From positions 1-61,973 of the forward strand of contig JAQCGX010000017.1 in NCBI GenBank assembly GCA_027619975.1: a DNA stretch of 61,973 bases, given 5' to 3'. Within the stretch, counting starts at the first letter, position 1. Each line of letters starts with the position of its first letter. The stretch comes from Nitrospinota bacterium. GTDB lineage: Bacteria; Nitrospinota; Nitrospinia; Nitrospinales; VA-1. The position numbers were made by a program, and so were the translations under genes. Under the pieces are notes generated by a model. That model had not been told where the DNA came from and ran no database searches. It saw only the letters and a list, made by a program, of their open reading frames with translations. Shown in pieces: positions 1-61,973 of the stretch.

Positions 1-62
1 CCCAAAAATAGTTTTTCAGCAACCTGCTAATGCTCGTTTTGCTCACGAGTCCACACACGGGG

Positions 63-90
63 AAAAGGTCAGGGGCTCGCAAGCCCCTGA
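63..90 (-). terminator. Hairpin after the peroxiredoxin gene
   Basis: A perfect 9-bp stem (TCAGGGGCT / AGCCCCTGA, positions 69-77 and 82-90) with a 4-nt loop lies 37 nt past the stop codon of the minus-strand peroxiredoxin. On that strand it is followed closely by four T's. The short T run makes it a moderate candidate for an intrinsic terminator. Confidence 0.45.
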
Positions 91-126
91 TGACCTCCTG
101 ATTAAATGGGTCCAGCGGCACGCTGG

Positions 127-714
127 TTAATTATTTTTTTCAAAATATTCCTGCGAGCCTTTAGGATCGGGCTTCATTCCGCCCTCGCCTTGTTTCCAGT
201 TCGCTGGACAAACTTCGCCGTTATTTTCGTGGAATTGCAGAGCGTCCACCATTCTCAGGGCTTCGTCAATATTTCTTCCCAACGGAAGATTGTTGATCAA
301 CTGGTGCTGAACAACGCCCTCCTTGTCGATCAAAAACAGACCGCGAAAGGCCACGCCAAAGTCGGCCAGAACATCGTAGTCTTTGCTGATCTGCTTGGTC
401 ATGTCCCCCACCAGAGGATAATTGATTGCACCCAATCCGCCTTTTTTGCGGTCGGTGTTTCTCCAGGCCAGATGGGAAAACTTGCTGTCTATGGAAACTC
501 CAATAACTTCAGCATTGCGCTTTTTAAAATCAGCGGTTTTTTCGCTAAAAGCAATAATCTCCGTCGGGCAGACAAAGGTAAAGTCCAAGGGGTAGAAAAA
601 CAAAACCACATATTTTCCCCGGTAGTCCGAAAGCTTGATCTGCTTGAAACTTCCATCGGGCATGACCGCATCGGCAGTAAAATCAGGTGCGGGCTTGGAA
701 ACTAAATTGGACAT
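127..714 (-). CDS. 2-Cys peroxiredoxin (AhpC/TSA family)
   Basis: This is a typical 2-Cys peroxiredoxin of 195 residues that reduces H2O2 and organic peroxides in the cytosol. The peroxidatic Cys49 sits in DFTFVCPTE and the resolving Cys169 in EVCPAN near the C-terminus. The GGLG motif (about residues 92-95) and a C-terminal YF (190-191) are both present; in this family that pair goes with sensitivity to hyperoxidation. The ATG has a good ribosome site (TTAGGAG, 8 nt upstream). It is transcribed alone on the minus strand, divergent from the CDF transporter. An aerobic nitrite oxidiser has an obvious need for it. Confidence 0.96.
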
Positions 715-874
715 ATTATTAACTCCTAAATGAAAGATATTTTTGTGAAGGGAACTAATCTATCATAAATATATCTTTAGGTTCAAATTTGATCCACCAT
801 AAATCGACTTTCCAAAGAAAGCGTTGGGTATGCTGTTAGAAAGCTTGAATAAGCCGAAGGGCTCACGGCTTCCC

Positions 875-903
875 TTGACAGGGTAAAAATCGCTATTTAG
901 AAT
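875..903 (+). promoter_or_regulatory. Sigma-70 promoter for the CDF exporter operon
   Basis: TTGACA (875-880), a 17-nt spacer and TAGAAT (898-903) give one mismatch to the full sigma-70 consensus. The predicted start is near 910, about 44 nt before the ATG at 954. Confidence 0.7.
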
Positions 904-953
904 GAATAGATGCCTAAGGCAATGTTTTTTTACGCTTAACGAAAGCTCAAAAT

Positions 954-1847
954 ATGGACTCGATCTCTACCCGGAAACGCCTGACCCTGGCAATATTTTT
1001 GACGTTTCTGGTCCTGGTAGCGGAAGCTGTCGGCGGTATCCTCGCCAACAGTCTGGCCCTCTTAAGCGACGCCGCACATATGTTTGGAGATGTGTTTGCT
1101 CTATGCCTGAGCTGGTTTGCACTCAAGATCGCCTGCCGCCCCTCCACCCAGACCAAAACTTATGGCCTCCATAGGCTGGAAATTTTTGCGGCCTTTCTCA
1201 ACGGAGTGCTCTTGGTGGTCATGGCGGGGTGGATTTTTTATGAAGCTATTGATCGGTTCCAGCACCCTACGGCCGTTAACAGCCAGACCGTTACCGTCAT
1301 TGCTGTTATCGGGTTGATCACCAACCTGACCGTTCTTTTCGTTTTAAAAGAACATGGCGCACACTCCCATGACCTCAACATGAAAAGCGCGTTTTTCCAT
1401 GTACTGGGGGACACCATCGCCTCGGTCGGTGTCATCATCGGCGCCATCGTCATGATGACCACCGGTTGGTATATTGTCGATGCGATCCTGAGCGCCGCAA
1501 TCGCCACCCTCCTCATCTGGGGAGCCAAGAGTGTTCTGGCGGATTCGGTACACATCTTACTTGAAGGCGTTCCCAAGGGCATTTCCGTTGCCGATGTGGA
1601 ACGGGAATTGACGGCGATTCCGGCCATCAAGGAAATTCATGAACTGCACATCTGGTCCATCTGCTCCAACATTTATGCACTGAGCGCCCACGCGCTGGTG
1701 AATGACCAGAAAGTCAATCAGGTCGAGTCGGTCTTGACCGAAATTCAGGAATTGTTGAAAAGTAAATTCAACATCACCCATTCCACCGTTCAATTCGAGT
1801 CGCGCCCTTGCCAGGAAGGCGAGATCCTTTGTCAAATAAATCACTGA
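954..1847 (+). CDS. Cation diffusion facilitator (Zn/Co/Cd efflux)
   Basis: A CDF-family proton-coupled exporter of divalent metal, 297 residues, with six predicted membrane helices followed by a cytosolic dimerisation domain (about 205-285). The transport site is Asp39, His42 and Asp46 in helix 2 with His149 and Asp153 in helix 5. An HD/HD site of this kind is typical of the zinc/cobalt members (CzcD, ZitB) rather than the DD/HD YiiP type. A short His-containing stretch (HGAHSHD, about 134-140) lies in the cytosolic loop. It is followed after 4 nt by an MBL hydrolase, so the two are very likely co-transcribed from the promoter at 875. Confidence 0.93.
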   Translation: MDSISTRKRLTLAIFLTFLVLVAEAVGGILANSLALLSDAAHMFGDVFALCLSWFALKIACRPSTQTKTYGLHRLEIFAAFLNGVLLVVMAGWIFYEAIDRFQHPTAVNSQTVTVIAVIGLITNLTVLFVLKEHGAHSHDLNMKSAFFHVLGDTIASVGVIIGAIVMMTTGWYIVDAILSAAIATLLIWGAKSVLADSVHILLEGVPKGISVADVERELTAIPAIKEIHELHIWSICSNIYALSAHALVNDQKVNQVESVLTEIQELLKSKFNITHSTVQFESRPCQEGEILCQINH

Positions 1848-1851
1848 TGAC

Positions 1852-2616
1852 ATGAAAATTCTTTTTTTGGGAACGGGCACCTCCACGGGAGTCCCTTCCC
1901 TATGTTGCGACTGTGACGTTTGCCTGTCGAGCGATCCTAAAAATAAACGGTTGCGGGCATCGGTTCTGATCAGTGAAAACGGCCACAATATGCTGATCGA
2001 CACCTCCACCGACCTTCGGCAACAATGCCTCACTCACCGGGTTCAACACATCCACAGCGTGCTCTACACTCACCATCACGCCGACCATGTGCATGGCATC
2101 GACGAGTTACGGAGTTTTAATTTCTTCAATAAAATCGTCATCCCCTGTTACGCGAATGCGCCCACTGTGGCGGAACTGAAAAAAAATTTCAGCTATATTT
2201 TCACGGGAACCAAACAGATAGGTGGAGGCATCCCGCAATTGGAGTTACATACGATTAACGAAGAATCTTTCGAACTTGGAGGGATTCCCATTCAGCCGCT
2301 GGAAATAACGCATGGAAAGTTGGATATCGCGGGGTATAAAATTCATAACACCGCCTACATCACCGATTGCAGTGAAATTCCTGAAAAAACCAAAAACAAA
2401 TTGCATGGCCTGGATTTATTAATACTGAACGCCCTGGGCTACGACCCGCATCCCACCCATTTCAATTTGCACCAGGCCCTGGCAGCTATCGAAACGTTAA
2501 AACCCAAACGTGCGATTTTGACCCACATCAACCACAAGTTTGATCATTCCCTGGTTTCCAAAGATCTGCCCGAAAATGTAGAACTGGCATATGACGGGCT
2601 GGAACTGAACCTTTGA
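1852..2616 (+). CDS. MBL-fold metallohydrolase, PhnP-like
   Basis: A 254-residue beta-lactamase-fold phosphodiesterase-like enzyme. GTGTSTGVP at the N-terminus, a cluster of four Cys (18, 19, 21, 24) and the metal-binding HHHADH motif at 74-79 match the PhnP/YqjP branch, where the Cys cluster holds a structural zinc. The C-terminal THINH segment supplies further metal ligands. PhnP itself is a cyclic phosphodiesterase of phosphonate breakdown, but no phn genes are seen here, so the substrate is open. The gene starts 4 nt after the CDF exporter stop and is probably translationally coupled to it. Confidence 0.87.
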   Translation: MKILFLGTGTSTGVPSLCCDCDVCLSSDPKNKRLRASVLISENGHNMLIDTSTDLRQQCLTHRVQHIHSVLYTHHHADHVHGIDELRSFNFFNKIVIPCYANAPTVAELKKNFSYIFTGTKQIGGGIPQLELHTINEESFELGGIPIQPLEITHGKLDIAGYKIHNTAYITDCSEIPEKTKNKLHGLDLLILNALGYDPHPTHFNLHQALAAIETLKPKRAILTHINHKFDHSLVSKDLPENVELAYDGLELNL

Positions 2617-2632
2617 GGATAAAACGTTACGT

Positions 2633-2923
2633 TTAATCAAGATCGAAGTCGCGGATGGGTTTGTCACCGGATTTATCCACGTTCTTAGCCGATTCCTTAA
2701 ATTTTTCCTCCAGCAACCGATTGCGGTCCTTATGCGTTTCGCTTTGCTTCCTGAACAGCTGTTCCTGCGCTTTTTTCTGGGCATCCAGCCCCTTGACCAT
2801 GTCCGAAAGCGAAACCACAGGCTTGGCTTTCTTTTCGTGCCAGATGACCTCCCCTGTTTTAACATCCACCGTCAGTTTGGCTTCGCAACAGGGACACATC
2901 ACATCAATCGAATATCCACTCAT
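2633..2923 (-). CDS. Small CxxC protein with charged coiled-coil tail
   Basis: A 96-residue protein of no recognised family. It opens with a CPCC pair (residues 10-13) followed by a short beta-rich segment that resembles half of a zinc ribbon, then a Lys/Glu/Arg/Gln-rich helical region (about 45-85) likely to form a coiled coil. The ATG has a GAGG ribosome site 7 nt upstream. It converges on the MBL hydrolase gene with 16 nt between stops. The role is unknown; metal binding through the two Cys is plausible. Confidence 0.7.
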   Translation of the reverse strand: MSGYSIDVMCPCCEAKLTVDVKTGEVIWHEKKAKPVVSLSDMVKGLDAQKKAQEQLFRKQSETHKDRNRLLEEKFKESAKNVDKSGDKPIRDFDLD

Positions 2924-2980
2924 AAATCATCCTCGCAAATAATATCCCCTAAAACCCATTATTTCCTTAACCTTAATGTT

Positions 2981-2989
2981 ATTATAGCA
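2981..2989 (-). promoter_or_regulatory. Extended -10 promoter for the CxxC protein
   Basis: On the minus strand the sequence reads TGCTATAAT, a full consensus -10 with the extended TGn motif, about 60 nt before the ATG at 2923. No clear -35 box is seen, as is usual for extended -10 promoters. Confidence 0.5.
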
Positions 2990-3076
2990 AATTCTTCAGA
3001 GACCTTTAGCCCGCTTTTTCTGGGGATTTTTGCGTAAGCCGAGAATCATAATGAAACTTACCTAAACTATCAAATA

Positions 3077-3193
3077 CGTCATCGCGAGCCGCAAGGCGGC
3101 GTGGCCGTTATAATGCTCCAAAGCTTTCGTGCCCCGCAGGGGTAGATCCAGAGTCTCTGGATTGCTTCGTCGCTAACACTCCTCGCAAAGACG
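3077..3193. repeat. 117-bp intergenic palindromic repeat
   Basis: The 323-bp gap before bioD holds an element bounded by CGTCATCGCGAG (3077-3088) and the near-inverse CTCGCAAAGACG (3182-3193), with an internal hairpin ATCCAGAG/CTGGAT near 3148-3164. The words CGTCATYGCGAG, GATTGCTTCGTCGC and CTCGCAAWGACG belong to a type of dispersed palindromic repeat common in bacterial intergenic DNA. A shorter relative lies at 55431-55459. The rest of the gap (2990-3076 and 3194-3246) shows nothing I can name. Confidence 0.65.
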
Positions 3194-3246
3194 AGGTTAT
3201 GCAAAGGTCTCCTTTTTCGAGGCTTCTTCTTCAAAAACTATAAAAA

Positions 3247-3984
3247 ATGAAACCTCAGGGATTTTTCATCACAGGAACCGATACCGGCGTCGGAAAGACC
3301 GTCGTCACCGCCTGCCTGCTAAAACTCTATCAAAAACACAATTTGAACGTTGGGGTCATGAAACCTTTGGAAACCGGGGTTGACCCGGAATGCAGTGCCA
3401 ATTCCGACGCTAAATTTCTTTTGAAAATCTGCCGCTGCGATGATCCTTTGTCGCTGGTGTCTCCTGTCCGCTTGAAAACGGCGGCCTCACCCTATCAGGC
3501 GGCTAAGATGGAAAACAGCCACATCAACGTAGACACCATCATCCAGAGCTTTCACACCCTGGCCGGTAAATATGAAAACATGCTGGTGGAGGGCGTTGGC
3601 GGTCTTTTGGTTCCCCTGACGTCCAACTATCTGGTATGCGATCTGATCCGTGACATGGGCTTGCCCTTACTCGTGGTCAGCCGCAATGCCTTGGGAACTC
3701 TGAACCACACCCTGTTGACATTGCGTGTGGCCAAACAGGAAGGAATTCCTGTCCGGGGAGTCATCTTGAGCCGAACCGAACCGGGGGAAAGTAATGCCAT
3801 AGAAAAAGGGCACGCTGAGATCATCACCGAATTGTCCGGCGTTCCGGTGCTCGGGGAAATTCCCTTCATCGGCAATATCTCCGATGAAAGTTTCACGGAG
3901 GAGAGGCTGAGTCAGCTGGAATCCAACCTCTGTTTTGATCTTTTAATTCCAGAAAAAACGTCAGACGGAACCAAGGGATTTTAG
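3247..3984 (+). CDS. bioD: Dethiobiotin synthetase
   Basis: An ATP-dependent carboxylase that closes the ureido ring of dethiobiotin from 7,8-diaminopelargonate and CO2, the penultimate step of biotin synthesis. The P-loop GTDTGVGKT is at residues 10-18, followed by the family segments MKPLETG and VEGVGGLLVPL, the latter forming the substrate and nucleotide site. At 245 residues it is slightly longer than the usual 220-230. No other bio genes are nearby, so it stands alone. It converges on the response regulator gene with only 4 nt between the two stop codons. Confidence 0.95.
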   Translation: MKPQGFFITGTDTGVGKTVVTACLLKLYQKHNLNVGVMKPLETGVDPECSANSDAKFLLKICRCDDPLSLVSPVRLKTAASPYQAAKMENSHINVDTIIQSFHTLAGKYENMLVEGVGGLLVPLTSNYLVCDLIRDMGLPLLVVSRNALGTLNHTLLTLRVAKQEGIPVRGVILSRTEPGESNAIEKGHAEIITELSGVPVLGEIPFIGNISDESFTEERLSQLESNLCFDLLIPEKTSDGTKGF

Positions 3985-3988
3985 TCAG

Positions 3989-4693
3989 CTAGGGGTCGGG
4001 ATTGAACTGGTAGCCTTTTTCTCGAACCGTGATTATAAATCGCGGTTTTTGGGGTTTTTTCTCAAAGTATTTTCTCAACCTAGCGATGAAGTTGTCCACC
4101 GTCCGGGTTTCTGTTTCAGGATCATATCCCCAGACTTTTTCCAGCAGTTCTTCCCGCGTCACCGCCTGACCCTTTTTAGAGATCAGCAGTTTCATCACCA
4201 GAGCTTCCTTGGCGGTGAGATAAAATTCTTTGGAAACCCCTTGGGCCTTTCCGGTGTCAAAATTAATCCACATTTCGCCAAAGTGAAACGTCTCCTGATC
4301 ATGGATGGGTTCCTTGTACCATTCCCAACGCCTGAGAATGCCCTTCACCCGGAGCAATAGTTCCGGAAGATGAAAGGGTTTTGCCAGATAATCGTCGGCG
4401 CCCGCTTCCAGCCCGGCGGCTTTATCCTCCTCCGTCGATTTTGCCGACAACATCAGGATCGGAAACCGGGTATTGGTTTCACGAATTTTCCTTGCCACCT
4501 CGATGCCTCCCATCTTGGGAAGCATCAGATCCAGAACCATCAAATCGAAGGTTTGCCCCTTCATGAGTTCCAGGGCGGCTTCGCCATCGCCGGCCACCAC
4601 CACGACATACCCTTCCCGCTCGAGGTTGAACTTGAGTCCCTTGGCCAGATGAGATTCATCTTCGACCACCAGTATTTTTTTGGGTTGAGCCAT
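3989..4693 (-). CDS. OmpR/PhoB-type response regulator
   Basis: A 234-residue DNA-binding response regulator. The receiver domain (about 5-120) carries acidic residues near the N-terminus (VVEDE), the phospho-acceptor Asp55 in VLDLMLP and the Lys of LAKPF. The winged-helix effector domain covers about 135-232 and ends in the usual VREKGYQF. It starts 21 nt after the histidine kinase gene on the same strand, so the two form a cognate pair in one operon. The signal sensed cannot be told from the sequence. Confidence 0.95.
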   Translation of the reverse strand: MAQPKKILVVEDESHLAKGLKFNLEREGYVVVVAGDGEAALELMKGQTFDLMVLDLMLPKMGGIEVARKIRETNTRFPILMLSAKSTEEDKAAGLEAGADDYLAKPFHLPELLLRVKGILRRWEWYKEPIHDQETFHFGEMWINFDTGKAQGVSKEFYLTAKEALVMKLLISKKGQAVTREELLEKVWGYDPETETRTVDNFIARLRKYFEKKPQKPRFIITVREKGYQFNPDP

Positions 4694-4714
4694 GATTTAA
4701 ATCAATCCCCTTCC

Positions 4715-5686
4715 CTATTTGACGGCGGCTTTTCGCTTGACCACCCGGTTCAATGGCAAAGCAACGGTAAAAACCGACCCTTTTCCGCGACCCTCACTGA
4801 ATACGCGTATCTGCCCCTTGTGACTCCGCACAATTTCATTGGAAATGAAAAGCCCGAGGCCCGCGCCCTCAATATTCTGCGAGTCCTTATTCGTCACCCG
4901 GTAAAACTTTTTGAAAATTTTCTTCATATCTCTTTTATCAAGACCCATCCCCTGGTCTATAAATTCAATTTCGCAGTATTTTTTATTTTTTTGCATCCGG
5001 ATAGTCAATGGAGAGCCCACCGGTGAATAACGAAGCGCATTCCCGATCAGGTTATTAAACACCATGCGCATGGCCCGCTGATCCAGCAGAAGGATCAGAT
5101 CCTCCTCCCCCTCCAACTTGACCTGACAGTTCCTCTCCTCGAATTGACGCTTGAGCCCTAACACCACCTCACGAATAAACGCTCCCATTTCTACCGGCTG
5201 AAACTGCAACTGCATGCTTTTGGGATCGTATTTACTCGATGCCAGAATATTGTCGATCAGGGATGCGAGCCTCTCGGTATCCGTCAACATGGTCTCGACA
5301 AAATCTTCAGAATCTTCTTTAGATACTTCCTGATATTTCAAAGTCTCCAGATAGAGCTGAATTGATGCGAGCGGAGATTTCAATTCGTGGGAAACGCTGG
5401 AGACAAAATTACTCTGTAACTTGTTCAACCGGGCCTGTTTATTCCAGTAAACAAATATAATATAGACCCCCGCCAGGATAATCAGCATTAGAAAACAGCC
5501 TTCCAGCAGGATGATCCAATTGAACTCGTCGGCAAACAGATCCGGGCGGATTTTTTGTGCAAACTCCTGAAATTTCCGGCTGTTTTTTAAATACCAATTG
5601 ATCCAGACAGCCATCAGCACAATCCAGGCAACCTGGATGCCGACGAAAATAAAAATAGGGTGAAATAAGGCCTTAAGCTTACTCAT
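4715..5686 (-). CDS. Membrane sensor histidine kinase
   Basis: A 323-residue sensor kinase, partner of the adjacent OmpR-type regulator. Two membrane helices (about 12-32 and 58-80) enclose a very small extracytoplasmic segment of about 25 residues, so it probably senses through the membrane or a partner protein. The HisKA domain carries the phospho-acceptor His100 in SVSHELKSP. The HATPase domain has the N box (NLIGNALRYS), G1 (DQGMG) and G2 (GAGLGL). It is the first gene of the two-gene operon. Confidence 0.95.
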   Translation of the reverse strand: MSKLKALFHPIFIFVGIQVAWIVLMAVWINWYLKNSRKFQEFAQKIRPDLFADEFNWIILLEGCFLMLIILAGVYIIFVYWNKQARLNKLQSNFVSSVSHELKSPLASIQLYLETLKYQEVSKEDSEDFVETMLTDTERLASLIDNILASSKYDPKSMQLQFQPVEMGAFIREVVLGLKRQFEERNCQVKLEGEEDLILLLDQRAMRMVFNNLIGNALRYSPVGSPLTIRMQKNKKYCEIEFIDQGMGLDKRDMKKIFKKFYRVTNKDSQNIEGAGLGLFISNEIVRSHKGQIRVFSEGRGKGSVFTVALPLNRVVKRKAAVK

Positions 5687-5906
5687 TCCTCACCCCTCTA
5701 ATTCCTCTTGAGTTACTATTTCTCACTCCTCGAATCTCCATTAGGAAACAATGGACCACCACTTAAGTTCCAATTTATAGCCCCTTTTTCCGGGAGTTTC
5801 CCGGGAAACCCCCAATATTACATAAGTTTTACAATAGTTTTGATAAATGATGGTTATTATAAAACCAAGTAATATTAAAATATTTTTTACTTTATAGAGG
5901 AAATCC

Positions 5907-6806
5907 ATGACGGCCACAATCAAAGAAATCCAACCGACCTACACGTTCAACAAGGGGACCGCAGGTTTTTTTGTATTTTTACATGTGGGGGCTTTACTCG
6001 CTTTATTTCCATTTGCGTTTTCCTGGAGCGCCGTTGCGGTATTCTTTTTCCTCCATTGGCTGACTGCCTCCATCGGCATTTGCCTTGGGTTTCACCGCTA
6101 CCTCACTCACCGGGGAATGAAACTTCCGCAGTGGCTGGCCTATTTTGTAGTCTTTTGCGGCACCCTGGCCTGTGAAAATGGCCCCATCAAATGGGTCGCC
6201 CAACACCGGATGCATCACGCCGGGTCCGATACACCCCGCGACCCTCACAGCGCAAAAAAAGGGTTTTGGTGGGCGCATTTCAAATGGATGTTATATACCC
6301 ATCCGGAATTCGATGACAAGCAAACCCTGCTCAATTATACCAAGGATTTTGCGGACGATAAGTTTTACCGTTTCCTGGACGATCACTTCGTTAAAATTCA
6401 GGTGGCCTTCGGATTGATTCTCTTGGCCATCGGCGGGATTCCCTGGGTGGTCTGGGGTGTTTTCCTGCGACTCGTCATGGTTTATCATAGCACCTGGTTC
6501 GTAAACAGCGCCGCCCATTATTTCGGCTACAAAACAATCGCCTTAAAAGACGACCTCTCCACCAACTGCTGGTGGGTCGCTATCATCGCTTACGGGGAAG
6601 GCTGGCACAACAACCATCATGCATTTCCTAAATCCGCCAAGCACGGACTGCGTTTCTGGGAAATCGATATGACCTGGATGGCGATTTGCGTTTTGAGATT
6701 TTTTGGATTGGCCAAAGATATCAAAATCGCGAAACTAAAGCCACAAACCTGCGAGATAACTTCGAAAAAAATATTTGTCGGGGAAGTGGTGGAACAAGCC
6801 GCCTGA
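5907..6806 (+). CDS. Acyl-CoA/acyl-lipid delta-9 type desaturase
   Basis: A 299-residue membrane di-iron fatty acid desaturase that introduces a cis double bond into acyl chains with O2 and an electron donor. All three histidine boxes are present: HRYLTH at 63-68, HRMHH at 100-104 and HNNHH near the third box inside GEGWHNNHHAFP. Hydrophobic segments flank the boxes as expected. The ATG has GAGG 7 nt upstream. It is a single-gene unit ended by a strong terminator at 6828. The enzyme needs O2, in keeping with an aerobic organism. Confidence 0.94.
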   Translation: MTATIKEIQPTYTFNKGTAGFFVFLHVGALLALFPFAFSWSAVAVFFFLHWLTASIGICLGFHRYLTHRGMKLPQWLAYFVVFCGTLACENGPIKWVAQHRMHHAGSDTPRDPHSAKKGFWWAHFKWMLYTHPEFDDKQTLLNYTKDFADDKFYRFLDDHFVKIQVAFGLILLAIGGIPWVVWGVFLRLVMVYHSTWFVNSAAHYFGYKTIALKDDLSTNCWWVAIIAYGEGWHNNHHAFPKSAKHGLRFWEIDMTWMAICVLRFFGLAKDIKIAKLKPQTCEITSKKIFVGEVVEQAA

Positions 6807-6827
6807 ACCGGAATCATTTTCTATACA

Positions 6828-6863
6828 GCCGCTCTGTGCATCAGCACGGGGCGGCTTTTTTTT
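6828..6863 (+). terminator. Intrinsic terminator of the desaturase gene
   Basis: A 12-bp stem (6828-6839 with 6844-6855, including G-U pairs) with an ATCA loop is followed directly by eight T's (6856-6863), 22 nt after the desaturase stop. Confidence 0.9.
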
Positions 6864-6885
6864 ATTCCACGATCCCAGCCTCCGC

Positions 6886-7575
6886 TTACCAAATCACTCT
6901 TTTGACCCCGGCCAATCGGGATATTTCCAAGACCATCTCTTCTTTCGAGCCTCCCTTTTTAAATTTAACTGTATATTTGATTTCTATCTCGGTGATCGGA
7001 CGGTCGACGATCAGATGTTTGTCGTCGACATTAATTCCAGCCGCTTTCAAAAGCGTTTCGCATTGCCCGGTGACACTTTCATAGCTTTTACCGTCGACCT
7101 TCACGATCAGATCCCTGTATTCAAGACCACTCACCCAGTTCTCCACATAACGGAACAAAACCAGAACCGTCAGTGCCGCCAGCGTGGAACAAACCGCCAG
7201 GGGATAAAACTTCTTACCGATCACAATCCCCAATCCTGCCACAAACCAGATGCTTCCAGCTGTCGTCAACCCCCGCACCATGTTTCCTTCCCGCATGATG
7301 GCGCCGGCGCCTAAAAAACCAATGCCTGTAATGATCCCTGCGGACACGCGATCGGGATCAAACACCCCCCGGCCCGTTGCCACTAGGGTGCTTTGGGAAT
7401 ACTCCGACCCCAGCATTAAAATAGCGGACCCAAGGCATACCATCATATGCGTCCGCAAACCCGCTGGACGTCCGTGCATTTCCCGCTCCAAACCGATGGC
7501 TCCTCCCAACACAAGCGAAAGAAACACACGGAAAAGCATCGAAGAATCTATAAACCAATCGCCAGAAAACATCAA
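6886..7575 (-). CDS. MgtC/SapB-family membrane protein
   Basis: A 229-residue inner-membrane protein with four to five helices in the first 130 residues and a soluble ACT-like C-terminal domain. The family signature GLEREMHGRPAGLRTHM lies in the first cytosolic loop, followed by the MVCLGSA helix and the Gly-rich GIGFLGAGAI segment. MgtC relatives are linked to magnesium limitation and to control of the F1Fo ATPase; the bacterial chromosomal forms are poorly understood. It converges on the desaturase gene. Confidence 0.9.
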   Translation of the reverse strand: MMFSGDWFIDSSMLFRVFLSLVLGGAIGLEREMHGRPAGLRTHMMVCLGSAILMLGSEYSQSTLVATGRGVFDPDRVSAGIITGIGFLGAGAIMREGNMVRGLTTAGSIWFVAGLGIVIGKKFYPLAVCSTLAALTVLVLFRYVENWVSGLEYRDLIVKVDGKSYESVTGQCETLLKAAGINVDDKHLIVDRPITEIEIKYTVKFKKGGSKEEMVLEISRLAGVKRVIW

Positions 7576-7602
7576 TTTCTCCCCTCGATCCCGAGTGACC
7601 GA

Positions 7603-8400
7603 TTAATCTTGAAGCGCAAATTCGACATGGTATCCCGCGTATTTTCTCAGATTAATCACCGTTTTCTCAAATATCAGATATTGCCCCTTAATTCCTGTCA
7701 ATACCCCCGTCAATTCGCTGACTTTGTCCAGGTTATGACTTGATATCTTATCGGGAACCGCTTGCACTGGATAAGTGAAATTCTGCACCGGTTGATCCGT
7801 CAGGGCATATTCACGTAAATCCGGCGGGATCCATTCCAGGGCCTGACCGCGAACCTGTTGCAAGTCAACAGCATCCACCTCTCCTTTCAGCATTTTTCGC
7901 CAATTGGTCTTATCCGCCATATGTTCCGAAAGAGCCACTTCAATTTTCCCAGAAAGAATCCGTTCGGGAACTTTGGCGATGATCAATCCCTGAACCGCTC
8001 CCTGGTCGATCCAGCGCGAGGGAATATTGAAATAGCGGGTGATCCCAACCTTCACCCCCGAAGTCAAAGACAAGTAAACATAATGATCGACCGCGCAATA
8101 GTCCCGATAAAATTCCCGATCGGCCTCATTGCCGTGTTCGTGCTGACACAATTCAGGACGAACGGAACACATCGCGTTTTCAGGAAGGTCACGGGCGCAG
8201 GGAAAACAATATCCCTGATTATACGTTTTCTTTATTTTCCGTCCGCACTCGACACAGGTGATGGTTCCGGAAAACGTCAGGGTGATTTCATTGCCTACCT
8301 GGGCCGTAATCGGAACGGGGTTTTCATCCAGACTTAAAAAGTACTGGATGGGGCTGGCGGCTTCATGGGTCATTTTTCGCAACTGACCTGAAATTTTCAT
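7603..8400 (-). CDS. DUF2797 protein
   Basis: A 265-residue protein of the DUF2797 family, function unknown. Two CxxC pairs, CVECGRK and CFPCARD about 20 residues on, suggest a zinc site, and further Cys follow in CSVRPELCQHEHG. The conserved VGITR and PSRWIDQGA segments are present. I chose the ATG at 8400 (MKISGQLRKM), which matches the normal family start; a TTG 39 nt upstream (8439) is possible but would overlap the small upstream ORF. It lies 27 nt downstream of the MgtC-like gene start on the same strand, so it probably leads that operon. Confidence 0.88.
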   Translation of the reverse strand: MKISGQLRKMTHEAASPIQYFLSLDENPVPITAQVGNEITLTFSGTITCVECGRKIKKTYNQGYCFPCARDLPENAMCSVRPELCQHEHGNEADREFYRDYCAVDHYVYLSLTSGVKVGITRYFNIPSRWIDQGAVQGLIIAKVPERILSGKIEVALSEHMADKTNWRKMLKGEVDAVDLQQVRGQALEWIPPDLREYALTDQPVQNFTYPVQAVPDKISSHNLDKVSELTGVLTGIKGQYLIFEKTVINLRKYAGYHVEFALQD

Positions 8401-8435
8401 AGGACCTGTTCTGTAAAAAAAAGTAGAAGAGAAAC

Positions 8436-8597
8436 TCAACGCTGATTCTTTTGAGCCAGGTTGTGGGTAAAATGATAAAGCGCGACCAGGGCAACAAAAA
8501 CCCCGATCATCAAGGTTGCAGAATCAAACACCATAAAAGACATTAAAAATAAAAACAAGTAAACTAATATGTTTCGAAACACCTGAATCTTGCCCAT
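8436..8597 (-). CDS. Small two-helix membrane protein (53 aa)
   Basis: An ORF of 53 codons that starts with ATG after a GGAAG ribosome site 8 nt upstream and ends just before the DUF2797 gene. The product has two hydrophobic segments (about residues 8-28 and 29-45) joined by a short Asp-containing turn and ends in a basic, polar tail. No family is recognised. The compact placement upstream of DUF2797 on the same strand supports a real gene, but the length alone does not exclude chance. Confidence 0.45.
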   Translation of the reverse strand: MGKIQVFRNILVYLFLFLMSFMVFDSATLMIGVFVALVALYHFTHNLAQKNQR

Positions 8598-8738
8598 TAT
8601 GACACTTCCATTCAGCTAAAAAATTCATTCATTATAAACTATTTTTTCTCTGACCGAATTTTCAGCATGGAGAAGCCTCCTCACCAGGCAGATGCCTCAC
8701 CGAGTGCCCGATTGTTTTTTTTCTTCAAATAAGGTAAT

Positions 8739-9002
8739 TTGATACTAACTCTCCCCGACTTCTGGATAAAAAACGTGCAACACTTGGAAAAACTGGTTAT
8801 TTTAACCTTATTGATTTTAGTGTTGATTTACACCATTTTAGTCAACCGGACCATTATCCCTAAAGATCTGGCTCCCGCTCCAAAGCCGGAAACCCACCTC
8901 TCGGGCTCTTCCAGCGCCACAAATAAAGATAGTTTTTTCCCTCCCCCTGGGCCGCCAATGGGGGAAGATATTACAGAAGAAAGCTTTACGGAGTCTCCTT
9001 AA
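8739..9002 (+). CDS. Single-pass membrane protein with Pro-rich tail
   Basis: An 87-residue protein of no recognised family. It begins at a TTG preceded by AAGG. One hydrophobic helix (about residues 18-36) is followed by a Pro/Ser/Thr-rich and then acidic tail (PPPGPPMGED...), so it looks like a small anchored protein with a disordered soluble end. There is no clear partner gene. Confidence 0.5.
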   Translation: MILTLPDFWIKNVQHLEKLVILTLLILVLIYTILVNRTIIPKDLAPAPKPETHLSGSSSATNKDSFFPPPGPPMGEDITEESFTESP

Positions 9003-9178
9003 CGGAATATCCACATACTGAAACAATATTGGAACATTATTTTCCTAGTCAGCTTGCCATCTTTCCTTTAAAATGTTTATTGTAGTAGTGAATTGCTAGG
9101 AAAATAATTTTTGAAATCTTAGGGTTTGTTTTCTCGAAACAAAAGTTAGAAGCTTTGTCTTAAGGAGAAAAAAGTACT

Positions 9179-9394
9179 ATGAAGAACTTAAATATTTCAA
9201 AAGGCTGGTTTAATGAAGACAAACCCGCAGAAGCCAAGCGGAAGTTTTGTGAACATGACAGCGCAATCACGATTGATTATGATCACGGCATAGAACATTG
9301 TCCCTATTGTGGCGCCCTCGGCCATTACAGCGTGGATTCAGACTCTGTTGAATGGACTCTTCCTGAATATCTGGCGAAGAAGAATTACAACTGA
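9179..9394 (+). CDS. Small CxxC protein (71 aa)
   Basis: A 71-residue soluble protein of unknown function. A CEHD segment near residue 24 and CPYCGALGHY at about 41-50 could together make a zinc-ribbon-like site. A strong AAGGAG ribosome site lies ahead of the ATG. It stands alone between two intergenic gaps. A 7-bp hairpin (TGGACCC/GGGTCCA, 9422-9440) follows the stop but has no T run. Confidence 0.68.
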   Translation: MKNLNISKGWFNEDKPAEAKRKFCEHDSAITIDYDHGIEHCPYCGALGHYSVDSDSVEWTLPEYLAKKNYN

Positions 9395-9582
9395 GGAAGG
9401 GTTCATGAGCAAGACTTCGCTTGGACCCTCAATGGGTCCAGGCGCTGTAGTTCCTTAATAGTTTTAGATCGCTTTAAAGCGGTCAGACTAATTGAGGGCT
9501 GTTACTCGACTTTTCTTCCTCATTTTTTTCAGCGGGTTTTCTAAAGAAACTCCCTTTGGCTGGGTGCCGTCCTGCCGCGGTC

Positions 9583-10833
9583 TCAAGGAAAGATGAAAAG
9601 CATCATCTTGAAAAAAATTATCGAAAAAACCGCCGTAAATGGAATGGTAGCCGCCCAGGAAACAAAAATTGTTTTTATGATGGACAGATTTAAGGTAGGA
9701 AGCCCCCGCGCCAACCCGACCCCAACCACAGACCCTACCAATGTATGAGTTGTCGAAATGGGCAATCCCAGTTTGGAACAAATCAGAACAACGGTGGCAG
9801 CGCCGAATTCTGCGCAAAATCCGCGTGATGGAGTCATTTCGGTAATCTCTTTGCCCACCGTTTGCATCACCCGTCTTCCCCATATCAAAAGCCCGAGAAC
9901 GATACAAGCGCCGCCCATCCCAAGGATCCAAAGCGGCATTTCCACCTTCATTTGCACGGAACCTTCCTTGAGGATGGAAACCACAGCCGCCAGCGGCCCC
10001 ACCGCGTTGGCCACGTCGTTGGAACCATGCGCAAAAGCCACATAAAACGCGGTGATAACCTGCAGGTATCTAAAAATGGCCTCTGTTCCCACAAATTGTG
10101 TCTGCAAATTTTCGCCACGATGATCCTTATTCGTCGGAACCAAAAATTTCGCCCCAAAAAATGCGATGAACCCCACCGCAATGGAAATCACGGCGGCCTG
10201 ACTGAATTGCAGGTCCAGATGAAGATTTTTTAGCCCTTTGTAAACCATTGACTGAGATAATATGACAAAAACAAGAAAAACCAGGTAGGGAAGAATTTCT
10301 TTTGTGTGCTGCAGGGGATTGCGGGTACTAAAAATCTGTCGCTTGAGGAAACGAAATAGCAGATACGAAACCAAAGCCCCAAGCGCCGGCGAAATGATCC
10401 AACTGAGAACGACTTTACCAACCTGGACCCAGTTCAAGGCATCCCATCCACCGGCAACGATCCCAAAACCCACCACCGCACCCACAATGGAATGGGTGGT
10501 CGACACCGGCCATCCCAGAGAGCTTGCAATGTGTAGCCAGACACCGGCGGCCACCAGGGACGCGATCATTCCATAGACCAGGTGTAGCGGAGTGTCCTGA
10601 AAAATTACCGGGTCCAATATACCTTTACGAATGGTATCGGAAACATGCCCGCCGACTAAAAATGCTCCCGCAAATTCCGCCACCGCCGCGATCATTATGG
10701 CCTGCTGAAAAGTGAGGGCTTTTGAACCGACGCTGGTTCCCATGGCATTGGCAACATCATTGGCGCCAATATTACAGGCCATGTACACACCTGCTAAAAT
10801 CGCAACGGCTAAAAGTATGGTGTTAAAATCCAA
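9583..10833 (-). CDS. pit: Inorganic phosphate transporter, Pit family
   Basis: A 416-residue low-affinity phosphate (or sulfate) permease driven by the proton or sodium gradient. The protein is an inverted repeat of two halves, each with the family motif: GANDVANAMGTS near residue 23 and GSNDVANAVGPL near residue 268. About ten to eleven membrane helices are predicted. Translation appears to start at a TTG with GGAG 7 nt upstream. It follows the DUF47 gene by 49 nt on the same strand, the usual Pit accessory arrangement. Confidence 0.95.
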   Translation of the reverse strand: MDFNTILLAVAILAGVYMACNIGANDVANAMGTSVGSKALTFQQAIMIAAVAEFAGAFLVGGHVSDTIRKGILDPVIFQDTPLHLVYGMIASLVAAGVWLHIASSLGWPVSTTHSIVGAVVGFGIVAGGWDALNWVQVGKVVLSWIISPALGALVSYLLFRFLKRQIFSTRNPLQHTKEILPYLVFLVFVILSQSMVYKGLKNLHLDLQFSQAAVISIAVGFIAFFGAKFLVPTNKDHRGENLQTQFVGTEAIFRYLQVITAFYVAFAHGSNDVANAVGPLAAVVSILKEGSVQMKVEMPLWILGMGGACIVLGLLIWGRRVMQTVGKEITEMTPSRGFCAEFGAATVVLICSKLGLPISTTHTLVGSVVGVGLARGLPTLNLSIIKTIFVSWAATIPFTAVFSIIFFKMMLFIFP

Positions 10834-10882
10834 AAAAAAACTCCGGGATCAAGTTGGGGAATTATAGTGTGAACAGGGTGGG

Positions 10883-11554
10883 TTAATGTGCAATGAAAAG
10901 ACGAAGGATTTTACCGATTTTCTCCGATTTATCAGAAACAGATCCGAGATTTTTTAAAACCTCATTCCACAGTAATAAATCAGTAGCTTTTATCTGATCC
11001 CCAAGGGAAAACAGCTGTTGCGCCAGTAAAAATTGTTTGCGGTCTGCTTCCCACTCGGCCGTCCCTAACTCAGCAGCTGCCTTCTCCACTTTTTCCGCCT
11101 CCGCTCCGCCAAAAGATGCTTCCAGCAGGGCATCCAGTTCACAGATCAGGTCACATGCCATATTGGCCGTTTTTACAACATGATTCACCAGATTTTTTAA
11201 AGGTTCCCTTATCTGGTCCGGAGTTTCAAGATTCTTGATGCGGAGAAGAACGGCCAGGTCTTCGACGGAATCGGCAATATCGTCCTGGGCTGACAAGAGG
11301 TGCATGAAATCGCGCTTATCCACCGGCAAAAAAACGCTTTGCGGTAAAGATTGGCGGATCTGGTCCTTGATGGAATCCGCTTCGTGCTCAAATTTGACTA
11401 TGACCTCGGAGATGTCCATCACCCCCTGATAGTCATGGCCTTCCAAGGCCGCGAACAGGGGCTTCAATTGCCCCACACACGCTCTGACCTTTTCAATATG
11501 GCTCGCCAAAGGCCGGAAAGGAGATTTGGAAAACATAGATAAAATGGAACGCAT
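10883..11554 (-). CDS. DUF47 Pit accessory protein (PhoU-like)
   Basis: A 223-residue all-helical protein of the DUF47/TIGR00153 family, structurally related to PhoU. The acidic pattern typical of PhoU metal sites is visible (FEHEADSIKDQIR near 50 and a second AQDDIADSVEDLA near 90). Proteins of this family are found with Pit transporters and are thought to modulate phosphate uptake. The ATG follows GGAGG closely. It is the first gene of the DUF47-pit operon. Confidence 0.93.
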   Translation of the reverse strand: MRSILSMFSKSPFRPLASHIEKVRACVGQLKPLFAALEGHDYQGVMDISEVIVKFEHEADSIKDQIRQSLPQSVFLPVDKRDFMHLLSAQDDIADSVEDLAVLLRIKNLETPDQIREPLKNLVNHVVKTANMACDLICELDALLEASFGGAEAEKVEKAAAELGTAEWEADRKQFLLAQQLFSLGDQIKATDLLLWNEVLKNLGSVSDKSEKIGKILRLFIAH

Positions 11555-11668
11555 GATACCTCCGAGCCAAGTGGGTTGGATGCGACCTGATTAAATCAAC
11601 CCATATAAATTAGGTTATTTGCCCACCATATGCAAGACCATTAAATGAGGTTCGAGTTGGGATGGCCC

Positions 11669-12400
11669 CTACCACCCCATGACCTGAAACCAATCCTCAA
11701 GCCGATTGATTTTGAGATAGGAGTTGTTTTCTCGAACTTCTCCCATAGGAGCATGAGATTTTCCTCCATAATTATGTCCCGGATAAAGAATGATCTCGTT
11801 CTGAATTTTTGCCAGACGCTGGGTGAGCGTCCGAAACAGCTCCTCACTGTTGCCTCCCGGCAGGTCCACACGGCCGCATCCCTGTAGAAATAGAGTGTCC
11901 CCAGCTACAAGGGTATCCTTAACCCGGAAGCATTGAGACCCTGGCGTATGCCCCGGTGTATGCAAGCAGGAGATCTCCACTGACCCAACACGGACGGTGT
12001 CCTCCCCGTCCAGCTTACGCATGTCTGAGAGGGAGATTCCGGTCACCTGATTCAAACCCTCGGCTTCATGCTTATTCACATAAATGGGGACAGAAACTTT
12101 TTCCATCAATTCTGCAAGCCCGGTGATCTCGATGCCAAAGATCTCTCCGCCAACATGATCGGGATGGTAGTGAGTCACCAACGCCCCGGTCAACTTCATG
12201 CCCTCCTGTTCCACGACGTCAAGAATGCCGTCGATATCCCAGGCCGGGTCCACCACAACGCATTCGCTCGTTTCGCGGTCGCCCAGTAAATACACAAAAT
12301 TCGCCATCTGTTTGGCGGAGGAATCGGCCTTGGCAATATCCTGACCGCAAAGCAACTGCTTAAAATAAAACGTACTTTCTTCGTTCAAAATGGACTCCAC
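11669..12400 (-). CDS. MBL-fold hydrolase, glyoxalase II-like
   Basis: A 243-residue metallo-beta-lactamase fold hydrolase. The metal site is visible as THYHPDHVGG (HxHxDH), CLHTPGHTPGS, VAGDTLF and a C-terminal PGHNYG. The layout matches hydroxyacylglutathione hydrolases and their persulfide-dioxygenase relatives, with an insertion near 85-105. It starts at a GTG 24 nt after the S1/P1 nuclease stop and is probably in the same operon. Whether it acts on glutathione thioesters is not certain. Confidence 0.86.
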   Translation of the reverse strand: MESILNEESTFYFKQLLCGQDIAKADSSAKQMANFVYLLGDRETSECVVVDPAWDIDGILDVVEQEGMKLTGALVTHYHPDHVGGEIFGIEITGLAELMEKVSVPIYVNKHEAEGLNQVTGISLSDMRKLDGEDTVRVGSVEISCLHTPGHTPGSQCFRVKDTLVAGDTLFLQGCGRVDLPGGNSEELFRTLTQRLAKIQNEIILYPGHNYGGKSHAPMGEVRENNSYLKINRLEDWFQVMGW

Positions 12401-12424
12401 TTTATCCGTTGCGGCATCCCGGGT

Positions 12425-13216
12425 TTATTTCAACAAACGATTCAACAAACCCGCAAGGCGAACTCCCGCTTGGGTCAACCGCAAATCAATAATTTCCCGG
12501 CTTTTTTCAATATACCTTTTAGACAAGGTTCCACTGTCCGCCCTCTCTAAAACATAGGCATGATCGAGAGCCCAAACCCGCGACTCATTAGCCCACTCAG
12601 TCACATGCGATTGATTCCAGTCGTCGGCCTCCCTGTCGGTGACCCGGCGACTCAAATCGCTCGCGTATTGTACCAGACTTTTTCCGGCAAGGTAAATCAA
12701 GCCGCCATCCCACAGAGCGTGCAGGTTCGTGCGTCGCCCTTTAAAGCTCAAGGAAATATTATTGCCCCCACGGTCTCTGGCATTGCCCAGATGCAGTGGT
12801 TGATGAATGTCTCCGACAAAATGCACCAGATACATCAACGCTTCCCTGCCCTCTTTTTTGGAATGCCCCCTCCCCTGAAGGATGTGGACAAATTCCGAAA
12901 TTTTTTCAACCACACAAGCGCCATGAGAGCAATCCCGGTCCCTGTCATAGGACCTGTTCAACTCCTTAATATTACAATAATGCCAGGAACCTTGCGATCG
13001 CTTTTTCTTGATCGTATCCGCCCAATTCGCAACATCGGATAATTTCTTTATGCTAAAATTTTTCTCAATTTTGATCTTCACTGAGGGCAAAAGGTGGCTA
13101 TCTGCTATTTCACCCACAATCCTGTGCGCTGGCGGTCCCCAGGCCCAAACGTTTTGCACGGAGAAGAGGATCAGGAACAACACAATCTCTGGTATCCATT
13201 TTTTAATGGGGGCCAT
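12425..13216 (-). CDS. Exported S1/P1-type nuclease
   Basis: A secreted zinc-dependent nuclease/3'-nucleotidase of about 263 residues. A hydrophobic signal peptide ends in NVWA, and cleavage there exposes Trp as residue 1 of the mature protein, whose N-terminal amine and carbonyl bind zinc in this family. The other ligand segments are WGPPAHRIVG, ANWAD, HFVGDIHQPLH, and NLHALWD. I chose the ATG at 13216 because it gives a clean signal peptide; an upstream TTG at 13255 adds 13 residues. It could scavenge nucleotides and phosphate from external nucleic acid, which fits the Pit system nearby. Confidence 0.93.
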   Translation of the reverse strand: MAPIKKWIPEIVLFLILFSVQNVWAWGPPAHRIVGEIADSHLLPSVKIKIEKNFSIKKLSDVANWADTIKKKRSQGSWHYCNIKELNRSYDRDRDCSHGACVVEKISEFVHILQGRGHSKKEGREALMYLVHFVGDIHQPLHLGNARDRGGNNISLSFKGRRTNLHALWDGGLIYLAGKSLVQYASDLSRRVTDREADDWNQSHVTEWANESRVWALDHAYVLERADSGTLSKRYIEKSREIIDLRLTQAGVRLAGLLNRLLK

Positions 13217-13275
13217 AAATTTTTTCACTGGATTATAACCAGCACCGATCAACAATAGAAAAAGAGAGATGGACT

Positions 13276-14013
13276 TTGAAGTTTTTAGTACAATTTTTTA
13301 ACACCCTCAAATTCTGGATTTTAATCGCACTTCTTTCCCCCATACTTGGAACCTGTGCACTACTGGCAGCCTGTGTGGACCGTAGCGGCAACCGTTCGCA
13401 CCGAGTCTCCAGCCTGTGGGCCCGCTGGCTCTGCCAATTCAGCGGCAGCCCCGTTGAAATTATCGGCATTGAAAATATTTTACAGGACCGAGCCCAGATA
13501 TTCATTGCCAACCATCAAAGTTTTTTCGATATTTTTGCGCTTTCGGGTTATCTGCCCGTGCAAATTCGATGGGTGGCCAAGTCCAGCCTGTTTCGCATAC
13601 CATTCGTGGGTTGGTCGATGAAAGCGGCGGGATATATCAGCGTGGATCGGAGTAATAAAAAAAAGGCGTACCAATCCTTCGTTGCAACCGTTGAAAAAGT
13701 AAAACAGGGAAATTCGGTGGTGATTTTTCCGGAGGGCACGCGGTCGGAGGATGGGACCATCGGTCCTTTTAAGAAGGGAAGTCAACTTTTGGCCGTTCGG
13801 GCCAAAGCGCCCATGGTCCCGGTGACACTCATTGGAACGGGAAACATCATTAAAAAAAACAGCTTCGTCATCACCCCCGGCCCCATACGCATTATTATTT
13901 CCCCGCCGGTTTACACGGATTCTTCAAACACTAAAGATGGAGAAAGTATGCTGGAAGAAATCCGCGAAACCATTTGCACAACCTACGCGGAAAAAACCCG
14001 CAAGGGCCTGTAG
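13276..14013 (+). CDS. plsC: 1-acyl-sn-glycerol-3-phosphate acyltransferase
   Basis: A 245-residue membrane acyltransferase that makes phosphatidic acid from lysophosphatidic acid. The catalytic HxxxxD box is NHQSFFD (about 75-81), followed by the substrate-binding FPEGTRS (about 154-160) and a conserved VPV segment. An N-terminal hydrophobic helix (about 8-32) anchors it. Translation appears to start at TTG after an AGAGAGATGGA stretch. It is divergent from the S1/P1 nuclease gene. Confidence 0.93.
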   Translation: MKFLVQFFNTLKFWILIALLSPILGTCALLAACVDRSGNRSHRVSSLWARWLCQFSGSPVEIIGIENILQDRAQIFIANHQSFFDIFALSGYLPVQIRWVAKSSLFRIPFVGWSMKAAGYISVDRSNKKKAYQSFVATVEKVKQGNSVVIFPEGTRSEDGTIGPFKKGSQLLAVRAKAPMVPVTLIGTGNIIKKNSFVITPGPIRIIISPPVYTDSSNTKDGESMLEEIRETICTTYAEKTRKGL

Positions 14014-14057
14014 TTATTCAGCCCGCCCCTGCGCTAGAGATGAAACCGGGAGGGGGG

Positions 14058-14579
14058 TTATTTCTTTTCCTTCTGAATAAATTCCCAAATCTCTCTGGGA
14101 TGTTCCCGAAGATCCTCAATATTACGCCATATGCCGCGGATCATGCCGGTTTTATCAATGACAAAGGTTGTTCTTTCGATCACCTTCACCATCGTTCCCA
14201 AATCATCGATTTCTTTGATGACTCCATAGGAATCCGTCGCCTTTTTGTACTCATCGGCCAGCAACGTGAAACCCAATTGATACACTTCAATGAACTGTTG
14301 GTGAGCATTCACTCCGTTCCAACTGCACCCCATTACCTCGACTTCACGGGTTTTGAACTTGCGGTTCCATTCATTAAAACCGATCATGAGACGCGTATCT
14401 TCAGGACTGCTGTCCTGGGCGTAAAACGCCAGGACAACCCACTTTTTATCTTCAAAGTCCTTCAGCTTGATATGAACTTTTTCTTCCGCAGAAGGACTTG
14501 TGGCCCCCGCTTTGTAACCATAAACCGCAGGCAAATCAAACGACGGCGCACGGTCCCCAACTTCTAGTTCATCTGGCAT
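14058..14579 (-). CDS. Peroxiredoxin-like protein lacking the peroxidatic Cys
   Basis: A 173-residue AhpC/TSA-fold protein closest in layout to bacterioferritin comigratory protein. The strand and loop that normally carry the peroxidatic cysteine read FYAQDSSPEDT, with Asp61 where the Cys of FYPKDxTPGCT should be. The only Cys is Cys85 (VMGCSWN), on the strand where active enzymes have GxSxD. It is therefore unlikely to work as a standard peroxidase. The ATG has GAGG 5-6 nt upstream. It is the last gene of the bolA-glutaredoxin operon, 41 nt after the glutaredoxin, which suggests a thiol or Fe-S related role. Confidence 0.85.
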   Translation of the reverse strand: MPDELEVGDRAPSFDLPAVYGYKAGATSPSAEEKVHIKLKDFEDKKWVVLAFYAQDSSPEDTRLMIGFNEWNRKFKTREVEVMGCSWNGVNAHQQFIEVYQLGFTLLADEYKKATDSYGVIKEIDDLGTMVKVIERTTFVIDKTGMIRGIWRNIEDLREHPREIWEFIQKEKK

Positions 14580-14620
14580 GCCAACCTCAAGGGTAGAGTT
14601 TTAAAGTGAATTAAGAACGT

Positions 14621-14941
14621 TTAGTCGCCAAAAGCAACTTTCAGCAAAGGTTCCACTTCTCCCTTGGTTTCCATTTCATCCAGGATGTCGGTGTCGCCGT
14701 AAAATTTTCCGTCGATAAATACCTTTGGCAGTGTGGGCCAGTTGGTCATTTTATTCAGAGCTTCACGCTTGTCCATATTCTCTAAAACATTAACGACTTC
14801 AAATGGATATCCATATTTGTTGAAAAACTGAACGGTCTCTGCGGTGAATCCGCATTGCGGAGCCGTTTTGGTGCCTTTTCCATAAATAAGAATTTTGTTG
14901 TTTGCGATTTCTTCTTTAATCTGATCATCAATACCGGCCAT
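14621..14941 (-). CDS. grxD: Monothiol glutaredoxin (Grx4/GLRX5 type)
   Basis: A 106-residue monothiol glutaredoxin that carries a [2Fe-2S] cluster between subunits with glutathione and passes it to other scaffolds. The active site reads QCGFT instead of the usual CGFS, and the C-terminal glutathione loop reads GDTDI instead of GGSDI; WPTLPKVFIDG is normal. I chose the ATG at 14941 (MAGIDDQ), which has a strong AGAAGGAG site; a longer 123-residue reading from 14992 has no support. It lies 62 nt after bolA, its usual partner. Confidence 0.94.
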   Translation of the reverse strand: MAGIDDQIKEEIANNKILIYGKGTKTAPQCGFTAETVQFFNKYGYPFEVVNVLENMDKREALNKMTNWPTLPKVFIDGKFYGDTDILDEMETKGEVEPLLKVAFGD

Positions 14942-15003
14942 TCGAAAACTCCTTCTAATTTTTTTTATAAATGTTAAATAACGCCATCCCAAATAACCAC
15001 AGG

Positions 15004-15237
15004 TTATTCCGGGGTGGCGGTTTTGATTTCAACGGCATGAATTCTTCCATCCTGCATGGCGGGGGTCAAAATTTCCTGAACCGCCCGGTGCCGCGCCATG
15101 AGATCCAGGTCTTTAAAAATCTCCGATGTCACATGAACCATGAAATGGTCCTTCATCCCCGTCCGGTCCATGACGTTGACTTCCGCATCGGCGATCTTAC
15201 TTGTTATCAGCCCGACTAAATCCTCAATGCTTATCAT
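15004..15237 (-). CDS. bolA: BolA-family protein
   Basis: A 77-residue BolA-like protein. The conserved C-terminal pattern is present: FKDLDLMARHRAVQEIL with the invariant His that helps bind a [2Fe-2S] cluster shared with monothiol glutaredoxin. It is short, as in the IbaG/BolA2 class. It is the first gene of a three-gene unit (bolA, glutaredoxin, peroxiredoxin-like) and lies back-to-back with erpA, so the group looks dedicated to Fe-S cluster trafficking. Confidence 0.9.
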   Translation of the reverse strand: MISIEDLVGLITSKIADAEVNVMDRTGMKDHFMVHVTSEIFKDLDLMARHRAVQEILTPAMQDGRIHAVEIKTATPE

Positions 15238-15547
15238 TATACTATTTTTCTCCCCTCAACGATTCGTGTTTGATCCCCTAATAGGTTATTGGATTCAAAA
15301 TCCAGCAAAAGGTTCTAACTTTTGGCTTCACTTGACGACCATCATACCACAAACAAAATCTGCAAAAAACGTCCACATAACTAATTGAATTTATTGCTAT
15401 TAAAGCAAAATATGAACAACTTAAACAAACACATTTCAGTGAGGATGGAGAATTATTTTTATTTCACGTATAATGGGTGAATCTTTAGTCGCACTCAAAC
15501 TATCTAAGTCAGGGTATTCAGGATTTTACTTTTCACAGGAGGCAGTA

Positions 15548-15889
15548 ATGGCCACAGTTTCGGATTTTGTAAAAATCACTCCCAAAGCTTGCGAAGAGGT
15601 AAAAAGACTGGTCGCGGCTGAAGGCAAACCCGAAATCGGACTTCGACTTGGGGTTAAAGGCGGCGGCTGCTCCGGGCTTTCTTATGAACTGAACTTCACC
15701 CCTACGGAAAAAGGCGATACTATCCTTGATTTTGAGGGATTCAAAGTATTCATGGATGCGAAGAGCATGATTTACCTGAAGAATATGCAACTGGACTTTA
15801 ATGACGGACTTCAGGGCAAGGGCTTTGTTTTTTCCAATCCCAATGCAACTTCCACCTGTGGTTGCGGAGAATCGTTTTCCATCGCTTGA
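15548..15889 (+). CDS. erpA: A-type Fe-S carrier (ErpA/IscA)
   Basis: A 113-residue HesB/IscA/ErpA protein that receives and delivers Fe-S clusters to apo-enzymes. The three ligand cysteines are Cys41 (GGCSGLSYEL) and Cys104/Cys106 (TCGCGESF). I chose the ATG at 15548, which has an AGGAGG site and gives the standard family length; a reading from 15473 adds 25 non-family residues. It is divergent from bolA and followed by a terminator-like hairpin and the YgfZ-TPR gene. Confidence 0.94.
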   Translation: MATVSDFVKITPKACEEVKRLVAAEGKPEIGLRLGVKGGGCSGLSYELNFTPTEKGDTILDFEGFKVFMDAKSMIYLKNMQLDFNDGLQGKGFVFSNPNATSTCGCGESFSIA

Positions 15890-15983
15890 TTCTGAGAGAC
15901 CCAATAAATAATCTTCACCACCGTCGGGTTGTTCCTCCTCTTTAAAGAGGAAACGATGGACTGAATTTAGTCTTTCAAAAAAG

Positions 15984-16015
15984 CGCGTTTGAAATTTGTC
16001 AAATGCGTTTTTTTT
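15984..16015 (+). terminator. Terminator-like hairpin between erpA and ygfZ
   Basis: An 8-bp stem (CGCGTTTG 15984-15991 with CAAATGCG 16000-16007, one G-U pair) is followed by eight T's. It ends only 9 nt before the ygfZ ATG at 16025, where there is no ribosome site, so it may also govern ygfZ expression. Confidence 0.7.
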
Positions 16016-16024
16016 CTTATCTCT

Positions 16025-17743
16025 ATGGAAACCACAATTAACATAAAAGACGAGCACGAAAAAGTCCGCGAGCACTGCGGGCTGTTTCCTCTGGATGCAT
16101 GGTGCCTGGTTCAGGCTACGGGTAAAGATATTTTCACCTATTTTCAGACCCAGACCACTAATAACGTCCTCCAACTGGAAGAAGGCCAAGGCCAGAACAG
16201 CGCCATCGTCGATCGCAAGGCCCGCCTCATCGCCTCCTTCTCCATACATCGCAACGGAGACCACTCGGTCATTTTTCTGCTGGAGTCTCAGCTTAAAGAA
16301 ACATTTCTAAAACACCTTGACAGCTACCTTTTTCGTGAAGACGTTCATGTCCAACCTTTAAACGATAGCCTGCTCGCCTTACAGGGCCCCAAAAGCGCCC
16401 TGATACTCGAAAACCTTGTTCAAGAGATATCAGTGCCTGAAAAGCTAAACTCCATTGGCAGTTTTAACTATCAGGGAAATGATGTTGTTATTATCAACAA
16501 ATCCCTGACCGGTGAGGAAGGATATATTCTCGCTTGTGATCCCTCTCAAAAGGAAAGTTTAATCGCAGGTTTTGAACAAGCTGATGACAAATGGGTTCCG
16601 GTATCTGTCAGCCCCGAGACCGTCGAGGTCCTCAGAATCGAAGCGGGCATTCCCCTGTTCAACAAAGATATCAGCGAAAAAAATATCCTCCCGGAAACAG
16701 GTCTGGAACATTCGTCTGTAAGTTATAACAAGGGTTGCTACATTGGTCAGGAGGTCATCGCCCGAATCAAAACTTATGGCGCTCCCAGTGTTGCCCTCAT
16801 GGGACTGATTATAGAAGGAGATTCCCTGCCTCCCAGCGAGGGTGTCATCCTTTTAAAGAATAAAAAAATCGGCACTGTAAAAAGCTCGGCTTATTCCTTT
16901 TCCCTAAGCAAAAATATCGCGCTCGCTTACATTCAAAAGGAGCATAGAAGCCCCGACGTGGACATGGAAGTGACCATTGATGGACTCCCATTCAAGGTAA
17001 AAACCAGCTTGACGCCTTTTTACCAACCCCAGACCCGAAAAGACCACTCCATACGGATTATGGACCAGGCGTTAAAAATTTATAAAGAAAGTGACGATCT
17101 CGATCAACCGATCGCCCTTCTCCGGGAAGCCATTGATCTGGACCCAAAAAATGCCGCCGCTTATGAAGCCCTGGGGGTTTTTCTTTCCAGGCAGGACAAG
17201 CTGGACGAAGCCATTGCCCTGATGAAGCGACTGGTGGAAATCGATCCCACCGAAATCATGGCGCATTCCAATTTATCGATCTATTACATGAAGCAGGGTC
17301 GCATCGAAGATGCAGAGTTGGAAAAGGGCGAGGCCACAGCCATAGAATTTGAACGGCTCGTGGAGAATAATATGGCCAAAAAGAAAAAAGAAAAAATGGC
17401 CGCGCAAGAAAAGATCGAACGGGAAAGAATGGTCGGAATGTTTGAACAGGTTCTGGAAATCGACCCCGTAGATCAGGTTGCCAACTTCGGCCTGGGCTCC
17501 ATTTATCTGGAAACGGGACAATACGAAAAAGCCTTGCCACCGCTACAAATTGTCATTCAGGAAAATAAGGATTACTCTGCGGCTTATCTGCTGTTGGGGA
17601 AAAATCTGGAAAAGTTGTCAAAAAACGAGGAAGCGATCGAAGTCTATCGGCAGGGAATCGCCGCCGCTTCTAAAAAGGGCGATCTCATGCCCTTAAAAGA
17701 CATGCAAAGCCGCCTCAATCAGCTACTGCATTCGGACGACTGA
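16025..17743 (+). CDS. ygfZ: YgfZ/IBA57 folate-binding protein fused to TPR repeats
   Basis: A 572-residue two-part protein. Residues 1 to about 335 form a GcvT-like folate-binding YgfZ/IBA57 domain, identified by the family motif KGCYIGQE (236-243, with the catalytic Cys238); this family supports synthesis and repair of [4Fe-4S] enzymes. From about 345 to the end lie tetratricopeptide repeats broken by a Lys/Glu-rich coiled coil (about 440-470). E. coli YgfZ is about 326 residues and has no TPRs. I chose the ATG at 16025; an upstream TTG at 15989 lies inside the hairpin. Its stop overlaps the convergent 567-residue gene by 25 nt. Confidence 0.88.
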   Translation: METTINIKDEHEKVREHCGLFPLDAWCLVQATGKDIFTYFQTQTTNNVLQLEEGQGQNSAIVDRKARLIASFSIHRNGDHSVIFLLESQLKETFLKHLDSYLFREDVHVQPLNDSLLALQGPKSALILENLVQEISVPEKLNSIGSFNYQGNDVVIINKSLTGEEGYILACDPSQKESLIAGFEQADDKWVPVSVSPETVEVLRIEAGIPLFNKDISEKNILPETGLEHSSVSYNKGCYIGQEVIARIKTYGAPSVALMGLIIEGDSLPPSEGVILLKNKKIGTVKSSAYSFSLSKNIALAYIQKEHRSPDVDMEVTIDGLPFKVKTSLTPFYQPQTRKDHSIRIMDQALKIYKESDDLDQPIALLREAIDLDPKNAAAYEALGVFLSRQDKLDEAIALMKRLVEIDPTEIMAHSNLSIYYMKQGRIEDAELEKGEATAIEFERLVENNMAKKKKEKMAAQEKIERERMVGMFEQVLEIDPVDQVANFGLGSIYLETGQYEKALPPLQIVIQENKDYSAAYLLLGKNLEKLSKNEEAIEVYRQGIAAASKKGDLMPLKDMQSRLNQLLHSDD

Positions 17744-19422
17744 CTTTTTAAAAATCCCCACAAATCAAATCCAGGCAGGAAAACCCCCTTTTGCACCAAA
17801 CTTGGCGTTATTGAAACCCCATGGTCTTTCAAAAACCAGAACTTAAGCAATAGTTTTTCCTCAACCGTTGTATAGGAATCCTCCCAGAACGTAATCGACC
17901 GGTGCTTCTCAAGCGCAGTCAAAAGATCTTCAGGGATCGTTAAGCGCTTCTTAGTGATAAACTCCTTCAATCCTTCACGGAGAAGAGGTTGCAGTTCCTT
18001 GCGACTGATCTTGATCAATTCAGATACGCTGGGAACCTGCTCGGCATGATATTCAAAAAACTTCAACTTGTAATATTGATGTATCGTTTCCAGACGAAAA
18101 TAACAATGCAGGTTAACGACATTCTCCCCATAGATTTTAATCATGTATTGGCGAATAAGGGATTTTCCAGCCTGAAGGAGTAATTTATTCAACCGTCCAC
18201 GTTCAAATAAATGAATACGAACCGTGCTCAAATGCTTGCAACATTGTGCCTCGATGGCTTCCTTAATCTTAGGGGATTGAGGTGGAATCCGGTACCAGTA
18301 AATTTCGTCCTGAGCCACCTGCAAGGCAAATTCAAAAGCTTCGGAAATCTGGTGGCTGTTGGACTTCTTGGCTTGCCTAGCGATTTGATAGGAGTTCTTG
18401 TGGGAAAATCCAAGATCAATTAATTGATCCTGAAATCCCTTACGGCGACCCATTAAATTTCCGCCACGTTCACGAATATGATCCTTGGCCTTATTCACCC
18501 CGCGCAATGCCAGACTGACGTCTCTGGGAGCTAAATTCAGTCCCAACTCTTGTGCGAAATTATGGATTTCCTCAAGGGTCTTATAGTTTAATTTATCAAT
18601 ATATAAAAATTTTTGAATGCTCGATTCTTGAAAATCACAACTCTCAAAAATTTGAATTTTTTTATATTTAACTTCTTCCCAATATTTTCTTGTTCCTTCC
18701 TTTTTCTTAAACTGAGCCTGGATTTCAGACTTCGCCTTAAAAAAGTAACTGCGAAGCAAAAACCATTTTATTTTAAGAGTCGACTCAAGAATCCATCGAT
18801 ATTTAGAAGTCAAAATATTAAGTTTGGGATCCTCCAGCAGTTCCACTTCTTCGGTTTCTAAAATATATTCTAAAAGTTCCAGATGTCTCTCTAGAAGAAT
18901 GGGGTTGATCTGCTCAATAAATTTCCTGAAAATGGTTTTCCATCGATAGACTGCGAATTCTTGAATATCATTGCAATTTTTGGCATTTCTCTCGCGCAAC
19001 TGGAGTTTAATGGACAAAATCCCGCCTTTTTCAATCTTCTCGAAAAGTTCGTCTCGAGCCACAATGTCCCGGATTTTGATTTGCTTTAACCGATTGATGA
19101 CAGGGGGAATACTATTGGAGATCGCTAGATCAAACTCTTCGTAAGTTCGAATGGGAAGAAAATAGAGTTCTTGCAAAATCTTGCTGATTTTTTCCAGGGA
19201 AATATCAGTTGTGTTCGCAATTCTCTTATAGCTGTCAAAGTTCAGGGTTTTCGCTCCTGTCTGGCAGGCCCGAATATCTTTTAAGTAATTTCGTGCTTGT
19301 TTTAACTCATCCCTTTGAGAATAAGGATCATTAACTATGCTCAAAAACAAATGCTCTGCCCTTTGCAGCTCCCTTTGTGAGAGCAATTCCAGGCCTTGAT
19401 TCAGGGGATCAAATATGAACAT
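17719..19422 (-). CDS. Unrecognised 567-residue helical protein
   Basis: A long soluble protein that I do not recognise. It is rich in Lys, Glu, Leu, Ile and Gln and appears almost wholly helical, with a possible short TPR-like start (residues 8-50) and a basic segment (KAKDHIRERGGNLMGRRKG, about 319-337). No signal peptide, membrane helix or catalytic motif is visible. Its base composition is more A/T-rich than its neighbours. The last 25 nt overlap the 3' end of the ygfZ-TPR gene on the opposite strand. It is transcribed alone. Confidence 0.75.
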   Translation of the reverse strand: MFIFDPLNQGLELLSQRELQRAEHLFLSIVNDPYSQRDELKQARNYLKDIRACQTGAKTLNFDSYKRIANTTDISLEKISKILQELYFLPIRTYEEFDLAISNSIPPVINRLKQIKIRDIVARDELFEKIEKGGILSIKLQLRERNAKNCNDIQEFAVYRWKTIFRKFIEQINPILLERHLELLEYILETEEVELLEDPKLNILTSKYRWILESTLKIKWFLLRSYFFKAKSEIQAQFKKKEGTRKYWEEVKYKKIQIFESCDFQESSIQKFLYIDKLNYKTLEEIHNFAQELGLNLAPRDVSLALRGVNKAKDHIRERGGNLMGRRKGFQDQLIDLGFSHKNSYQIARQAKKSNSHQISEAFEFALQVAQDEIYWYRIPPQSPKIKEAIEAQCCKHLSTVRIHLFERGRLNKLLLQAGKSLIRQYMIKIYGENVVNLHCYFRLETIHQYYKLKFFEYHAEQVPSVSELIKISRKELQPLLREGLKEFITKKRLTIPEDLLTALEKHRSITFWEDSYTTVEEKLLLKFWFLKDHGVSITPSLVQKGVFLPGFDLWGFLKSQSSECSS

Positions 19423-19811
19423 GGGGCATTAAACTCCGGCCTGCTTCTCATATTACCCTCGGGGGCCTTATTACGACCCAACACAAAAGTAAAGTGATGC
19501 AGACTAGGGATTCAAAAAAACTCCACCGAATGCGGGGCAGGCCCCAAAACCAAATATGCAAATAAAAGTTTTGGATAAAATCAGATAATCGGCTAAGCGA
19601 TTCAATGGTGCCTGGTAATAAACGCCCGGTTGAGTCTAAAAAATTGATTGTCGAGTTTATTACGTGAACGGTTCCCGTACAAATTCGGGAATAGATGGGA
19701 ACCATTCCCTTATAGTTCCTTTTAGATGCGTTTATTCAGGTTGGGGATTTCTTTAAAAAAAGAAATTGAACAAATTTCACAAGCGGTTTTAGGGGAAGGG
19801 TGAAAAGAGGC
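19423..19811. other. Non-coding gap between the 567-aa gene and nxrC
   Basis: I see no convincing gene here. The only structure is an inverted repeat GGTTCCC/GGGAACC (19670-19676 and 19697-19703) with CCCG/CGGG nested inside it. An 85-codon minus-strand reading (19448-19705) has no ribosome site and no protein-like composition. Confidence 0.5.
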
Positions 19812-19854
19812 AAAAAAAAACCCAGAGACAGGCCGGTGACGGCTTGTCTCTGGG
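19812..19854 (-). terminator. Intrinsic terminator of the nxr operon
   Basis: A long stem (CCCAGAGACA 19821-19830 with TGTCTCTGGG 19845-19854, extended by GCC/GGC) is followed on the minus strand by nine T's. It lies 22 nt after the nxrC stop and closes the nxr operon. Confidence 0.92.
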
Positions 19855-19876
19855 TTAATTCCTGCAATCAGAGAGC

Positions 19877-20884
19877 TTAGTATTTCAACTCATGCCACTG
19901 GGTGACACCTTTCTGACCGTTTCTTTCTTTATTCTGACCATTCCATACGGCCATCGCCATCGGGGTTTTACCCGATTTGAACTGCGTATCGTTCTCGTCA
20001 CCGGTAGCCAAAGCACGCTTGAACACAACCGCCCAGCGGTTGTTGCTCCAGTTGCCGGCACCCATTACATCCTGATGCGCCTGGGTCGTCAATGTGCTGA
20101 ACCCTTCTGCATTAAGATCTTCAACAGGAGATACTCTCATGCTGGCATCGGAAAGAATGTTGCCGGTTGCCCGACCAGTGTTATAAACACCCTCATTTTT
20201 GCCCATACCAAAGTCAACATAAGTGCTCCGCTTGGTGATGTCACCGGTTCCGGTTGTTTCGGACCCAGTTGCATTCCGTGCGGATTTACTGCCTGACTCA
20301 TGCTTTGTGTCGATACCACCCAATTTTCCATCGGGTTCATATATGTAGTAACTACCAGAGCCCATGGCCATATTTCCATATTGGTCTTCCATATCAGCCA
20401 TACCCGTATTTCCGGCAGATCCAGCGCCCTCTTTGTCCCAGGTCGCTTTCCATTGCCAGATGTTGACGCGTTCACCCTCTCCACCCATGGTGAAGGGAGG
20501 CTCTTCGCCAGCCTGATTCACAGGAAACATAACCGCCGCTTGGTCCTTATACTGCTGAGACTGAACCATGACGTCGTTTCTGGTAGCATCGGTCCATTCC
20601 AATCGAACAGCGATTTCCTTACCATTGTTCACAGCTTTCACGTTTACCCATTTTGTAGCCGGGTTCGGCCACATGGGATTGGTGATCATCTGTGGGTCGA
20701 GATCAATAACAAGATGCTTTCCCTTGGTAGGACCGTATTGAGACCAAAATGGGTCAGTCGGATCCGTGGGAATGTCGCCCTGTATTTTCAATGCCTGAAT
20801 GGTTGTTGCACCCACATTGGATACAAACATTCCAAACAGAAAAAAGCTCATGAAAATTAATAATAATGGTTTCTTCGTATTCAC
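19877..20884 (-). CDS. nxrC: Nitrite oxidoreductase gamma subunit (b-haem)
   Basis: A 335-residue exported protein of the ethylbenzene dehydrogenase/DMSO reductase type II gamma-subunit family, thought to carry one haem b and pass electrons out of NXR. A Sec signal peptide (residues 1-26, ending VGA) directs it to the periplasm. The C-terminal AMAVWNG...NGQKGVTQWHEL is the family signature; Met119 and Lys325 sit where the axial haem ligands of EbdC lie. I chose the GTG at 20884 because AGGAGG is 7 nt upstream of it; a TTG at 20890 is too close. It is the last gene before the operon terminator. Confidence 0.88.
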   Translation of the reverse strand: MNTKKPLLLIFMSFFLFGMFVSNVGATTIQALKIQGDIPTDPTDPFWSQYGPTKGKHLVIDLDPQMITNPMWPNPATKWVNVKAVNNGKEIAVRLEWTDATRNDVMVQSQQYKDQAAVMFPVNQAGEEPPFTMGGEGERVNIWQWKATWDKEGAGSAGNTGMADMEDQYGNMAMGSGSYYIYEPDGKLGGIDTKHESGSKSARNATGSETTGTGDITKRSTYVDFGMGKNEGVYNTGRATGNILSDASMRVSPVEDLNAEGFSTLTTQAHQDVMGAGNWSNNRWAVVFKRALATGDENDTQFKSGKTPMAMAVWNGQNKERNGQKGVTQWHELKY

Positions 20885-20891
20885 AATCAAT

Positions 20892-20897
20892 CCTCCT
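20892..20897 (-). promoter_or_regulatory. Shine-Dalgarno that sets the nxrC start
   Basis: AGGAGG on the minus strand lies 7 nt before GTG 20884 but only 3 nt before TTG 20890, favouring the GTG. Confidence 0.8.
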
Positions 20898-20938
20898 CGT
20901 TAGCAGATAGTTGAATCCTTGGACTTGACGAGAAGCTT

Positions 20939-21757
20939 CTACCTCGGCTCACATTCAGCAGGAGCATTAGCAATCAGATCGTTTTCCATACTATAAGATA
21001 ATGATCGATATTCAGGCTCTTCAACCTTAACAGCCTGGACATCCAACAATGTCATTTCATTTTTAATGAAGATTGACAATATATCTATAATATCCTTATA
21101 CAATCCACGTTCGGCTTTCCTGGCGGTAAAGATGCAAAGCAAGGGTGTCCAGCGTCCCAGATGGTTACGCAAAAACTTTTTCATGCTGCTTAGCAGAACC
21201 CCTACTTTCCGTTCTTCATGACCATGCTGTATTCCATAAGCAGTCCTAAAGCTCATGTAATACATGAAGGCCAATTCGATGGAAACATGATCGACTCGCT
21301 CTTTAGACTGATTTCTTGGCAATTCAAAACCAAAAGTTTCATAAAACCCACCCAGCTGAATCAACACGTCCGTTTGCGATTGAATGCCACCTTCTGTTCC
21401 ATACTGCATTTCATATGGAGGGCATTCCATTGAAACAGCGTGTCCGAAAACATGGACATATTCTTTTTGCACTTGCGCGATGGTCATTTTCGGCAGGTAT
21501 TTGCTGAATCCTTTAACAATGGATTCCACCTGCTTCCAATCATCCTCATCCACAATCACAATGTCCATCGCTTCCATCAAGGACTTGGGCCTGAAAAACT
21601 TTCGATTCCATGGGTAGCTTAAAGCACGTGACAAAATGTCATATGCTCTTCCCCGGGCAAGATGCAAAGAAATTCTCTGCTCCTTAAGCTCATCAAGAGT
21701 GCCCGTTTCACCCAGTTTTGCCAACATAGGATCAGTTGCTTGAACAATATCAACCAT
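20939..21757 (-). CDS. TorD/NarJ-type chaperone for NXR
   Basis: A 272-residue cytosolic all-helical chaperone of the TorD/DmsD/NarJ family. It carries the family ECPPYE (about 110-115) and RVDHVSIELAFM (about 157-168) segments. Proteins of this kind bind the signal peptide and apo-form of molybdenum enzymes and hold them until the cofactor is inserted and Tat export can begin. Its place between nxrB and nxrC makes NxrA the obvious client. The start has GGAG about 10 nt upstream. The Nitrospina/Nitrospira literature gives such proteins various names, so I leave the symbol empty. Confidence 0.87.
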   Translation of the reverse strand: MVDIVQATDPMLAKLGETGTLDELKEQRISLHLARGRAYDILSRALSYPWNRKFFRPKSLMEAMDIVIVDEDDWKQVESIVKGFSKYLPKMTIAQVQKEYVHVFGHAVSMECPPYEMQYGTEGGIQSQTDVLIQLGGFYETFGFELPRNQSKERVDHVSIELAFMYYMSFRTAYGIQHGHEERKVGVLLSSMKKFLRNHLGRWTPLLCIFTARKAERGLYKDIIDILSIFIKNEMTLLDVQAVKVEEPEYRSLSYSMENDLIANAPAECEPR

Positions 21758-21795
21758 ATCAATTCATCTCCAAATACCGCAGGTTACCGCCCCTT

Positions 21796-21821
21796 CGGGG
21801 CAGGGTTTGAGCCCTGCCCCG
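21796..21821 (-). promoter_or_regulatory. GC-rich hairpin between nxrB and the chaperone gene
   Basis: A perfect 10-bp stem (21796-21805 with 21812-21821) has a 6-nt loop and no T run. It overlaps a second possible stem GCCCC/GGGGC (21789-21801), so the two are mutually exclusive. It may act in mRNA processing or 3'-end protection of the nxrB segment. Confidence 0.6.
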
Positions 21822-21885
21822 GAGTTGCCGGAAATACTCATACTTCAGTGTCCAATCGTTGAGCTTCGCCTTCGCTTCATACTCC

Positions 21886-23163
21886 TTAGATCGCGCCGGG
21901 ATGCTCCTCGGGCCGTACATAGAAGGGCTCCTCAACCGTAACACGGATGATTTCTTTACCCTTCCTGTTAAACCCGATAACAGTATCGTTATACATCTCA
22001 AACTTCTTGCCGTGAATATTGGTCTCGAAAATCTTCGGACCGGGCTCACGTTTCCATTTGAAGATGATGCGCTGGGTCGTTCTGAAAAGTTGAAGCACTC
22101 CCAACAGATCCCGATCCGGAACCATGTACTGATCGATCGAATGATCGACGCCAGGTCCGAACATCTGCTGCGAGTAGGCCCTGGGAACGTGACGAGACGG
22201 TACATAGTAGCCGTTAGGCTCCGTTCCGAGCTGCGGGTACAACGGCAGTGCGACTTTACGATCCCGAATCAGATAATACTGTGGATTATCAGGATCATGC
22301 GCCCATTCGCCGTTGCTGCCGATTTTCACCAGGCCCTGCAAACGAATCTTGCCCACACAAGCCGCCATACAACGCGTTTCCATCTGATCACCCTCGGTCA
22401 AAGGATCCAATCCTTCGATTCGGGGGTAACAGGCGATGCACTTCTCGGAGATCCGGGTCGTGCCGCGAAACATCGGCTTTTTGTAAGGACACTGCTCAAC
22501 ACACTTCTTGTAACCACGGCATCGGGACTGATCGATCAGAACGATCCCGTCTTCCTGACGTTTGTAGATTGCCTTACGCGGGCAAGCTGCCAGACAGCCA
22601 GGATAGGTGCAGTGGTTGCAGATGCGCTGTAAATAGAAAAACCATATTTTATGCTCGGGCAATACCGATTTCACACCGTTGTCGCCGCCAAATGTTCCTT
22701 CGCGGGACTGGGTGAACTCACGGCCGTGAGCGGTGTCTTCTCCGAAGTTCGGGAAACGCCACTCTTCGTCCGTCGGTACGTAACCGACCGCCTGCTGATT
22801 CAAACCAATCTTGGCAGGCGCTTCAAAGATCGTTACTCCTTCGTATACGCCGTGGATCGCTTTGTTCGACGTCTTACGAACGTTCCATACGTTCTGACCG
22901 GGATTGGACTGCTCCAGCATCTTCAGAATCTTCCAGTCCCAGAACTGCGGGTAACCGCCGTAAGGTTTCGTTTCTACGTTGTTCCACCACATATACTCCT
23001 GGCCCTTGGAAAAGGTCCAGGTGGATTTGTGAGCCATGGTACAGGTCTGACAGGCGATACACCGATTCGTATTGAATACGAACGTAAACTGCTCTTTCGG
23101 ATGTTTCTCCTCGTAGACATATGTAGCCATGCGACCCAATTGCCAGTTATAGACTTCAGGCAT
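21886..23163 (-). CDS. nxrB: Nitrite oxidoreductase beta subunit (4 Fe-S clusters)
   Basis: A 425-residue electron-transfer subunit of NXR, related to NarH, DdhB and PcrB. Four cysteine groups give one [3Fe-4S] and three [4Fe-4S] clusters: CIACQTCTMAH (from Cys35), CNHCTYPGCLAACP, CRGYKKCVEQCP, and CIACYPR...CMAACVGK. The fourth ligand of the first group is His, not Cys. There is no signal peptide, so export probably rides on the Tat signal of NxrA. I chose the ATG at 23163, with AGGAGG 7 nt upstream, over the ATG 6 nt earlier. nxrB starts 83 nt after nxrA across a strong hairpin. Confidence 0.96.
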   Translation of the reverse strand: MPEVYNWQLGRMATYVYEEKHPKEQFTFVFNTNRCIACQTCTMAHKSTWTFSKGQEYMWWNNVETKPYGGYPQFWDWKILKMLEQSNPGQNVWNVRKTSNKAIHGVYEGVTIFEAPAKIGLNQQAVGYVPTDEEWRFPNFGEDTAHGREFTQSREGTFGGDNGVKSVLPEHKIWFFYLQRICNHCTYPGCLAACPRKAIYKRQEDGIVLIDQSRCRGYKKCVEQCPYKKPMFRGTTRISEKCIACYPRIEGLDPLTEGDQMETRCMAACVGKIRLQGLVKIGSNGEWAHDPDNPQYYLIRDRKVALPLYPQLGTEPNGYYVPSRHVPRAYSQQMFGPGVDHSIDQYMVPDRDLLGVLQLFRTTQRIIFKWKREPGPKIFETNIHGKKFEMYNDTVIGFNRKGKEIIRVTVEEPFYVRPEEHPGAI

Positions 23164-23170
23164 TATCATA

Positions 23171-23176
23171 CCTCCT
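23171..23176 (-). promoter_or_regulatory. Shine-Dalgarno that sets the nxrB start
   Basis: AGGAGG on the minus strand is 7 nt from ATG 23163 and 1 nt from ATG 23169, so the downstream ATG is the start. Confidence 0.8.
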
Positions 23177-23216
23177 TAGCTTGCGTGTTAAGTTCCGTTA
23201 AATTTCCAACAATGCA

Positions 23217-23240
23217 GGGCGGGCCCACAAGGGCCCGCCC
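23217..23240 (-). promoter_or_regulatory. GC-rich hairpin between nxrA and nxrB
   Basis: A perfect 10-bp stem GGGCGGGCCC/GGGCCCGCCC with a 4-nt loop lies 7 nt after the nxrA stop. There is no T run on the minus strand, so it is more likely a processing or stability element than a terminator. Confidence 0.6.
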
Positions 23241-23246
23241 CCGTGA

Positions 23247-26200
23247 CTAGATCTTCACGCGGATGTACTGTCCTGCCAGGTACATCTCTGCAAATCGGTC
23301 TTTCAACGGTGACTCAGGCGTATACCCGGTTCGTACGGGCTCCCAGAGTCCTTTACCATGTAATCCACCGTCCTCAGCTTTCGAGAATTTAACCAATGTC
23401 TCTTTCGGGACCGCGTTGACCGCGTGGTTGTCAGCCTCGTAACCGTGAAGGAACTTCATCTTGGATTTTGCCTTATGAAACAGACTGTCCGTCTGATGCA
23501 TCGGCATCAACCAGGATCGGGTGATGGACTGTTGTCCACCGTACCTGAAGTTTGATTGATACGGCGTCGTCATTGACATCGCGCGTCCGTCAGGCCGTTC
23601 CTCATGTGCCTTGACGGTTCGCTCTGTACCAGTCCACGTCGCATGCTTCATCATGGTGGTGTGATACGGATATGCCGGGTTGTACTTGGCTCTCAGCATC
23701 AAACGTGCCACTTTGTACCTTGGATCTGAAGGTTTCCAACCCATGTACGGTCGATCCGCGGGATTCGCGTCACAATATACATAGTCACCATCATTGATTC
23801 CAAGATCCTTACACAGGAACGGATTCATGTGTACCTGCCACTCACCAACACCAGGAGATCGTTTATCCATTCGATAAGGATCGCCGAAGTTGTTGTTCCA
23901 GATCATGTTCCAGTCAGTCGTCGCCCATGACGAATGCGCGGTATGTCGGGATTTTGGAGTGACACAGTAGAAACGATAACCCTTCTCCCACAAGAAGTTT
24001 TTGGTCGTTCGTACGGAAGACCAGGGCTTCTTGATGTTGCGGACATGACGAAGATCCGGATCCTGCTCGTCTTCCGGAATCCCGTAATCATCCGGGCGGA
24101 TGTAGGGGTTGGTTGAAACAATGACGTTCGGCAGGTAAGGCGTTGCTTCAGGGCCTTCTCTGTGAACGATGAAGTTTTCACCGAACTCGATCGCTTCCGG
24201 CTCATCGTTGTAGAACTGGATGCGGCCATTAGGCGTATAGAACGGTTTGGACTCCGTGTACATCTCCCAGAAGGGAGACCTAGGATAGGTCCGGAACAAC
24301 AACAGACACGCACCCGGCTCGCCGTACTTGCCGTTGATGATGTCATCGATGTTGTAACCCATTCCTGTGGTAGACGTCGTGAACAAGCGACGGATCATCG
24401 CTTTCGTCCGGTTGGGAGCTTCACCCTCATATACTTTCATATGATCGGCGAAACGCTTGTCACCGGTAACTTCAGCCAATCGGCGAGAGAACTGGCGATG
24501 GATCAAGTTATCATCAATGGTGTCGAAAATCGGCTTGATGCCGGTTCCGCCCCAGATCTGATGAAACGGATTCGAACACGCGGATGTGATCTCGTAACTT
24601 TCGAACTCGGCCCATGAGTTCGGCGCGAGCACGATATCCGAGTACTCACAGGAACCCGTGAACTCGATGTCCTGAGCCACGATCATGTCTACGTTGTTGT
24701 TGGTGTTGAACACCAGCTCGTAGAACCACTTCGCGTTGTTGATGACGTTCACGTTAACGAACCATACCAGCTTCGTCGGTGTCGGCATATGGGTTCGACC
24801 CGTGAATACTTTTCGACCATACCGTGGGGTATTGACGATCAGCGCCTTATCACGATGCGCCCAGTAGCTGACTTCCTCACCCTTCAAATAACCCTTGACG
24901 TTCTTCCAGTCGATATTCTTGGAAGCGTCGAGGACTGTATTGAAAGGATCTTCCGCAACCATCGCTGCGAATCCGGGTCCCGACCAATGCGATCCCTGGT
25001 AGTTGCCGGCTTTGTAGTTACCTGCCCAGGTGTGAGACCCTGAACCCTTCGGTCCTACGTTACCAGTCAGCATCAGGGGCACATAAGACGCCCGGTTATG
25101 CATCGTTGCATGGAAGTAATGGTTGATACCCTCTCCGTAATGGATCTCGACAGGCTTGATCGTGCCTATGTCGCGAGCCAGACGCAGAATCAGGTCTTTA
25201 GGAGCATGACTGATCTGGTTTACAGTATCGATGTCATAGTCCTTCAGATGGACTTTATACATCTCGTAAAGAGGCATGACAGTGATCGTCTTGCCATTCA
25301 CGAGTTTGATGTCATAAACACCGTCCAATGCAGGATCGATGTTCTTTTTTCTCATTTTAGCGCCGATGTCCTCGCGGGTGATCGCAACCGGTTTGTCGGT
25401 ATTGATATCCCATACGGTGAAATCGGGCATCTTGTCGCGGTTGAAGTTCTTCATCCACTTGGTGGTGAAGCCATCCTTCGGCAACGGTTGAACCTTATAA
25501 CCAGGAATGAAATCTTCTGGATGCAGGCGGATCAAGTTGTCCGTTCGTACCAGAAGAGGCATGTCGGTATAGTCTTTAACGTAATCTATATCGACCAGGC
25601 CTTCATCCATGATGATCTTAGCGACACCGAGGAAAATGGAGATGTCAGACAATCCAGCCCGTACCGGAACCCAGTAGTCAGCTTTCGTCGCAGGAGGATT
25701 GTACTCCGGCGCGATAGATACCAGCGTACCGCCGCGCTCCATGATCTCGGTGTACCAATGCGCTTCAGGCATCTTGTTCTCGATCAGATTCTTACCCCAC
25801 TGAATGGTCAGCTTCGCATAACGATGATCCGCAAAGTCGATATCAGAGGTCTGCATACCATGCGTCCAGGAATGTCCCGGAGCCTGATCGCCATGCCAGG
25901 TGTAGTTGGACCATGCGCGTCCGCCCAATACCTTGCCGGGACCGCGACCACGAATGATCGAGTCCAGAAGAGCTACCTGATTGGCCAGACGGTAAACACC
26001 GTATTTACCGATAACGCCGAGAAGACCCATGCCGCCACGATACTTAAATGTACGCGGACCAGATCCACCCATGGCTTCGATCATTTCAGGCTGATAACCT
26101 TCGTTCTTCAGACGTTGAGCACCACGTACGCCACTGTAAGCCTTAGCAACCGCTACGTGACCCTTCGCCAGATACGTGAAGGTCTGATCCCAGGTCATGC

Positions 26201-26708
26201 GAACGAACTCGTCCGTGCCTCGGCTCGTGAACTTATATTTTTCCCGGTTCTCTTTGTCCAGATACGGAAAACCGTCGTCCGCCCACTGCTTCCAGCCCAC
26301 GCGAATCATCGGATACTTGTTCCGATAAGGACCGTAAGCACGTCGGGGATACGTCATACCACGCAAACACATGCGGGGATTCCATGCCGCGTCGGCCTGG
26401 TTTCCATACAAATCACGCACCTTGTGATGATCGTAGTTCTGCTCGATCCGCATCAAAATGCCATTACGAACGAATCCACGAACACGACACTGATGGGTGT
26501 CATTCGGAGAACAGCAATAGGTAAAAGACCGCTCGTACTTATACTGATCGCGGTAAACTTCTTCCCAGCGCCGATCCGGATACGAATCCAGAGGATTGCC
26601 CACCTTGACTACGGGCTTCAACTGCGCTCCAACCTTCTTGCTTGATAACGCCATAGCTGTCGCTACACCAGCGCTCACCTGCAAGAATTTCCTTCTATTT
26701 AACCTCAT
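23247..26708 (-). CDS. nxrA: Nitrite oxidoreductase alpha subunit (Mo-bis-MGD)
   Basis: The catalytic subunit, 1153 residues, of the type II DMSO-reductase family; it oxidises nitrite to nitrate and gives respiratory electrons and nitrate its oxygen from water. A twin-arginine signal NRRKFLQVSAG (4-14) ends near Ala28, so the active site faces the periplasm. Cys65/66, Asp70, Cys74 and Cys114 (MCLRG) fit the FS0 [4Fe-4S] site. Asp274 in WHGDQAPG is the likely molybdenum ligand. The ATG has AGGAGG about 9 nt upstream. It has its own promoter and is followed by nxrB, a chaperone gene and nxrC. Confidence 0.97.
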   Translation of the reverse strand: MRLNRRKFLQVSAGVATAMALSSKKVGAQLKPVVKVGNPLDSYPDRRWEEVYRDQYKYERSFTYCCSPNDTHQCRVRGFVRNGILMRIEQNYDHHKVRDLYGNQADAAWNPRMCLRGMTYPRRAYGPYRNKYPMIRVGWKQWADDGFPYLDKENREKYKFTSRGTDEFVRMTWDQTFTYLAKGHVAVAKAYSGVRGAQRLKNEGYQPEMIEAMGGSGPRTFKYRGGMGLLGVIGKYGVYRLANQVALLDSIIRGRGPGKVLGGRAWSNYTWHGDQAPGHSWTHGMQTSDIDFADHRYAKLTIQWGKNLIENKMPEAHWYTEIMERGGTLVSIAPEYNPPATKADYWVPVRAGLSDISIFLGVAKIIMDEGLVDIDYVKDYTDMPLLVRTDNLIRLHPEDFIPGYKVQPLPKDGFTTKWMKNFNRDKMPDFTVWDINTDKPVAITREDIGAKMRKKNIDPALDGVYDIKLVNGKTITVMPLYEMYKVHLKDYDIDTVNQISHAPKDLILRLARDIGTIKPVEIHYGEGINHYFHATMHNRASYVPLMLTGNVGPKGSGSHTWAGNYKAGNYQGSHWSGPGFAAMVAEDPFNTVLDASKNIDWKNVKGYLKGEEVSYWAHRDKALIVNTPRYGRKVFTGRTHMPTPTKLVWFVNVNVINNAKWFYELVFNTNNNVDMIVAQDIEFTGSCEYSDIVLAPNSWAEFESYEITSACSNPFHQIWGGTGIKPIFDTIDDNLIHRQFSRRLAEVTGDKRFADHMKVYEGEAPNRTKAMIRRLFTTSTTGMGYNIDDIINGKYGEPGACLLLFRTYPRSPFWEMYTESKPFYTPNGRIQFYNDEPEAIEFGENFIVHREGPEATPYLPNVIVSTNPYIRPDDYGIPEDEQDPDLRHVRNIKKPWSSVRTTKNFLWEKGYRFYCVTPKSRHTAHSSWATTDWNMIWNNNFGDPYRMDKRSPGVGEWQVHMNPFLCKDLGINDGDYVYCDANPADRPYMGWKPSDPRYKVARLMLRAKYNPAYPYHTTMMKHATWTGTERTVKAHEERPDGRAMSMTTPYQSNFRYGGQQSITRSWLMPMHQTDSLFHKAKSKMKFLHGYEADNHAVNAVPKETLVKFSKAEDGGLHGKGLWEPVRTGYTPESPLKDRFAEMYLAGQYIRVKI

Positions 26709-26727
26709 AAATCTTGCCCTCCTTTTC

Positions 26728-26757
26728 GGTTATAATAATTAATAACCAATGGATCAA
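26728..26757 (-). promoter_or_regulatory. nxrA: Promoter and palindrome upstream of nxrA
   Basis: On the minus strand, TTGATC (26752-26757), a 17-nt spacer and TATAAC (26729-26734) form a sigma-70-like promoter. A 20-nt near-palindrome with arms GGTTAT/ATAACC (26728-26747) overlays the -10 box and much of the spacer, where a repressor or activator could bind. The predicted leader is only about 15-20 nt and begins near the ribosome site. Confidence 0.6.
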
Positions 26758-26895
26758 ATGATTGAGCCAACTATCAACTCAAAACACACTTCCTAAAAAA
26801 CCTAAAAACTTTCGTCCCCCCTTCTTAATATTTTTAAAGTTATACCCAAGACTGCTTACTCGCAACTAAACTTAGCAACAATACTTTCATCCGGC

Positions 26896-28074
26896 TCACC
26901 CTACGCCGGCTCTTAACTCATACACTTCAACACAACGATCACAGGCGCCATCCTTGCTTTCCCAATCCGGAAAATCAATCTGTATCGCCTCAATGACCAT
27001 TTCATCACAAATACTCTCTGGATCATCCACCCAGTTATAGGTCGGAAATTTACAAAGCGGACAAGGCGAACCCTGAAGATGAATATAATCTCTCTCCTCC
27101 GCCCCCATTTCGCTCACTTCCACAAACTTACTCATCAAGGTGTCCAGATCGGTCGCCATCGACAGAAGCTCTTCGTGATTAAATTTCTCTGTAAGCCAAA
27201 GCCCTTCAAAAATCCCTTTTCTTTGTTTCTCAGGAATCTTCCTGTAAAAGTTATCGAACTCTCTAAACCTTGCCTGCTTGGACAAAACAGAAACGACCCC
27301 CATCCTTTCCAACCTGGAATCTACAAAAATATTCCACAGCAGACGAAACCGCGCGGTGATCATATTTTTCACAGACGGATTGCCGGGAATAAAGGCATCT
27401 TCATAGTCGAACTCAGGATCAACCATGTCTTTCGCATGCATGAACTCATGAATGAGAAAAGCGTTCAACTCTTGAGCTTCTTCAGGATTATTGAACCGAC
27501 TGGCCAAAACCCGCATCTCGATAATAGGTTTGTTGGAGGTTCGGGATAAAACGTTGGACCCTTCATCCACTTTATTAATTGCCCTTTTAACGAAAACCGC
27601 TTGAATCCTCTCTTCAAATTCCCGAGCGAGATCATAAGTGACCTTGCCTTCATTCTCTTCTTGAACTTCAGAGACTGAAGACGGGTCAACTTCAACTAAA
27701 TTCTCATCATTATTGGAGTCTGGGGTATTTGACGGGACTGCTTTATCGGTTTCTGAGGAAGGGGATTCTATGCTGGCTTGAGGGATGGCTGGAGTTTCGG
27801 AGACCGCTCTCTTTGCGGTGCGCTGTCTTTTGGGAATTAATCCCACCGCCTCCAAAGCCCGTAATACATGGTCACCCAATTTAATTTTCTCGACAAAGAA
27901 AATTCGGTTAACCTTTTCAAATGCTTCTTCTCGGTCGTCTTCAGGCAGTTCATATATTGGATCCGCGAGAGAATGATACTCATCGTAATCCGCACGATAC
28001 CCTGAACGTTCGTGATGGTTCAGATACCGAAAGACGGCCTCTTCCATGAGCTGAGGACTATAGGTTACTTTCAT
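26896..28074 (-). CDS. Unrecognised HExxH protein with zinc-ribbon tail
   Basis: A 392-residue cytosolic protein I cannot place. After a folded N-terminal part (1-80) comes a low-complexity Ser/Pro/Glu linker (about 88-142), then a domain with HEFMH (209-213), the zinc-protease HExxH pattern, followed by acidic residues (DMVDPEFDYED). The C-terminus has CPLC and CDRC pairs about 40 residues apart, a likely zinc ribbon. It sits 187 bp upstream of nxrA on the same strand and has its own strong promoter. A role in NXR processing or maturation is an inference from position only; the HExxH could be structural or inactive. Confidence 0.82.
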   Translation of the reverse strand: MKVTYSPQLMEEAVFRYLNHHERSGYRADYDEYHSLADPIYELPEDDREEAFEKVNRIFFVEKIKLGDHVLRALEAVGLIPKRQRTAKRAVSETPAIPQASIESPSSETDKAVPSNTPDSNNDENLVEVDPSSVSEVQEENEGKVTYDLAREFEERIQAVFVKRAINKVDEGSNVLSRTSNKPIIEMRVLASRFNNPEEAQELNAFLIHEFMHAKDMVDPEFDYEDAFIPGNPSVKNMITARFRLLWNIFVDSRLERMGVVSVLSKQARFREFDNFYRKIPEKQRKGIFEGLWLTEKFNHEELLSMATDLDTLMSKFVEVSEMGAEERDYIHLQGSPCPLCKFPTYNWVDDPESICDEMVIEAIQIDFPDWESKDGACDRCVEVYELRAGVG

Positions 28075-28155
28075 ACACCCTATTTCGTAATAATTGCAGT
28101 GAATAGCACTGGTTAACAGGGATTTCTTTTGCTTCTTCTAACCTAGATGACTCAC

Positions 28156-28184
28156 GTTATATTTAATTTCCCTACAGTTGTCAA
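28156..28184 (-). promoter_or_regulatory. Strong sigma-70 promoter upstream of the HExxH gene
   Basis: On the minus strand, TTGACA (28179-28184), a 17-nt spacer and TATAAC (28156-28161) differ from consensus at one base. The predicted start is near 28149, about 75 nt before the ATG. Read-through would also feed nxrA. The rest of the gap 28075-28512 is A/T-rich with no convincing gene. Confidence 0.78.
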
Positions 28185-28512
28185 GAAAATACACTAAACT
28201 TTTTCGGGGGAAATCTGGGGGAAACTTTTGAATTTTCCCCGTTGACTTCCTGTTTTTTATTTCCTTGAGACAAACAATCCGAAAAAACCATCAATAAACT
28301 ATTGAAACAAAATAAATTAATCAAACTAGAGTTCTTTACAAATCCTTACTTTCTGAAATTTAAAACGAATTATTCCGCAACAAGCACTTTGTTTACACAT
28401 TTAACTACAATTGCAGTATTAAACATTTTGCACCCAGTTTCTGGAATATTTCCGCCTACTCCATTTGTAGGAAAAATACTTACTATTTAAATGGTTATGA
28501 ACTGAGATCGCG

Positions 28513-31125
28513 TTATTTTTTGTCGATTGAGTCTTTCAACTTATCAATCTCTTGAATCGCCTTCATCAAATGTTCAGGGTCCCCCATTTCTTTTGCGATG
28601 GCCCTGGCTTTATCCAGATATTTATCCGCTGGATCTTTACGACTCACAATCATTTCCATGCGTGCCAACGTTAGGCAAAGCTGAATCTGGTTGCCCAGGC
28701 TTTTCGCCGCAGCAAAATTCTCACTGGCTTGATCGAAATAATTTTCGGCTTCATCAAATTGACCTTCTTTAAAACGCAAATTACCAATATAAGTTAAATC
28801 CTGCGCAGAGCCTACCTTATCGCCAATTTCTTCAGTCAATTTCAACGCCTTCAGATAGTTTTCTTCAGCTTTTCCTCTTTCTCCATTGCTAAAGCAAAGA
28901 TTGCCCAGGTTACGGTAATCTTCCGCCAACTCTTTTTTATCACCAGTTTTTTTTGAGATATCAAAGGAAGCCTGAAATTTTTCCCGCGCTTTTTCTTTAT
29001 AACCCCGGTCCATATTGTAATTCCCTAGTGCTCTGAGGTCGAAACAGGTTTCTCGCGAGTCATTCAACCCACTGGATTTTTCAAGGGCTTTTTCCAGATA
29101 ATTTTCCTGTTTCTGCCGGTCCTTTTTCTCGCTGTATATATTGGCAAGATTCCTGGCATCGTAGCAGGCAGCGCGCAGGCTCTTAAGTTCCTCGGCAACT
29201 TCAAAGGCTTTCAAGGCATATTTTTCAGCCTGACCCCAGTTCTCTCTTTGCACGTAAAGGGTACACAGATTCCGGTTGTCTTCCCCCATTTCCGGCTTAT
29301 TACCGTCTGCCGTATTCAATTCCAGAGCCTTCAAGTAATTCTGCTCGGCTCCGGCCCAATCCGTTCTCTGTAAGGACATATCCCCCAGGTTTCTATAATC
29401 GCTGACAACTCCCGAAGAGTTTCCCAGTTTTTGATTCAGCTTGATGGATTTCTTAACGGTTTTTTCTGCCAACTCGACCTTACCGAGCTTCATCAGAGCT
29501 TTGGCGCGATTTTGGTACAATTCAGGAAGACTCTGATACTCCTGTAAATTTTCCTTTATTTTTATGGCCTTAGAATAACTTTCCTCAGCTGACTTGGAAT
29601 CGTTGCTCTCGAATTGAACATTCCCCAGGTTTGCCAGTGTCTCACCACACCCCGCTTCATCTTTTATTTTTTCCTGCAGAGAAACCACCTGATTAAAAAT
29701 TTCAACCGCTTTTTCAAACTCCTGAGACAAATAATGAGCATTGCCCAACTCACCCATGAGGGCGATTTTCAATTTATCGTCTTTCTCGACTTCAGGCTTT
29801 TTCAGCTCTTCCTCGAGTTCCTTTTTCCGCCGGCTCAGGTATTCGGGTTGGCTCATGATGTAAAGTAGCTTTTCCTCGACCTGGGACACACTTTTTGAGT
29901 CCTTCATGGCATCGAACAAAGCGCTGGCACGGCTGAGATGAATTTCAGCTTCCTCCAAATTGCCTTTTTTAAGAAAGATGTCTCCTAAAACCTCGCACTC
30001 CTGAGCGATTCCCGGACGATTCTCCATCTTTTCCATAAGTTCGAGAGATCTCTGATGATTCTCCCTGGCGGCATCCCAATCTTTTTGCAGAGTTTTAACG
30101 TTGCCCAGATTGGAGTAACTCCGCGCTTCCCCTAAAACATCGCCCAACTCTTCCATAGTCTTCAGGGATTGGCTGTAATAATCCCAGGCGTTGTCCAAGT
30201 CCCTCTTGTGCAAACAAATATTTCCCATACTCCCCAATAAATAGGATTGCCGTCTTTTATCCTTCCCTTCCCGAATAAGATCCAAAGCTTTTTTGCAGTT
30301 TTCTTCGGCCAGATCAAAATTTTTGGAATCACCGGACAATCCGATTTGCAGGTAAGTGGTCGCCAGGTTTCCATAGCAAATCCCCGCCGAATGCTTGTCT
30401 CCCAGCTCCTCAAATATAGCAATGGAATATCGAGTCGTTTCCGCAACCTTGTCCATTCGGGCGCCTTTATAATATATCTCTTCCAGGTCCTGATATTTTT
30501 TCAGCAATTCACGCTTATCGCCTTTTTGGGCAACTTCTTTAATCTCAGAAAGCAATCCGCTTTCTCTGCTTTTCAGGTAGCCGGGATGCTTCTCAATGGA
30601 ACCGGATTTTTCCTGCAATTGCAGGATTTTATCTTGGTCTTTCGTGCTATCCAGACAATCACAGGCCTTGGTGAAATAGTCCCTGGCGGAATCAAACGCC
30701 TCCCGTTGCAGGTGAACGTTGCCCAGATACTCATAATAAAGCCCCTGCCCCTGAGCATCTTTTTGCTGCACCATCAGATCTAACGCCTTCCTATAATTTT
30801 CTTCCGCCTTATCCAGGCTTCCCTGATAGAGGTAAACACTTCCCAGGTTGCCCAATGAACTTTCCATGCCTTTAACATCCGCCACCTTTTCCATCAATGC
30901 CAGGGATTTGGAATAGTAATCCTCTGCCATGTCGAGGCGTTGGTTCTGGAAACAGATGTTTCCCAGACTGCCCAACACGTAGGCCTGCCCTGTTTCGTCT
31001 CCAGATTTTCCCATCAAATTCAGAGCTTTCAGAAAATTAGATTCTGCTTCCTGAAGGTTATTATTTTCCAGGCTGGCATAAGCAAGCTTTTCAAATTCTT
31101 TTCCGTTATCCATTGGGTCCATCAT
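28513..31125 (-). CDS. Large tetratricopeptide-repeat protein
   Basis: An 870-residue protein built almost entirely of tetratricopeptide repeats with a 40-residue period (pattern A..LGNxxxxxxxxxxAxxxYxKAL), interrupted by two charged linkers (about 155-205 and 420-460). The 40-residue spacing, rather than 34, is the TPR_12/Rapsyn/LGN type. There is no signal peptide or membrane helix, so it should be a cytosolic scaffold. It lies alone, divergent from an A/T-rich gap. The partners are not evident from the sequence. Confidence 0.88.
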   Translation of the reverse strand: MMDPMDNGKEFEKLAYASLENNNLQEAESNFLKALNLMGKSGDETGQAYVLGSLGNICFQNQRLDMAEDYYSKSLALMEKVADVKGMESSLGNLGSVYLYQGSLDKAEENYRKALDLMVQQKDAQGQGLYYEYLGNVHLQREAFDSARDYFTKACDCLDSTKDQDKILQLQEKSGSIEKHPGYLKSRESGLLSEIKEVAQKGDKRELLKKYQDLEEIYYKGARMDKVAETTRYSIAIFEELGDKHSAGICYGNLATTYLQIGLSGDSKNFDLAEENCKKALDLIREGKDKRRQSYLLGSMGNICLHKRDLDNAWDYYSQSLKTMEELGDVLGEARSYSNLGNVKTLQKDWDAARENHQRSLELMEKMENRPGIAQECEVLGDIFLKKGNLEEAEIHLSRASALFDAMKDSKSVSQVEEKLLYIMSQPEYLSRRKKELEEELKKPEVEKDDKLKIALMGELGNAHYLSQEFEKAVEIFNQVVSLQEKIKDEAGCGETLANLGNVQFESNDSKSAEESYSKAIKIKENLQEYQSLPELYQNRAKALMKLGKVELAEKTVKKSIKLNQKLGNSSGVVSDYRNLGDMSLQRTDWAGAEQNYLKALELNTADGNKPEMGEDNRNLCTLYVQRENWGQAEKYALKAFEVAEELKSLRAACYDARNLANIYSEKKDRQKQENYLEKALEKSSGLNDSRETCFDLRALGNYNMDRGYKEKAREKFQASFDISKKTGDKKELAEDYRNLGNLCFSNGERGKAEENYLKALKLTEEIGDKVGSAQDLTYIGNLRFKEGQFDEAENYFDQASENFAAAKSLGNQIQLCLTLARMEMIVSRKDPADKYLDKARAIAKEMGDPEHLMKAIQEIDKLKDSIDKK

Positions 31126-31668
31126 CCTCTGAAATTTTTAAGGAACAAATCGCTCCCACCCCTCTGCCAAATCGAGGTGTGTTGAAACGCACGGTGGCGC
31201 AACAAAACAATATTTTGTTATTTTTTGATTACCCGGAATTATATTGGGAATGTCGGCAGGATGTCAACCCACGGAAATTCTTTGACAAATCAGCGTCTGG
31301 GCCAAAACCTTCCACCCAAACCAGAAGAACACCGGGGCCATTAAAAGATAAATTGATAGAATCCACCCTCAACAAGTCTGCATACGGCTTAAGCGTGGAG
31401 TTTAAGTTCAAATTGTGAGCGCTTTATTTTAAGCTGGATTCTATATACCCTGATTTATCATGTGGTTAGAAGCTGTTCGATCAATCAAAAAATCAACGAA
31501 CTCCAACGAAAAATAAGCTTTCATGATAGTTCATTTTCAAAAATTTTTAAACGGTTAATTCAAACTATTAACATATAGCTTCAAACTGCCTGTATTACCA
31601 CTGCCTGTTTGGGAGTTCAAACCCAATGTTTAACAGCGTGGTTTTCACGGGTTCTTAATTTATTTAAA
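31126..31668. other. A/T-rich non-coding gap upstream of the TPR gene
   Basis: About 540 bp with no ORF that has a ribosome site or protein-like composition. Short readings on both strands (for example 31113-31418 plus) look like chance. Confidence 0.5.
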
Positions 31669-31672
31669 TTCA

Positions 31673-31894
31673 GGGCACCTCTAAAAATTAGTTTTTAAAA
31701 GGGAATTGAACATTGTAAAGAGTTTCTTAAATCAGTGGCACGGGCGACCTATCCTTAAATTTTATGCGGAAGTGCGGAATTTAATTCCGCCTTTCCAGCC
31801 CGTGCGAACAGGCTGGAAAGCCTGTCCCACTATAACAAAGACACTTCTTTGAATTGACGATATAAGAACATTTAGTCAGTTTTTAGAGGTGCCC
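31673..31894. mobile_element. 222-bp MITE-like element
   Basis: Perfect 15-bp terminal inverted repeats GGGCACCTCTAAAAA (31673-31687, inverted copy 31880-31894) bound a 222-bp sequence with no ORF. A 4-bp direct repeat TTCA flanks it (31669-31672 and 31895-31898), as expected for a target-site duplication. Two hairpins lie inside: GCGGAATT/AATTCCGC (31774-31790) and CTTTCCAGCC/GGCTGGAAAG (31791-31820). It is inserted 2 nt past the stop codon of the 107-residue gene. No transposase is seen, so it would need one in trans. Confidence 0.8.
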
Positions 31895-31900
31895 TTCAGA

Positions 31901-32224
31901 CTATCTCACCGTTTCGATGCCGGTGGCTAAATCCTCATCTTCATCGGGGCCCTTCACATTTCCATCCAAGCCCTTAATCCTTCGGATCATTCTCAGGCTA
32001 CCCATGAGGTGCTCGTTGCATTTCAGGCAAATCCATCCTTCCCCCGAATAAATCCAGCATTCGTCCTCGACCCAGTCCTGAGCTTCCTCCTCACTGTCGC
32101 AAAACTCCCCATTTTGCAGGCAGTCTTTGGCCACTTGGGTCTGACAGCCCACAGAATATTGATTGTCCTGCTTAATGATAAAGTCTGGCACCTTCTCCTG
32201 CCTGTTTTCCTCATTCACAACCAT
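31901..32224 (-). CDS. Cys-rich small protein (107 aa)
   Basis: A 107-residue acidic soluble protein of no recognised family. Six cysteines are spread through residues 27-69 (GCQTQ, KDCLQ, EFCDS, DECWIY, WICLKCN), the last two as a CxxC pair, so metal or disulfide binding is likely. It is just downstream of, but not clearly in operon with, other minus-strand genes: its start lies 43 nt past the end of the radical SAM gene. A MITE abuts its stop codon. Confidence 0.65.
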   Translation of the reverse strand: MVVNEENRQEKVPDFIIKQDNQYSVGCQTQVAKDCLQNGEFCDSEEEAQDWVEDECWIYSGEGWICLKCNEHLMGSLRMIRRIKGLDGNVKGPDEDEDLATGIETVR

Positions 32225-32266
32225 TTCCCTTTAAAATGGAAACCAACGCGGCAATTATAAGTGATT

Positions 32267-34114
32267 TTAAAGATGGGAATTGTGCGGTAGCGGCAGGGTC
32301 AGGTATTTGCCGCGTTCGTGGTAGATTATTTTTTTATCTTCCAAATCATGAAGCGCTTGGGCGACAGCCTCCTCCTCAACATTATCAGGCGCGGATTTCT
32401 CCTTCACATGCGCCTGTATTTTTTCAAGGGACATGGGCTTCTCATTGCAATAAGACAGTATCCACGCCGGAATTCCCTCAAAACGCGTTTTGGTGGATTC
32501 GTTCACCGACCGGCCATCGTACACAGTCACAAAATCCAGCGATTTGGTAAAAAACAGAAACGGAACTTGCTCCGATTCATGGCGGCTCCGCCACTCCGCG
32601 ACGGTTTCCTTCAATTTTTGACTCATTTGCGGGCTGACCTGATTTTCCGCTTCAAACTCGAAATCGTAAGCGATTTTCATCAGGTCCATTTTATTGGCAT
32701 CGTATACATACGGATAAGCTTCGCTGGGGCCTTTAATCGTAACGCCGTAATCACCAGGGCGGGTAAAATACGGACTGAACCGCTCCAGCCAGAGGTCGCC
32801 GACGCCAATCGGCGGTTGCAGATGCGTCAACGATTGGAGGATGTCGATCTGGCCCTGGTAATCGGCATCGATCTCGCCGGGAAACCCGGTCAGAATGTTC
32901 CAGGTCACATCGACGCCGTAATACAGCGCCCACTTCAGGAAAAAAATGTTCTGCATCGGGCGCACGCCCTTGTCCATGTCGTTTAACTGATTGGCGCTGA
33001 AGCTTTCAATTCCCGGCTGGATCACGTTGACGCCGCCCAGGGCCAGGGTTTTGATCTGCTGTTTGTTCAGGTTGCTCTTCACCTCAATAAAAAACTGCAG
33101 GTCGTAATTTTCTTTGGCAAATTCCTGGAACACTCCGTCGATATAGCTCAACTCCAGAATATTGTCCACCAGCCGAAACCGAAAGGTATCATAACGTTTG
33201 GATAGCTCCGAGATGTCCGCATGGACTTGCTCAATGCTCCTGGCTCTGAATTTCATGGTGGAGGCATTCAGTCCGCAAAAAGTACAGTGATGCTTCTCAC
33301 CCCACCAGCAACCCCGGGCCGTTTCGTAAAGGATGATGGGGTTTTCCAGCAGAGGGGATGCGGGATCGATGCTTCGCAATTGCTCGAAGTAGTCTTCATA
33401 ATCCGGCGGACCGTATTCTTCAAAGCCCTTAAACATTTCGGTGCTCTCACGGTAATGCACTTCTCCATCCCGGCGATACACGACACCGGCGGGAATCTCG
33501 CCGCCGTTTTGCATGGCTTGCATCAATTGCGGCAAAACCGGCTCCGCTTCGCCCTGCACCACATAATCGATCCAATCAAAAGCGCGAAAATATTCCAGCC
33601 CCATCTCGGAATCGAAATTCGAGCCACCGAACAAAATTTTAATATCAGGATATTTTTCTTTGATCCCTTTGGCCAACGTCACACTGGCCAGGTTCTGATT
33701 GAAGGTGGACGTGAACCCCACGGCGGAATATTGCCCCCAATCCACCGACTCCACTGCCCAGTTTAAAAACTCCGGGACCATTTTTTCTTTCACGTCCAAC
33801 AAAAATTGCGCGGGCCGGTCGATGGATTGACAGACATCCTGAACATACCCGCCAAAAGTTTCCATATATTCCTGGTTTTTCTCGGAATCCCCGAACAGGG
33901 AGTGAGAAAACAGCCACTCGCCGATCAGCAGTCTTTTTTCGCAAAGTTCGTTGTATACGGGGAGTCCCAGCTGATTGGCGAATTGCAGGTTGAGGTAGAA
34001 ACTGGTGACTTCGTGCCCATGACTCTTGAGCAGGGTGGAAAGCGTCCCCAGTTGAATCGAGGGATAGATATGGAAGCCAAACGGCATGTTTACTAAAGCG
34101 GTTCGAAACGGCAT
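32267..34114 (-). CDS. Cobalamin-binding radical SAM, RiPP-maturase type
   Basis: A 615-residue B12-dependent radical SAM enzyme. Residues 1-200 form a cobalamin-binding domain, and the radical SAM core starts at about 260. The cluster motif is Cys269-x7-Cys277-x2-Cys280 (CWWGEKHHCTFCGLN), the wide spacing typical of the RiPP-maturation C-methyltransferase family (TIGR03975), rather than CxxxCxxC. A winged-helix-like C-terminal region covers about 540-605. Members usually methylate ribosomal peptides, but I find no precursor gene nearby. It is divergent from the 651-residue unknown gene. Confidence 0.88.
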   Translation of the reverse strand: MPFRTALVNMPFGFHIYPSIQLGTLSTLLKSHGHEVTSFYLNLQFANQLGLPVYNELCEKRLLIGEWLFSHSLFGDSEKNQEYMETFGGYVQDVCQSIDRPAQFLLDVKEKMVPEFLNWAVESVDWGQYSAVGFTSTFNQNLASVTLAKGIKEKYPDIKILFGGSNFDSEMGLEYFRAFDWIDYVVQGEAEPVLPQLMQAMQNGGEIPAGVVYRRDGEVHYRESTEMFKGFEEYGPPDYEDYFEQLRSIDPASPLLENPIILYETARGCWWGEKHHCTFCGLNASTMKFRARSIEQVHADISELSKRYDTFRFRLVDNILELSYIDGVFQEFAKENYDLQFFIEVKSNLNKQQIKTLALGGVNVIQPGIESFSANQLNDMDKGVRPMQNIFFLKWALYYGVDVTWNILTGFPGEIDADYQGQIDILQSLTHLQPPIGVGDLWLERFSPYFTRPGDYGVTIKGPSEAYPYVYDANKMDLMKIAYDFEFEAENQVSPQMSQKLKETVAEWRSRHESEQVPFLFFTKSLDFVTVYDGRSVNESTKTRFEGIPAWILSYCNEKPMSLEKIQAHVKEKSAPDNVEEEAVAQALHDLEDKKIIYHERGKYLTLPLPHNSHL

Positions 34115-34244
34115 GCTTGAATTTTAGCAAGTCAGGGAAAACAAATCACAATAAAATGGAGTTTTTAAATTTAATTATCTGCTAAAGGCTTCGCCATGCG
34201 AATATTTCCTGTCATTCAATCAGAAACAACACACAAGGTATCAA

Positions 34245-34274
34245 TTGACAGGCCGGGGAAAGCCTTTCTATAAT
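34245..34274 (+). promoter_or_regulatory. Consensus sigma-70 promoter
   Basis: TTGACA (34245-34250), an 18-nt spacer and TATAAT (34269-34274): both boxes are perfect. The start is expected near 34281, giving a leader of about 35 nt to the ATG at 34316. Confidence 0.85.
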
Positions 34275-34315
34275 CGGTCCATCCTGAATACTAATCTGCA
34301 CAAGGTCGTCATCAA

Positions 34316-36271
34316 ATGTATGATAAAGAAAAGTTTCTCTCTGCCCTCAAAAGACCGGGTTCTATCCTTTTCCCAATCAATCAGAGCTTCGTGGAAGCTT
34401 TTGAAGATAAATTTCCGCAGTTGAAGAACGTTCAAATCGACGGGGCCACCTACTGGTTTGAAAACGACCAACCGGGCGTCGCCAACACCCGCATTAAAGT
34501 CTATCCCACGGGACACATGGCGTTTTACAACCTGGAAGGAAGACGCTTTTTCACTGCAGACCCAGGCGGAGAACCGCTCAACGAATGCGAATGGGCCACA
34601 GCCGGAGCCTTGGGAGAAACAAGGCTTGTCCATGCCCGCATGCAACTCGACTGCCAACAATGGATCGGCATCAAGCCCAGGGCGAAAACTTTCAGCACCG
34701 TCATCGACATCAAAGGGCAAGACGGATGGGAAACTCTGTCGCTGGACGACCTCCGGAAAAAAGCCGCCGAAGCCTGGCGCGTGCCCTTCTCGGAAGTAAA
34801 GTATTTTTATTCAGATGAAAACATGATCCCCAAGGGCGACGGCAAGTACGACATCCACCTCACCAAGGACGGCCTTTATGCCTTAAACGACGGCGCATTC
34901 GACAAAACCCTGTTCATCAGTTTCATGTTCACAGTCAATTGGGCCAGGCTGGATCTCATCCCTGTGGTCGAATTATTTCAGTCAACCCTGCCGGGCAGTG
35001 GCGGGGCGACGTTTGAACTCATTTGGGGGCTTTATGAAGACCAGTCCCGCGAGCAGGATTTAGGACCGTTGCGTTACCGGGGGCTTCCCACCTACCCTTC
35101 CAAGGAAGCGTTCAATATTTTTTCCGCATTTTTCATGCCCGAAGGCCCCGAGGGCAAGGACATCATGAAGGTGTTCACCGACCCCGACCGCTCGCACCAG
35201 ATCACCTGGACACCCAAAGCCAATCCGCCCTGGCGCTATTTCAGCCAAAGCCATAAACTCACGTTAACGGTTCAGGATAAATTTTTATACAAGGTGACGG
35301 TACATAACGATCCGTTAGCCGTTCCTTTTGTCAATTGTTTCCGGGGCGCCAAACCTTCCTGCCAGCGCGAACTGCAAGTGACCCATAATTCATTCATATT
35401 GGTTGAGGGGGAACTGGGCCGGGAAATTCCGTTCGAGCCGCTATGGGGAATCCTTCCGCAAACGGAACCCTCTAAACCCCCGACTAAATTTCCCTTTGGC
35501 TGGAAGTGGTTTTTTAATAACTTCCCACCAACCGTAGACCCGGTCAAAGTCCTGTACACGGTGCCCTTTTACCCCGAGGGAGCCACGGCGATCGACGAAG
35601 CCGCTCTCCAACCGATGGTTCTCGACCAGATGTTTTATTATCTGGAAATGTCGCCGGCGATGCCGTCGAAACTGGAAAAAATCGACAAGGTACTGATTCA
35701 CACTTTCGATACCGTACTCGCCGGTTGCATCGATTGCACCCGCGACCGGCAATACACCGTGCTGTTCAGCGACTCGGAATTCAGCCAGAAAAACGCCTGC
35801 CTGCTGTGGAACTACGCGGCCTCCCGCAATCAACTGCACAACCTGAGCAAGGTGTCTTTTCTGCCGGAACGGGAACACGTGATCGATGTCTATAAGGAAA
35901 AATACGGCCTGATATTCAAGTGGATTCCCTTCATGTATTTTCAAGACCGCGAGGCCTGCCAAAGCATGCTGCAAAGTGCGGTCGAGGCGCTGCAGCCTGA
36001 AGGCATCCTGTTTCTGGTCGGCCCCAAGCCCATTCAAGGACTGTTCGACCACTACGGAATGGAATGTTTATACAACGACCCGGTCATGAACATGCCCTTT
36101 TATCGTCAGCATTTGAAGATGTGCCCGGAGAACCAGGTGAACCCGGACTTGACGGTCTTCCTGCTTGAGAAAAAACAGATGCAACTTGAGGAAGAGACGC
36201 CCCCTCCCCCACCGGTGGAAACAAAAGAGGGCCTGCCACAACCCAATTTGCGCGGCTTTCGGCGGAATTAA
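34316..36271 (+). CDS. Unrecognised 651-residue protein
   Basis: A long soluble protein I do not recognise. The N-terminal 380 residues are beta-rich with many Trp, Tyr and Phe. Residues about 460-620 resemble the late half of a SAM-dependent methyltransferase fold (ALQPEGILFLVGP, then a C-terminal strand pattern). The tail is proline-rich (PPPPPV) and basic. It starts at ATG with only a weak ribosome site but has a consensus promoter. It is divergent from the RiPP-type radical SAM gene across 201 bp, which hints at a shared pathway. No signal peptide is present. Confidence 0.8.
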   Translation: MYDKEKFLSALKRPGSILFPINQSFVEAFEDKFPQLKNVQIDGATYWFENDQPGVANTRIKVYPTGHMAFYNLEGRRFFTADPGGEPLNECEWATAGALGETRLVHARMQLDCQQWIGIKPRAKTFSTVIDIKGQDGWETLSLDDLRKKAAEAWRVPFSEVKYFYSDENMIPKGDGKYDIHLTKDGLYALNDGAFDKTLFISFMFTVNWARLDLIPVVELFQSTLPGSGGATFELIWGLYEDQSREQDLGPLRYRGLPTYPSKEAFNIFSAFFMPEGPEGKDIMKVFTDPDRSHQITWTPKANPPWRYFSQSHKLTLTVQDKFLYKVTVHNDPLAVPFVNCFRGAKPSCQRELQVTHNSFILVEGELGREIPFEPLWGILPQTEPSKPPTKFPFGWKWFFNNFPPTVDPVKVLYTVPFYPEGATAIDEAALQPMVLDQMFYYLEMSPAMPSKLEKIDKVLIHTFDTVLAGCIDCTRDRQYTVLFSDSEFSQKNACLLWNYAASRNQLHNLSKVSFLPEREHVIDVYKEKYGLIFKWIPFMYFQDREACQSMLQSAVEALQPEGILFLVGPKPIQGLFDHYGMECLYNDPVMNMPFYRQHLKMCPENQVNPDLTVFLLEKKQMQLEEETPPPPPVETKEGLPQPNLRGFRRN

Positions 36272-36315
36272 GTTCTAATAATTTTAAACTCGTTTTAGGG
36301 AATTTGTAATTTTCC

Positions 36316-36344
36316 TTGACTTATGGACCAATCGGTCCCATAAT
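36316..36344 (+). promoter_or_regulatory. Self-regulated TetR promoter with operator in spacer
   Basis: TTGACT (36316-36321), a 17-nt spacer and CATAAT (36339-36344) form a strong promoter. The spacer is an inverted repeat GGACC-AATC-GGTCC (36325-36338), close in layout to the NemR box (GACC-N4-GGTC), so the regulator probably binds here. Transcription should start near 36351, only 3 nt before the ATG, so the mRNA is likely leaderless. Confidence 0.72.
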
Positions 36345-36353
36345 AAACCCATC

Positions 36354-36941
36354 ATGAATATCGGACGCCCCAGAGAATTTGATTCGGACCAGGCGCTTCA
36401 GGCCGCCATGCAGGTGTTCTGGAGCAAGGGCTACGAGGCCACTTCCTTAGCCGACCTCATCACTGCGATGAATATTTCCAAGAGCAGTTTTTATCAAACC
36501 TTCGAAAACAAGCATCAGCTTTTCCAGAACTGCATTAATTATTATCAGGATCGTTTCATTAGTGATTTGATCGACTCTCTTAAAAAAGCCAAAACGGGCC
36601 GCACCTTCATTGAAGATACCTTTATGTCGATGGCGGAAAAAGCCAGGCCTAAAAGCGACCGCCGGGGATGCCTGATATTAAACTGCGTCAGTGAGTTTGC
36701 GCAAAAAGATCCGGTCATCTCCAAAATAATCACAAAAAGCATCCAACAAATGACCGATGTGTTTTTGTCAGCTGTGAAACGCGCTCAGCAAGAAGGGGGC
36801 ATACCAGCCAATAAAAAACCGCTTCCTCTGGCCCGCTATTTATTGAGCAGTATGAACGGTCTGACAACGATGATTAAAGCCGGTGCGGGCACAACCGAAA
36901 TTAAAGAAGTGACCCAGGTTGTCCTGGCGGCCCTGGATTAA
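36354..36941 (+). CDS. TetR/AcrR-family repressor
   Basis: A 195-residue repressor. The N-terminal helix-turn-helix (about 15-60) has the family pattern (GYEATSLADLITAMNISKSSFYQTFENKHQLF). The ligand domain carries a conserved Cys in RGCLILN (about 103-105), as in the NemR/RutR-like branch where Cys senses electrophiles. It leads a unit with a tautomerase, a dienelactone hydrolase and a nitroreductase, so a role in electrophile or quinone/aromatic response is a reasonable inference. It appears to start without a leader. Confidence 0.92.
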   Translation: MNIGRPREFDSDQALQAAMQVFWSKGYEATSLADLITAMNISKSSFYQTFENKHQLFQNCINYYQDRFISDLIDSLKKAKTGRTFIEDTFMSMAEKARPKSDRRGCLILNCVSEFAQKDPVISKIITKSIQQMTDVFLSAVKRAQQEGGIPANKKPLPLARYLLSSMNGLTTMIKAGAGTTEIKEVTQVVLAALD

Positions 36942-37011
36942 AATTTTATTCCTGATTTTGAACTGGTTGGTTCAAATTCATCAATGCTCTCAACTGAAAG
37001 GAGATAAAGTC

Positions 37012-37233
37012 ATGCCTCTCGCTCAAATTAAAGGAATCAGTGGATTATTAAGCCTTGAGCAAAAGCAGGAAATTATCAAGAAAGTCACTGATGCCATCGT
37101 ATCTGTGGCGGGCGAAGGCCTGCGTCCCATCACCTGGGTCATCCTTGAAGATGTCAATTCTGGCGAATGGGGCGTCGGCGGAACCCCGGTGACCACCCGA
37201 GGGGTGCAGGAATTGGCCAAAATGAAAAAATAG
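37012..37233 (+). CDS. 4-oxalocrotonate tautomerase-family protein
   Basis: A 73-residue tautomerase-fold protein. The catalytic Pro2 follows the initiator Met (MPLAQIKG), as required since the free amino group of Pro does the chemistry. The rest matches the family (LLSLEQKQEIIKKVTDAIV...). I chose the ATG at 37012, with AAAGGAG upstream; a longer reading to 36919 would bury the Pro. Usual 4-OT length is about 62-80. It follows the TetR gene by 70 nt. Its last codons overlap the SDR remnant in another frame. Confidence 0.9.
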   Translation: MPLAQIKGISGLLSLEQKQEIIKKVTDAIVSVAGEGLRPITWVILEDVNSGEWGVGGTPVTTRGVQELAKMKK

Positions 37234-37300
37234 CCCTGGTAACGGACGCCAACAGAGGAATTGGCCGCGCCCTTGTCACCACTGGCGACTGCGGGGAAAT
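37229..37300 (+). pseudogene. Remnant of a short-chain dehydrogenase N-terminus
   Basis: Read in frame from 37225-37227 (Lys-Ile...), this stretch encodes KIALVTDANRGIGRALV, the first strand and Gly-rich loop of an SDR Rossmann fold (normally VTGANRGIGRA, with Gly changed to Asp here). The match ends after about 17-20 residues and nothing of the rest of an SDR remains before the next gene. It overlaps the tautomerase stop codon by a few bases. This looks like the leftover of a deleted SDR gene. Confidence 0.7.
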
Positions 37301-37364
37301 ACTGCCGACTTCAGCTGTCCGACTTTCCGTTTTTATTATTTTTTCCTTAATTGAATCTATTCAT

Positions 37365-37369
37365 GGAGG
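37365..37369 (+). promoter_or_regulatory. Shine-Dalgarno that sets the dienelactone hydrolase start
   Basis: GGAGG lies 5 nt before GTG 37375, which gives a clean signal peptide, whereas ATG 37363 overlaps it. Confidence 0.7.
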
Positions 37370-37374
37370 CTATC

Positions 37375-38166
37375 GTGAAAAAACTGCTCGTTCTGTTCCT
37401 GGTTTTTGGCATCACCTCGATTGCAAATGCAGGAGTTCACACTCAAATTATCCAGTACGAATCCGGCGGAACCCAGTTGACGGGGTTTCTGGCCTATGAC
37501 GACAGCATCAAAGGCAAGCGCCCCGGTATTCTCGTCGTCCACGAATGGTGGGGACACAATAAACACGCCCGGCAACGGGCGCAAATGCTGGCGCGGCTGG
37601 GTTACACCGCCTTCGCGCTCGACATGTACGGCGAAGGCAAGCTGGCGGATCATCCGGAAAAAGCCGGCGAGTTCATGACTGCGGCGTTCACCAACTGGGA
37701 AGCCTCGCAAGCCAAATTCAGGGAAGCCAAAAAGTTTCTGCAGGCGCATGAGACTGTCGATGCCGAGCAAATAGGAGCCATCGGGTTCTGCTTCGGTGGA
37801 GCCGTCTCGATACGCATGGCGCGCGGTGGTGAGGATCTCAAAGGCATCGTCGCTTTTCACAGCGCCCTGCCCGACCAACCCAAAATGGAAAAGAATAAAG
37901 TGACCGCCGCCATTCTGGTGATCAACGGAGCCGAAGATGCTTTTCTGAAATCCGACACCGTAGCGTCTTTCACTAAAGAAATGGTCGAGGCCAATGTCGA
38001 TTTCACCTACAAGAGCTTAAAAGGGGTTCGGCACAGTTACACCAACCCCCAGGCCGATGAATTCAGCCAAAAGTTCAATCTGCCCGCTTTGAAGTATGAC
38101 CAGGCGGCGGACAAACAATCATGGAAAATGATGGACCAGTTTTTTAAACGTGTGTTTGGAAAATGA
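37375..38166 (+). CDS. Exported dienelactone hydrolase
   Basis: A 263-residue alpha/beta-hydrolase of the dienelactone hydrolase family with a Sec signal peptide (KKLLVLFLVFGITSIANA), so it acts outside the cytosol. The Cys nucleophile is in GFCFGG, the acid in NGAEDAF and the His in GVRHSYTNP. The oxyanion segment is VVHEWWG. I chose the GTG at 37375 (GGAGG 5 nt upstream). Family members open cyclic enol-lactones of aromatic breakdown; exported forms are widespread and of unclear substrate. It follows the tautomerase gene. Confidence 0.9.
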   Translation: MKKLLVLFLVFGITSIANAGVHTQIIQYESGGTQLTGFLAYDDSIKGKRPGILVVHEWWGHNKHARQRAQMLARLGYTAFALDMYGEGKLADHPEKAGEFMTAAFTNWEASQAKFREAKKFLQAHETVDAEQIGAIGFCFGGAVSIRMARGGEDLKGIVAFHSALPDQPKMEKNKVTAAILVINGAEDAFLKSDTVASFTKEMVEANVDFTYKSLKGVRHSYTNPQADEFSQKFNLPALKYDQAADKQSWKMMDQFFKRVFGK

Positions 38167-38185
38167 GAGGAAACCACAGAGGAAA

Positions 38186-38289
38186 GTTTTCACCGCAAAG
38201 ACGCAGAGGACGCAAAGAAAACTAAAACCATTAGACAGGATTAACAGGATGAAAAACAAACTCCCCCTTTCATAAAGGGGAGGGTGGCT
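38186..38289. repeat. Mosaic of common intergenic repeats
   Basis: Between the hydrolase and nitroreductase genes lie three word types known from dispersed repeats in many bacteria: CACCGCAAAGACGCAGAGG (about 38190-38208), the AGACAGGATTAACAGGATG word (about 38233-38251), and a copy of the CCCCCTTT...AAAGGGG repeat (38262-38281). None codes. Confidence 0.6.
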
Positions 38290-38365
38290 AATGCCAGCAA
38301 CGAATACCGATACGGAAAAAACAAAATTAACCAAGCAATCCGCTAACCTATTTGGAAGGACTTCT

Positions 38366-38971
38366 ATGGACACCTTTGACGCTATTTACAAGCGCCGCGC
38401 CATCAAACAATACGATCCAAAGCACCAACTATCCAAAGAGGAAGAAACCAAACTTCTGGAAGCCGCCATTCAAGCGCCGACCAGTTTCAACATCCAGCAC
38501 TGGCGGTTCGTGATACTGCGCGATGCGGAACTCAGGCAGAAAATCCGCAAGGAGTTTGGCAACGATCAGGCGCAGATGACCGACGCTTCGCTACTCATCC
38601 TGATGACGGCGGATACCAAAGCCTGGCAGAAGAACCCCGAACGCTATTGGCAGAATGCTCCCAAAGAAATCAACGACCTTCTGGTCAACTGGATGAAACC
38701 CTTCCATGAAGGCAGGGAATGGTTACAGCGCGACGAAGCCCAGCGCTCGATCGGCATGGCCATGCAGACTTTGATGCTGGCCGCCAAGTCGATGGGTTAC
38801 GATTCCTGCCCGATGATCGGCTTCGACATCGAAAAAGTTGCAGCACTCATCAACCTGCCCGACGATCATGTGATGGGCGCGATGGTCGCCATCGGCAAGG
38901 GAACCAAAGCCCCGTGGCCCAAGCCCGGCCAGTTACCGCTCAGCGAGGTGGTGGTAGAGAATAGGTTTTAA
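38366..38971 (+). CDS. Nitroreductase-family flavoprotein
   Basis: A 201-residue FMN-dependent NAD(P)H oxidoreductase. The N-terminal RRAIKQYDP (FMN phosphate contact), the PTSFNIQHWRF segment and the SIGMAMQTLMLAAKSMGYDSCPM helix are the family hallmarks. I chose the ATG at 38366, which has GGAAGGA upstream; a longer reading from 38291 begins in repeat sequence. Such enzymes reduce quinones and nitro compounds, which fits the electrophile theme of the TetR locus. Confidence 0.92.
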   Translation: MDTFDAIYKRRAIKQYDPKHQLSKEEETKLLEAAIQAPTSFNIQHWRFVILRDAELRQKIRKEFGNDQAQMTDASLLILMTADTKAWQKNPERYWQNAPKEINDLLVNWMKPFHEGREWLQRDEAQRSIGMAMQTLMLAAKSMGYDSCPMIGFDIEKVAALINLPDDHVMGAMVAIGKGTKAPWPKPGQLPLSEVVVENRF

Positions 38972-38987
38972 AAGGGGGGAATTTTGC

Positions 38988-39020
38988 TCCCCCTTCTGTG
39001 AAGGGGGCTGGGGGGATTTT
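38988..39020. repeat. Copy of the CCCCCTT...GGGGG repeat
   Basis: CTCCCCCTTCTGTGAAGGGGG followed by CTGGGGGGATTTT belongs to the same family as 38262-38281 and the inverted pair at 53089-53202. Confidence 0.65.
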
Positions 39021-39061
39021 CATCCTGCCAAGCCTTACAAATCCCCTCACATAGGGAGAAA

Positions 39062-40882
39062 TCACATCATCACTCCGGAGGCGAGTTTCCGACTGATGGT
39101 AGGATCGTTTTTGACGTAGAGTTGCGGCAGGTCGTTGGTGCCGAAATGGGTGATGTACAGGAACACATGCTCGCGGGCGTTGATTCGCATCGCCCAGGGA
39201 TCGAAATCGTTTTTGTAAAAATCCTCGTAGCGGGCCATGGCTTCTTCCGTGGTCTGGCCGGATTCCGGCGTGTAGTAAAAATCCAGCGCCAGGTCGTGCT
39301 CGGGGTTGGAATGCACCTTGATGCCAAATGTTTCGGTTTCATGCATGACCGGCGCGTTGTTGTAGAGCACGAAAAAGTACATCTCGACAGATGGAATCTT
39401 GTCCTGATGCTGGAGCAGAAACTGCCGCGTGTCCTCCGCTTCTTCCGGCGTTTCGCTGGGGAAGCCGTAAAAACCCATAACGTGGCTCCAGATACCGACG
39501 CGCTTGGCTTCGGTCAGGTTCTTGATCGCCACTTTGATATTCGTGTCTTTTTTGACCAGCCGTATAATGCGCTCGTTCGCCGATTCCAGCCCGAAATAAA
39601 GGGATCGGCATCCGGCTTTGGCCGCCATGTCCCACATTTCCGGTTCCAGCAAACTCGCTTCAAAGCGGATCAACGTCGTCCAGTAAATATCAAGCCCCGC
39701 CTCGATCATCATCGGCGGCAGTTTGACGAACAGCGCCGGCGGGAACGATTCATCGGTGAACATAAAATGCCTGGCGTTGTATTTTTCCTTCAACTGCTTC
39801 AATTCATCGACGATCTGGTCGGCATGTTTGGCGCGAAATTGATCGATGTAACCCGCACCGTGATCGCAGAAGGTGCATTTGCCCCAGTAACAGCCGCGCG
39901 TTCCCAGATATGGCACCAGTTTTTCCGGCGAAAAATATTTCTCCCAGGGGATGCCGTCAAAATCAGGAATGGGCAGTTCATTCACCCGCTCCTGATACAA
40001 TTCATTGACCCGGACCAAACCGGACTCGTCTTTATAGACTAAATTGGGTACTTCAGAAATCTTGCGCTTACCGTCCAGCGCTTCCACCAGCCAAACTAAA
40101 GCATGCTCGCCTTCATAGGTGATCATGGAATCGAACGCGTTGCCCCAGAATTTATCCTGTTTGGGCAATTCGTTTTTGAGCCTCGTGATGACGTTGCCGC
40201 CGACGGTGACATGAATGTGGGGATATTTTTCCTTAATCAGGGTGCCGAAGGTGATGCCGGACATGAGCTGAACCGGCGTGCCGATAGAGATGCCGATGAT
40301 GTCCGGCTTTTCATCCTCTATGTGTTTGAAGACCAGTTGACGGCAGACATCGGCGTACACGTTGACCTTATCATCATGCGGAGCTTTGAGGAGGTCTTCT
40401 GATACCCAGGGCCGATACACGTTGAGGTTGCTTTCCACCGGGTAAAAATTGACGCTGGCGGGGAAATACGAAACCGAGATATATTCCATCACTTCCCGGA
40501 AGGCGTTCAAGGCCCATTCGGCCTTGTCCACTTCATAAAATTCCTCAGACCGCATGATGACTTTCGCCCGCTCCACCTTGCGGATGTGGTGGTCCAGGTC
40601 GAGCTTGGTATAGTATTTCATCATCTCCAGGACTTCTAAATCTTCCTGGCTGGCGGTGCCATCCCATTGCTGTACTTTTAGTTCTTTTTTCCGCTGGTTG
40701 ATCCGGTCGCGGGTGAATTCCAGGTATTCGCGGGTGAAGAAATGGTCGTACATTTCGACATTGATATCTTTCTGCACCACCTCAATGCCGTTCTGCCTGA
40801 GCACCGCCGTCAGGCTCGGGAGAGCCAGGTACGGAGCCGTGGGCACCCATTCGGGCGGAAAAAGCAACATGACCTTCTTCAT
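39062..40882 (-). CDS. B12-binding radical SAM protein
   Basis: A 606-residue radical SAM enzyme with a cobalamin-binding N-terminal domain. A typical opening (KKVMLLFPPEW), an unusual helical insertion (about 55-135), then a B12-like part (PDIIGISIGTPVQLM; HVTVGGNVITRL) precede the radical core. The cluster motif is CYWGKCTFC (CxxxCxxC). The C-terminal 60 residues differ from well-known subfamilies. The product is unknown; enzymes of this class methylate lipids, peptides or secondary metabolites. It is a single-gene unit convergent with the nitroreductase gene. Confidence 0.88.
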   Translation of the reverse strand: MKKVMLLFPPEWVPTAPYLALPSLTAVLRQNGIEVVQKDINVEMYDHFFTREYLEFTRDRINQRKKELKVQQWDGTASQEDLEVLEMMKYYTKLDLDHHIRKVERAKVIMRSEEFYEVDKAEWALNAFREVMEYISVSYFPASVNFYPVESNLNVYRPWVSEDLLKAPHDDKVNVYADVCRQLVFKHIEDEKPDIIGISIGTPVQLMSGITFGTLIKEKYPHIHVTVGGNVITRLKNELPKQDKFWGNAFDSMITYEGEHALVWLVEALDGKRKISEVPNLVYKDESGLVRVNELYQERVNELPIPDFDGIPWEKYFSPEKLVPYLGTRGCYWGKCTFCDHGAGYIDQFRAKHADQIVDELKQLKEKYNARHFMFTDESFPPALFVKLPPMMIEAGLDIYWTTLIRFEASLLEPEMWDMAAKAGCRSLYFGLESANERIIRLVKKDTNIKVAIKNLTEAKRVGIWSHVMGFYGFPSETPEEAEDTRQFLLQHQDKIPSVEMYFFVLYNNAPVMHETETFGIKVHSNPEHDLALDFYYTPESGQTTEEAMARYEDFYKNDFDPWAMRINAREHVFLYITHFGTNDLPQLYVKNDPTISRKLASGVMM

Positions 40883-41234
40883 AAAATCATCTTTCTAAAA
40901 TTAAGTGAAAGGCTTCTTTTCCAGCCACTCTAGCCTGCTATAATAACAATGGTATCATATCAACCTGGGGCGGAAAACATTGTAAAAACCTCCCTGAAAC
41001 CACATCTTCGGAATTCCTAACTAGACACGTGGAATCCACGGGGAACTCAGCCAGGCGGATTCCATTGATTTTTCTGGGATTCAGTTTGCGATGATGATAC
41101 CATGGTGGTATTCGAAAAACCACTTGATCTGTTTAACCTTACCCTAGGGAAACGGGGCCGCATCAGGAGCCGGACAGCAATCTTTAGGGTAGTATTAGAC
41201 TTGAGAACATATTTCCGGGAGTTAATTTTTTATC
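40883..41234. other. Non-coding gap between radical SAM and acidic gene
   Basis: About 350 bp without a supported ORF. A short inverted word pair (CCTTACCCTAGGG...TAGGGTAG near 41140-41190) could pair, but it fits no riboswitch I know. No strong promoter consensus is visible. Confidence 0.45.
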
Positions 41235-41738
41235 ATGTCAGAGCATGAAACAAACGCCGAGAACAAAGCCAAAATCCTTCTGGATGAAGCAAATTTAACA
41301 TTTTGTGAAACGACTGAACGTAAAGACACCCCCAATAACAGAACGCTGGACGGATCCCCCTGGGATCAGGGAAAAATGGACGGGGAATTTGACGAAGAAG
41401 ATTATAATAAGATTCTGGAGTTGCAGTTGCAGGCCGCAGTGATTTGCGATGAGCACCCTGAGCTTGAGGAAAAAACCGGGGAAATGTTTCAAACAGTCAC
41501 CGCTGAAAATGCGGATGAAGTGTTGAAGCAGATCATGGAGGAACCCGATTTGCGCGACCTGGCAAAAATCGCCGTCATCATATTCCTGCTGCGTTTTCCA
41601 TCCGTGCAGTCGTTTGTCAACAAGGGGCATCCACTGGTATTGGCGATGGATGAGTACATGCTGGAAAACGCCAACGCGCAAAACTGGCAGGATTATGTAA
41701 ATATCGCCGAAGAATTCGGTTGGTCCGTTAAGGCTTAA
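41235..41738 (+). CDS. Acidic hypothetical protein (167 aa)
   Basis: A 167-residue acidic soluble protein of no recognised family. The N-terminal 60 residues are polar and probably disordered; the rest looks helical, with a hydrophobic stretch (AKIAVIIFLLRFPSV) too short and too well flanked by charge to be sure of a membrane helix. It is followed after 83 nt by the four-cluster ferredoxin gene on the same strand and may be its partner. Confidence 0.7.
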   Translation: MSEHETNAENKAKILLDEANLTFCETTERKDTPNNRTLDGSPWDQGKMDGEFDEEDYNKILELQLQAAVICDEHPELEEKTGEMFQTVTAENADEVLKQIMEEPDLRDLAKIAVIIFLLRFPSVQSFVNKGHPLVLAMDEYMLENANAQNWQDYVNIAEEFGWSVKA

Positions 41739-41821
41739 CAATAAGGATTAAAGGTTGTCACCCTTAATATTTTCCTTAAATTAACCTTGCCGTAAGGCGC
41801 AATATACTTCTTTAAACCATC

Positions 41822-43114
41822 ATGCAGTTTCGCTACAAACTGGCAAAAGAAACTTTTAAGGGCAAAAAGCCGCCCAAGAAAAGAGCCTCAGGTGAAGATA
41901 ACATCTCTGCCGACCAACGGGGGGACCACACCTGGACGGATTCCCAGTTGCTCAGTCTGGACAAGACCACCAAACGGGTGGAGCCGAAGCTGGAGGAAAC
42001 CAAAGAAGTTTCCCGGAGAGAGTTATTTTCCTTTGGCAAGCTGACGGACTTTGCCGATGCCGTGGAAGAAGGCGAAAAAAACCTTCCGAAAGCTAAAAAA
42101 GCCGATTCTGAAGTCAGCACTCCCGTTGAAGGGGAAACCGATCCCCAGGAATTAGCCGCGCCGGTTCCTGAACCTCAGGCAAAAAAGGGATTTTTCCGCC
42201 GCATGGTGAGTAAAATCCGCCCCGCTGCTAAGAAAGAAGAACCCGAAAACCCGCCTGAAAATGCCGCGGCGGAAACCAGCACCACCGATGAACCTCAAAC
42301 GGACGCGGTCCGTCAAGCCTCCCCTCCTCCACAGGAAACGATTCTCGGAATTCCCGTCGATGATGAAGAAGTCGACCCGGAGTTCAGCCGCCGTAATCTG
42401 TTAAAGCAGGGAGTGCATTTCTTCGCCAAACCGGCGATGGAGTCGGTGCAAAGCAAAATAGACCGGGTGAACGAAACCGTCGATAAAATCACCAAACGGG
42501 TTCCTCTCATTCGACCCCCGGGAGCCATCTCGGAGCGGCAGTTCCTGCAGGCCTGCACCCGTTGCGACAAATGCATCCATGCCTGCCCTAAGGACGCGAT
42601 TCAAAAAGTCCCGAAGAAAATGGGATTTCTCATCGCCGGCTCGCCCTACATCGACCCCATGAAAATACCCTGTGTCATGTGCGACGATCTTCCCTGCATT
42701 ACCGCCTGTCCGGACGGCGCTTTAGTCCCGCCGCCCTATAACGACAAGATGGAAGTCAAAATGGGTTACGCCATCATGGATAAAAACAAATGCCAGGCCT
42801 ATGGCGATACCTTCTGCCAGCAATGCGTGATCGACTGCCCCATCCCCGGCGCCATCACCCAGAAAGACGACAAACCCATCTTCCACAAAAATACCTGCAC
42901 CGGCTGTGGGGTGTGCGTGCTTTCGTGTAGCACCGTGAATATTCCCGTTGCCATCAAGATCAAACCGCAAATGGTCATTGAAAGCCAGATCCAGAAAAAG
43001 CGGCTGGAAATAGAAACAGCCCGCATCAAGGCGGAACGGGAAGCGGCGGAGAAAAAAGCCCAGCAAGAGGAAGAAAACGAAAACGCACAGGCGATGGAAA
43101 GCGAAAGGGATTGA
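41822..43114 (+). CDS. Ferredoxin-type protein with four Fe-S motifs and long N-extension
   Basis: A 430-residue iron-sulfur protein. Residues about 245-380 contain four cysteine groups like NapG/MauM ferredoxins: CTRCDKCIHACP, CVMCDDLPCITACP, CQAYGDTFCQQCVIDCP and CTGCGVCVLSCS. Before them is a long Glu/Pro/Lys-rich region with two SRRxL motifs, SRRELFSFGK (64-73) and SRRNLLKQGV (189-198). They look like Tat or NapF-type starts, but no hydrophobic helix follows either, so export is unlikely. The C-terminus is a charged helix. A role in electron transfer to or from a quinone or NXR is plausible, not shown. Confidence 0.85.
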   Translation: MQFRYKLAKETFKGKKPPKKRASGEDNISADQRGDHTWTDSQLLSLDKTTKRVEPKLEETKEVSRRELFSFGKLTDFADAVEEGEKNLPKAKKADSEVSTPVEGETDPQELAAPVPEPQAKKGFFRRMVSKIRPAAKKEEPENPPENAAAETSTTDEPQTDAVRQASPPPQETILGIPVDDEEVDPEFSRRNLLKQGVHFFAKPAMESVQSKIDRVNETVDKITKRVPLIRPPGAISERQFLQACTRCDKCIHACPKDAIQKVPKKMGFLIAGSPYIDPMKIPCVMCDDLPCITACPDGALVPPPYNDKMEVKMGYAIMDKNKCQAYGDTFCQQCVIDCPIPGAITQKDDKPIFHKNTCTGCGVCVLSCSTVNIPVAIKIKPQMVIESQIQKKRLEIETARIKAEREAAEKKAQQEEENENAQAMESERD

Positions 43115-43163
43115 CGCTCAACACCTCCCCCACCCCTGCACTGCATCGTGCTCTTTTCAAATT

Positions 43164-43616
43164 TTAATTGGATAACTCCTTCTCTGCTTTATTGACAGCG
43201 TCTCCCAGGACTTCATAGGCATTTGAAAACCCGGTTTTGATTTCCTCCCACGCATTGGCGGAACCGTGTTTCAATCCACCGTACCACTCGGCAACCTCGT
43301 TTCTCTTTTCCTTGAGCGCGTGGATGCTTTTTTGCTTCTGCTCTCTCGCCGACTCGGTCATGTTTTTCCATTTTTTATTCAGGTCAGATTCCATCTGATC
43401 GATCCGTTTGTCCATTTTATCCAGCGTCGATTTGGTACTTTTAACCGCCTCATCCCGTTGTTCGATGGAGTATTTCTTGATCGTTTCGGTGGCCTCCTGA
43501 ACTTCTTTCTTAACTTCCATTTTTGATGTTTTCTCTCCAAAGACGGTTTCGGCAAAGAAAACTGTTAGAGCTACTGCAACCAACAGAATCACCCACTTCA
43601 ATTTTTGCATGTGCAA
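43164..43616 (-). CDS. Exported coiled-coil protein
   Basis: A 150-residue protein with an N-terminal hydrophobic signal or anchor (about 5-27) and then an almost unbroken Lys/Glu/Gln-rich helix (about 30-145) with heptad character. It could be a periplasmic coiled-coil or lipoprotein-like spacer, though no lipobox Cys is seen. No family is recognised. It converges with the ferredoxin gene and lies alone. Confidence 0.7.
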   Translation of the reverse strand: MHMQKLKWVILLVAVALTVFFAETVFGEKTSKMEVKKEVQEATETIKKYSIEQRDEAVKSTKSTLDKMDKRIDQMESDLNKKWKNMTESAREQKQKSIHALKEKRNEVAEWYGGLKHGSANAWEEIKTGFSNAYEVLGDAVNKAEKELSN

Positions 43617-44008
43617 AATCCTTTATTGAAATTCTTAAAGAGCCGATATTCGGAATTGTCCACCTGTTTAACAGCAAAACATAATTGATAACTGGCATCA
43701 AGGAATTTGCAACTCATCTCTATCGGGTATTGGGTCGCCTGTTTAATAGAAAAATGCTACAATGGGCCTTCAAGTTTTTTGTGGCCCTGTATCCCGTTAT
43801 TTTTCACAATGCGCTTGATACTCCCTTAAATTTTAAGTATTTTGGTCATTCTTTGATCCCTTTCCCGTTTTGCGATAATGCGGGCTGAGGTGTTTCCGGA
43901 TGCCCCCAATAAATAGACATATACTATTGTTTTTATTTGCCTTATAGATTTTACGGGAAATATTCAACGGCCCTGAAGTCTGCAAAGCACCCTTGAACCA
44001 GGAACTTT
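43617..44008. other. Non-coding gap upstream of aspS
   Basis: About 390 bp. A TGCTACAAT extended -10-like word at 43755-43763 is the only promoter hint, 245 nt before aspS. A 67-codon reading (43685-43888) begins at TTG without a ribosome site and looks spurious. Confidence 0.45.
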
Positions 44009-45784
44009 ATGACCCAGAAACTGCGAAGAACCCATCACTGCGGCGAACTGTCCGAAAAAAATATCGATGAATCCGTCACCCTGTGCGGCTGGGTTCACAC
44101 CCGGCGCGATCATGGCGGCCTGATCTTCATCGACCTGTGGGACAAGGAAGGACTCACCCAGGTGGTGCTCAACCCGCAGATAGACTCGCTGGCCCACCAG
44201 CACGCCCAATCCCTGCGCGGCAATTATGTCATGGCCGTGCAAGGAAAAGTGCGGAGCCGCCCGGAGGGCATGGTCAACGCCAAACTGAAAACCGGGAAAA
44301 TCGAGGTCTATATCGATGACCTGCAGATCCTGAATGAATCCAAAACACCGCCGTTTTCCGGTTGGGACGATCAGGACGTTTCAGAAGTCCTGCGGCTGAA
44401 AAACCGTTACCTCGATCTCCGTAGCAACCGTCTGCAAAACAACCTGAAAATACGCTACCAGATCACCCGCGTGGTTCGGAATGTTCTTGACCAACACGGG
44501 TTCATGGAAATTGAAACTCCCATGTTGACCAAAAGCACGCCGGAAGGCGCCCGGGACTATCTGGTCCCCAGCCGGTTGAACCCAAAAAAATTCTACGCCC
44601 TGCCGCAGTCGCCACAGTTGTTCAAGCAGATTTTGATGGTCGCGGGCATGGACCGCTATTTTCAGATCGTCAAATGTTTCCGCGACGAGGACCTGCGGCA
44701 AGACCGGCAACCGGAATTCACGCAGATCGATATGGAGATGTCTTTTCTCGACGAAACGCAGTTATTTCCTCTGGTCGAGGAAATGATGCAAACCGTCTAT
44801 AAGGAAATCCTGGGAATTACCATCGAGACACCCTTCCCTATTCTAAAATACAAAGATGCCATCGACCGGTTCGGCTCAGACAAACCCGATTTACGCTTCG
44901 GGCTGGAATTGGTGGATCTCGGCGATGTGGTTCAGGGAACCGGCTTCAAAGTATTCGCGGATGTTCTCAAGAACGGCGGCCAGATAAGAGCTATCAATGT
45001 CAAAAACAGCGCCGAGGTTCTTTCACGTAAAGGCCTCGATGATTTGACCGAGCTTGCTAAAACTTATGGCGCCAAGGGCATGGCCTGGATCAAAATTCAA
45101 AAAGGCGAACTGCAATCGCCGATCATCAAATTTTTTGAAAAAGATATGATCGACCGCCTGATTGCCACCATGCAGGGTGAAGACGGCGACACCATCGTAT
45201 TCATCGCCGACAAACCCAAGGTCGTCGCCGATGCGTTGGCGCACATCCGTCTGGCGGTTGCTAAATTATTGGGCCTGATAGACGATAAAAAAATCAACCT
45301 GGCATGGATTACAGAATTTCCTTTGCTGGAGTATAACGAGGAAGAAAAACGCTATGCCGCCATGCACCATCCGTTCACCGCGCCAAATGAAGGTCATTTG
45401 GAACAGTTTGCAGATACCCCGGAAAAAATTTCCTCCCGCGCCTACGATCTGGTGCTGAACGGCAACGAAATCGCCGGTGGCTCTATTCGTATTCATCAGA
45501 AAGAAGTTCAGGAGAAAATGTTCAGTCTGCTGGGCATTGGTCAGGAGGAAGCGGAACTGAAATTCGGCTTTCTTCTCGATGCCCTGCAATACGGCGCTCC
45601 TCCGCACGGCGGCATCGCCTTCGGGCTCGATCGCCTCACCATGTTGATCTGCGGAGCGGAATCCATCCGCGACGTCATCGCTTTCCCGAAAACCCAGAAA
45701 GCCACCTGCCTGATGACCCAGGCGCCTTCCGAAATAGATCTCAAGCAATTGAAAGAGCTTAAATTGAAGTACGATTTATCGTGA
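44009..45784 (+). CDS. aspS: Aspartyl-tRNA synthetase
   Basis: A class II aminoacyl-tRNA synthetase of 591 residues, bacterial type. An OB-fold anticodon domain (about 1-110, with GWVHTRRDHGGLIFIDLWD) precedes the catalytic core; motif 2 is FRDEDLRQDRQPEFTQ and motif 3 is GIAFGLDRL, with the GAD-type insertion between. Bacteria without AsnRS often use such an enzyme for tRNA-Asn as well; that cannot be judged here. The ATG has AGGA upstream. rnpB is convergent downstream. Confidence 0.98.
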   Translation: MTQKLRRTHHCGELSEKNIDESVTLCGWVHTRRDHGGLIFIDLWDKEGLTQVVLNPQIDSLAHQHAQSLRGNYVMAVQGKVRSRPEGMVNAKLKTGKIEVYIDDLQILNESKTPPFSGWDDQDVSEVLRLKNRYLDLRSNRLQNNLKIRYQITRVVRNVLDQHGFMEIETPMLTKSTPEGARDYLVPSRLNPKKFYALPQSPQLFKQILMVAGMDRYFQIVKCFRDEDLRQDRQPEFTQIDMEMSFLDETQLFPLVEEMMQTVYKEILGITIETPFPILKYKDAIDRFGSDKPDLRFGLELVDLGDVVQGTGFKVFADVLKNGGQIRAINVKNSAEVLSRKGLDDLTELAKTYGAKGMAWIKIQKGELQSPIIKFFEKDMIDRLIATMQGEDGDTIVFIADKPKVVADALAHIRLAVAKLLGLIDDKKINLAWITEFPLLEYNEEEKRYAAMHHPFTAPNEGHLEQFADTPEKISSRAYDLVLNGNEIAGGSIRIHQKEVQEKMFSLLGIGQEEAELKFGFLLDALQYGAPPHGGIAFGLDRLTMLICGAESIRDVIAFPKTQKATCLMTQAPSEIDLKQLKELKLKYDLS

Positions 45785-45859
45785 TGCAGGGATTGTTGCC
45801 GGAACAAACTTGAGGCAACTGGGAACTTTTTGGGGTCGTAGAGATTCGCCCCACGGGAA

Positions 45860-46255
45860 GGAGCCGAAGTAAACCGTAAGCCGGGTTCTGTCCTCCATCT
45901 TGCGATGGAGCGATGGTCATTAATCTAGGCCTGCCGTTGCCGACAGGCTCGAGCGATCAACCCGAAAGTATCGGACGGGCCGCCCTCAAACACTTTCCTA
46001 TTCGATCTTGCTCCGGATAGGGTTTACCAAGCTACCACTGTCGCCAGCGGTACTGGTGAGCTCTTACCTCACCTTTTCACCATTGCCGCCGCCGAAGAAT
46101 TGCTCCTCCGCCGGGTGGGCTGTGTCTTTTCTGTGGCACTTTCCTTGAGGTCACCCTCACTCCGCGTTACGGAGTATCCTGCCCTGTGGAGCCCGGACTT
46201 TCCTCTCTCCCGGCCATAAAGCCGGAACAGCGACCACCTGGTTTACTTCGGCCCC
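45860..46255 (-). ncRNA. rnpB: RNase P RNA (bacterial class A)
   Basis: The catalytic RNA of RNase P, about 396 nt. The 5' (46255-46240) and 3' (45860-45875) ends pair as a 16-bp P1 helix. Conserved core pieces are readable on the minus strand: GAGGAAAGTCCGGGCTCC near the 5' end, AGGGTGAAAAGGTGAGG-like P8 region, and near the 3' end the GAACCCGGCTTACGG (P4/J partner) just before P1. The order and length fit an A-type molecule. It lies between aspS (convergent) and the CT398-like gene. The ends are set by the P1 helix and may differ by a few bases. Confidence 0.95.
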
Positions 46256-46280
46256 AATTCGTGGGGTAATCGTAATAAGT

Positions 46281-47015
46281 CTATTTTGGCACTGCCGGAT
46301 GTTCTTCAGTTTCTTCCACCCAAAAAAGGAAACGCGAACAATGCGGGCAGGGGTGGATTTCATTCCCAACTTTCACATCAATCACCACTTGCGGCAATAC
46401 CAGTTGAAAACACCCCTGACACACGCTGTCAAGGAGGCGAACGACAGCAACGCCATCTCTGTGACTTGTAATTTTATTATAGCTCTTAGCCCATTCTGGC
46501 GCAATACAACCTATCAGTCCCTGGCGTTTATCCCTGGCATCTTCCAACTCCTGTTTGACCCGTTCACCTTCTGCTTCCTTCTTGGCTTTATACTCTTTAA
46601 AGGTGATTTCCTCTTCCTTAAACCGGGCTTCAATGGCGGGAATTTCACCCTCCTTGATTTCTAAAGCTTCCATGATCTCCAGCTCTTTATCTTCGATACT
46701 GGAGATTTTTTGCTTTACAGAATCGACTTCCGTCACGATTGCAGTGTATTCCTTATTGGTTTTGACCAACGGCAATTTGGTCTTGGTCTTTGCCATGTGG
46801 TCATTTTCTGTCTGGACATCCGCCTGCAACTGCTTCTGCGATTTCCGCATGGAGGCGATGACTTCACGGGCCTGCTCTATTTCCTTGGTCAAGGCCGCCA
46901 TTTCCGCTGTGGCCGACTGGATTTGATTGGGGATGGAAGCCAAGGCATTCTCAAATTCGGAAATTTCCCGATCAAGAGCTTGCAAATCGATCAGCTTTTG
47001 CAATTCGGCATTCAT
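46281..47015 (-). CDS. Coiled-coil zinc-ribbon protein (CT398/COG1579 type)
   Basis: A 244-residue protein with a long N-terminal coiled coil (about 5-170) and a C-terminal zinc ribbon (CQGCFQLVL...CPHCSRFLFW). The layout is that of COG1579/CT398-like proteins, whose function is not settled though a link to secretion or flagella has been proposed in chlamydiae. Placement just downstream of rnpB and upstream of secF on the same strand is common for this family in some groups. Confidence 0.88.
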   Translation of the reverse strand: MNAELQKLIDLQALDREISEFENALASIPNQIQSATAEMAALTKEIEQAREVIASMRKSQKQLQADVQTENDHMAKTKTKLPLVKTNKEYTAIVTEVDSVKQKISSIEDKELEIMEALEIKEGEIPAIEARFKEEEITFKEYKAKKEAEGERVKQELEDARDKRQGLIGCIAPEWAKSYNKITSHRDGVAVVRLLDSVCQGCFQLVLPQVVIDVKVGNEIHPCPHCSRFLFWVEETEEHPAVPK

Positions 47016-47211
47016 AGAAAAACTCCGGCCTTCAGGCTTGCAGTTAAGTTAATTTGGGATGGTATTGGGTTTCAAAGACTTGTGAGGAATGTAGCACGGG
47101 GGTCGGTGGGAATGCAAATTTTTAAGAAAAATACCCGTTGCGCAAGCTGAGTAAAGGTAGGGTTGCCGGGGAGATGGACTGGAGCCGACAAACCCTACCA
47201 AAGAAGAAGAT

Positions 47212-48120
47212 TCAAGCCGTTTTCTTGTCCTTAAATTTTGCCTCCCAGTAAACAAGAAACACGCTGGCAACAAAAATTGAGGAATACGTCCCGATGACAA
47301 TTCCCACCAGCAGGGCAAAGGAAAAATCATGGATGATCGCGCCGCCCTGGAAAAACAGGGCCAGCACCACAAGCAACGTGGTCCCCGAAGTCAAAAGCGT
47401 GCGACTGAGGGTCTGGTTGATACTGGTGTTGATCAACTCCATGAGCGGGATTTTTCCCCGGCGCCGCATATTTTCACGGATGCGGTCAAAGATGACAATG
47501 GTGTCGTTGAGGGAATAACCGATGATGGTCAGAAAGGCGGCAACGATCACCAAGGAGAACTCCTTATCGGTGATCGAAAAAGCGCCCATCGTAATCAAAA
47601 CGTCATGAATGAGGGCAATGACCGCACCAATGGCATACTGTAATTCAAAGCGCCAGGAAATATAAATGACAATGCCAATAATGGCATAGACGATGGAGAG
47701 GAGTGCCTTTTCGCGCAGGTCTTGCCCCACCTTGGGCCCCACCATTTCAACCCGCTCCACGATAATATCGTCGAGGTTAAACTTATCCTTTAAACTATTT
47801 TTAACTTGCGAACCAACCTCCTCCAGCTTTTCCTCCGACCGCTGAACCCGGATCAGAATGTCATTTTTCGTTCCGAATTCCTGGATCGTGCTCTCGCCCA
47901 GACCAATGGTCTTGAGGCCATCCCGGATATTATTAATATCTGGAGCCGTTTTAAATTGCAGTTGAATCAAAGTTCCTCCGGAAAAATCAATGCCGAATTT
48001 TAATCCACCTTGCACACCAACCGATATCAAGCTGGCAAGGATAAGAATTCCTGAAAAAATCAGGGCGGCACGCATTTTCCCCATGAAATCGATTTCAGTG
48101 GGTCGCTTAAATATTTCCAT
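47212..48120 (-). CDS. secF: Protein translocase subunit SecF
   Basis: A 302-residue membrane subunit that, with SecD, uses the proton motive force to help pull proteins through SecYEG. Six membrane helices are predicted. The SecF signature is present: GIDFSGGTLIQ near 40-50 and the transmembrane GYSLNDTIVIFDRIREN that forms the proton path. It starts 51 nt after secD in the yajC-secD-secF operon. Confidence 0.97.
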   Translation of the reverse strand: MEIFKRPTEIDFMGKMRAALIFSGILILASLISVGVQGGLKFGIDFSGGTLIQLQFKTAPDINNIRDGLKTIGLGESTIQEFGTKNDILIRVQRSEEKLEEVGSQVKNSLKDKFNLDDIIVERVEMVGPKVGQDLREKALLSIVYAIIGIVIYISWRFELQYAIGAVIALIHDVLITMGAFSITDKEFSLVIVAAFLTIIGYSLNDTIVIFDRIRENMRRRGKIPLMELINTSINQTLSRTLLTSGTTLLVVLALFFQGGAIIHDFSFALLVGIVIGTYSSIFVASVFLVYWEAKFKDKKTA

Positions 48121-48171
48121 AATAATTCTTCATAGGTTTAAACAGGAGGTTCCTGATTTCACTGGGGACCC

Positions 48172-49725
48172 TCAAATGCTCAAACGGGTTATTTTTTTCC
48201 GGCTCATCGCGCTGTCAAACATAGCGTGGCTGACGAAAACTGCGGTGAACATACTCGCGGCAATGCCGATACACAAGGTAATGGCAAAGCCCTTGATCGG
48301 CCCTGTGCCGAACTGGAACAACACGACGGCGGCAATGAATGTTGTTATATTTGCATCCACAATCGTCCGGAAGGCTTTGGCAAACCCTGCATCAATAGCA
48401 GCGCGAACGGTTTTTCCAAGGCGTATCTCCTCGCGAATGCGCTCAAAGATAAGCACATTGGCATCGATGGCCATGCCCACGGTCAATATAATGCCAGCAA
48501 TTCCAGGCAGGGTGAGCGCCGCGCCAAAATAGGCTAACGCTCCCACCAGTATCACTATGTTTAAAAACAGAGCGGTCACCGCCACCATACCCGACAGCTT
48601 GTAATAAATGATGATAAAGACGAGCACCAAAATGCCGCCCAGAATGATCGAGCTGATGCCTTTATCAATCGAATCTTTTCCGAGGGAAGGTCCTACTGTG
48701 CGGTTTTCAAGGATCACAACCGGAGCAGGTAGGGCTCCCGCTCGCAAGATGATCGCCAGATCGCGCGCTTCTTCAGTGGTAAAACGCCCGGTGATCTGGG
48801 CGCGACCCCCGGAAATTTCATCCTGAATCACGGGTGCGGAATACACATTGTTGTCGAGAACGATGGCCAGCCGTTTCTTGACGTTCTCGCGGGTGATTTG
48901 TTTAAAGATCGATGCCCCGACTCGGTCAAAGGTGATGGCCACATAAGGTTCATTATAGTCCTGGTCATAACGGACTTCTGCGCTGGTCAGGGTTTCGCCA
49001 GTCAAAATGGTGCGTTTTTTTAACAGATAAGGCTCCTGCTTAACCTCTCCTGTCTCTTTGTTTTCCCGACGCTGATAGAGAATCTCATCTTCTTCAGGGA
49101 GATCGCCCTGAATCGCCGCCTCGACACTGCGGCCCTCGTCCACGAGCTTAAACTCCAGGCGGGCGGTTTTGCCGATAAGATTGATGGCCCGTTTCGGGTC
49201 CTTGACGCCGGGCAACTGGATCAGAATGCGATCTTCCCCTTGGGCCTGAATCGTGGGTTCGGACACTCCAAATTGATCCACCCGGTTACGGATAGTTTCC
49301 AACCCCTGATTAACGGCATTTTTACGAATTTTATCTGCCTGCCCCTCGGTCAACTGAAAATTCAGAGCCAGACCGTCTGGAGAAACCTCTTTTTTCTCCA
49401 AAAAAGGATAGCCATCCATGATCTTTTGCACCTGGGGCTGGTCCACAGCATCGACCAGATAGACCGTGACCCGTCGGCCCTCCAGTTTCGATGAGACCTT
49501 CTCGATTTCGATGTCTTCGTTCTCCGCATCGCGTTTGATATCGTCCGCCATACGTTCCAGGCTGGCCTCAACCGCTTTTTCGACCTGAACTTCCAGCATC
49601 AGATGCATCCCTCCCTGCAAATCCAACCCCAACGCAATCTTTTCCTTTATGGGATAGGACAGCCATACGGCTCCCAGAACAACTGCCAGAATCAGGGGAA
49701 TCTTCCACTTAAGGTCTTTATACAT
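48172..49725 (-). CDS. secD: Protein translocase subunit SecD
   Basis: A 517-residue translocase subunit. The large periplasmic domain P1 lies between helix 1 (about 8-26) and helix 2 (about 345). The hallmarks are GLDLQGGMHLMLEV near 33-46, the P1 head region, and the membrane DANVLIFERIREE pattern (proton path Asp). It lies 3 nt after yajC and 51 nt before secF. Confidence 0.97.
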   Translation of the reverse strand: MYKDLKWKIPLILAVVLGAVWLSYPIKEKIALGLDLQGGMHLMLEVQVEKAVEASLERMADDIKRDAENEDIEIEKVSSKLEGRRVTVYLVDAVDQPQVQKIMDGYPFLEKKEVSPDGLALNFQLTEGQADKIRKNAVNQGLETIRNRVDQFGVSEPTIQAQGEDRILIQLPGVKDPKRAINLIGKTARLEFKLVDEGRSVEAAIQGDLPEEDEILYQRRENKETGEVKQEPYLLKKRTILTGETLTSAEVRYDQDYNEPYVAITFDRVGASIFKQITRENVKKRLAIVLDNNVYSAPVIQDEISGGRAQITGRFTTEEARDLAIILRAGALPAPVVILENRTVGPSLGKDSIDKGISSIILGGILVLVFIIIYYKLSGMVAVTALFLNIVILVGALAYFGAALTLPGIAGIILTVGMAIDANVLIFERIREEIRLGKTVRAAIDAGFAKAFRTIVDANITTFIAAVVLFQFGTGPIKGFAITLCIGIAASMFTAVFVSHAMFDSAMSRKKITRLSI

Positions 49726-49728
49726 TTA

Positions 49729-50052
49729 TCACTTTCCTTCGGTTTTTAGGGCGGCGATAGACGTCCGGTTGATTTTTATTTTTACGTTGTCAGCAATCTG
49801 AAGCATGACCGTGTCGTCTTTGATTTTTTTTATCGAGCCATGAATGCCACTCAGGGTCACGACATTGTCGCCCTCTTTAAGATCGTCCAGTAATTTTTGG
49901 ACCTCTTTCTGTTTTTTCTGCTGAGGCCGGATCAGGATGAAATAAAAGATGGCAAACATCATAATCATCGGCGGCAAAAGCGTCAAAAAGCCACCGCCCG
50001 CCCCATCCGCACCTTCTGGAGGAGGTGACATTGCAAATACGACATCAAGCAT
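49729..50052 (-). CDS. yajC: SecDF-associated membrane protein YajC
   Basis: A 107-residue single-pass membrane protein of the Sec accessory complex. A hydrophobic helix (about 24-44) is followed by the conserved FYFILIRPQQKKQKE and a C-terminal beta domain with GDNVVTLSGIHGSIKKI. It is the first gene of the yajC-secD-secF operon. The gene stops 3 nt before secD starts. Confidence 0.96.
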   Translation of the reverse strand: MLDVVFAMSPPPEGADGAGGGFLTLLPPMIMMFAIFYFILIRPQQKKQKEVQKLLDDLKEGDNVVTLSGIHGSIKKIKDDTVMLQIADNVKIKINRTSIAALKTEGK

Positions 50053-50270
50053 AAAATGATTCCCTATTTATAGTGGATTCGATTATTCAAGGTATGACAG
50101 CCCTGGCTATCTTATCGTCAGACTGTGCCGGGAATATGGACAACTATTGTACAGAATTTCAAACTCTTATCAAGAGAACTCCGTGGGAAAAACCAAGTCC
50201 GGTTGAAAGCCCTGCTTCTATCAAATCTATAGAGGCTTGTCAAGATAACCCGAACAGCCCAAGAAAATCA

Positions 50271-50798
50271 CTAATAAAATTTCTGCTCCACGGTTGCTTC
50301 CTGGGTCAGTTCGCGGTACAAACGGTGAAATTCTTCGGTTGTGAGCTTGCTATCCCTCAGTGCCGCCAGTTGATCTGGAGTGATTGGTGTTTCAGATTTA
50401 TCATCCCAGGCGGAAGTCGCGATGGCGACGTAGTTCGGAGGGTTGAGACGCTGGTGGATCAACCCGTTAATTTCATCATTATATTCCAACGCCAGGTCGA
50501 TTGCCCTCCGGGCATCTTCGGCGCTCAAACCACTGCCGAGTGCGATATTTGTCGGCGGGTGCCCCCCTTTTGGCTTCCAATACTGGATGGTATTTCTTAA
50601 AACTTTTATGGATTTGGATTCAAGGGTTCCCTGCAATTCTTTTTTGCGCTTTTTCTGGTTATGACCTAACCAGATCTCTATGGTGCAAATGGTGGTGATC
50701 GAAGTGTCGCAACTGGATGCAGCAGAAACCAATGCCGGTGATGACGGCATCCCCGTTAGAAAAAAAACCACCAATAAACTACAAATTAATTTACTCAT
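50271..50798 (-). CDS. Exported hypothetical protein (175 aa)
   Basis: A 175-residue protein with a Sec signal peptide (cleavage near VSAA, residue 27). The mature part has two Cys (30 and 38, CDTSITTIC), which could form a disulfide, and is otherwise polar. No family is recognised. It lies 218 bp upstream of yajC on the same strand, and is not clearly part of the Sec operon. Confidence 0.65.
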   Translation of the reverse strand: MSKLICSLLVVFFLTGMPSSPALVSAASSCDTSITTICTIEIWLGHNQKKRKKELQGTLESKSIKVLRNTIQYWKPKGGHPPTNIALGSGLSAEDARRAIDLALEYNDEINGLIHQRLNPPNYVAIATSAWDDKSETPITPDQLAALRDSKLTTEEFHRLYRELTQEATVEQKFY

Positions 50799-51041
50799 GA
50801 AACCCTCACTCCTTCCAGATTAGAAATTCCGTATTTATAAACCAATTACCAAACCGGATGCGTCAGATATAGCTATTTTGCAAATAAAATAACATTTTAG
50901 CCCCTCATCTTCGATCAGAATTCTATAAAAATCAACTATTCCATACAAAACAGGAAATTTTATCCCCAAACCTTAAAGTTATTACTTTTAATTCCGATAT
51001 GCCAATTAAGTTTTGGTTTAATTAATCCAGGAGATTTATTC

Positions 51042-51233
51042 ATGAGTTCCATAGGTAATGTGAGCGCAGCATCTCATCAAATTCCAGCCGCCACCACTGG
51101 CAAGGCACAGTCCGCCCAGAAACAGGAAGGACAGGCGGCTCTTAATTCAGCCGAATCGACAACTCACGCCACCCAAGCAACTACTTCCAGCGGCCCCAAA
51201 GCCACGGGAAACATTGTTGATACCACAGTTTAA
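51042..51233 (+). CDS. Small Ala/Thr/Ser/Gln-rich protein (63 aa)
   Basis: A 63-residue protein with a good ribosome site (CAGGAGA, 7-8 nt upstream of ATG). It is made largely of Ala, Thr, Ser, Gln and Gly with almost no hydrophobic core, so it is probably disordered. I do not recognise it. It is preceded by a 243-bp gap and followed by a hairpin. A role as a peptide precursor cannot be excluded but lacks support. Confidence 0.55.
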   Translation: MSSIGNVSAASHQIPAATTGKAQSAQKQEGQAALNSAESTTHATQATTSSGPKATGNIVDTTV

Positions 51234-51246
51234 TAACGCTTCCTAT

Positions 51247-51278
51247 CCCTGAGTTCTGTAATTGAGCAGGACTCAGGG
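51247..51278 (+). terminator. Hairpin after the 63-aa gene
   Basis: A 12-bp stem CCCTGAGTTCTG/CAGGACTCAGGG (one G-U pair) lies 13 nt after the stop. A weak U run follows only after several bases, so terminator function is likely but not certain. Confidence 0.5.
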
Positions 51279-51333
51279 ACTTCGTCTTCCAGCTTAAGAC
51301 ATCGCTCGTAATGAGATACCAAAGGTCCGTGAT

Positions 51334-51906
51334 TTATTCCAGGACCAGGGTTTGCAGGTTCGAAAAGTTCTCGCTCTCCTTCAGGAGTTTCTTCCCTTCT
51401 TCCGTCAGGGAATTTCCAAAAACCTCCAGATATTTTAATCCCGTCAAGGTCTGACTTTCAGCCAGGGCCTTGGCTCCGTCATCCCCCATCTGGTTTTGCG
51501 CCAGGTCCAGGGAATCCAAACTCACCAGATTGATGGACTGGGCCAGTTCCTTAGCACCTTCCGATCCTATTTTATTTTTCCACAAATTGAGTATCGACAG
51601 GTGCGAGAATACCGGAGATTTTGCGATGGACTTCGCACCCTCATCACCAATGTCATTGCGCTCCAGATGCAGGACTTTCAGCCCGGTAATGACTTTTGAA
51701 TCGGCCAGGGCCTTGATCCCCGCATCGGTGATTTCATTTCTCTCCAGATTCAATTCCTGCAACCCCACCAGTTCTTCACATTCGGCCAGATATTTCAACC
51801 CTGCATCGCCAATGTATTTGAGCCTGAGGTCGAGCACCGTTCCTGCCCGGGTCAGATGCTTTTTGACCAGAACTTCCACAGGTTCGTCATTAAAAGGTTT
51901 ATTCAT
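51334..51906 (-). CDS. Leucine-rich repeat protein (RNase-inhibitor type)
   Basis: A 190-residue LRR protein with about six repeats of 28-29 residues (pattern LxxLxLxxNxIxDxGAKALAxS). This is the ribonuclease-inhibitor or RI-like class. It has no signal peptide, so it would be a cytosolic protein-binding scaffold. I chose the ATG at 51906 (MNKPFNDE), since the longer reading from 52029 adds 41 residues of unlike composition. It lies alone. Confidence 0.8.
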   Translation of the reverse strand: MNKPFNDEPVEVLVKKHLTRAGTVLDLRLKYIGDAGLKYLAECEELVGLQELNLERNEITDAGIKALADSKVITGLKVLHLERNDIGDEGAKSIAKSPVFSHLSILNLWKNKIGSEGAKELAQSINLVSLDSLDLAQNQMGDDGAKALAESQTLTGLKYLEVFGNSLTEEGKKLLKESENFSNLQTLVLE

Positions 51907-52146
51907 ATTTGAGACCCTTTTTTCTTTTAGTTTGGAAGAGCTGTCAGCACAGACTGTCCGGGCCGTTCCGGATTCTAATCTGACGCAAGGTTTTATTGTA
52001 TAAACCTTTATTCCATTGTCAACCGGCAAGGTGATGGAATTTGGCTTCCGAACAGGGAACCGGCCTTTTTAATTTGCCAAACAGGGCCTTAAATTCTAAG
52101 ATTATACTGCGAATACCGCCCTATCCCTTTGAATTGAAAACCTGTC

Positions 52147-53058
52147 ATGCAAGAAAAAGAGTCCTTTTCCTACGATCCTGAAGTTCTATCCAAGGTCTCC
52201 TCCTTGAAAATGCGGGCGCTGAATCTGGTGGAGGGGTTGCTGTCCGGCCAACACAGAAGCCGCCATAAGGGGTCAAGCGTCGAGTTTGCAGAATATAAGG
52301 ATTACTCTCCCGGCGATGAAATTCGCCACATCGACTGGAAAGTGGTGGGCAAGACCGACAAATATCATGTGAAGCAGTTCGAGCAGTCCACCAACCTCAA
52401 ATGCACCATTTTGCTCGATTGCAGTGGGTCGATGGGCTATGAGTCCCCGAATCAAACGGACCTCACCAAAATGGATTACGCCCGGACTCTGGTGGCCTCC
52501 CTGTCCTGTCTGCTTTTGAAACAATTTGATGCGGTGGGGCTGGCGTTATTTAACGATCAAGTCATTCAACACATTCCGCCCCGGTCCAAGACCTCGCACC
52601 TGCAACACATCCTGCACGGGCTTGCCACCCTGGAACCCGGAGGGACCACGCGCATCGACACGGTGGTCGGCAAGCTGGTGGAACGTTTGCAAAGCCGCGG
52701 CATGCTGATTCTGGTTTCCGATCTTCTGGCCAAAGAGGACGATATCCACAAAGATCTCAAGCTTCTGGTTTCGCGGGGGCTGGAAGTGGTGCTCTTTCAC
52801 GTTCTCCATCCAGACGAAGTGTCGCTTCCTTTTGAAGGAGATATTGTTTTTGAATCGCTGGAAGACGACCCCGACATCGGTCTCGACCCGCAAGACGTGC
52901 GCGAGGAATACCAGCAGGCCATCCAGAGCCAGATCGAGTCGTACCGCAGCCTGTGCCTGGGCTTGCGTGTGGATTATGTTTTCCTTGAAACCACCACGCC
53001 GCTGGAACAGGCCCTGAGTTACTATCTTCTGAAGCGCCAAAGTTTAGGTAAAGTATGA
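52147..53058 (+). CDS. DUF58 protein
   Basis: A 303-residue DUF58-family protein of the kind encoded with MoxR ATPases and BatA-like VWA membrane proteins. The family segment RSRHKGSSVEFAEYKDYSPGDEIRHIDWKV is visible near 36-65, and a MIDAS-like DCSGSMGYES (about 97-106) shows a VWA-like part. The usual MoxR ATPase gene is not beside it here. It is followed by the BatA-type gene after a 184-bp gap that holds an inverted repeat. Confidence 0.92.
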   Translation: MQEKESFSYDPEVLSKVSSLKMRALNLVEGLLSGQHRSRHKGSSVEFAEYKDYSPGDEIRHIDWKVVGKTDKYHVKQFEQSTNLKCTILLDCSGSMGYESPNQTDLTKMDYARTLVASLSCLLLKQFDAVGLALFNDQVIQHIPPRSKTSHLQHILHGLATLEPGGTTRIDTVVGKLVERLQSRGMLILVSDLLAKEDDIHKDLKLLVSRGLEVVLFHVLHPDEVSLPFEGDIVFESLEDDPDIGLDPQDVREEYQQAIQSQIESYRSLCLGLRVDYVFLETTTPLEQALSYYLLKRQSLGKV

Positions 53059-53088
53059 AAGTGATTATTCAGCTATGGAGAATAAATT

Positions 53089-53202
53089 CCCCCTTTTTAA
53101 AGGGGGTTAGGGGGATTTCTCCTGTGGGTCTTTCATTATTCCAATTTTTCTTATTAGCAAGAGGTTCGCAAGTCCCCCTAACCCCCTTCACAGAAGGGGG
53201 GA
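53089..53202. repeat. Inverted pair of a dispersed G/C-rich repeat
   Basis: Two head-to-head copies of a repeat (53089-53117 and 53173-53202) share the inverted 14-bp arms GGGGGTTAGGGGGA (53102-53115) and TCCCCCTAACCCCC (53173-53186) across 57 bp. The same word family occurs at 38262-38281 and 38988-39020. It lies between the DUF58 and BatA-type genes and would form a long hairpin in their mRNA. Confidence 0.75.
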
Positions 53203-53242
53203 CAAATAACCTCTCTTTTTGCCAGGGAGGGGGTCCCATTCT

Positions 53243-55393
53243 ATGAACCTGAATTTCCTCTCCCCCATTTATCTTTTAGGGTTACTGGGAATAGCCATTC
53301 CCGTGCTGATTCACCTGATGACCAAGCGTCAGCAGAAACACATCCGTTTTTCCGCCGTCTATCTTTTGCTTCAGTCGCAGAAGCGGTCGGCCAAAAAATC
53401 CCCCCCCAACCGCTTACTGTTGCTGTTGATTCGCTGTCTGGGCATCCTGCTGCTCAGCCTGGCGTTGGCCCACCCGATATTCTCTTTTGGCGGACCGGAA
53501 GATTTTCTTCCCCAAGCCCCGTCGGCCACCGTTTTCATTCTCGATGACTCCTACAGCATGGGAATGCGTTCGGACAAACACACTTTATACGCCAAAGCTG
53601 TAGAATCGTTGCTTCAGCCCATCGGCAACCTGGGAACCAAAAATGTTTTCAGCATCGTTCTGGCTTCTGCCTCCACCCGCCTTTTGCAAGATTGGACGGC
53701 AGACCCTTCCCTGGCGGAAAAACTGCTCAAGACCTCCAAGCCCTCGTTTCAAACCACCAGCATCGGCAAAGCCGTGGAAAAGGCAGTCCAGCTCCTTGAT
53801 AAAACCTCAAAAAAGGATAAGCGGATTATCATCTTCACCGACCGCGATAAAAACGGCTGGAAGGCGGAAGAGTTTCCCGAAGAGGCACTGTCAAAACCCT
53901 ACTCTGTGACCCTTGTGGATTTTTCCGCATTGCAAACTGGGCGGAATCAAGCGGCGGTGAAACAGACCGAAATCATCCAGGAGTTTTTGACCAACAGCCG
54001 GGTCCTGCGCGTGAAAGCCCAGATTGCCAACCTCCTGCCGGACCGTGCCATTCACAAGCTGGACGTGTCTCTCTCAATCAATGGCAAACAGCAATCAGAA
54101 GGGACGCTGAAACTGGATGCAGGACAAGAGGTCAAAAAGGAATTCACCTTCCCACTCAAAGGCAGCGACCCGATTCAGGGGAGCGTCGAAATTCCCGACG
54201 ATTCCCTGCTTGCGGACAACAAACGGTTTTTCTCCTTCCAGCCGGATCAAAAGATCAAGGTGCTGGTGGTGGACGGCGACCCCAGAACTGTGGCGCATCA
54301 GCGCGAATCATTTTACCTGGAAAACGCTTTAAACCCTTTCACTGTGGCACTGTCCAATATCGAACCCACCGTCTCGACGCTGGAGGAACTGCCGGTGCGC
54401 AACCTGTTCGATTTTTCGGTGGTGATGCTGGCGAACATCCGCGACCTGCCGTTCGATTACGAGCGCGAGTTGGAAAAATACGTTAGCCGCGGCGGCGCAT
54501 TGTTCCTCTCGCTGGGCGATCAAACGGACCCTAAATACTATAATGAGAAACTCGGCAACCTGCTTCCCGTGTCCTTAGCCTCCCTGCACCAGGTCGGAAG
54601 GAGTGATGAACCCTTCCGCCTTGATGTCAAAAAAAGCGATCACCCGGTTTTAAAAATTTTCACAGCCAAATCTCTGGAAGAGATGAAGACCATCCGCTTC
54701 AATTCCCTCTACAGCGTGGAACCCAGAGAAAACCGCGAGTTCACCGTTCCCTTAAGATTCACCAACCAGTACTCCGCCGTGGTGGAGTCGGAGTTCGGCA
54801 AGGGCAAGGTGGTGCTCTACGTGTCCAGTGTGGACCGCGACTGGAACAATTTTCCCATTCAACCGACCTTTCTTCCCTGGATTCAGCGCTGGGTGAAGTA
54901 TTCGGCACGCGGGCTGGAAAGCATCCTCCAACAGAATTTATTAATAGGCGAGCCGTTTGAGTGGAAAGAAGCGGCTCCGGGAAGCCAGCTATTTGTAGAA
55001 TCGCCCAGCGGGCGCATCTCCCAACTGGCCGGGGCAAGATATGAAGAAACTTTTCGTCCCGGTGTCTATCGGCTGTTCCGCCAGGATGATGCCGCGAAAG
55101 AAAAATCTGCGGATGCGCAAACGCTGGATTCGCAAACCCTCCCCAAACTGCCGGACAACGCTCAGCCTGCAGGAACCTTCACGGTGAACATCGACACGCG
55201 CGAATCGATTGCCGATAAAATTACCAATGAGGAAGTAACGAAGCTGATGGGCAACCTGCAGGTGCGGTTTGCATCCGGCACAAAATTTCAGGAACCCGGC
55301 AATGCCTCCGGTGGCACCCCTCTATCCACCCCGTTTCTCCTCTTGGTGGCGGGCATGCTCCTCTGGGAGGGGTGGATGGTGAGGCGGGAGTGA
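53243..55393 (+). CDS. BatA-type membrane protein with VWA domain
   Basis: A 716-residue membrane protein of the Bat/aerotolerance-associated class. Two N-terminal helices include the BatA signature (LSPIYLLGLLGIAIPVLIHL, then a second at about 58-78). A VWA-like domain follows with DDSYSMGM (MIDAS), a class I amidotransferase-like fold may follow at about 340-460, and a final helix (FLLLVAGMLLWEG) anchors the C-terminus. I chose the ATG at 53243, with GGGAGGGGG upstream. A partial copy of its 3' end lies at 55489-55534. Confidence 0.88.
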   Translation: MNLNFLSPIYLLGLLGIAIPVLIHLMTKRQQKHIRFSAVYLLLQSQKRSAKKSPPNRLLLLLIRCLGILLLSLALAHPIFSFGGPEDFLPQAPSATVFILDDSYSMGMRSDKHTLYAKAVESLLQPIGNLGTKNVFSIVLASASTRLLQDWTADPSLAEKLLKTSKPSFQTTSIGKAVEKAVQLLDKTSKKDKRIIIFTDRDKNGWKAEEFPEEALSKPYSVTLVDFSALQTGRNQAAVKQTEIIQEFLTNSRVLRVKAQIANLLPDRAIHKLDVSLSINGKQQSEGTLKLDAGQEVKKEFTFPLKGSDPIQGSVEIPDDSLLADNKRFFSFQPDQKIKVLVVDGDPRTVAHQRESFYLENALNPFTVALSNIEPTVSTLEELPVRNLFDFSVVMLANIRDLPFDYERELEKYVSRGGALFLSLGDQTDPKYYNEKLGNLLPVSLASLHQVGRSDEPFRLDVKKSDHPVLKIFTAKSLEEMKTIRFNSLYSVEPRENREFTVPLRFTNQYSAVVESEFGKGKVVLYVSSVDRDWNNFPIQPTFLPWIQRWVKYSARGLESILQQNLLIGEPFEWKEAAPGSQLFVESPSGRISQLAGARYEETFRPGVYRLFRQDDAAKEKSADAQTLDSQTLPKLPDNAQPAGTFTVNIDTRESIADKITNEEVTKLMGNLQVRFASGTKFQEPGNASGGTPLSTPFLLLVAGMLLWEGWMVRRE

Positions 55394-55430
55394 GAATTTC
55401 TGATCTGAAAAGTAGAAAAATCATTTGACC

Positions 55431-55459
55431 ATCATTGCGAGCGTAGCGACGCAATGACG
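55431..55459. repeat. Short palindromic repeat
   Basis: TCATTGCG and CGCAATGA pair around AGCGTAGCGA. It belongs to the same family as the element at 3077-3193 and lies in the 141-bp gap after the BatA-type gene. Confidence 0.65.
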
Positions 55460-55488
55460 AACGTGACGATTTGTAAATAGCACGGGTG

Positions 55489-55533
55489 GAGGGAATGCTC
55501 CTCTGGGAAAATTTTATGGTAAGGCGGGAGTGA
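55489..55533 (+). pseudogene. Degenerate copy of the batA-type gene 3' end
   Basis: Forty-odd bases repeat the last codons of the upstream gene. In frame they read MLLWENFMVRRE-stop, against GMLLWEGWMVRRE-stop at 55352-55393; several codons differ by silent or single changes. No start or upstream coding part remains. It ends just before the DUF2971 gene, so a duplicated or paralogous gene was probably lost here. Confidence 0.72.
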
Positions 55534-55534
55534 A

Positions 55535-56392
55535 TTAGATATTTATCTGCTCAAATTTTAAAGAAAATAGTTTTTCCTCTTCTGCTGATTGGAATAATTC
55601 TATGTGTGAACATTCTTTATCCTTTTTTAATATAGATTTAATTTCTTCGCGCCTAGCTTGGGTCATTCGACACCCCATGATTATTGATTTTATCGCCTCC
55701 AAAGGACACGAAAAAAGATAAATATCATTGGTTTGATTAGAGATTCTATTTTCTTCCCCTTTTAAAGGTCTCAACATTCGCCACTCTTCCTCGTAGGCCC
55801 ACTCCTGGCTTTTCGTTAAAAAAACATTAAAGCTCTCTACCTCCATTAAATTCCAATTTGGTCTTTCTGTAGAATATTTTACCTCTCTTAAATGAAAAAA
55901 CTCATCGTTTCCAGATCTTTTACTATTTAAAAAGGGATGTAATTCATCAAATTCAATAACAAAACCCTTGTGGCTATCTGTATAATGAGCCCACATTAGC
56001 AAATTTTTTGGATTTTTTGTTAAACAAAGAATACCGATTATTTTTTCAAATGTTGAGTTTATAGTATTTCCAATTTCACCAACAACATTATTAGTTTGAT
56101 TGACTTGAAATAAATTATCCTTAACAACATATTTTTGGGTGTCCGCAATGGTTTTAAATTGGTCTAGAGAAATCATTAACCTATGTTGTTCGGATAATGT
56201 CATATACTCCTGTTCTAATAATGAATCCCAATTTTTATTTAAATGTTTCTCTAACTTGCATTCGGAACCTAGAGAGTCCAAAAATGGTTTCATTTCAAAT
56301 GGGTCATTGAACGCATTGGGTTGCGTAAATCGGATAAGCCTATTTGTTAATATATCCAACCTATCTTCCGTAACGTATTTAAAAATACTCAT
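55535..56392 (-). CDS. DUF2971 protein
   Basis: A 285-residue protein of the DUF2971 family, identified by LLMWAHYTDSHKGFVIEFDE and KSQEWAYEEEWRML. The function is unknown, but such genes often occur in defence or mobile regions. It is clearly more A/T-rich than its neighbours, sits beside a repeat and a gene remnant, and is oriented against the BatA-type gene, so it looks acquired by transfer. It ends 2 nt past the remnant. Confidence 0.9.
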   Translation of the reverse strand: MSIFKYVTEDRLDILTNRLIRFTQPNAFNDPFEMKPFLDSLGSECKLEKHLNKNWDSLLEQEYMTLSEQHRLMISLDQFKTIADTQKYVVKDNLFQVNQTNNVVGEIGNTINSTFEKIIGILCLTKNPKNLLMWAHYTDSHKGFVIEFDELHPFLNSKRSGNDEFFHLREVKYSTERPNWNLMEVESFNVFLTKSQEWAYEEEWRMLRPLKGEENRISNQTNDIYLFSCPLEAIKSIIMGCRMTQARREEIKSILKKDKECSHIELFQSAEEEKLFSLKFEQINI

Positions 56393-56427
56393 CTAGAACC
56401 CTATCCAAAATAAAATTGTAATTTCAA

Positions 56428-57405
56428 TCAAACCAAACACCCCCTCACCCCTTCCTCCAAACGCTCCCGGTCCAGGCCGCGGCCAATGAAGACCATTTTA
56501 TTTTCCCGTATTTCGTCGCCCCAGGGGCGGTCGCTCTTACTGTCGAACATCATGTACACGCATTGGAAGATGTGACGCTGATCCGAATCTTTCAGGTTCA
56601 TAATCCCCTTGGCGCGCATGACGTCCATGCCCTCAAAGATGAGCAGCATCTGCAACCAGTTCACAAACCGACTGCGATCCAACTCACCGGGAAGGGTGAT
56701 GCTCACGGAGGTGATCGCCTCTTCCGGGTGGGAATGGTCGTGTTCGCCCTCATGAATAGAGAAATCCTCTAGGGGTTTGACCGTCTCCAGATCGAAGCCA
56801 CCGGTATTTAAAATTGCATCCAGGGGGACGGCGGCGTTTTGCGTGGGGATAATCCGCGCCGTCGGGTTGATACTGCGGATGCGGCTTTCCACTTTCTTTA
56901 ACTCTTCGGCGGAAACAAGATCGATCTTGTTGAGCAGGATGACGTTGGAAAACGCGATCTGTTCCCACATCACCTCCACCTCTTCGAGATGCTTCCAGAT
57001 GTTCAGGCAATCGACCAGCGTGATCACGCCATCGAGCTTGAGGGAATGATTGATTTCGTCTTCGAGCAAAAATGCCTGCGCGATCGGACCGGGAGACGCA
57101 AGCCCGGTGCTTTCGATCAATATAGTGTCGAATTTATCGTGCCGTTCGATCAAGCGGTTCAAGGTGGCAATGAGATCGCCCTTGATCGAACAACAGATGC
57201 AACCGTTGTTCATTTCAAAGATGTCCTCGTCCGCGCCGATGACCAGATCATGATCTATCGGAATTTCGCCAAATTCGTTTTCGATCACGGCGATGCGCTT
57301 GCCGTGATTGCCTTTGAGAATGGTGTTGAGGAGCGTGGTCTTGCCCGCCCCCAGAAACCCGGACAACAGGGTCACGGGCAATATTTTTTCATCAGGATTC
57401 GTCAT
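56428..57405 (-). CDS. CobW/YjiA-type metal-chaperone GTPase
   Basis: A 325-residue COG0523 GTPase that loads a metal, often zinc or cobalt, into a client protein. The P-loop is GFLGAGKTTLLN (about 15-26), the CxCC metal motif is CICCSIKGDL (about 69-78), and the guanine motif is NKID. A His/Glu-rich segment (HEGEHDHSHPEE, about 216-227) lies between the GTPase and the C-terminal CobW domain. It is a single gene. Confidence 0.93.
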   Translation of the reverse strand: MTNPDEKILPVTLLSGFLGAGKTTLLNTILKGNHGKRIAVIENEFGEIPIDHDLVIGADEDIFEMNNGCICCSIKGDLIATLNRLIERHDKFDTILIESTGLASPGPIAQAFLLEDEINHSLKLDGVITLVDCLNIWKHLEEVEVMWEQIAFSNVILLNKIDLVSAEELKKVESRIRSINPTARIIPTQNAAVPLDAILNTGGFDLETVKPLEDFSIHEGEHDHSHPEEAITSVSITLPGELDRSRFVNWLQMLLIFEGMDVMRAKGIMNLKDSDQRHIFQCVYMMFDSKSDRPWGDEIRENKMVFIGRGLDRERLEEGVRGCLV

Positions 57406-57642
57406 GGAAAGGTGCCTTTGGTTTCTGCAAAAATGTTTGCCGGTTGCCTCAACTACAAATGAGTTAAAATAGGTGGCTTTAAATTATCAAATTTGGGCAA
57501 TAAATATCGGAAAATTCGCCATCGCCAGGATTTTTCTGCATTAGAACGGGGCTTGAGATTCCTGTTATTTCTGTCAAACTAAAATCCGGCAAGAGCCCCG
57601 GCCCTACCTTCTCAATAAATAACGCTTGGACCTCATAAGAAT

Positions 57643-60165
57643 ATGAATTCACGGTTCTCCTTAGGAAATTTATCGAAACAATCCAAGACGGTTTTGATCG
57701 GCGGGTTTGTGCTGGCGATCATCATTCTGTTCGAGGTTTGGGACCGCCAGGAGGAATTGTGGTTTGAGCAACTGAAACAGGACGTATTGGAAAATACCCT
57801 GATTCTGGGCGGAAAGCTGGAAGTCATCGAAAGGGAACTGCAGGGAGTTTTGTCGCTGTTCAACGCGTCCTCATTTGTCACCGATGAAGAATTCGAAACC
57901 TATGTCATCCCCATTTTAAAAAACAACACCTACATTCAAAGCCTGATCTGGTTGCCCAGAGTATCCCATTCACAGCGGGAATATTATGAAGGGAAAATGG
58001 CCACTGAGGGTTATCCCGATTTTCACATCACCGAACAGTCCGATGAGGGAACTGTGATTGAAGCCATTCAGAGGGAAGAATACTATCCGGTGCATTACGT
58101 GGAACCCTTGAAAAGAAATGACGCCTTGTTCGGGTTTGACCTGAGCAGTATCCCCTCTATTAAAAAGGTGATCCGGGAGTCGCGGGATAGCGAAAGAATC
58201 ATGGCCTCGGAAAAATTCAAATACCTGCAGGATAACCAGAACAATGCCGGGATTTTTGTGTTTGCCCCCTATTACGAGACCAAGACAATTCCTGTAACCC
58301 TGGAGAATCGCAGACAAAATTTAAATGGATTTCTGGTCGGTTTTTACCGCGTGGGCGAAATGATGAACCAGATGGTTCAACCCTACCAGGCGAAAGGCAT
58401 CAACCTGGTCGTTTACGATGCGGACGCAGCTTCCGGCAACGACAAACTGTACGGAGAGCCTCTCCCAAATCCACGCCGCGAATTCAAAAACTTAATCAAC
58501 TTCTCCGATCGCAACTGGTTTTTGCTCTGGCAAGGTACGGATGAATTCATGGGCGGCCCTAAAAAAAAATCGGCATGGTGGATAGCGGGCGGAGTTCAGG
58601 TGTTCGCTATTTTTCTCGCCATTATTTTTGAGATGATGGCTTCCCGCACCCGCCAGGTGGAAAACGAGGTCCGCACGCGCACCGGGGAGCTGACCCAGGC
58701 CAATGACAATTTGAAACTGGAAAATGCGGCTCGAAGAAAAGCCGAAAAAGAATTACACGCCGCCAAAGAGGATGCCGAATTGGCCAATAAAGCAAAAAGT
58801 ATCTTCCTGGCTAATATGAGCCATGAAATACGCACACCCATGAACGCCATACTGGGTTACTCTCAGATCTTAAAGAGCAACGAGCATCTGGACTCGACCC
58901 AGAATAAAACCATCGAAAATATTTTACGCAGTGGCGATCACCTCCTGCAACTCATCAACGACATTTTAAATATCTCCAAGATCGAAGCGGGGAAAATGGA
59001 GCTGCACCGCACCGACTTCGACCTCATCGAACTAGCACATGGAATTTCCACGATGTTCCAGCCCCGTTGTCAGGAAAAACAAATCCGCTGGATTCTCGAT
59101 TTCCCTGAAGAAGATTCTATTGTAGTTCACGGCGATGAAATCAAGTTGAAACAAGTCCTGATCAATCTGTTGGGCAACGCCGTGAAATTTGTAGATGCAG
59201 GGGAAATCACCTTCAGGGTGGTTCCTAAAACGACAAATCATTTTCTATTTGAGGTTATCGACACAGGAAAAGGAATTCCCAGGGAACACCAAAAAAACAT
59301 CTTTGAACCCTTTCATCAAGAAGAAGAAGGAGCGAAAAAAGGTGGCACCGGTCTGGGGCTGGCCATCGTGAAAAAACATGTTGAGCTGATGGATGGAATA
59401 CTGACTCTGGATTCCGCGCCAGGGAAAGGTTCTCGTTTCGCATTTACTTTGTGCCTGCCTCCAGCCAAAAACCCGCTGGGTGCAGCCCAACAAAAAAACA
59501 TTAAATATTTTCATCTGGCGGAAGGGTGCCATGTAAAAGCATTGGTTGTCGATGACAATGAGCAAAACCGGGAAGTCCTGTCCAAAATTCTGACATCTGC
59601 CGGCATTGAAGTTCTAACTGCTGTGAATGGCGAGCAAGCACTGGAGCGGGTTCGGCTCCAATCTCCGGATATTATTTTCATGGATCTGCGCATGCCGGTG
59701 ATGAACGGCTTTCAGGCGCTGGAAATCATTAAAAAAGATTTTGGTTCGCAAAATATCAAAACCGTTGCTATTTCCGCCTCGGCCTTCGAACACCAAAGGA
59801 AATCCACCTTATCGAAAGGTTTTGACGATTTCATTCCCAAGCCTTTTCATATTGAAGATATTTTTAACTGCCTTGTAAAACTGCTGGAAGTACGTTTTAT
59901 CAGTGAAGAGAAGCAATCAGTTTTCAATTCAGAAAACACTTTAGCTATTACAAAAATTCAATTACCGGAATCCATTCTCAATCGATTGAAACAGGCCGCT
60001 GGTTTGTCCAGCCTCACCGACCTGAAAGTCTGCATGCAGGAATTGGAATCCTTGGGAGAAGATGGGAAAAGTTGCCTCTCTCATTTGCAACCTCTGGTCG
60101 GGAAGTATGACATGCAGGGAATCCTTGCCCTTTTAGAAAAGGTAACGAATGGACCTGAAACCTGA
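57643..60165 (+). CDS. CHASE-domain hybrid histidine kinase
   Basis: An 840-residue hybrid sensor kinase. A membrane helix (about 16-32) and a second (about 310-330) enclose a periplasmic CHASE-type sensor domain (about 60-260). After a coiled coil come HisKA with phospho-acceptor His394 (NMSHEIRTP), the HATPase domain (DTGKG, GTGLGLAI) and a receiver domain with Asp681 (FMDLRMP). A helical tail (about 760-840) might be an Hpt-like or dimer region but lacks a clear His. It overlaps the next kinase gene by 17 nt, so they are coupled. Confidence 0.94.
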   Translation: MNSRFSLGNLSKQSKTVLIGGFVLAIIILFEVWDRQEELWFEQLKQDVLENTLILGGKLEVIERELQGVLSLFNASSFVTDEEFETYVIPILKNNTYIQSLIWLPRVSHSQREYYEGKMATEGYPDFHITEQSDEGTVIEAIQREEYYPVHYVEPLKRNDALFGFDLSSIPSIKKVIRESRDSERIMASEKFKYLQDNQNNAGIFVFAPYYETKTIPVTLENRRQNLNGFLVGFYRVGEMMNQMVQPYQAKGINLVVYDADAASGNDKLYGEPLPNPRREFKNLINFSDRNWFLLWQGTDEFMGGPKKKSAWWIAGGVQVFAIFLAIIFEMMASRTRQVENEVRTRTGELTQANDNLKLENAARRKAEKELHAAKEDAELANKAKSIFLANMSHEIRTPMNAILGYSQILKSNEHLDSTQNKTIENILRSGDHLLQLINDILNISKIEAGKMELHRTDFDLIELAHGISTMFQPRCQEKQIRWILDFPEEDSIVVHGDEIKLKQVLINLLGNAVKFVDAGEITFRVVPKTTNHFLFEVIDTGKGIPREHQKNIFEPFHQEEEGAKKGGTGLGLAIVKKHVELMDGILTLDSAPGKGSRFAFTLCLPPAKNPLGAAQQKNIKYFHLAEGCHVKALVVDDNEQNREVLSKILTSAGIEVLTAVNGEQALERVRLQSPDIIFMDLRMPVMNGFQALEIIKKDFGSQNIKTVAISASAFEHQRKSTLSKGFDDFIPKPFHIEDIFNCLVKLLEVRFISEEKQSVFNSENTLAITKIQLPESILNRLKQAAGLSSLTDLKVCMQELESLGEDGKSCLSHLQPLVGKYDMQGILALLEKVTNGPET

Positions 60166-61276
60166 GGAATCGCAGGAACAACAAATTTTGATCGTAGACG
60201 ACACCCCTGCCAATATCGACGTCCTCGATCAGTTTCTGGAAAAGGAGGGGTACAAAATTTCCGTGGCGCCCAGCGGGGAATCCGCTCTCGACCTGGCCGC
60301 CCGCATCGCCCCCGATTTGATTTTGCTGGATGTGATGATGCCGGGCATCGATGGATTTGAAACCTGCCGGCGCTTGCAAGCGAATATAAAGACGCGTGAA
60401 ATCCCCATCATTTTCATCACCGCGAAAAATGAGACGGAAGACATCGTCAAAGGATTTTCATTGGGCGGCGTGGACTACATCACCAAGCCCTTTAGGCGGG
60501 AAGAAGTTTGCGCCCGCATCCATTTGCATCTCAAAATGCAACGGTTGATGCAAGCTCTTGAGGCCAAAAATGCAAAACTTGCCGAACTGAACGATCTGAA
60601 AAACACATTTCTCGGTATGGCGTCGCACGACCTCAGAAACCCGATCGCCGCCATCCAGGGGTTTTCAAATCTCCTGCTCGATCACGGCAAAATCCTGCCG
60701 GAAGAAACTAAGAAAGAATTCCTGCAATCGATCCATAAGGTGAGCCAAGACATGCTGACTCTGTTGGAAGATCTTTTAAACATTTCCATCATTGAAAGCG
60801 GCAAGCTCAATCTTCATTTCCAACGGAGTTCCCTGAAGCAACTGGTCGAAGAACGGGTTCGCATGTATCAGGTGGTGGCCGATCGCAAAAACATAACCTT
60901 TCATCTGGATATAGGAGCGGTGGCGGAATTTGATTTCGATCCCAATCGGATCAGCCAGGTCATCGATAATCTGTTGACCAACGCCATTAAATTCTCCCCC
61001 TCTGGAAAAAACATTTATATCTCGCTGGAAGCAAAAGATAACCGGGCAAAGTTCAGTGTCCGCGATCAAGGGCCCGGCATAACGGCGGAAGATCAGGACA
61101 AACTGTTCAAACATTTTCAAAAATTGAAAGCCAAACCAACGGGAAATGAAACCAGCCATGGCTTGGGGCTGGCCATCGCCAAAAGAATGGTAGAAGCCCA
61201 TAAGGGTCAAATAACGGTAGACAGCCATTCCGAATCAGGATCCACTTTCAGCTTTGAAATCCCCATGGAAAATTGA
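60149..61276 (+). CDS. Receiver-first soluble histidine kinase
   Basis: A 375-residue soluble kinase with an N-terminal receiver domain (Asp61 in LLDVMMP) joined by a coiled coil to HisKA (His160 in MASHDLRNP) and HATPase (DQGPG, HGLGLAIAK). Such proteins take a phosphoryl group at their receiver and tune their own kinase activity, so this is likely the partner of the upstream CHASE kinase. The start overlaps its stop region by 17 nt. No DNA-binding output gene is adjacent. Confidence 0.94.
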   Translation: MDLKPEESQEQQILIVDDTPANIDVLDQFLEKEGYKISVAPSGESALDLAARIAPDLILLDVMMPGIDGFETCRRLQANIKTREIPIIFITAKNETEDIVKGFSLGGVDYITKPFRREEVCARIHLHLKMQRLMQALEAKNAKLAELNDLKNTFLGMASHDLRNPIAAIQGFSNLLLDHGKILPEETKKEFLQSIHKVSQDMLTLLEDLLNISIIESGKLNLHFQRSSLKQLVEERVRMYQVVADRKNITFHLDIGAVAEFDFDPNRISQVIDNLLTNAIKFSPSGKNIYISLEAKDNRAKFSVRDQGPGITAEDQDKLFKHFQKLKAKPTGNETSHGLGLAIAKRMVEAHKGQITVDSHSESGSTFSFEIPMEN

Positions 61277-61310
61277 GTGTGGATATTTTTTATAGTGGAT
61301 ATACTCGCGC

Positions 61311-61349
61311 AAAAAAATGGGCAGACCGCCGGAGACTGGCGATCTGCCC
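61311..61349 (-). terminator. Terminator of the cytochrome c gene
   Basis: A 12-bp stem (61319-61330 with 61338-61349, one mismatch) is followed on the minus strand by seven T's (61311-61317). It lies 23 nt after the cytochrome stop. Confidence 0.88.
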
Positions 61350-61372
61350 GTAGGCTGGGGAGGTATAACAGC

Positions 61373-61807
61373 CTACTTGACCCAGGTGGTGCGGATGTAC
61401 TTGACGACATCCCAAATTTCCTTGTCCTTCAAGGTCTTGCCGTGTGCGACCATGCCTGTTCCCGCCGAACCGTTTTTGATGACATAGAACATCTGACCGG
61501 CAGATACATCTTTCATCGTGTCGCTACATGCGAAGTTTCTTGGAGACGGTTTCAAAGCCGCGCCAAGTTTTCCAGCGCCATCGCCCTTATCGCCGTGACA
61601 CATTTTGCAAGCCATCGGCTTTGCATTTTTGGTGTAGATTAATTCCCCATTTGCCGCGTCGGCAGAAGCGGTTTTATCCATGCTGGCAACATTAGAGGGA
61701 GCCGCTTTGGTTTTCCTCGGCTGCGGGCAATTGCCGCCCGCATAAGCCGTTCCCACCACAAACAGAGTGAATAATGCCAGTGTCATCACGATCATTGTTT
61801 TTTTCAT
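61373..61807 (-). CDS. Periplasmic class I cytochrome c
   Basis: A 144-residue monohaem c-type cytochrome. A Sec signal peptide (MKKTMIVMTLALFTLFVVGTAYA, 1-23) precedes a short linker and the haem-binding CKMCH (67-71); Met119 (GTGMV) is the likely sixth ligand. I chose the ATG at 61807, with AAAGGAG upstream, over a start at 61855 that adds 16 residues. A small periplasmic cytochrome could receive electrons from NXR, but nothing in its position proves it. Confidence 0.93.
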   Translation of the reverse strand: MKKTMIVMTLALFTLFVVGTAYAGGNCPQPRKTKAAPSNVASMDKTASADAANGELIYTKNAKPMACKMCHGDKGDGAGKLGAALKPSPRNFACSDTMKDVSAGQMFYVIKNGSAGTGMVAHGKTLKDKEIWDVVKYIRTTWVK

Positions 61808-61858
61808 TTTTCTTTCTCCTTTTAATCGTTTAGTTAAATCTGTCTTCATTTTCAAAAT

Positions 61859-61973
61859 CTATTTAGAAGCCAACTCGAAATCGGCCTTGGTATCCCCATC
61901 GGTCACCGTGATTTCCTGAGAGGACTCACCAGCGTAAGGATGCCACGCAGTTACCTTATATTTACCAGCAGGA
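61859..61973 (-). CDS. 3' end of an unidentified gene (partial)
   Basis: The last 37 codons before a TAG stop, running off the window edge. The peptide (…KVTAWHPYAGES…ITVTDGDTKADFEL) has the beta-sheet style of carboxypeptidase-regulatory or Ig-like surface domains. It lies upstream of the cytochrome c gene on the same strand, 51 nt before its ATG, and they may be in one operon. Confidence 0.65.
   Translation of the reverse strand, partial: PAGKYKVTAWHPYAGESSQEITVTDGDTKADFELASK

Follow-up and report, generated by a model that had tools for sequence, protein, structure and literature searches.

SprT-like proteins contain an HExxH helix that is followed by a C-terminal Cys4 ribbon. Nitrite oxidoreductase (NXR) is the main nitrate-making enzyme and the source of most nitrate on Earth. 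Apart from a presumed TorD-like chaperone, little is known of how its periplasmic form is assembled. For another group of exported molybdoenzymes, the periplasmic formate dehydrogenases, a specific soluble CX2C protein has been described, FdhE, which works beside FdhD and is thought to proofread the molybdoenzyme before export (PMC10609526). The NXR that was purified from Kuenenia consists of A, B and C, and NXR-T is added in tubules (PMC8387239). Lücker et al. (2013; PMC3578206) listed "one putative zinc finger" protein together with NXR and a TorD-like chaperone among the conserved genes common to Nitrospina gracilis, Nitrospira defluvii and Kuenenia; it was mentioned in passing and was neither described nor tested.

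The window, i.e., the whole stretch of 61,973 nucleotides of Nitrospinota DNA that was analysed, contains on its minus strand an open reading frame for a protein of 392 amino acids (26896-28074, ATG to TGA), which belongs to an unnamed NXR-linked family. It is a real gene, as 40 loci encode a homologue with 67-82% identity where it is full length. In comparison with the nearest relatives dN was 0.11-0.16, while dS was saturated, and the window's genome has one copy of the gene. The protein starts with a helical N-terminus, which is followed by a disordered linker (residues 83-154, 27613-27828, minus strand), an insertion that is found only in Nitrospinota members and is missing from the members of other phyla. 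Then follow a zincin-like core with the motif HEFMH (residues 209-213, 27436-27450, minus strand) and a C-terminal ribbon domain (residues 331-391, 26902-27084, minus strand) with the pairs CPLC (338-341) and CDRC (378-381). An earlier note on this DNA had reported a protein of this length with this motif and these pairs, and all of these features were confirmed. No signal sequence could be recognised in the family protein; NxrA, by contrast, opens with a twin-arginine motif.

The gene is part of a series of genes on the same strand. In their order these encode an 870-aa TPR protein (28513-31125), the family protein, the catalytic molybdopterin subunit NxrA (23247-26708, start MRLNRRKFLQ), the iron-sulfur subunit NxrB (21886-23169), a TorD/NarJ-like chaperone (20939-21757, matching PF02613 at 2e-17 and TIGR03482-like), and an NxrC-like heme b subunit (19877-20890, EB_dh, PF09459). 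The coordinates bear out the previous statement that the family gene is oriented towards nxrA and ends 187 bp before it. At those Nitrospinota loci whose sequence extends far enough (L002-L039, L132, L135 and L137), the TPR gene is the immediate upstream neighbour of the family gene, and no TPR protein was seen at the NXR-type operons of other phyla. Most Nitrospinota loci with enough sequence on the other side have, after torD/nxrC, the genes for a 567-aa protein without a Pfam or NCBIfam match (17719-19422) and for a GcvT-like protein with TPR repeats (15989-17743). A second nxrA start is present at the end of contig C30 of the window's own genome (L043); its upstream DNA differs and carries a terminator-like inverted repeat.

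The 40 loci of the genome collection have Nitrospinota-type labels with three exceptions. Two loci are labelled Nitrospirae/Nitrospirota (L004 and L033), and the third (L041) is an end fragment of 61 amino acids that is 100% identical to the window protein and stems from a bin called Alphaproteobacteria, which is probably contaminated. Within the phylum the family was detected in 53 of 77 genomes, all of which belong to the taxonomic order of the window's genome, and it was absent from the other families of the class. At 37 of 37 loci that were readable downstream, including the window, the next gene was nxrA (15), nxrB (6) or torD (16), while four more loci end at or inside the family gene. 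Many contigs break off at the start of nxrA, as is expected of a multicopy gene. The gene content of the loci varied. In one single-contig genome (G047) the locus has the order TPR-family-nxrB-torD and two nxrABC sets are located elsewhere, in another (G010) the family gene is found at one contig end and nxrB-torD at the other, and a third genome (G029) has a family-torD locus apart from nxrABC. Thus, the presence of nxrA or nxrAB varies while the family gene stays paired with its constant partner torD, which indicates that the family is tied to the chaperone and not merely to nxrA. Loci with nxrB but without nxrA are consistent with a loss of nxrA from the family-gene locus. Such an nxrB is situated between the family gene and torD in L132 (9533-10807) and L193 (12347-13621), which belong to single-contig genomes with nxrA elsewhere, and nxrB directly follows the family gene in six further loci (L005, L009, L010, L011, L015 and L037). 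The idea of a co-loss in G057 was dropped, since the match there covers just the first 37 residues and the region contains a run of N. Within Nitrospinota the link to NXR is confounded with the lineage.

Profile searches revealed 15 core-domain members outside Nitrospinota (G162, G262, G291, G248, G173, G293, G213, G271, G446, G440, G251, G397, G364, G225 and G104). Homologues spread in genomes without nxr, which the earlier note had named as the finding that would speak against a role in NXR maturation, were looked for, and all 15 members turned out to lie inside an operon with close relatives of NxrA and/or NxrB. Most of these NxrA proteins are 55-62% identical to that of the window, and genes for a TorD-like protein and for an ethylbenzene-dehydrogenase-like heme b protein are usually in reach. 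The members cover at least five phyla besides Nitrospinota: G262, G173, G162 and G225 each come from a different small phylum, and the remaining members, with the exception of G291 and G293, lie in none of these four; the phylum-wide searches around the four distant hits comprised 2-4 genomes each. The position of the family gene varies in the other phyla (before nxrA, after nxrB or after torD), and the NXR link does therefore not rest on one inherited gene order. Among 214 sampled genomes outside the phylum, 13 had a close NxrA relative, and the family was present in 9 of these 13 and in none of the 201 others (2x2 table 9/0/4/201; Fisher p ~3e-13). In two of the four NxrA-containing genomes without the family the contigs end within nxr (G193 and G132). 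In the other two (G123 and G226) the NXR-type operons are flanked by sufficient sequence on either side, and these look like real absences, so that the family is not universal in NXR-type operons. Genomes that had only a 38-44% identical NxrA relative contained no family member, and the plasmid collection yielded no match to the family. As judged from these genome sequences, the NXR link of the family is real. Whether the operons of other phyla serve nitrite oxidation or nitrate reduction is, as Kop et al. cautioned, not readable from sequence (PMC10839748).

Complete family members were restricted to NXR-type operons. Short relatives of the core that lack the ribbon (e.g., in G204 and G353) occur outside of NXR contexts, and thus the fold is not NXR-only. 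One distant core relative without ribbon, with a length of 212 aa (L181, 8903-9541), directly follows the large subunit of a [NiFe]-hydrogenase. The ribbon in turn recurs as a stand-alone protein of 61-85 aa and ahead of DUF1003 domains (L187, 14952-15137; L188, 4874-5131; L192, 411-623; L182, 9681-10388; L185, 9528-10184). Weak hits that were ribbon-only or little more were discarded (G108, G136, G099, G246, G123, G173:C47, G248:C106, G382 and G412), and some of them stand before DUF1003. The hits in G196, G141 and G100 are outside of both the list of 15 members and the discarded weak hits. Several NXR-type operons of other phyla encode a small conserved protein of 85-138 aa between nxrA and nxrB (L106, 14105-14452; L107, 7434-7691; L175, 13578-13994; L176, 12385-12747).

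The pairwise distances of the family, with near-duplicates excluded, correlated with those of NxrA (r=0.54, reached by 3 of 5000 permutations) and with those of TorD (r=0.66, reached by 7 of 5000 permutations). This tracking is as expected of partners, though it would equally arise if the operon had been transferred as a unit. The mean divergence was 0.74 for the family, 0.69 for TorD and 0.33 for NxrA. A divergence that resembles that of TorD and is well above that of NxrA fits an accessory protein. The tight gene linkage and the distance correlation with NxrA, together with a Cys4 site that could hold iron, would also be compatible with a subunit of the NXR complex that has a structural role or transfers electrons. 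However, the divergence of the family is far above that of NxrA, no signal sequence is recognisable while NxrA has a twin-arginine start, and the composition of the Kuenenia enzyme given above also argues against it; a subunit is thus very unlikely.

Scans of Pfam, NCBIfam and PHROG with single proteins and with a 20-member alignment gave nothing above noise, and sequence searches of the PDB yielded no match to the family protein. This agrees with the earlier note, which had recognised no family. The Pfam and NCBIfam peptidase profiles, including the SprT-like ones, did not match, nor did PF02613. An AlphaFold2 prediction on 34 sequences comprised a helical N-terminus, a disordered linker, three strands followed by the motif helix and a second helix, and an unresolved C-terminus. 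The core had pLDDT values mostly of 70-86, and its order strand-strand-strand-helix-helix is the zincin order. Foldseek against the PDB gave nothing significant, with a best fold match of E=1.7. The predicted zincin order, an HExxH motif that is intact in 32 of the 52 members as it is in the window protein, and the motifs HELTH and HEMSL in two distant relatives would be in accord with an active zinc metallopeptidase acting on NXR precursors (e.g., misfolded NxrA), either to process or to degrade them. However, an intact HExxH is not a family feature. Across the 52 members the first histidine is H in 32, Q in 13, R in 5 and F in 2 cases, and hence it is lost in 20; it is replaced by Q in 13 of the 37 Nitrospinota members and by R or F in 7 of the 15 others, which requires at least six steps on a tree with long and uncertain deep branches. 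The second histidine is H in 48 members and Q in 4, and several members have lost both. Together with the missing Pfam peptidase match and the missing significant fold match this makes a working peptidase unlikely; the HExxH reading of the family appears weak, and the peptidase that had previously been suggested as an example was not upheld.

Other positions are highly conserved. All but one of the 52 members have E210, and D216, F222, W247, R254, E11, Y41, R48 and F52 are invariant. The Cys4 ribbon is also kept in 51 of 52 members, the one without it being G364. Among Nitrospinota the mean pairwise identity is 0.94 for the ribbon, 85% for the core and 0.34 for the linker, and the ribbon is the slowest-evolving part. 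Because the motif is degenerate while the ribbon is conserved, a peptidase is a poor fit for the family, and a scaffold bearing a conserved metal ribbon suits it better. The conserved Cys4 site and the conserved acidic residues E210 and D216 could also be those of a carrier that performs a chemical step, the delivery of an Fe-S or Mo cofactor to NxrA/NxrB, and in G262 and G291 the family gene is separated from nxrA by a ferredoxin-like gene. Yet Cys4 pairs of such spacing usually bind structural zinc, the libraries gave no match that resembles known carriers, and one member does without the ribbon. A carrier is therefore regarded as improbable.

The earlier note had assigned to the gene a strong promoter of its own, TTGACA-N17-TATAAC, which is of the sigma-70 type and is located on the minus strand at 28156-28184, ~82 bp upstream of the ATG. 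A consensus scan that requires the -10 box to end in T misses it. A match of 11/12 within 438 bp arose by chance in 8 of 300 mononucleotide shuffles (~3%), and taken alone this single match is weak evidence. In 20 of 20 Nitrospinota relatives, however, a TTGAC[A/T] box and a -10 element that fits it were found at -102 to -156, in most cases at -102 to -126, and this pair is the sole conserved block between the genes, the remaining intergenic DNA being unalignable. The recurrence of this only conserved intergenic block indicates by its footprint that the promoter is real; it is thus the presence of the proposed promoter that stands, at the level of sequence. Just upstream of the TPR gene a 12/12 sigma-70 consensus, TTGACA-N18-TATAAT, was observed (31238-31267, minus strand). 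Small Cys4 ribbons often touch nucleic acid. A conserved promoter of its own and such a ribbon, which would contact DNA or RNA polymerase or sense nitrite or a metal, might point to a regulator of nxr expression. Against this, no DNA-binding family matched, the gene is linked to torD and not to regulators, and the DNA upstream of the several nxrABC copies is unrelated, so that a regulator is highly improbable.

Taken together, the family protein is probably a cytoplasmic factor dedicated to the assembly or proofreading of the periplasmic-type NXR, and it would mostly be non-proteolytic. A maturation role is inferred from the position beside a TorD-type chaperone, the lack of a visible signal sequence and the analogy to FdhE, and we likewise infer the cytoplasmic location, the binding to NxrA/NxrB and the metal of the ribbon. 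The protein would stay in the cytoplasm, as no signal sequence is recognisable, and would most likely act jointly with the TorD/NarJ-like chaperone encoded nearby, binding NxrA or NxrAB while these are still immature and Tat export has yet to occur, so that both proteins could hold or check the NXR precursor. Contact or sensing would mainly fall to the Cys4 ribbon, which is probably loaded with metal, and the zincin-like core may serve as a scaffold in which the peptidase site is often dead. A more far-reaching version is put forward tentatively: the family might be the missing NXR-specific maturation factor that, together with the TorD-like chaperone, is needed for active exported periplasmic NXR in many phyla, with an ancestral zincin fold that turned into a non-catalytic scaffold with a Cys4 ribbon. 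The proposal of the earlier note that the protein is an NXR maturation or quality-control factor is thus retained as an NXR-dedicated accessory role, in view of the operon restriction, and is given up with respect to the peptidase. A second NXR-tied factor would be a concrete gene to co-express or delete, and it may help to account for the further needs of NXR production in other hosts. In addition, the family could serve as a marker by which NXR-type operons are recognised in uncultured phyla.

A literature search retrieved no description of the family, of its wide distribution or of the degenerate HExxH. The "putative zinc finger" protein of Lücker et al. is probably of the same family, and the NXR linkage would then have been seen before. 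With SprT-like proteins and other HExxH zincins the family shares the HExxH helix and the subsequent C-terminal Cys4 ribbon, and it differs in that no peptidase profile matched and that the degenerate motif is accompanied by the invariant residues D216, F222, W247 and R254. The TorD/NarJ chaperones (PF02613, TIGR03482) occur in the same operons and would have the same target, NxrA; they are, however, separate proteins, the window encoding its own TorD-like chaperone, and the family protein is devoid of PF02613. FdhE resembles the family in its CX2C pairs, in the genetic tie to one Tat-exported molybdoenzyme and in the second chaperone alongside, and, as would be expected for an FdhE-like role, the family gene is tied to one Tat-type molybdoenzyme across phyla. 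In contrast, FdhE has four CX2C motifs and the family protein two CX2C pairs, a zincin-like core is not known from FdhE, and the two proteins have no sequence match, although a solved FdhE (2fiy) is in the PDB. FdhE is proposed to be the nearest functional analogue of the family, which by sequence would not be its homologue.
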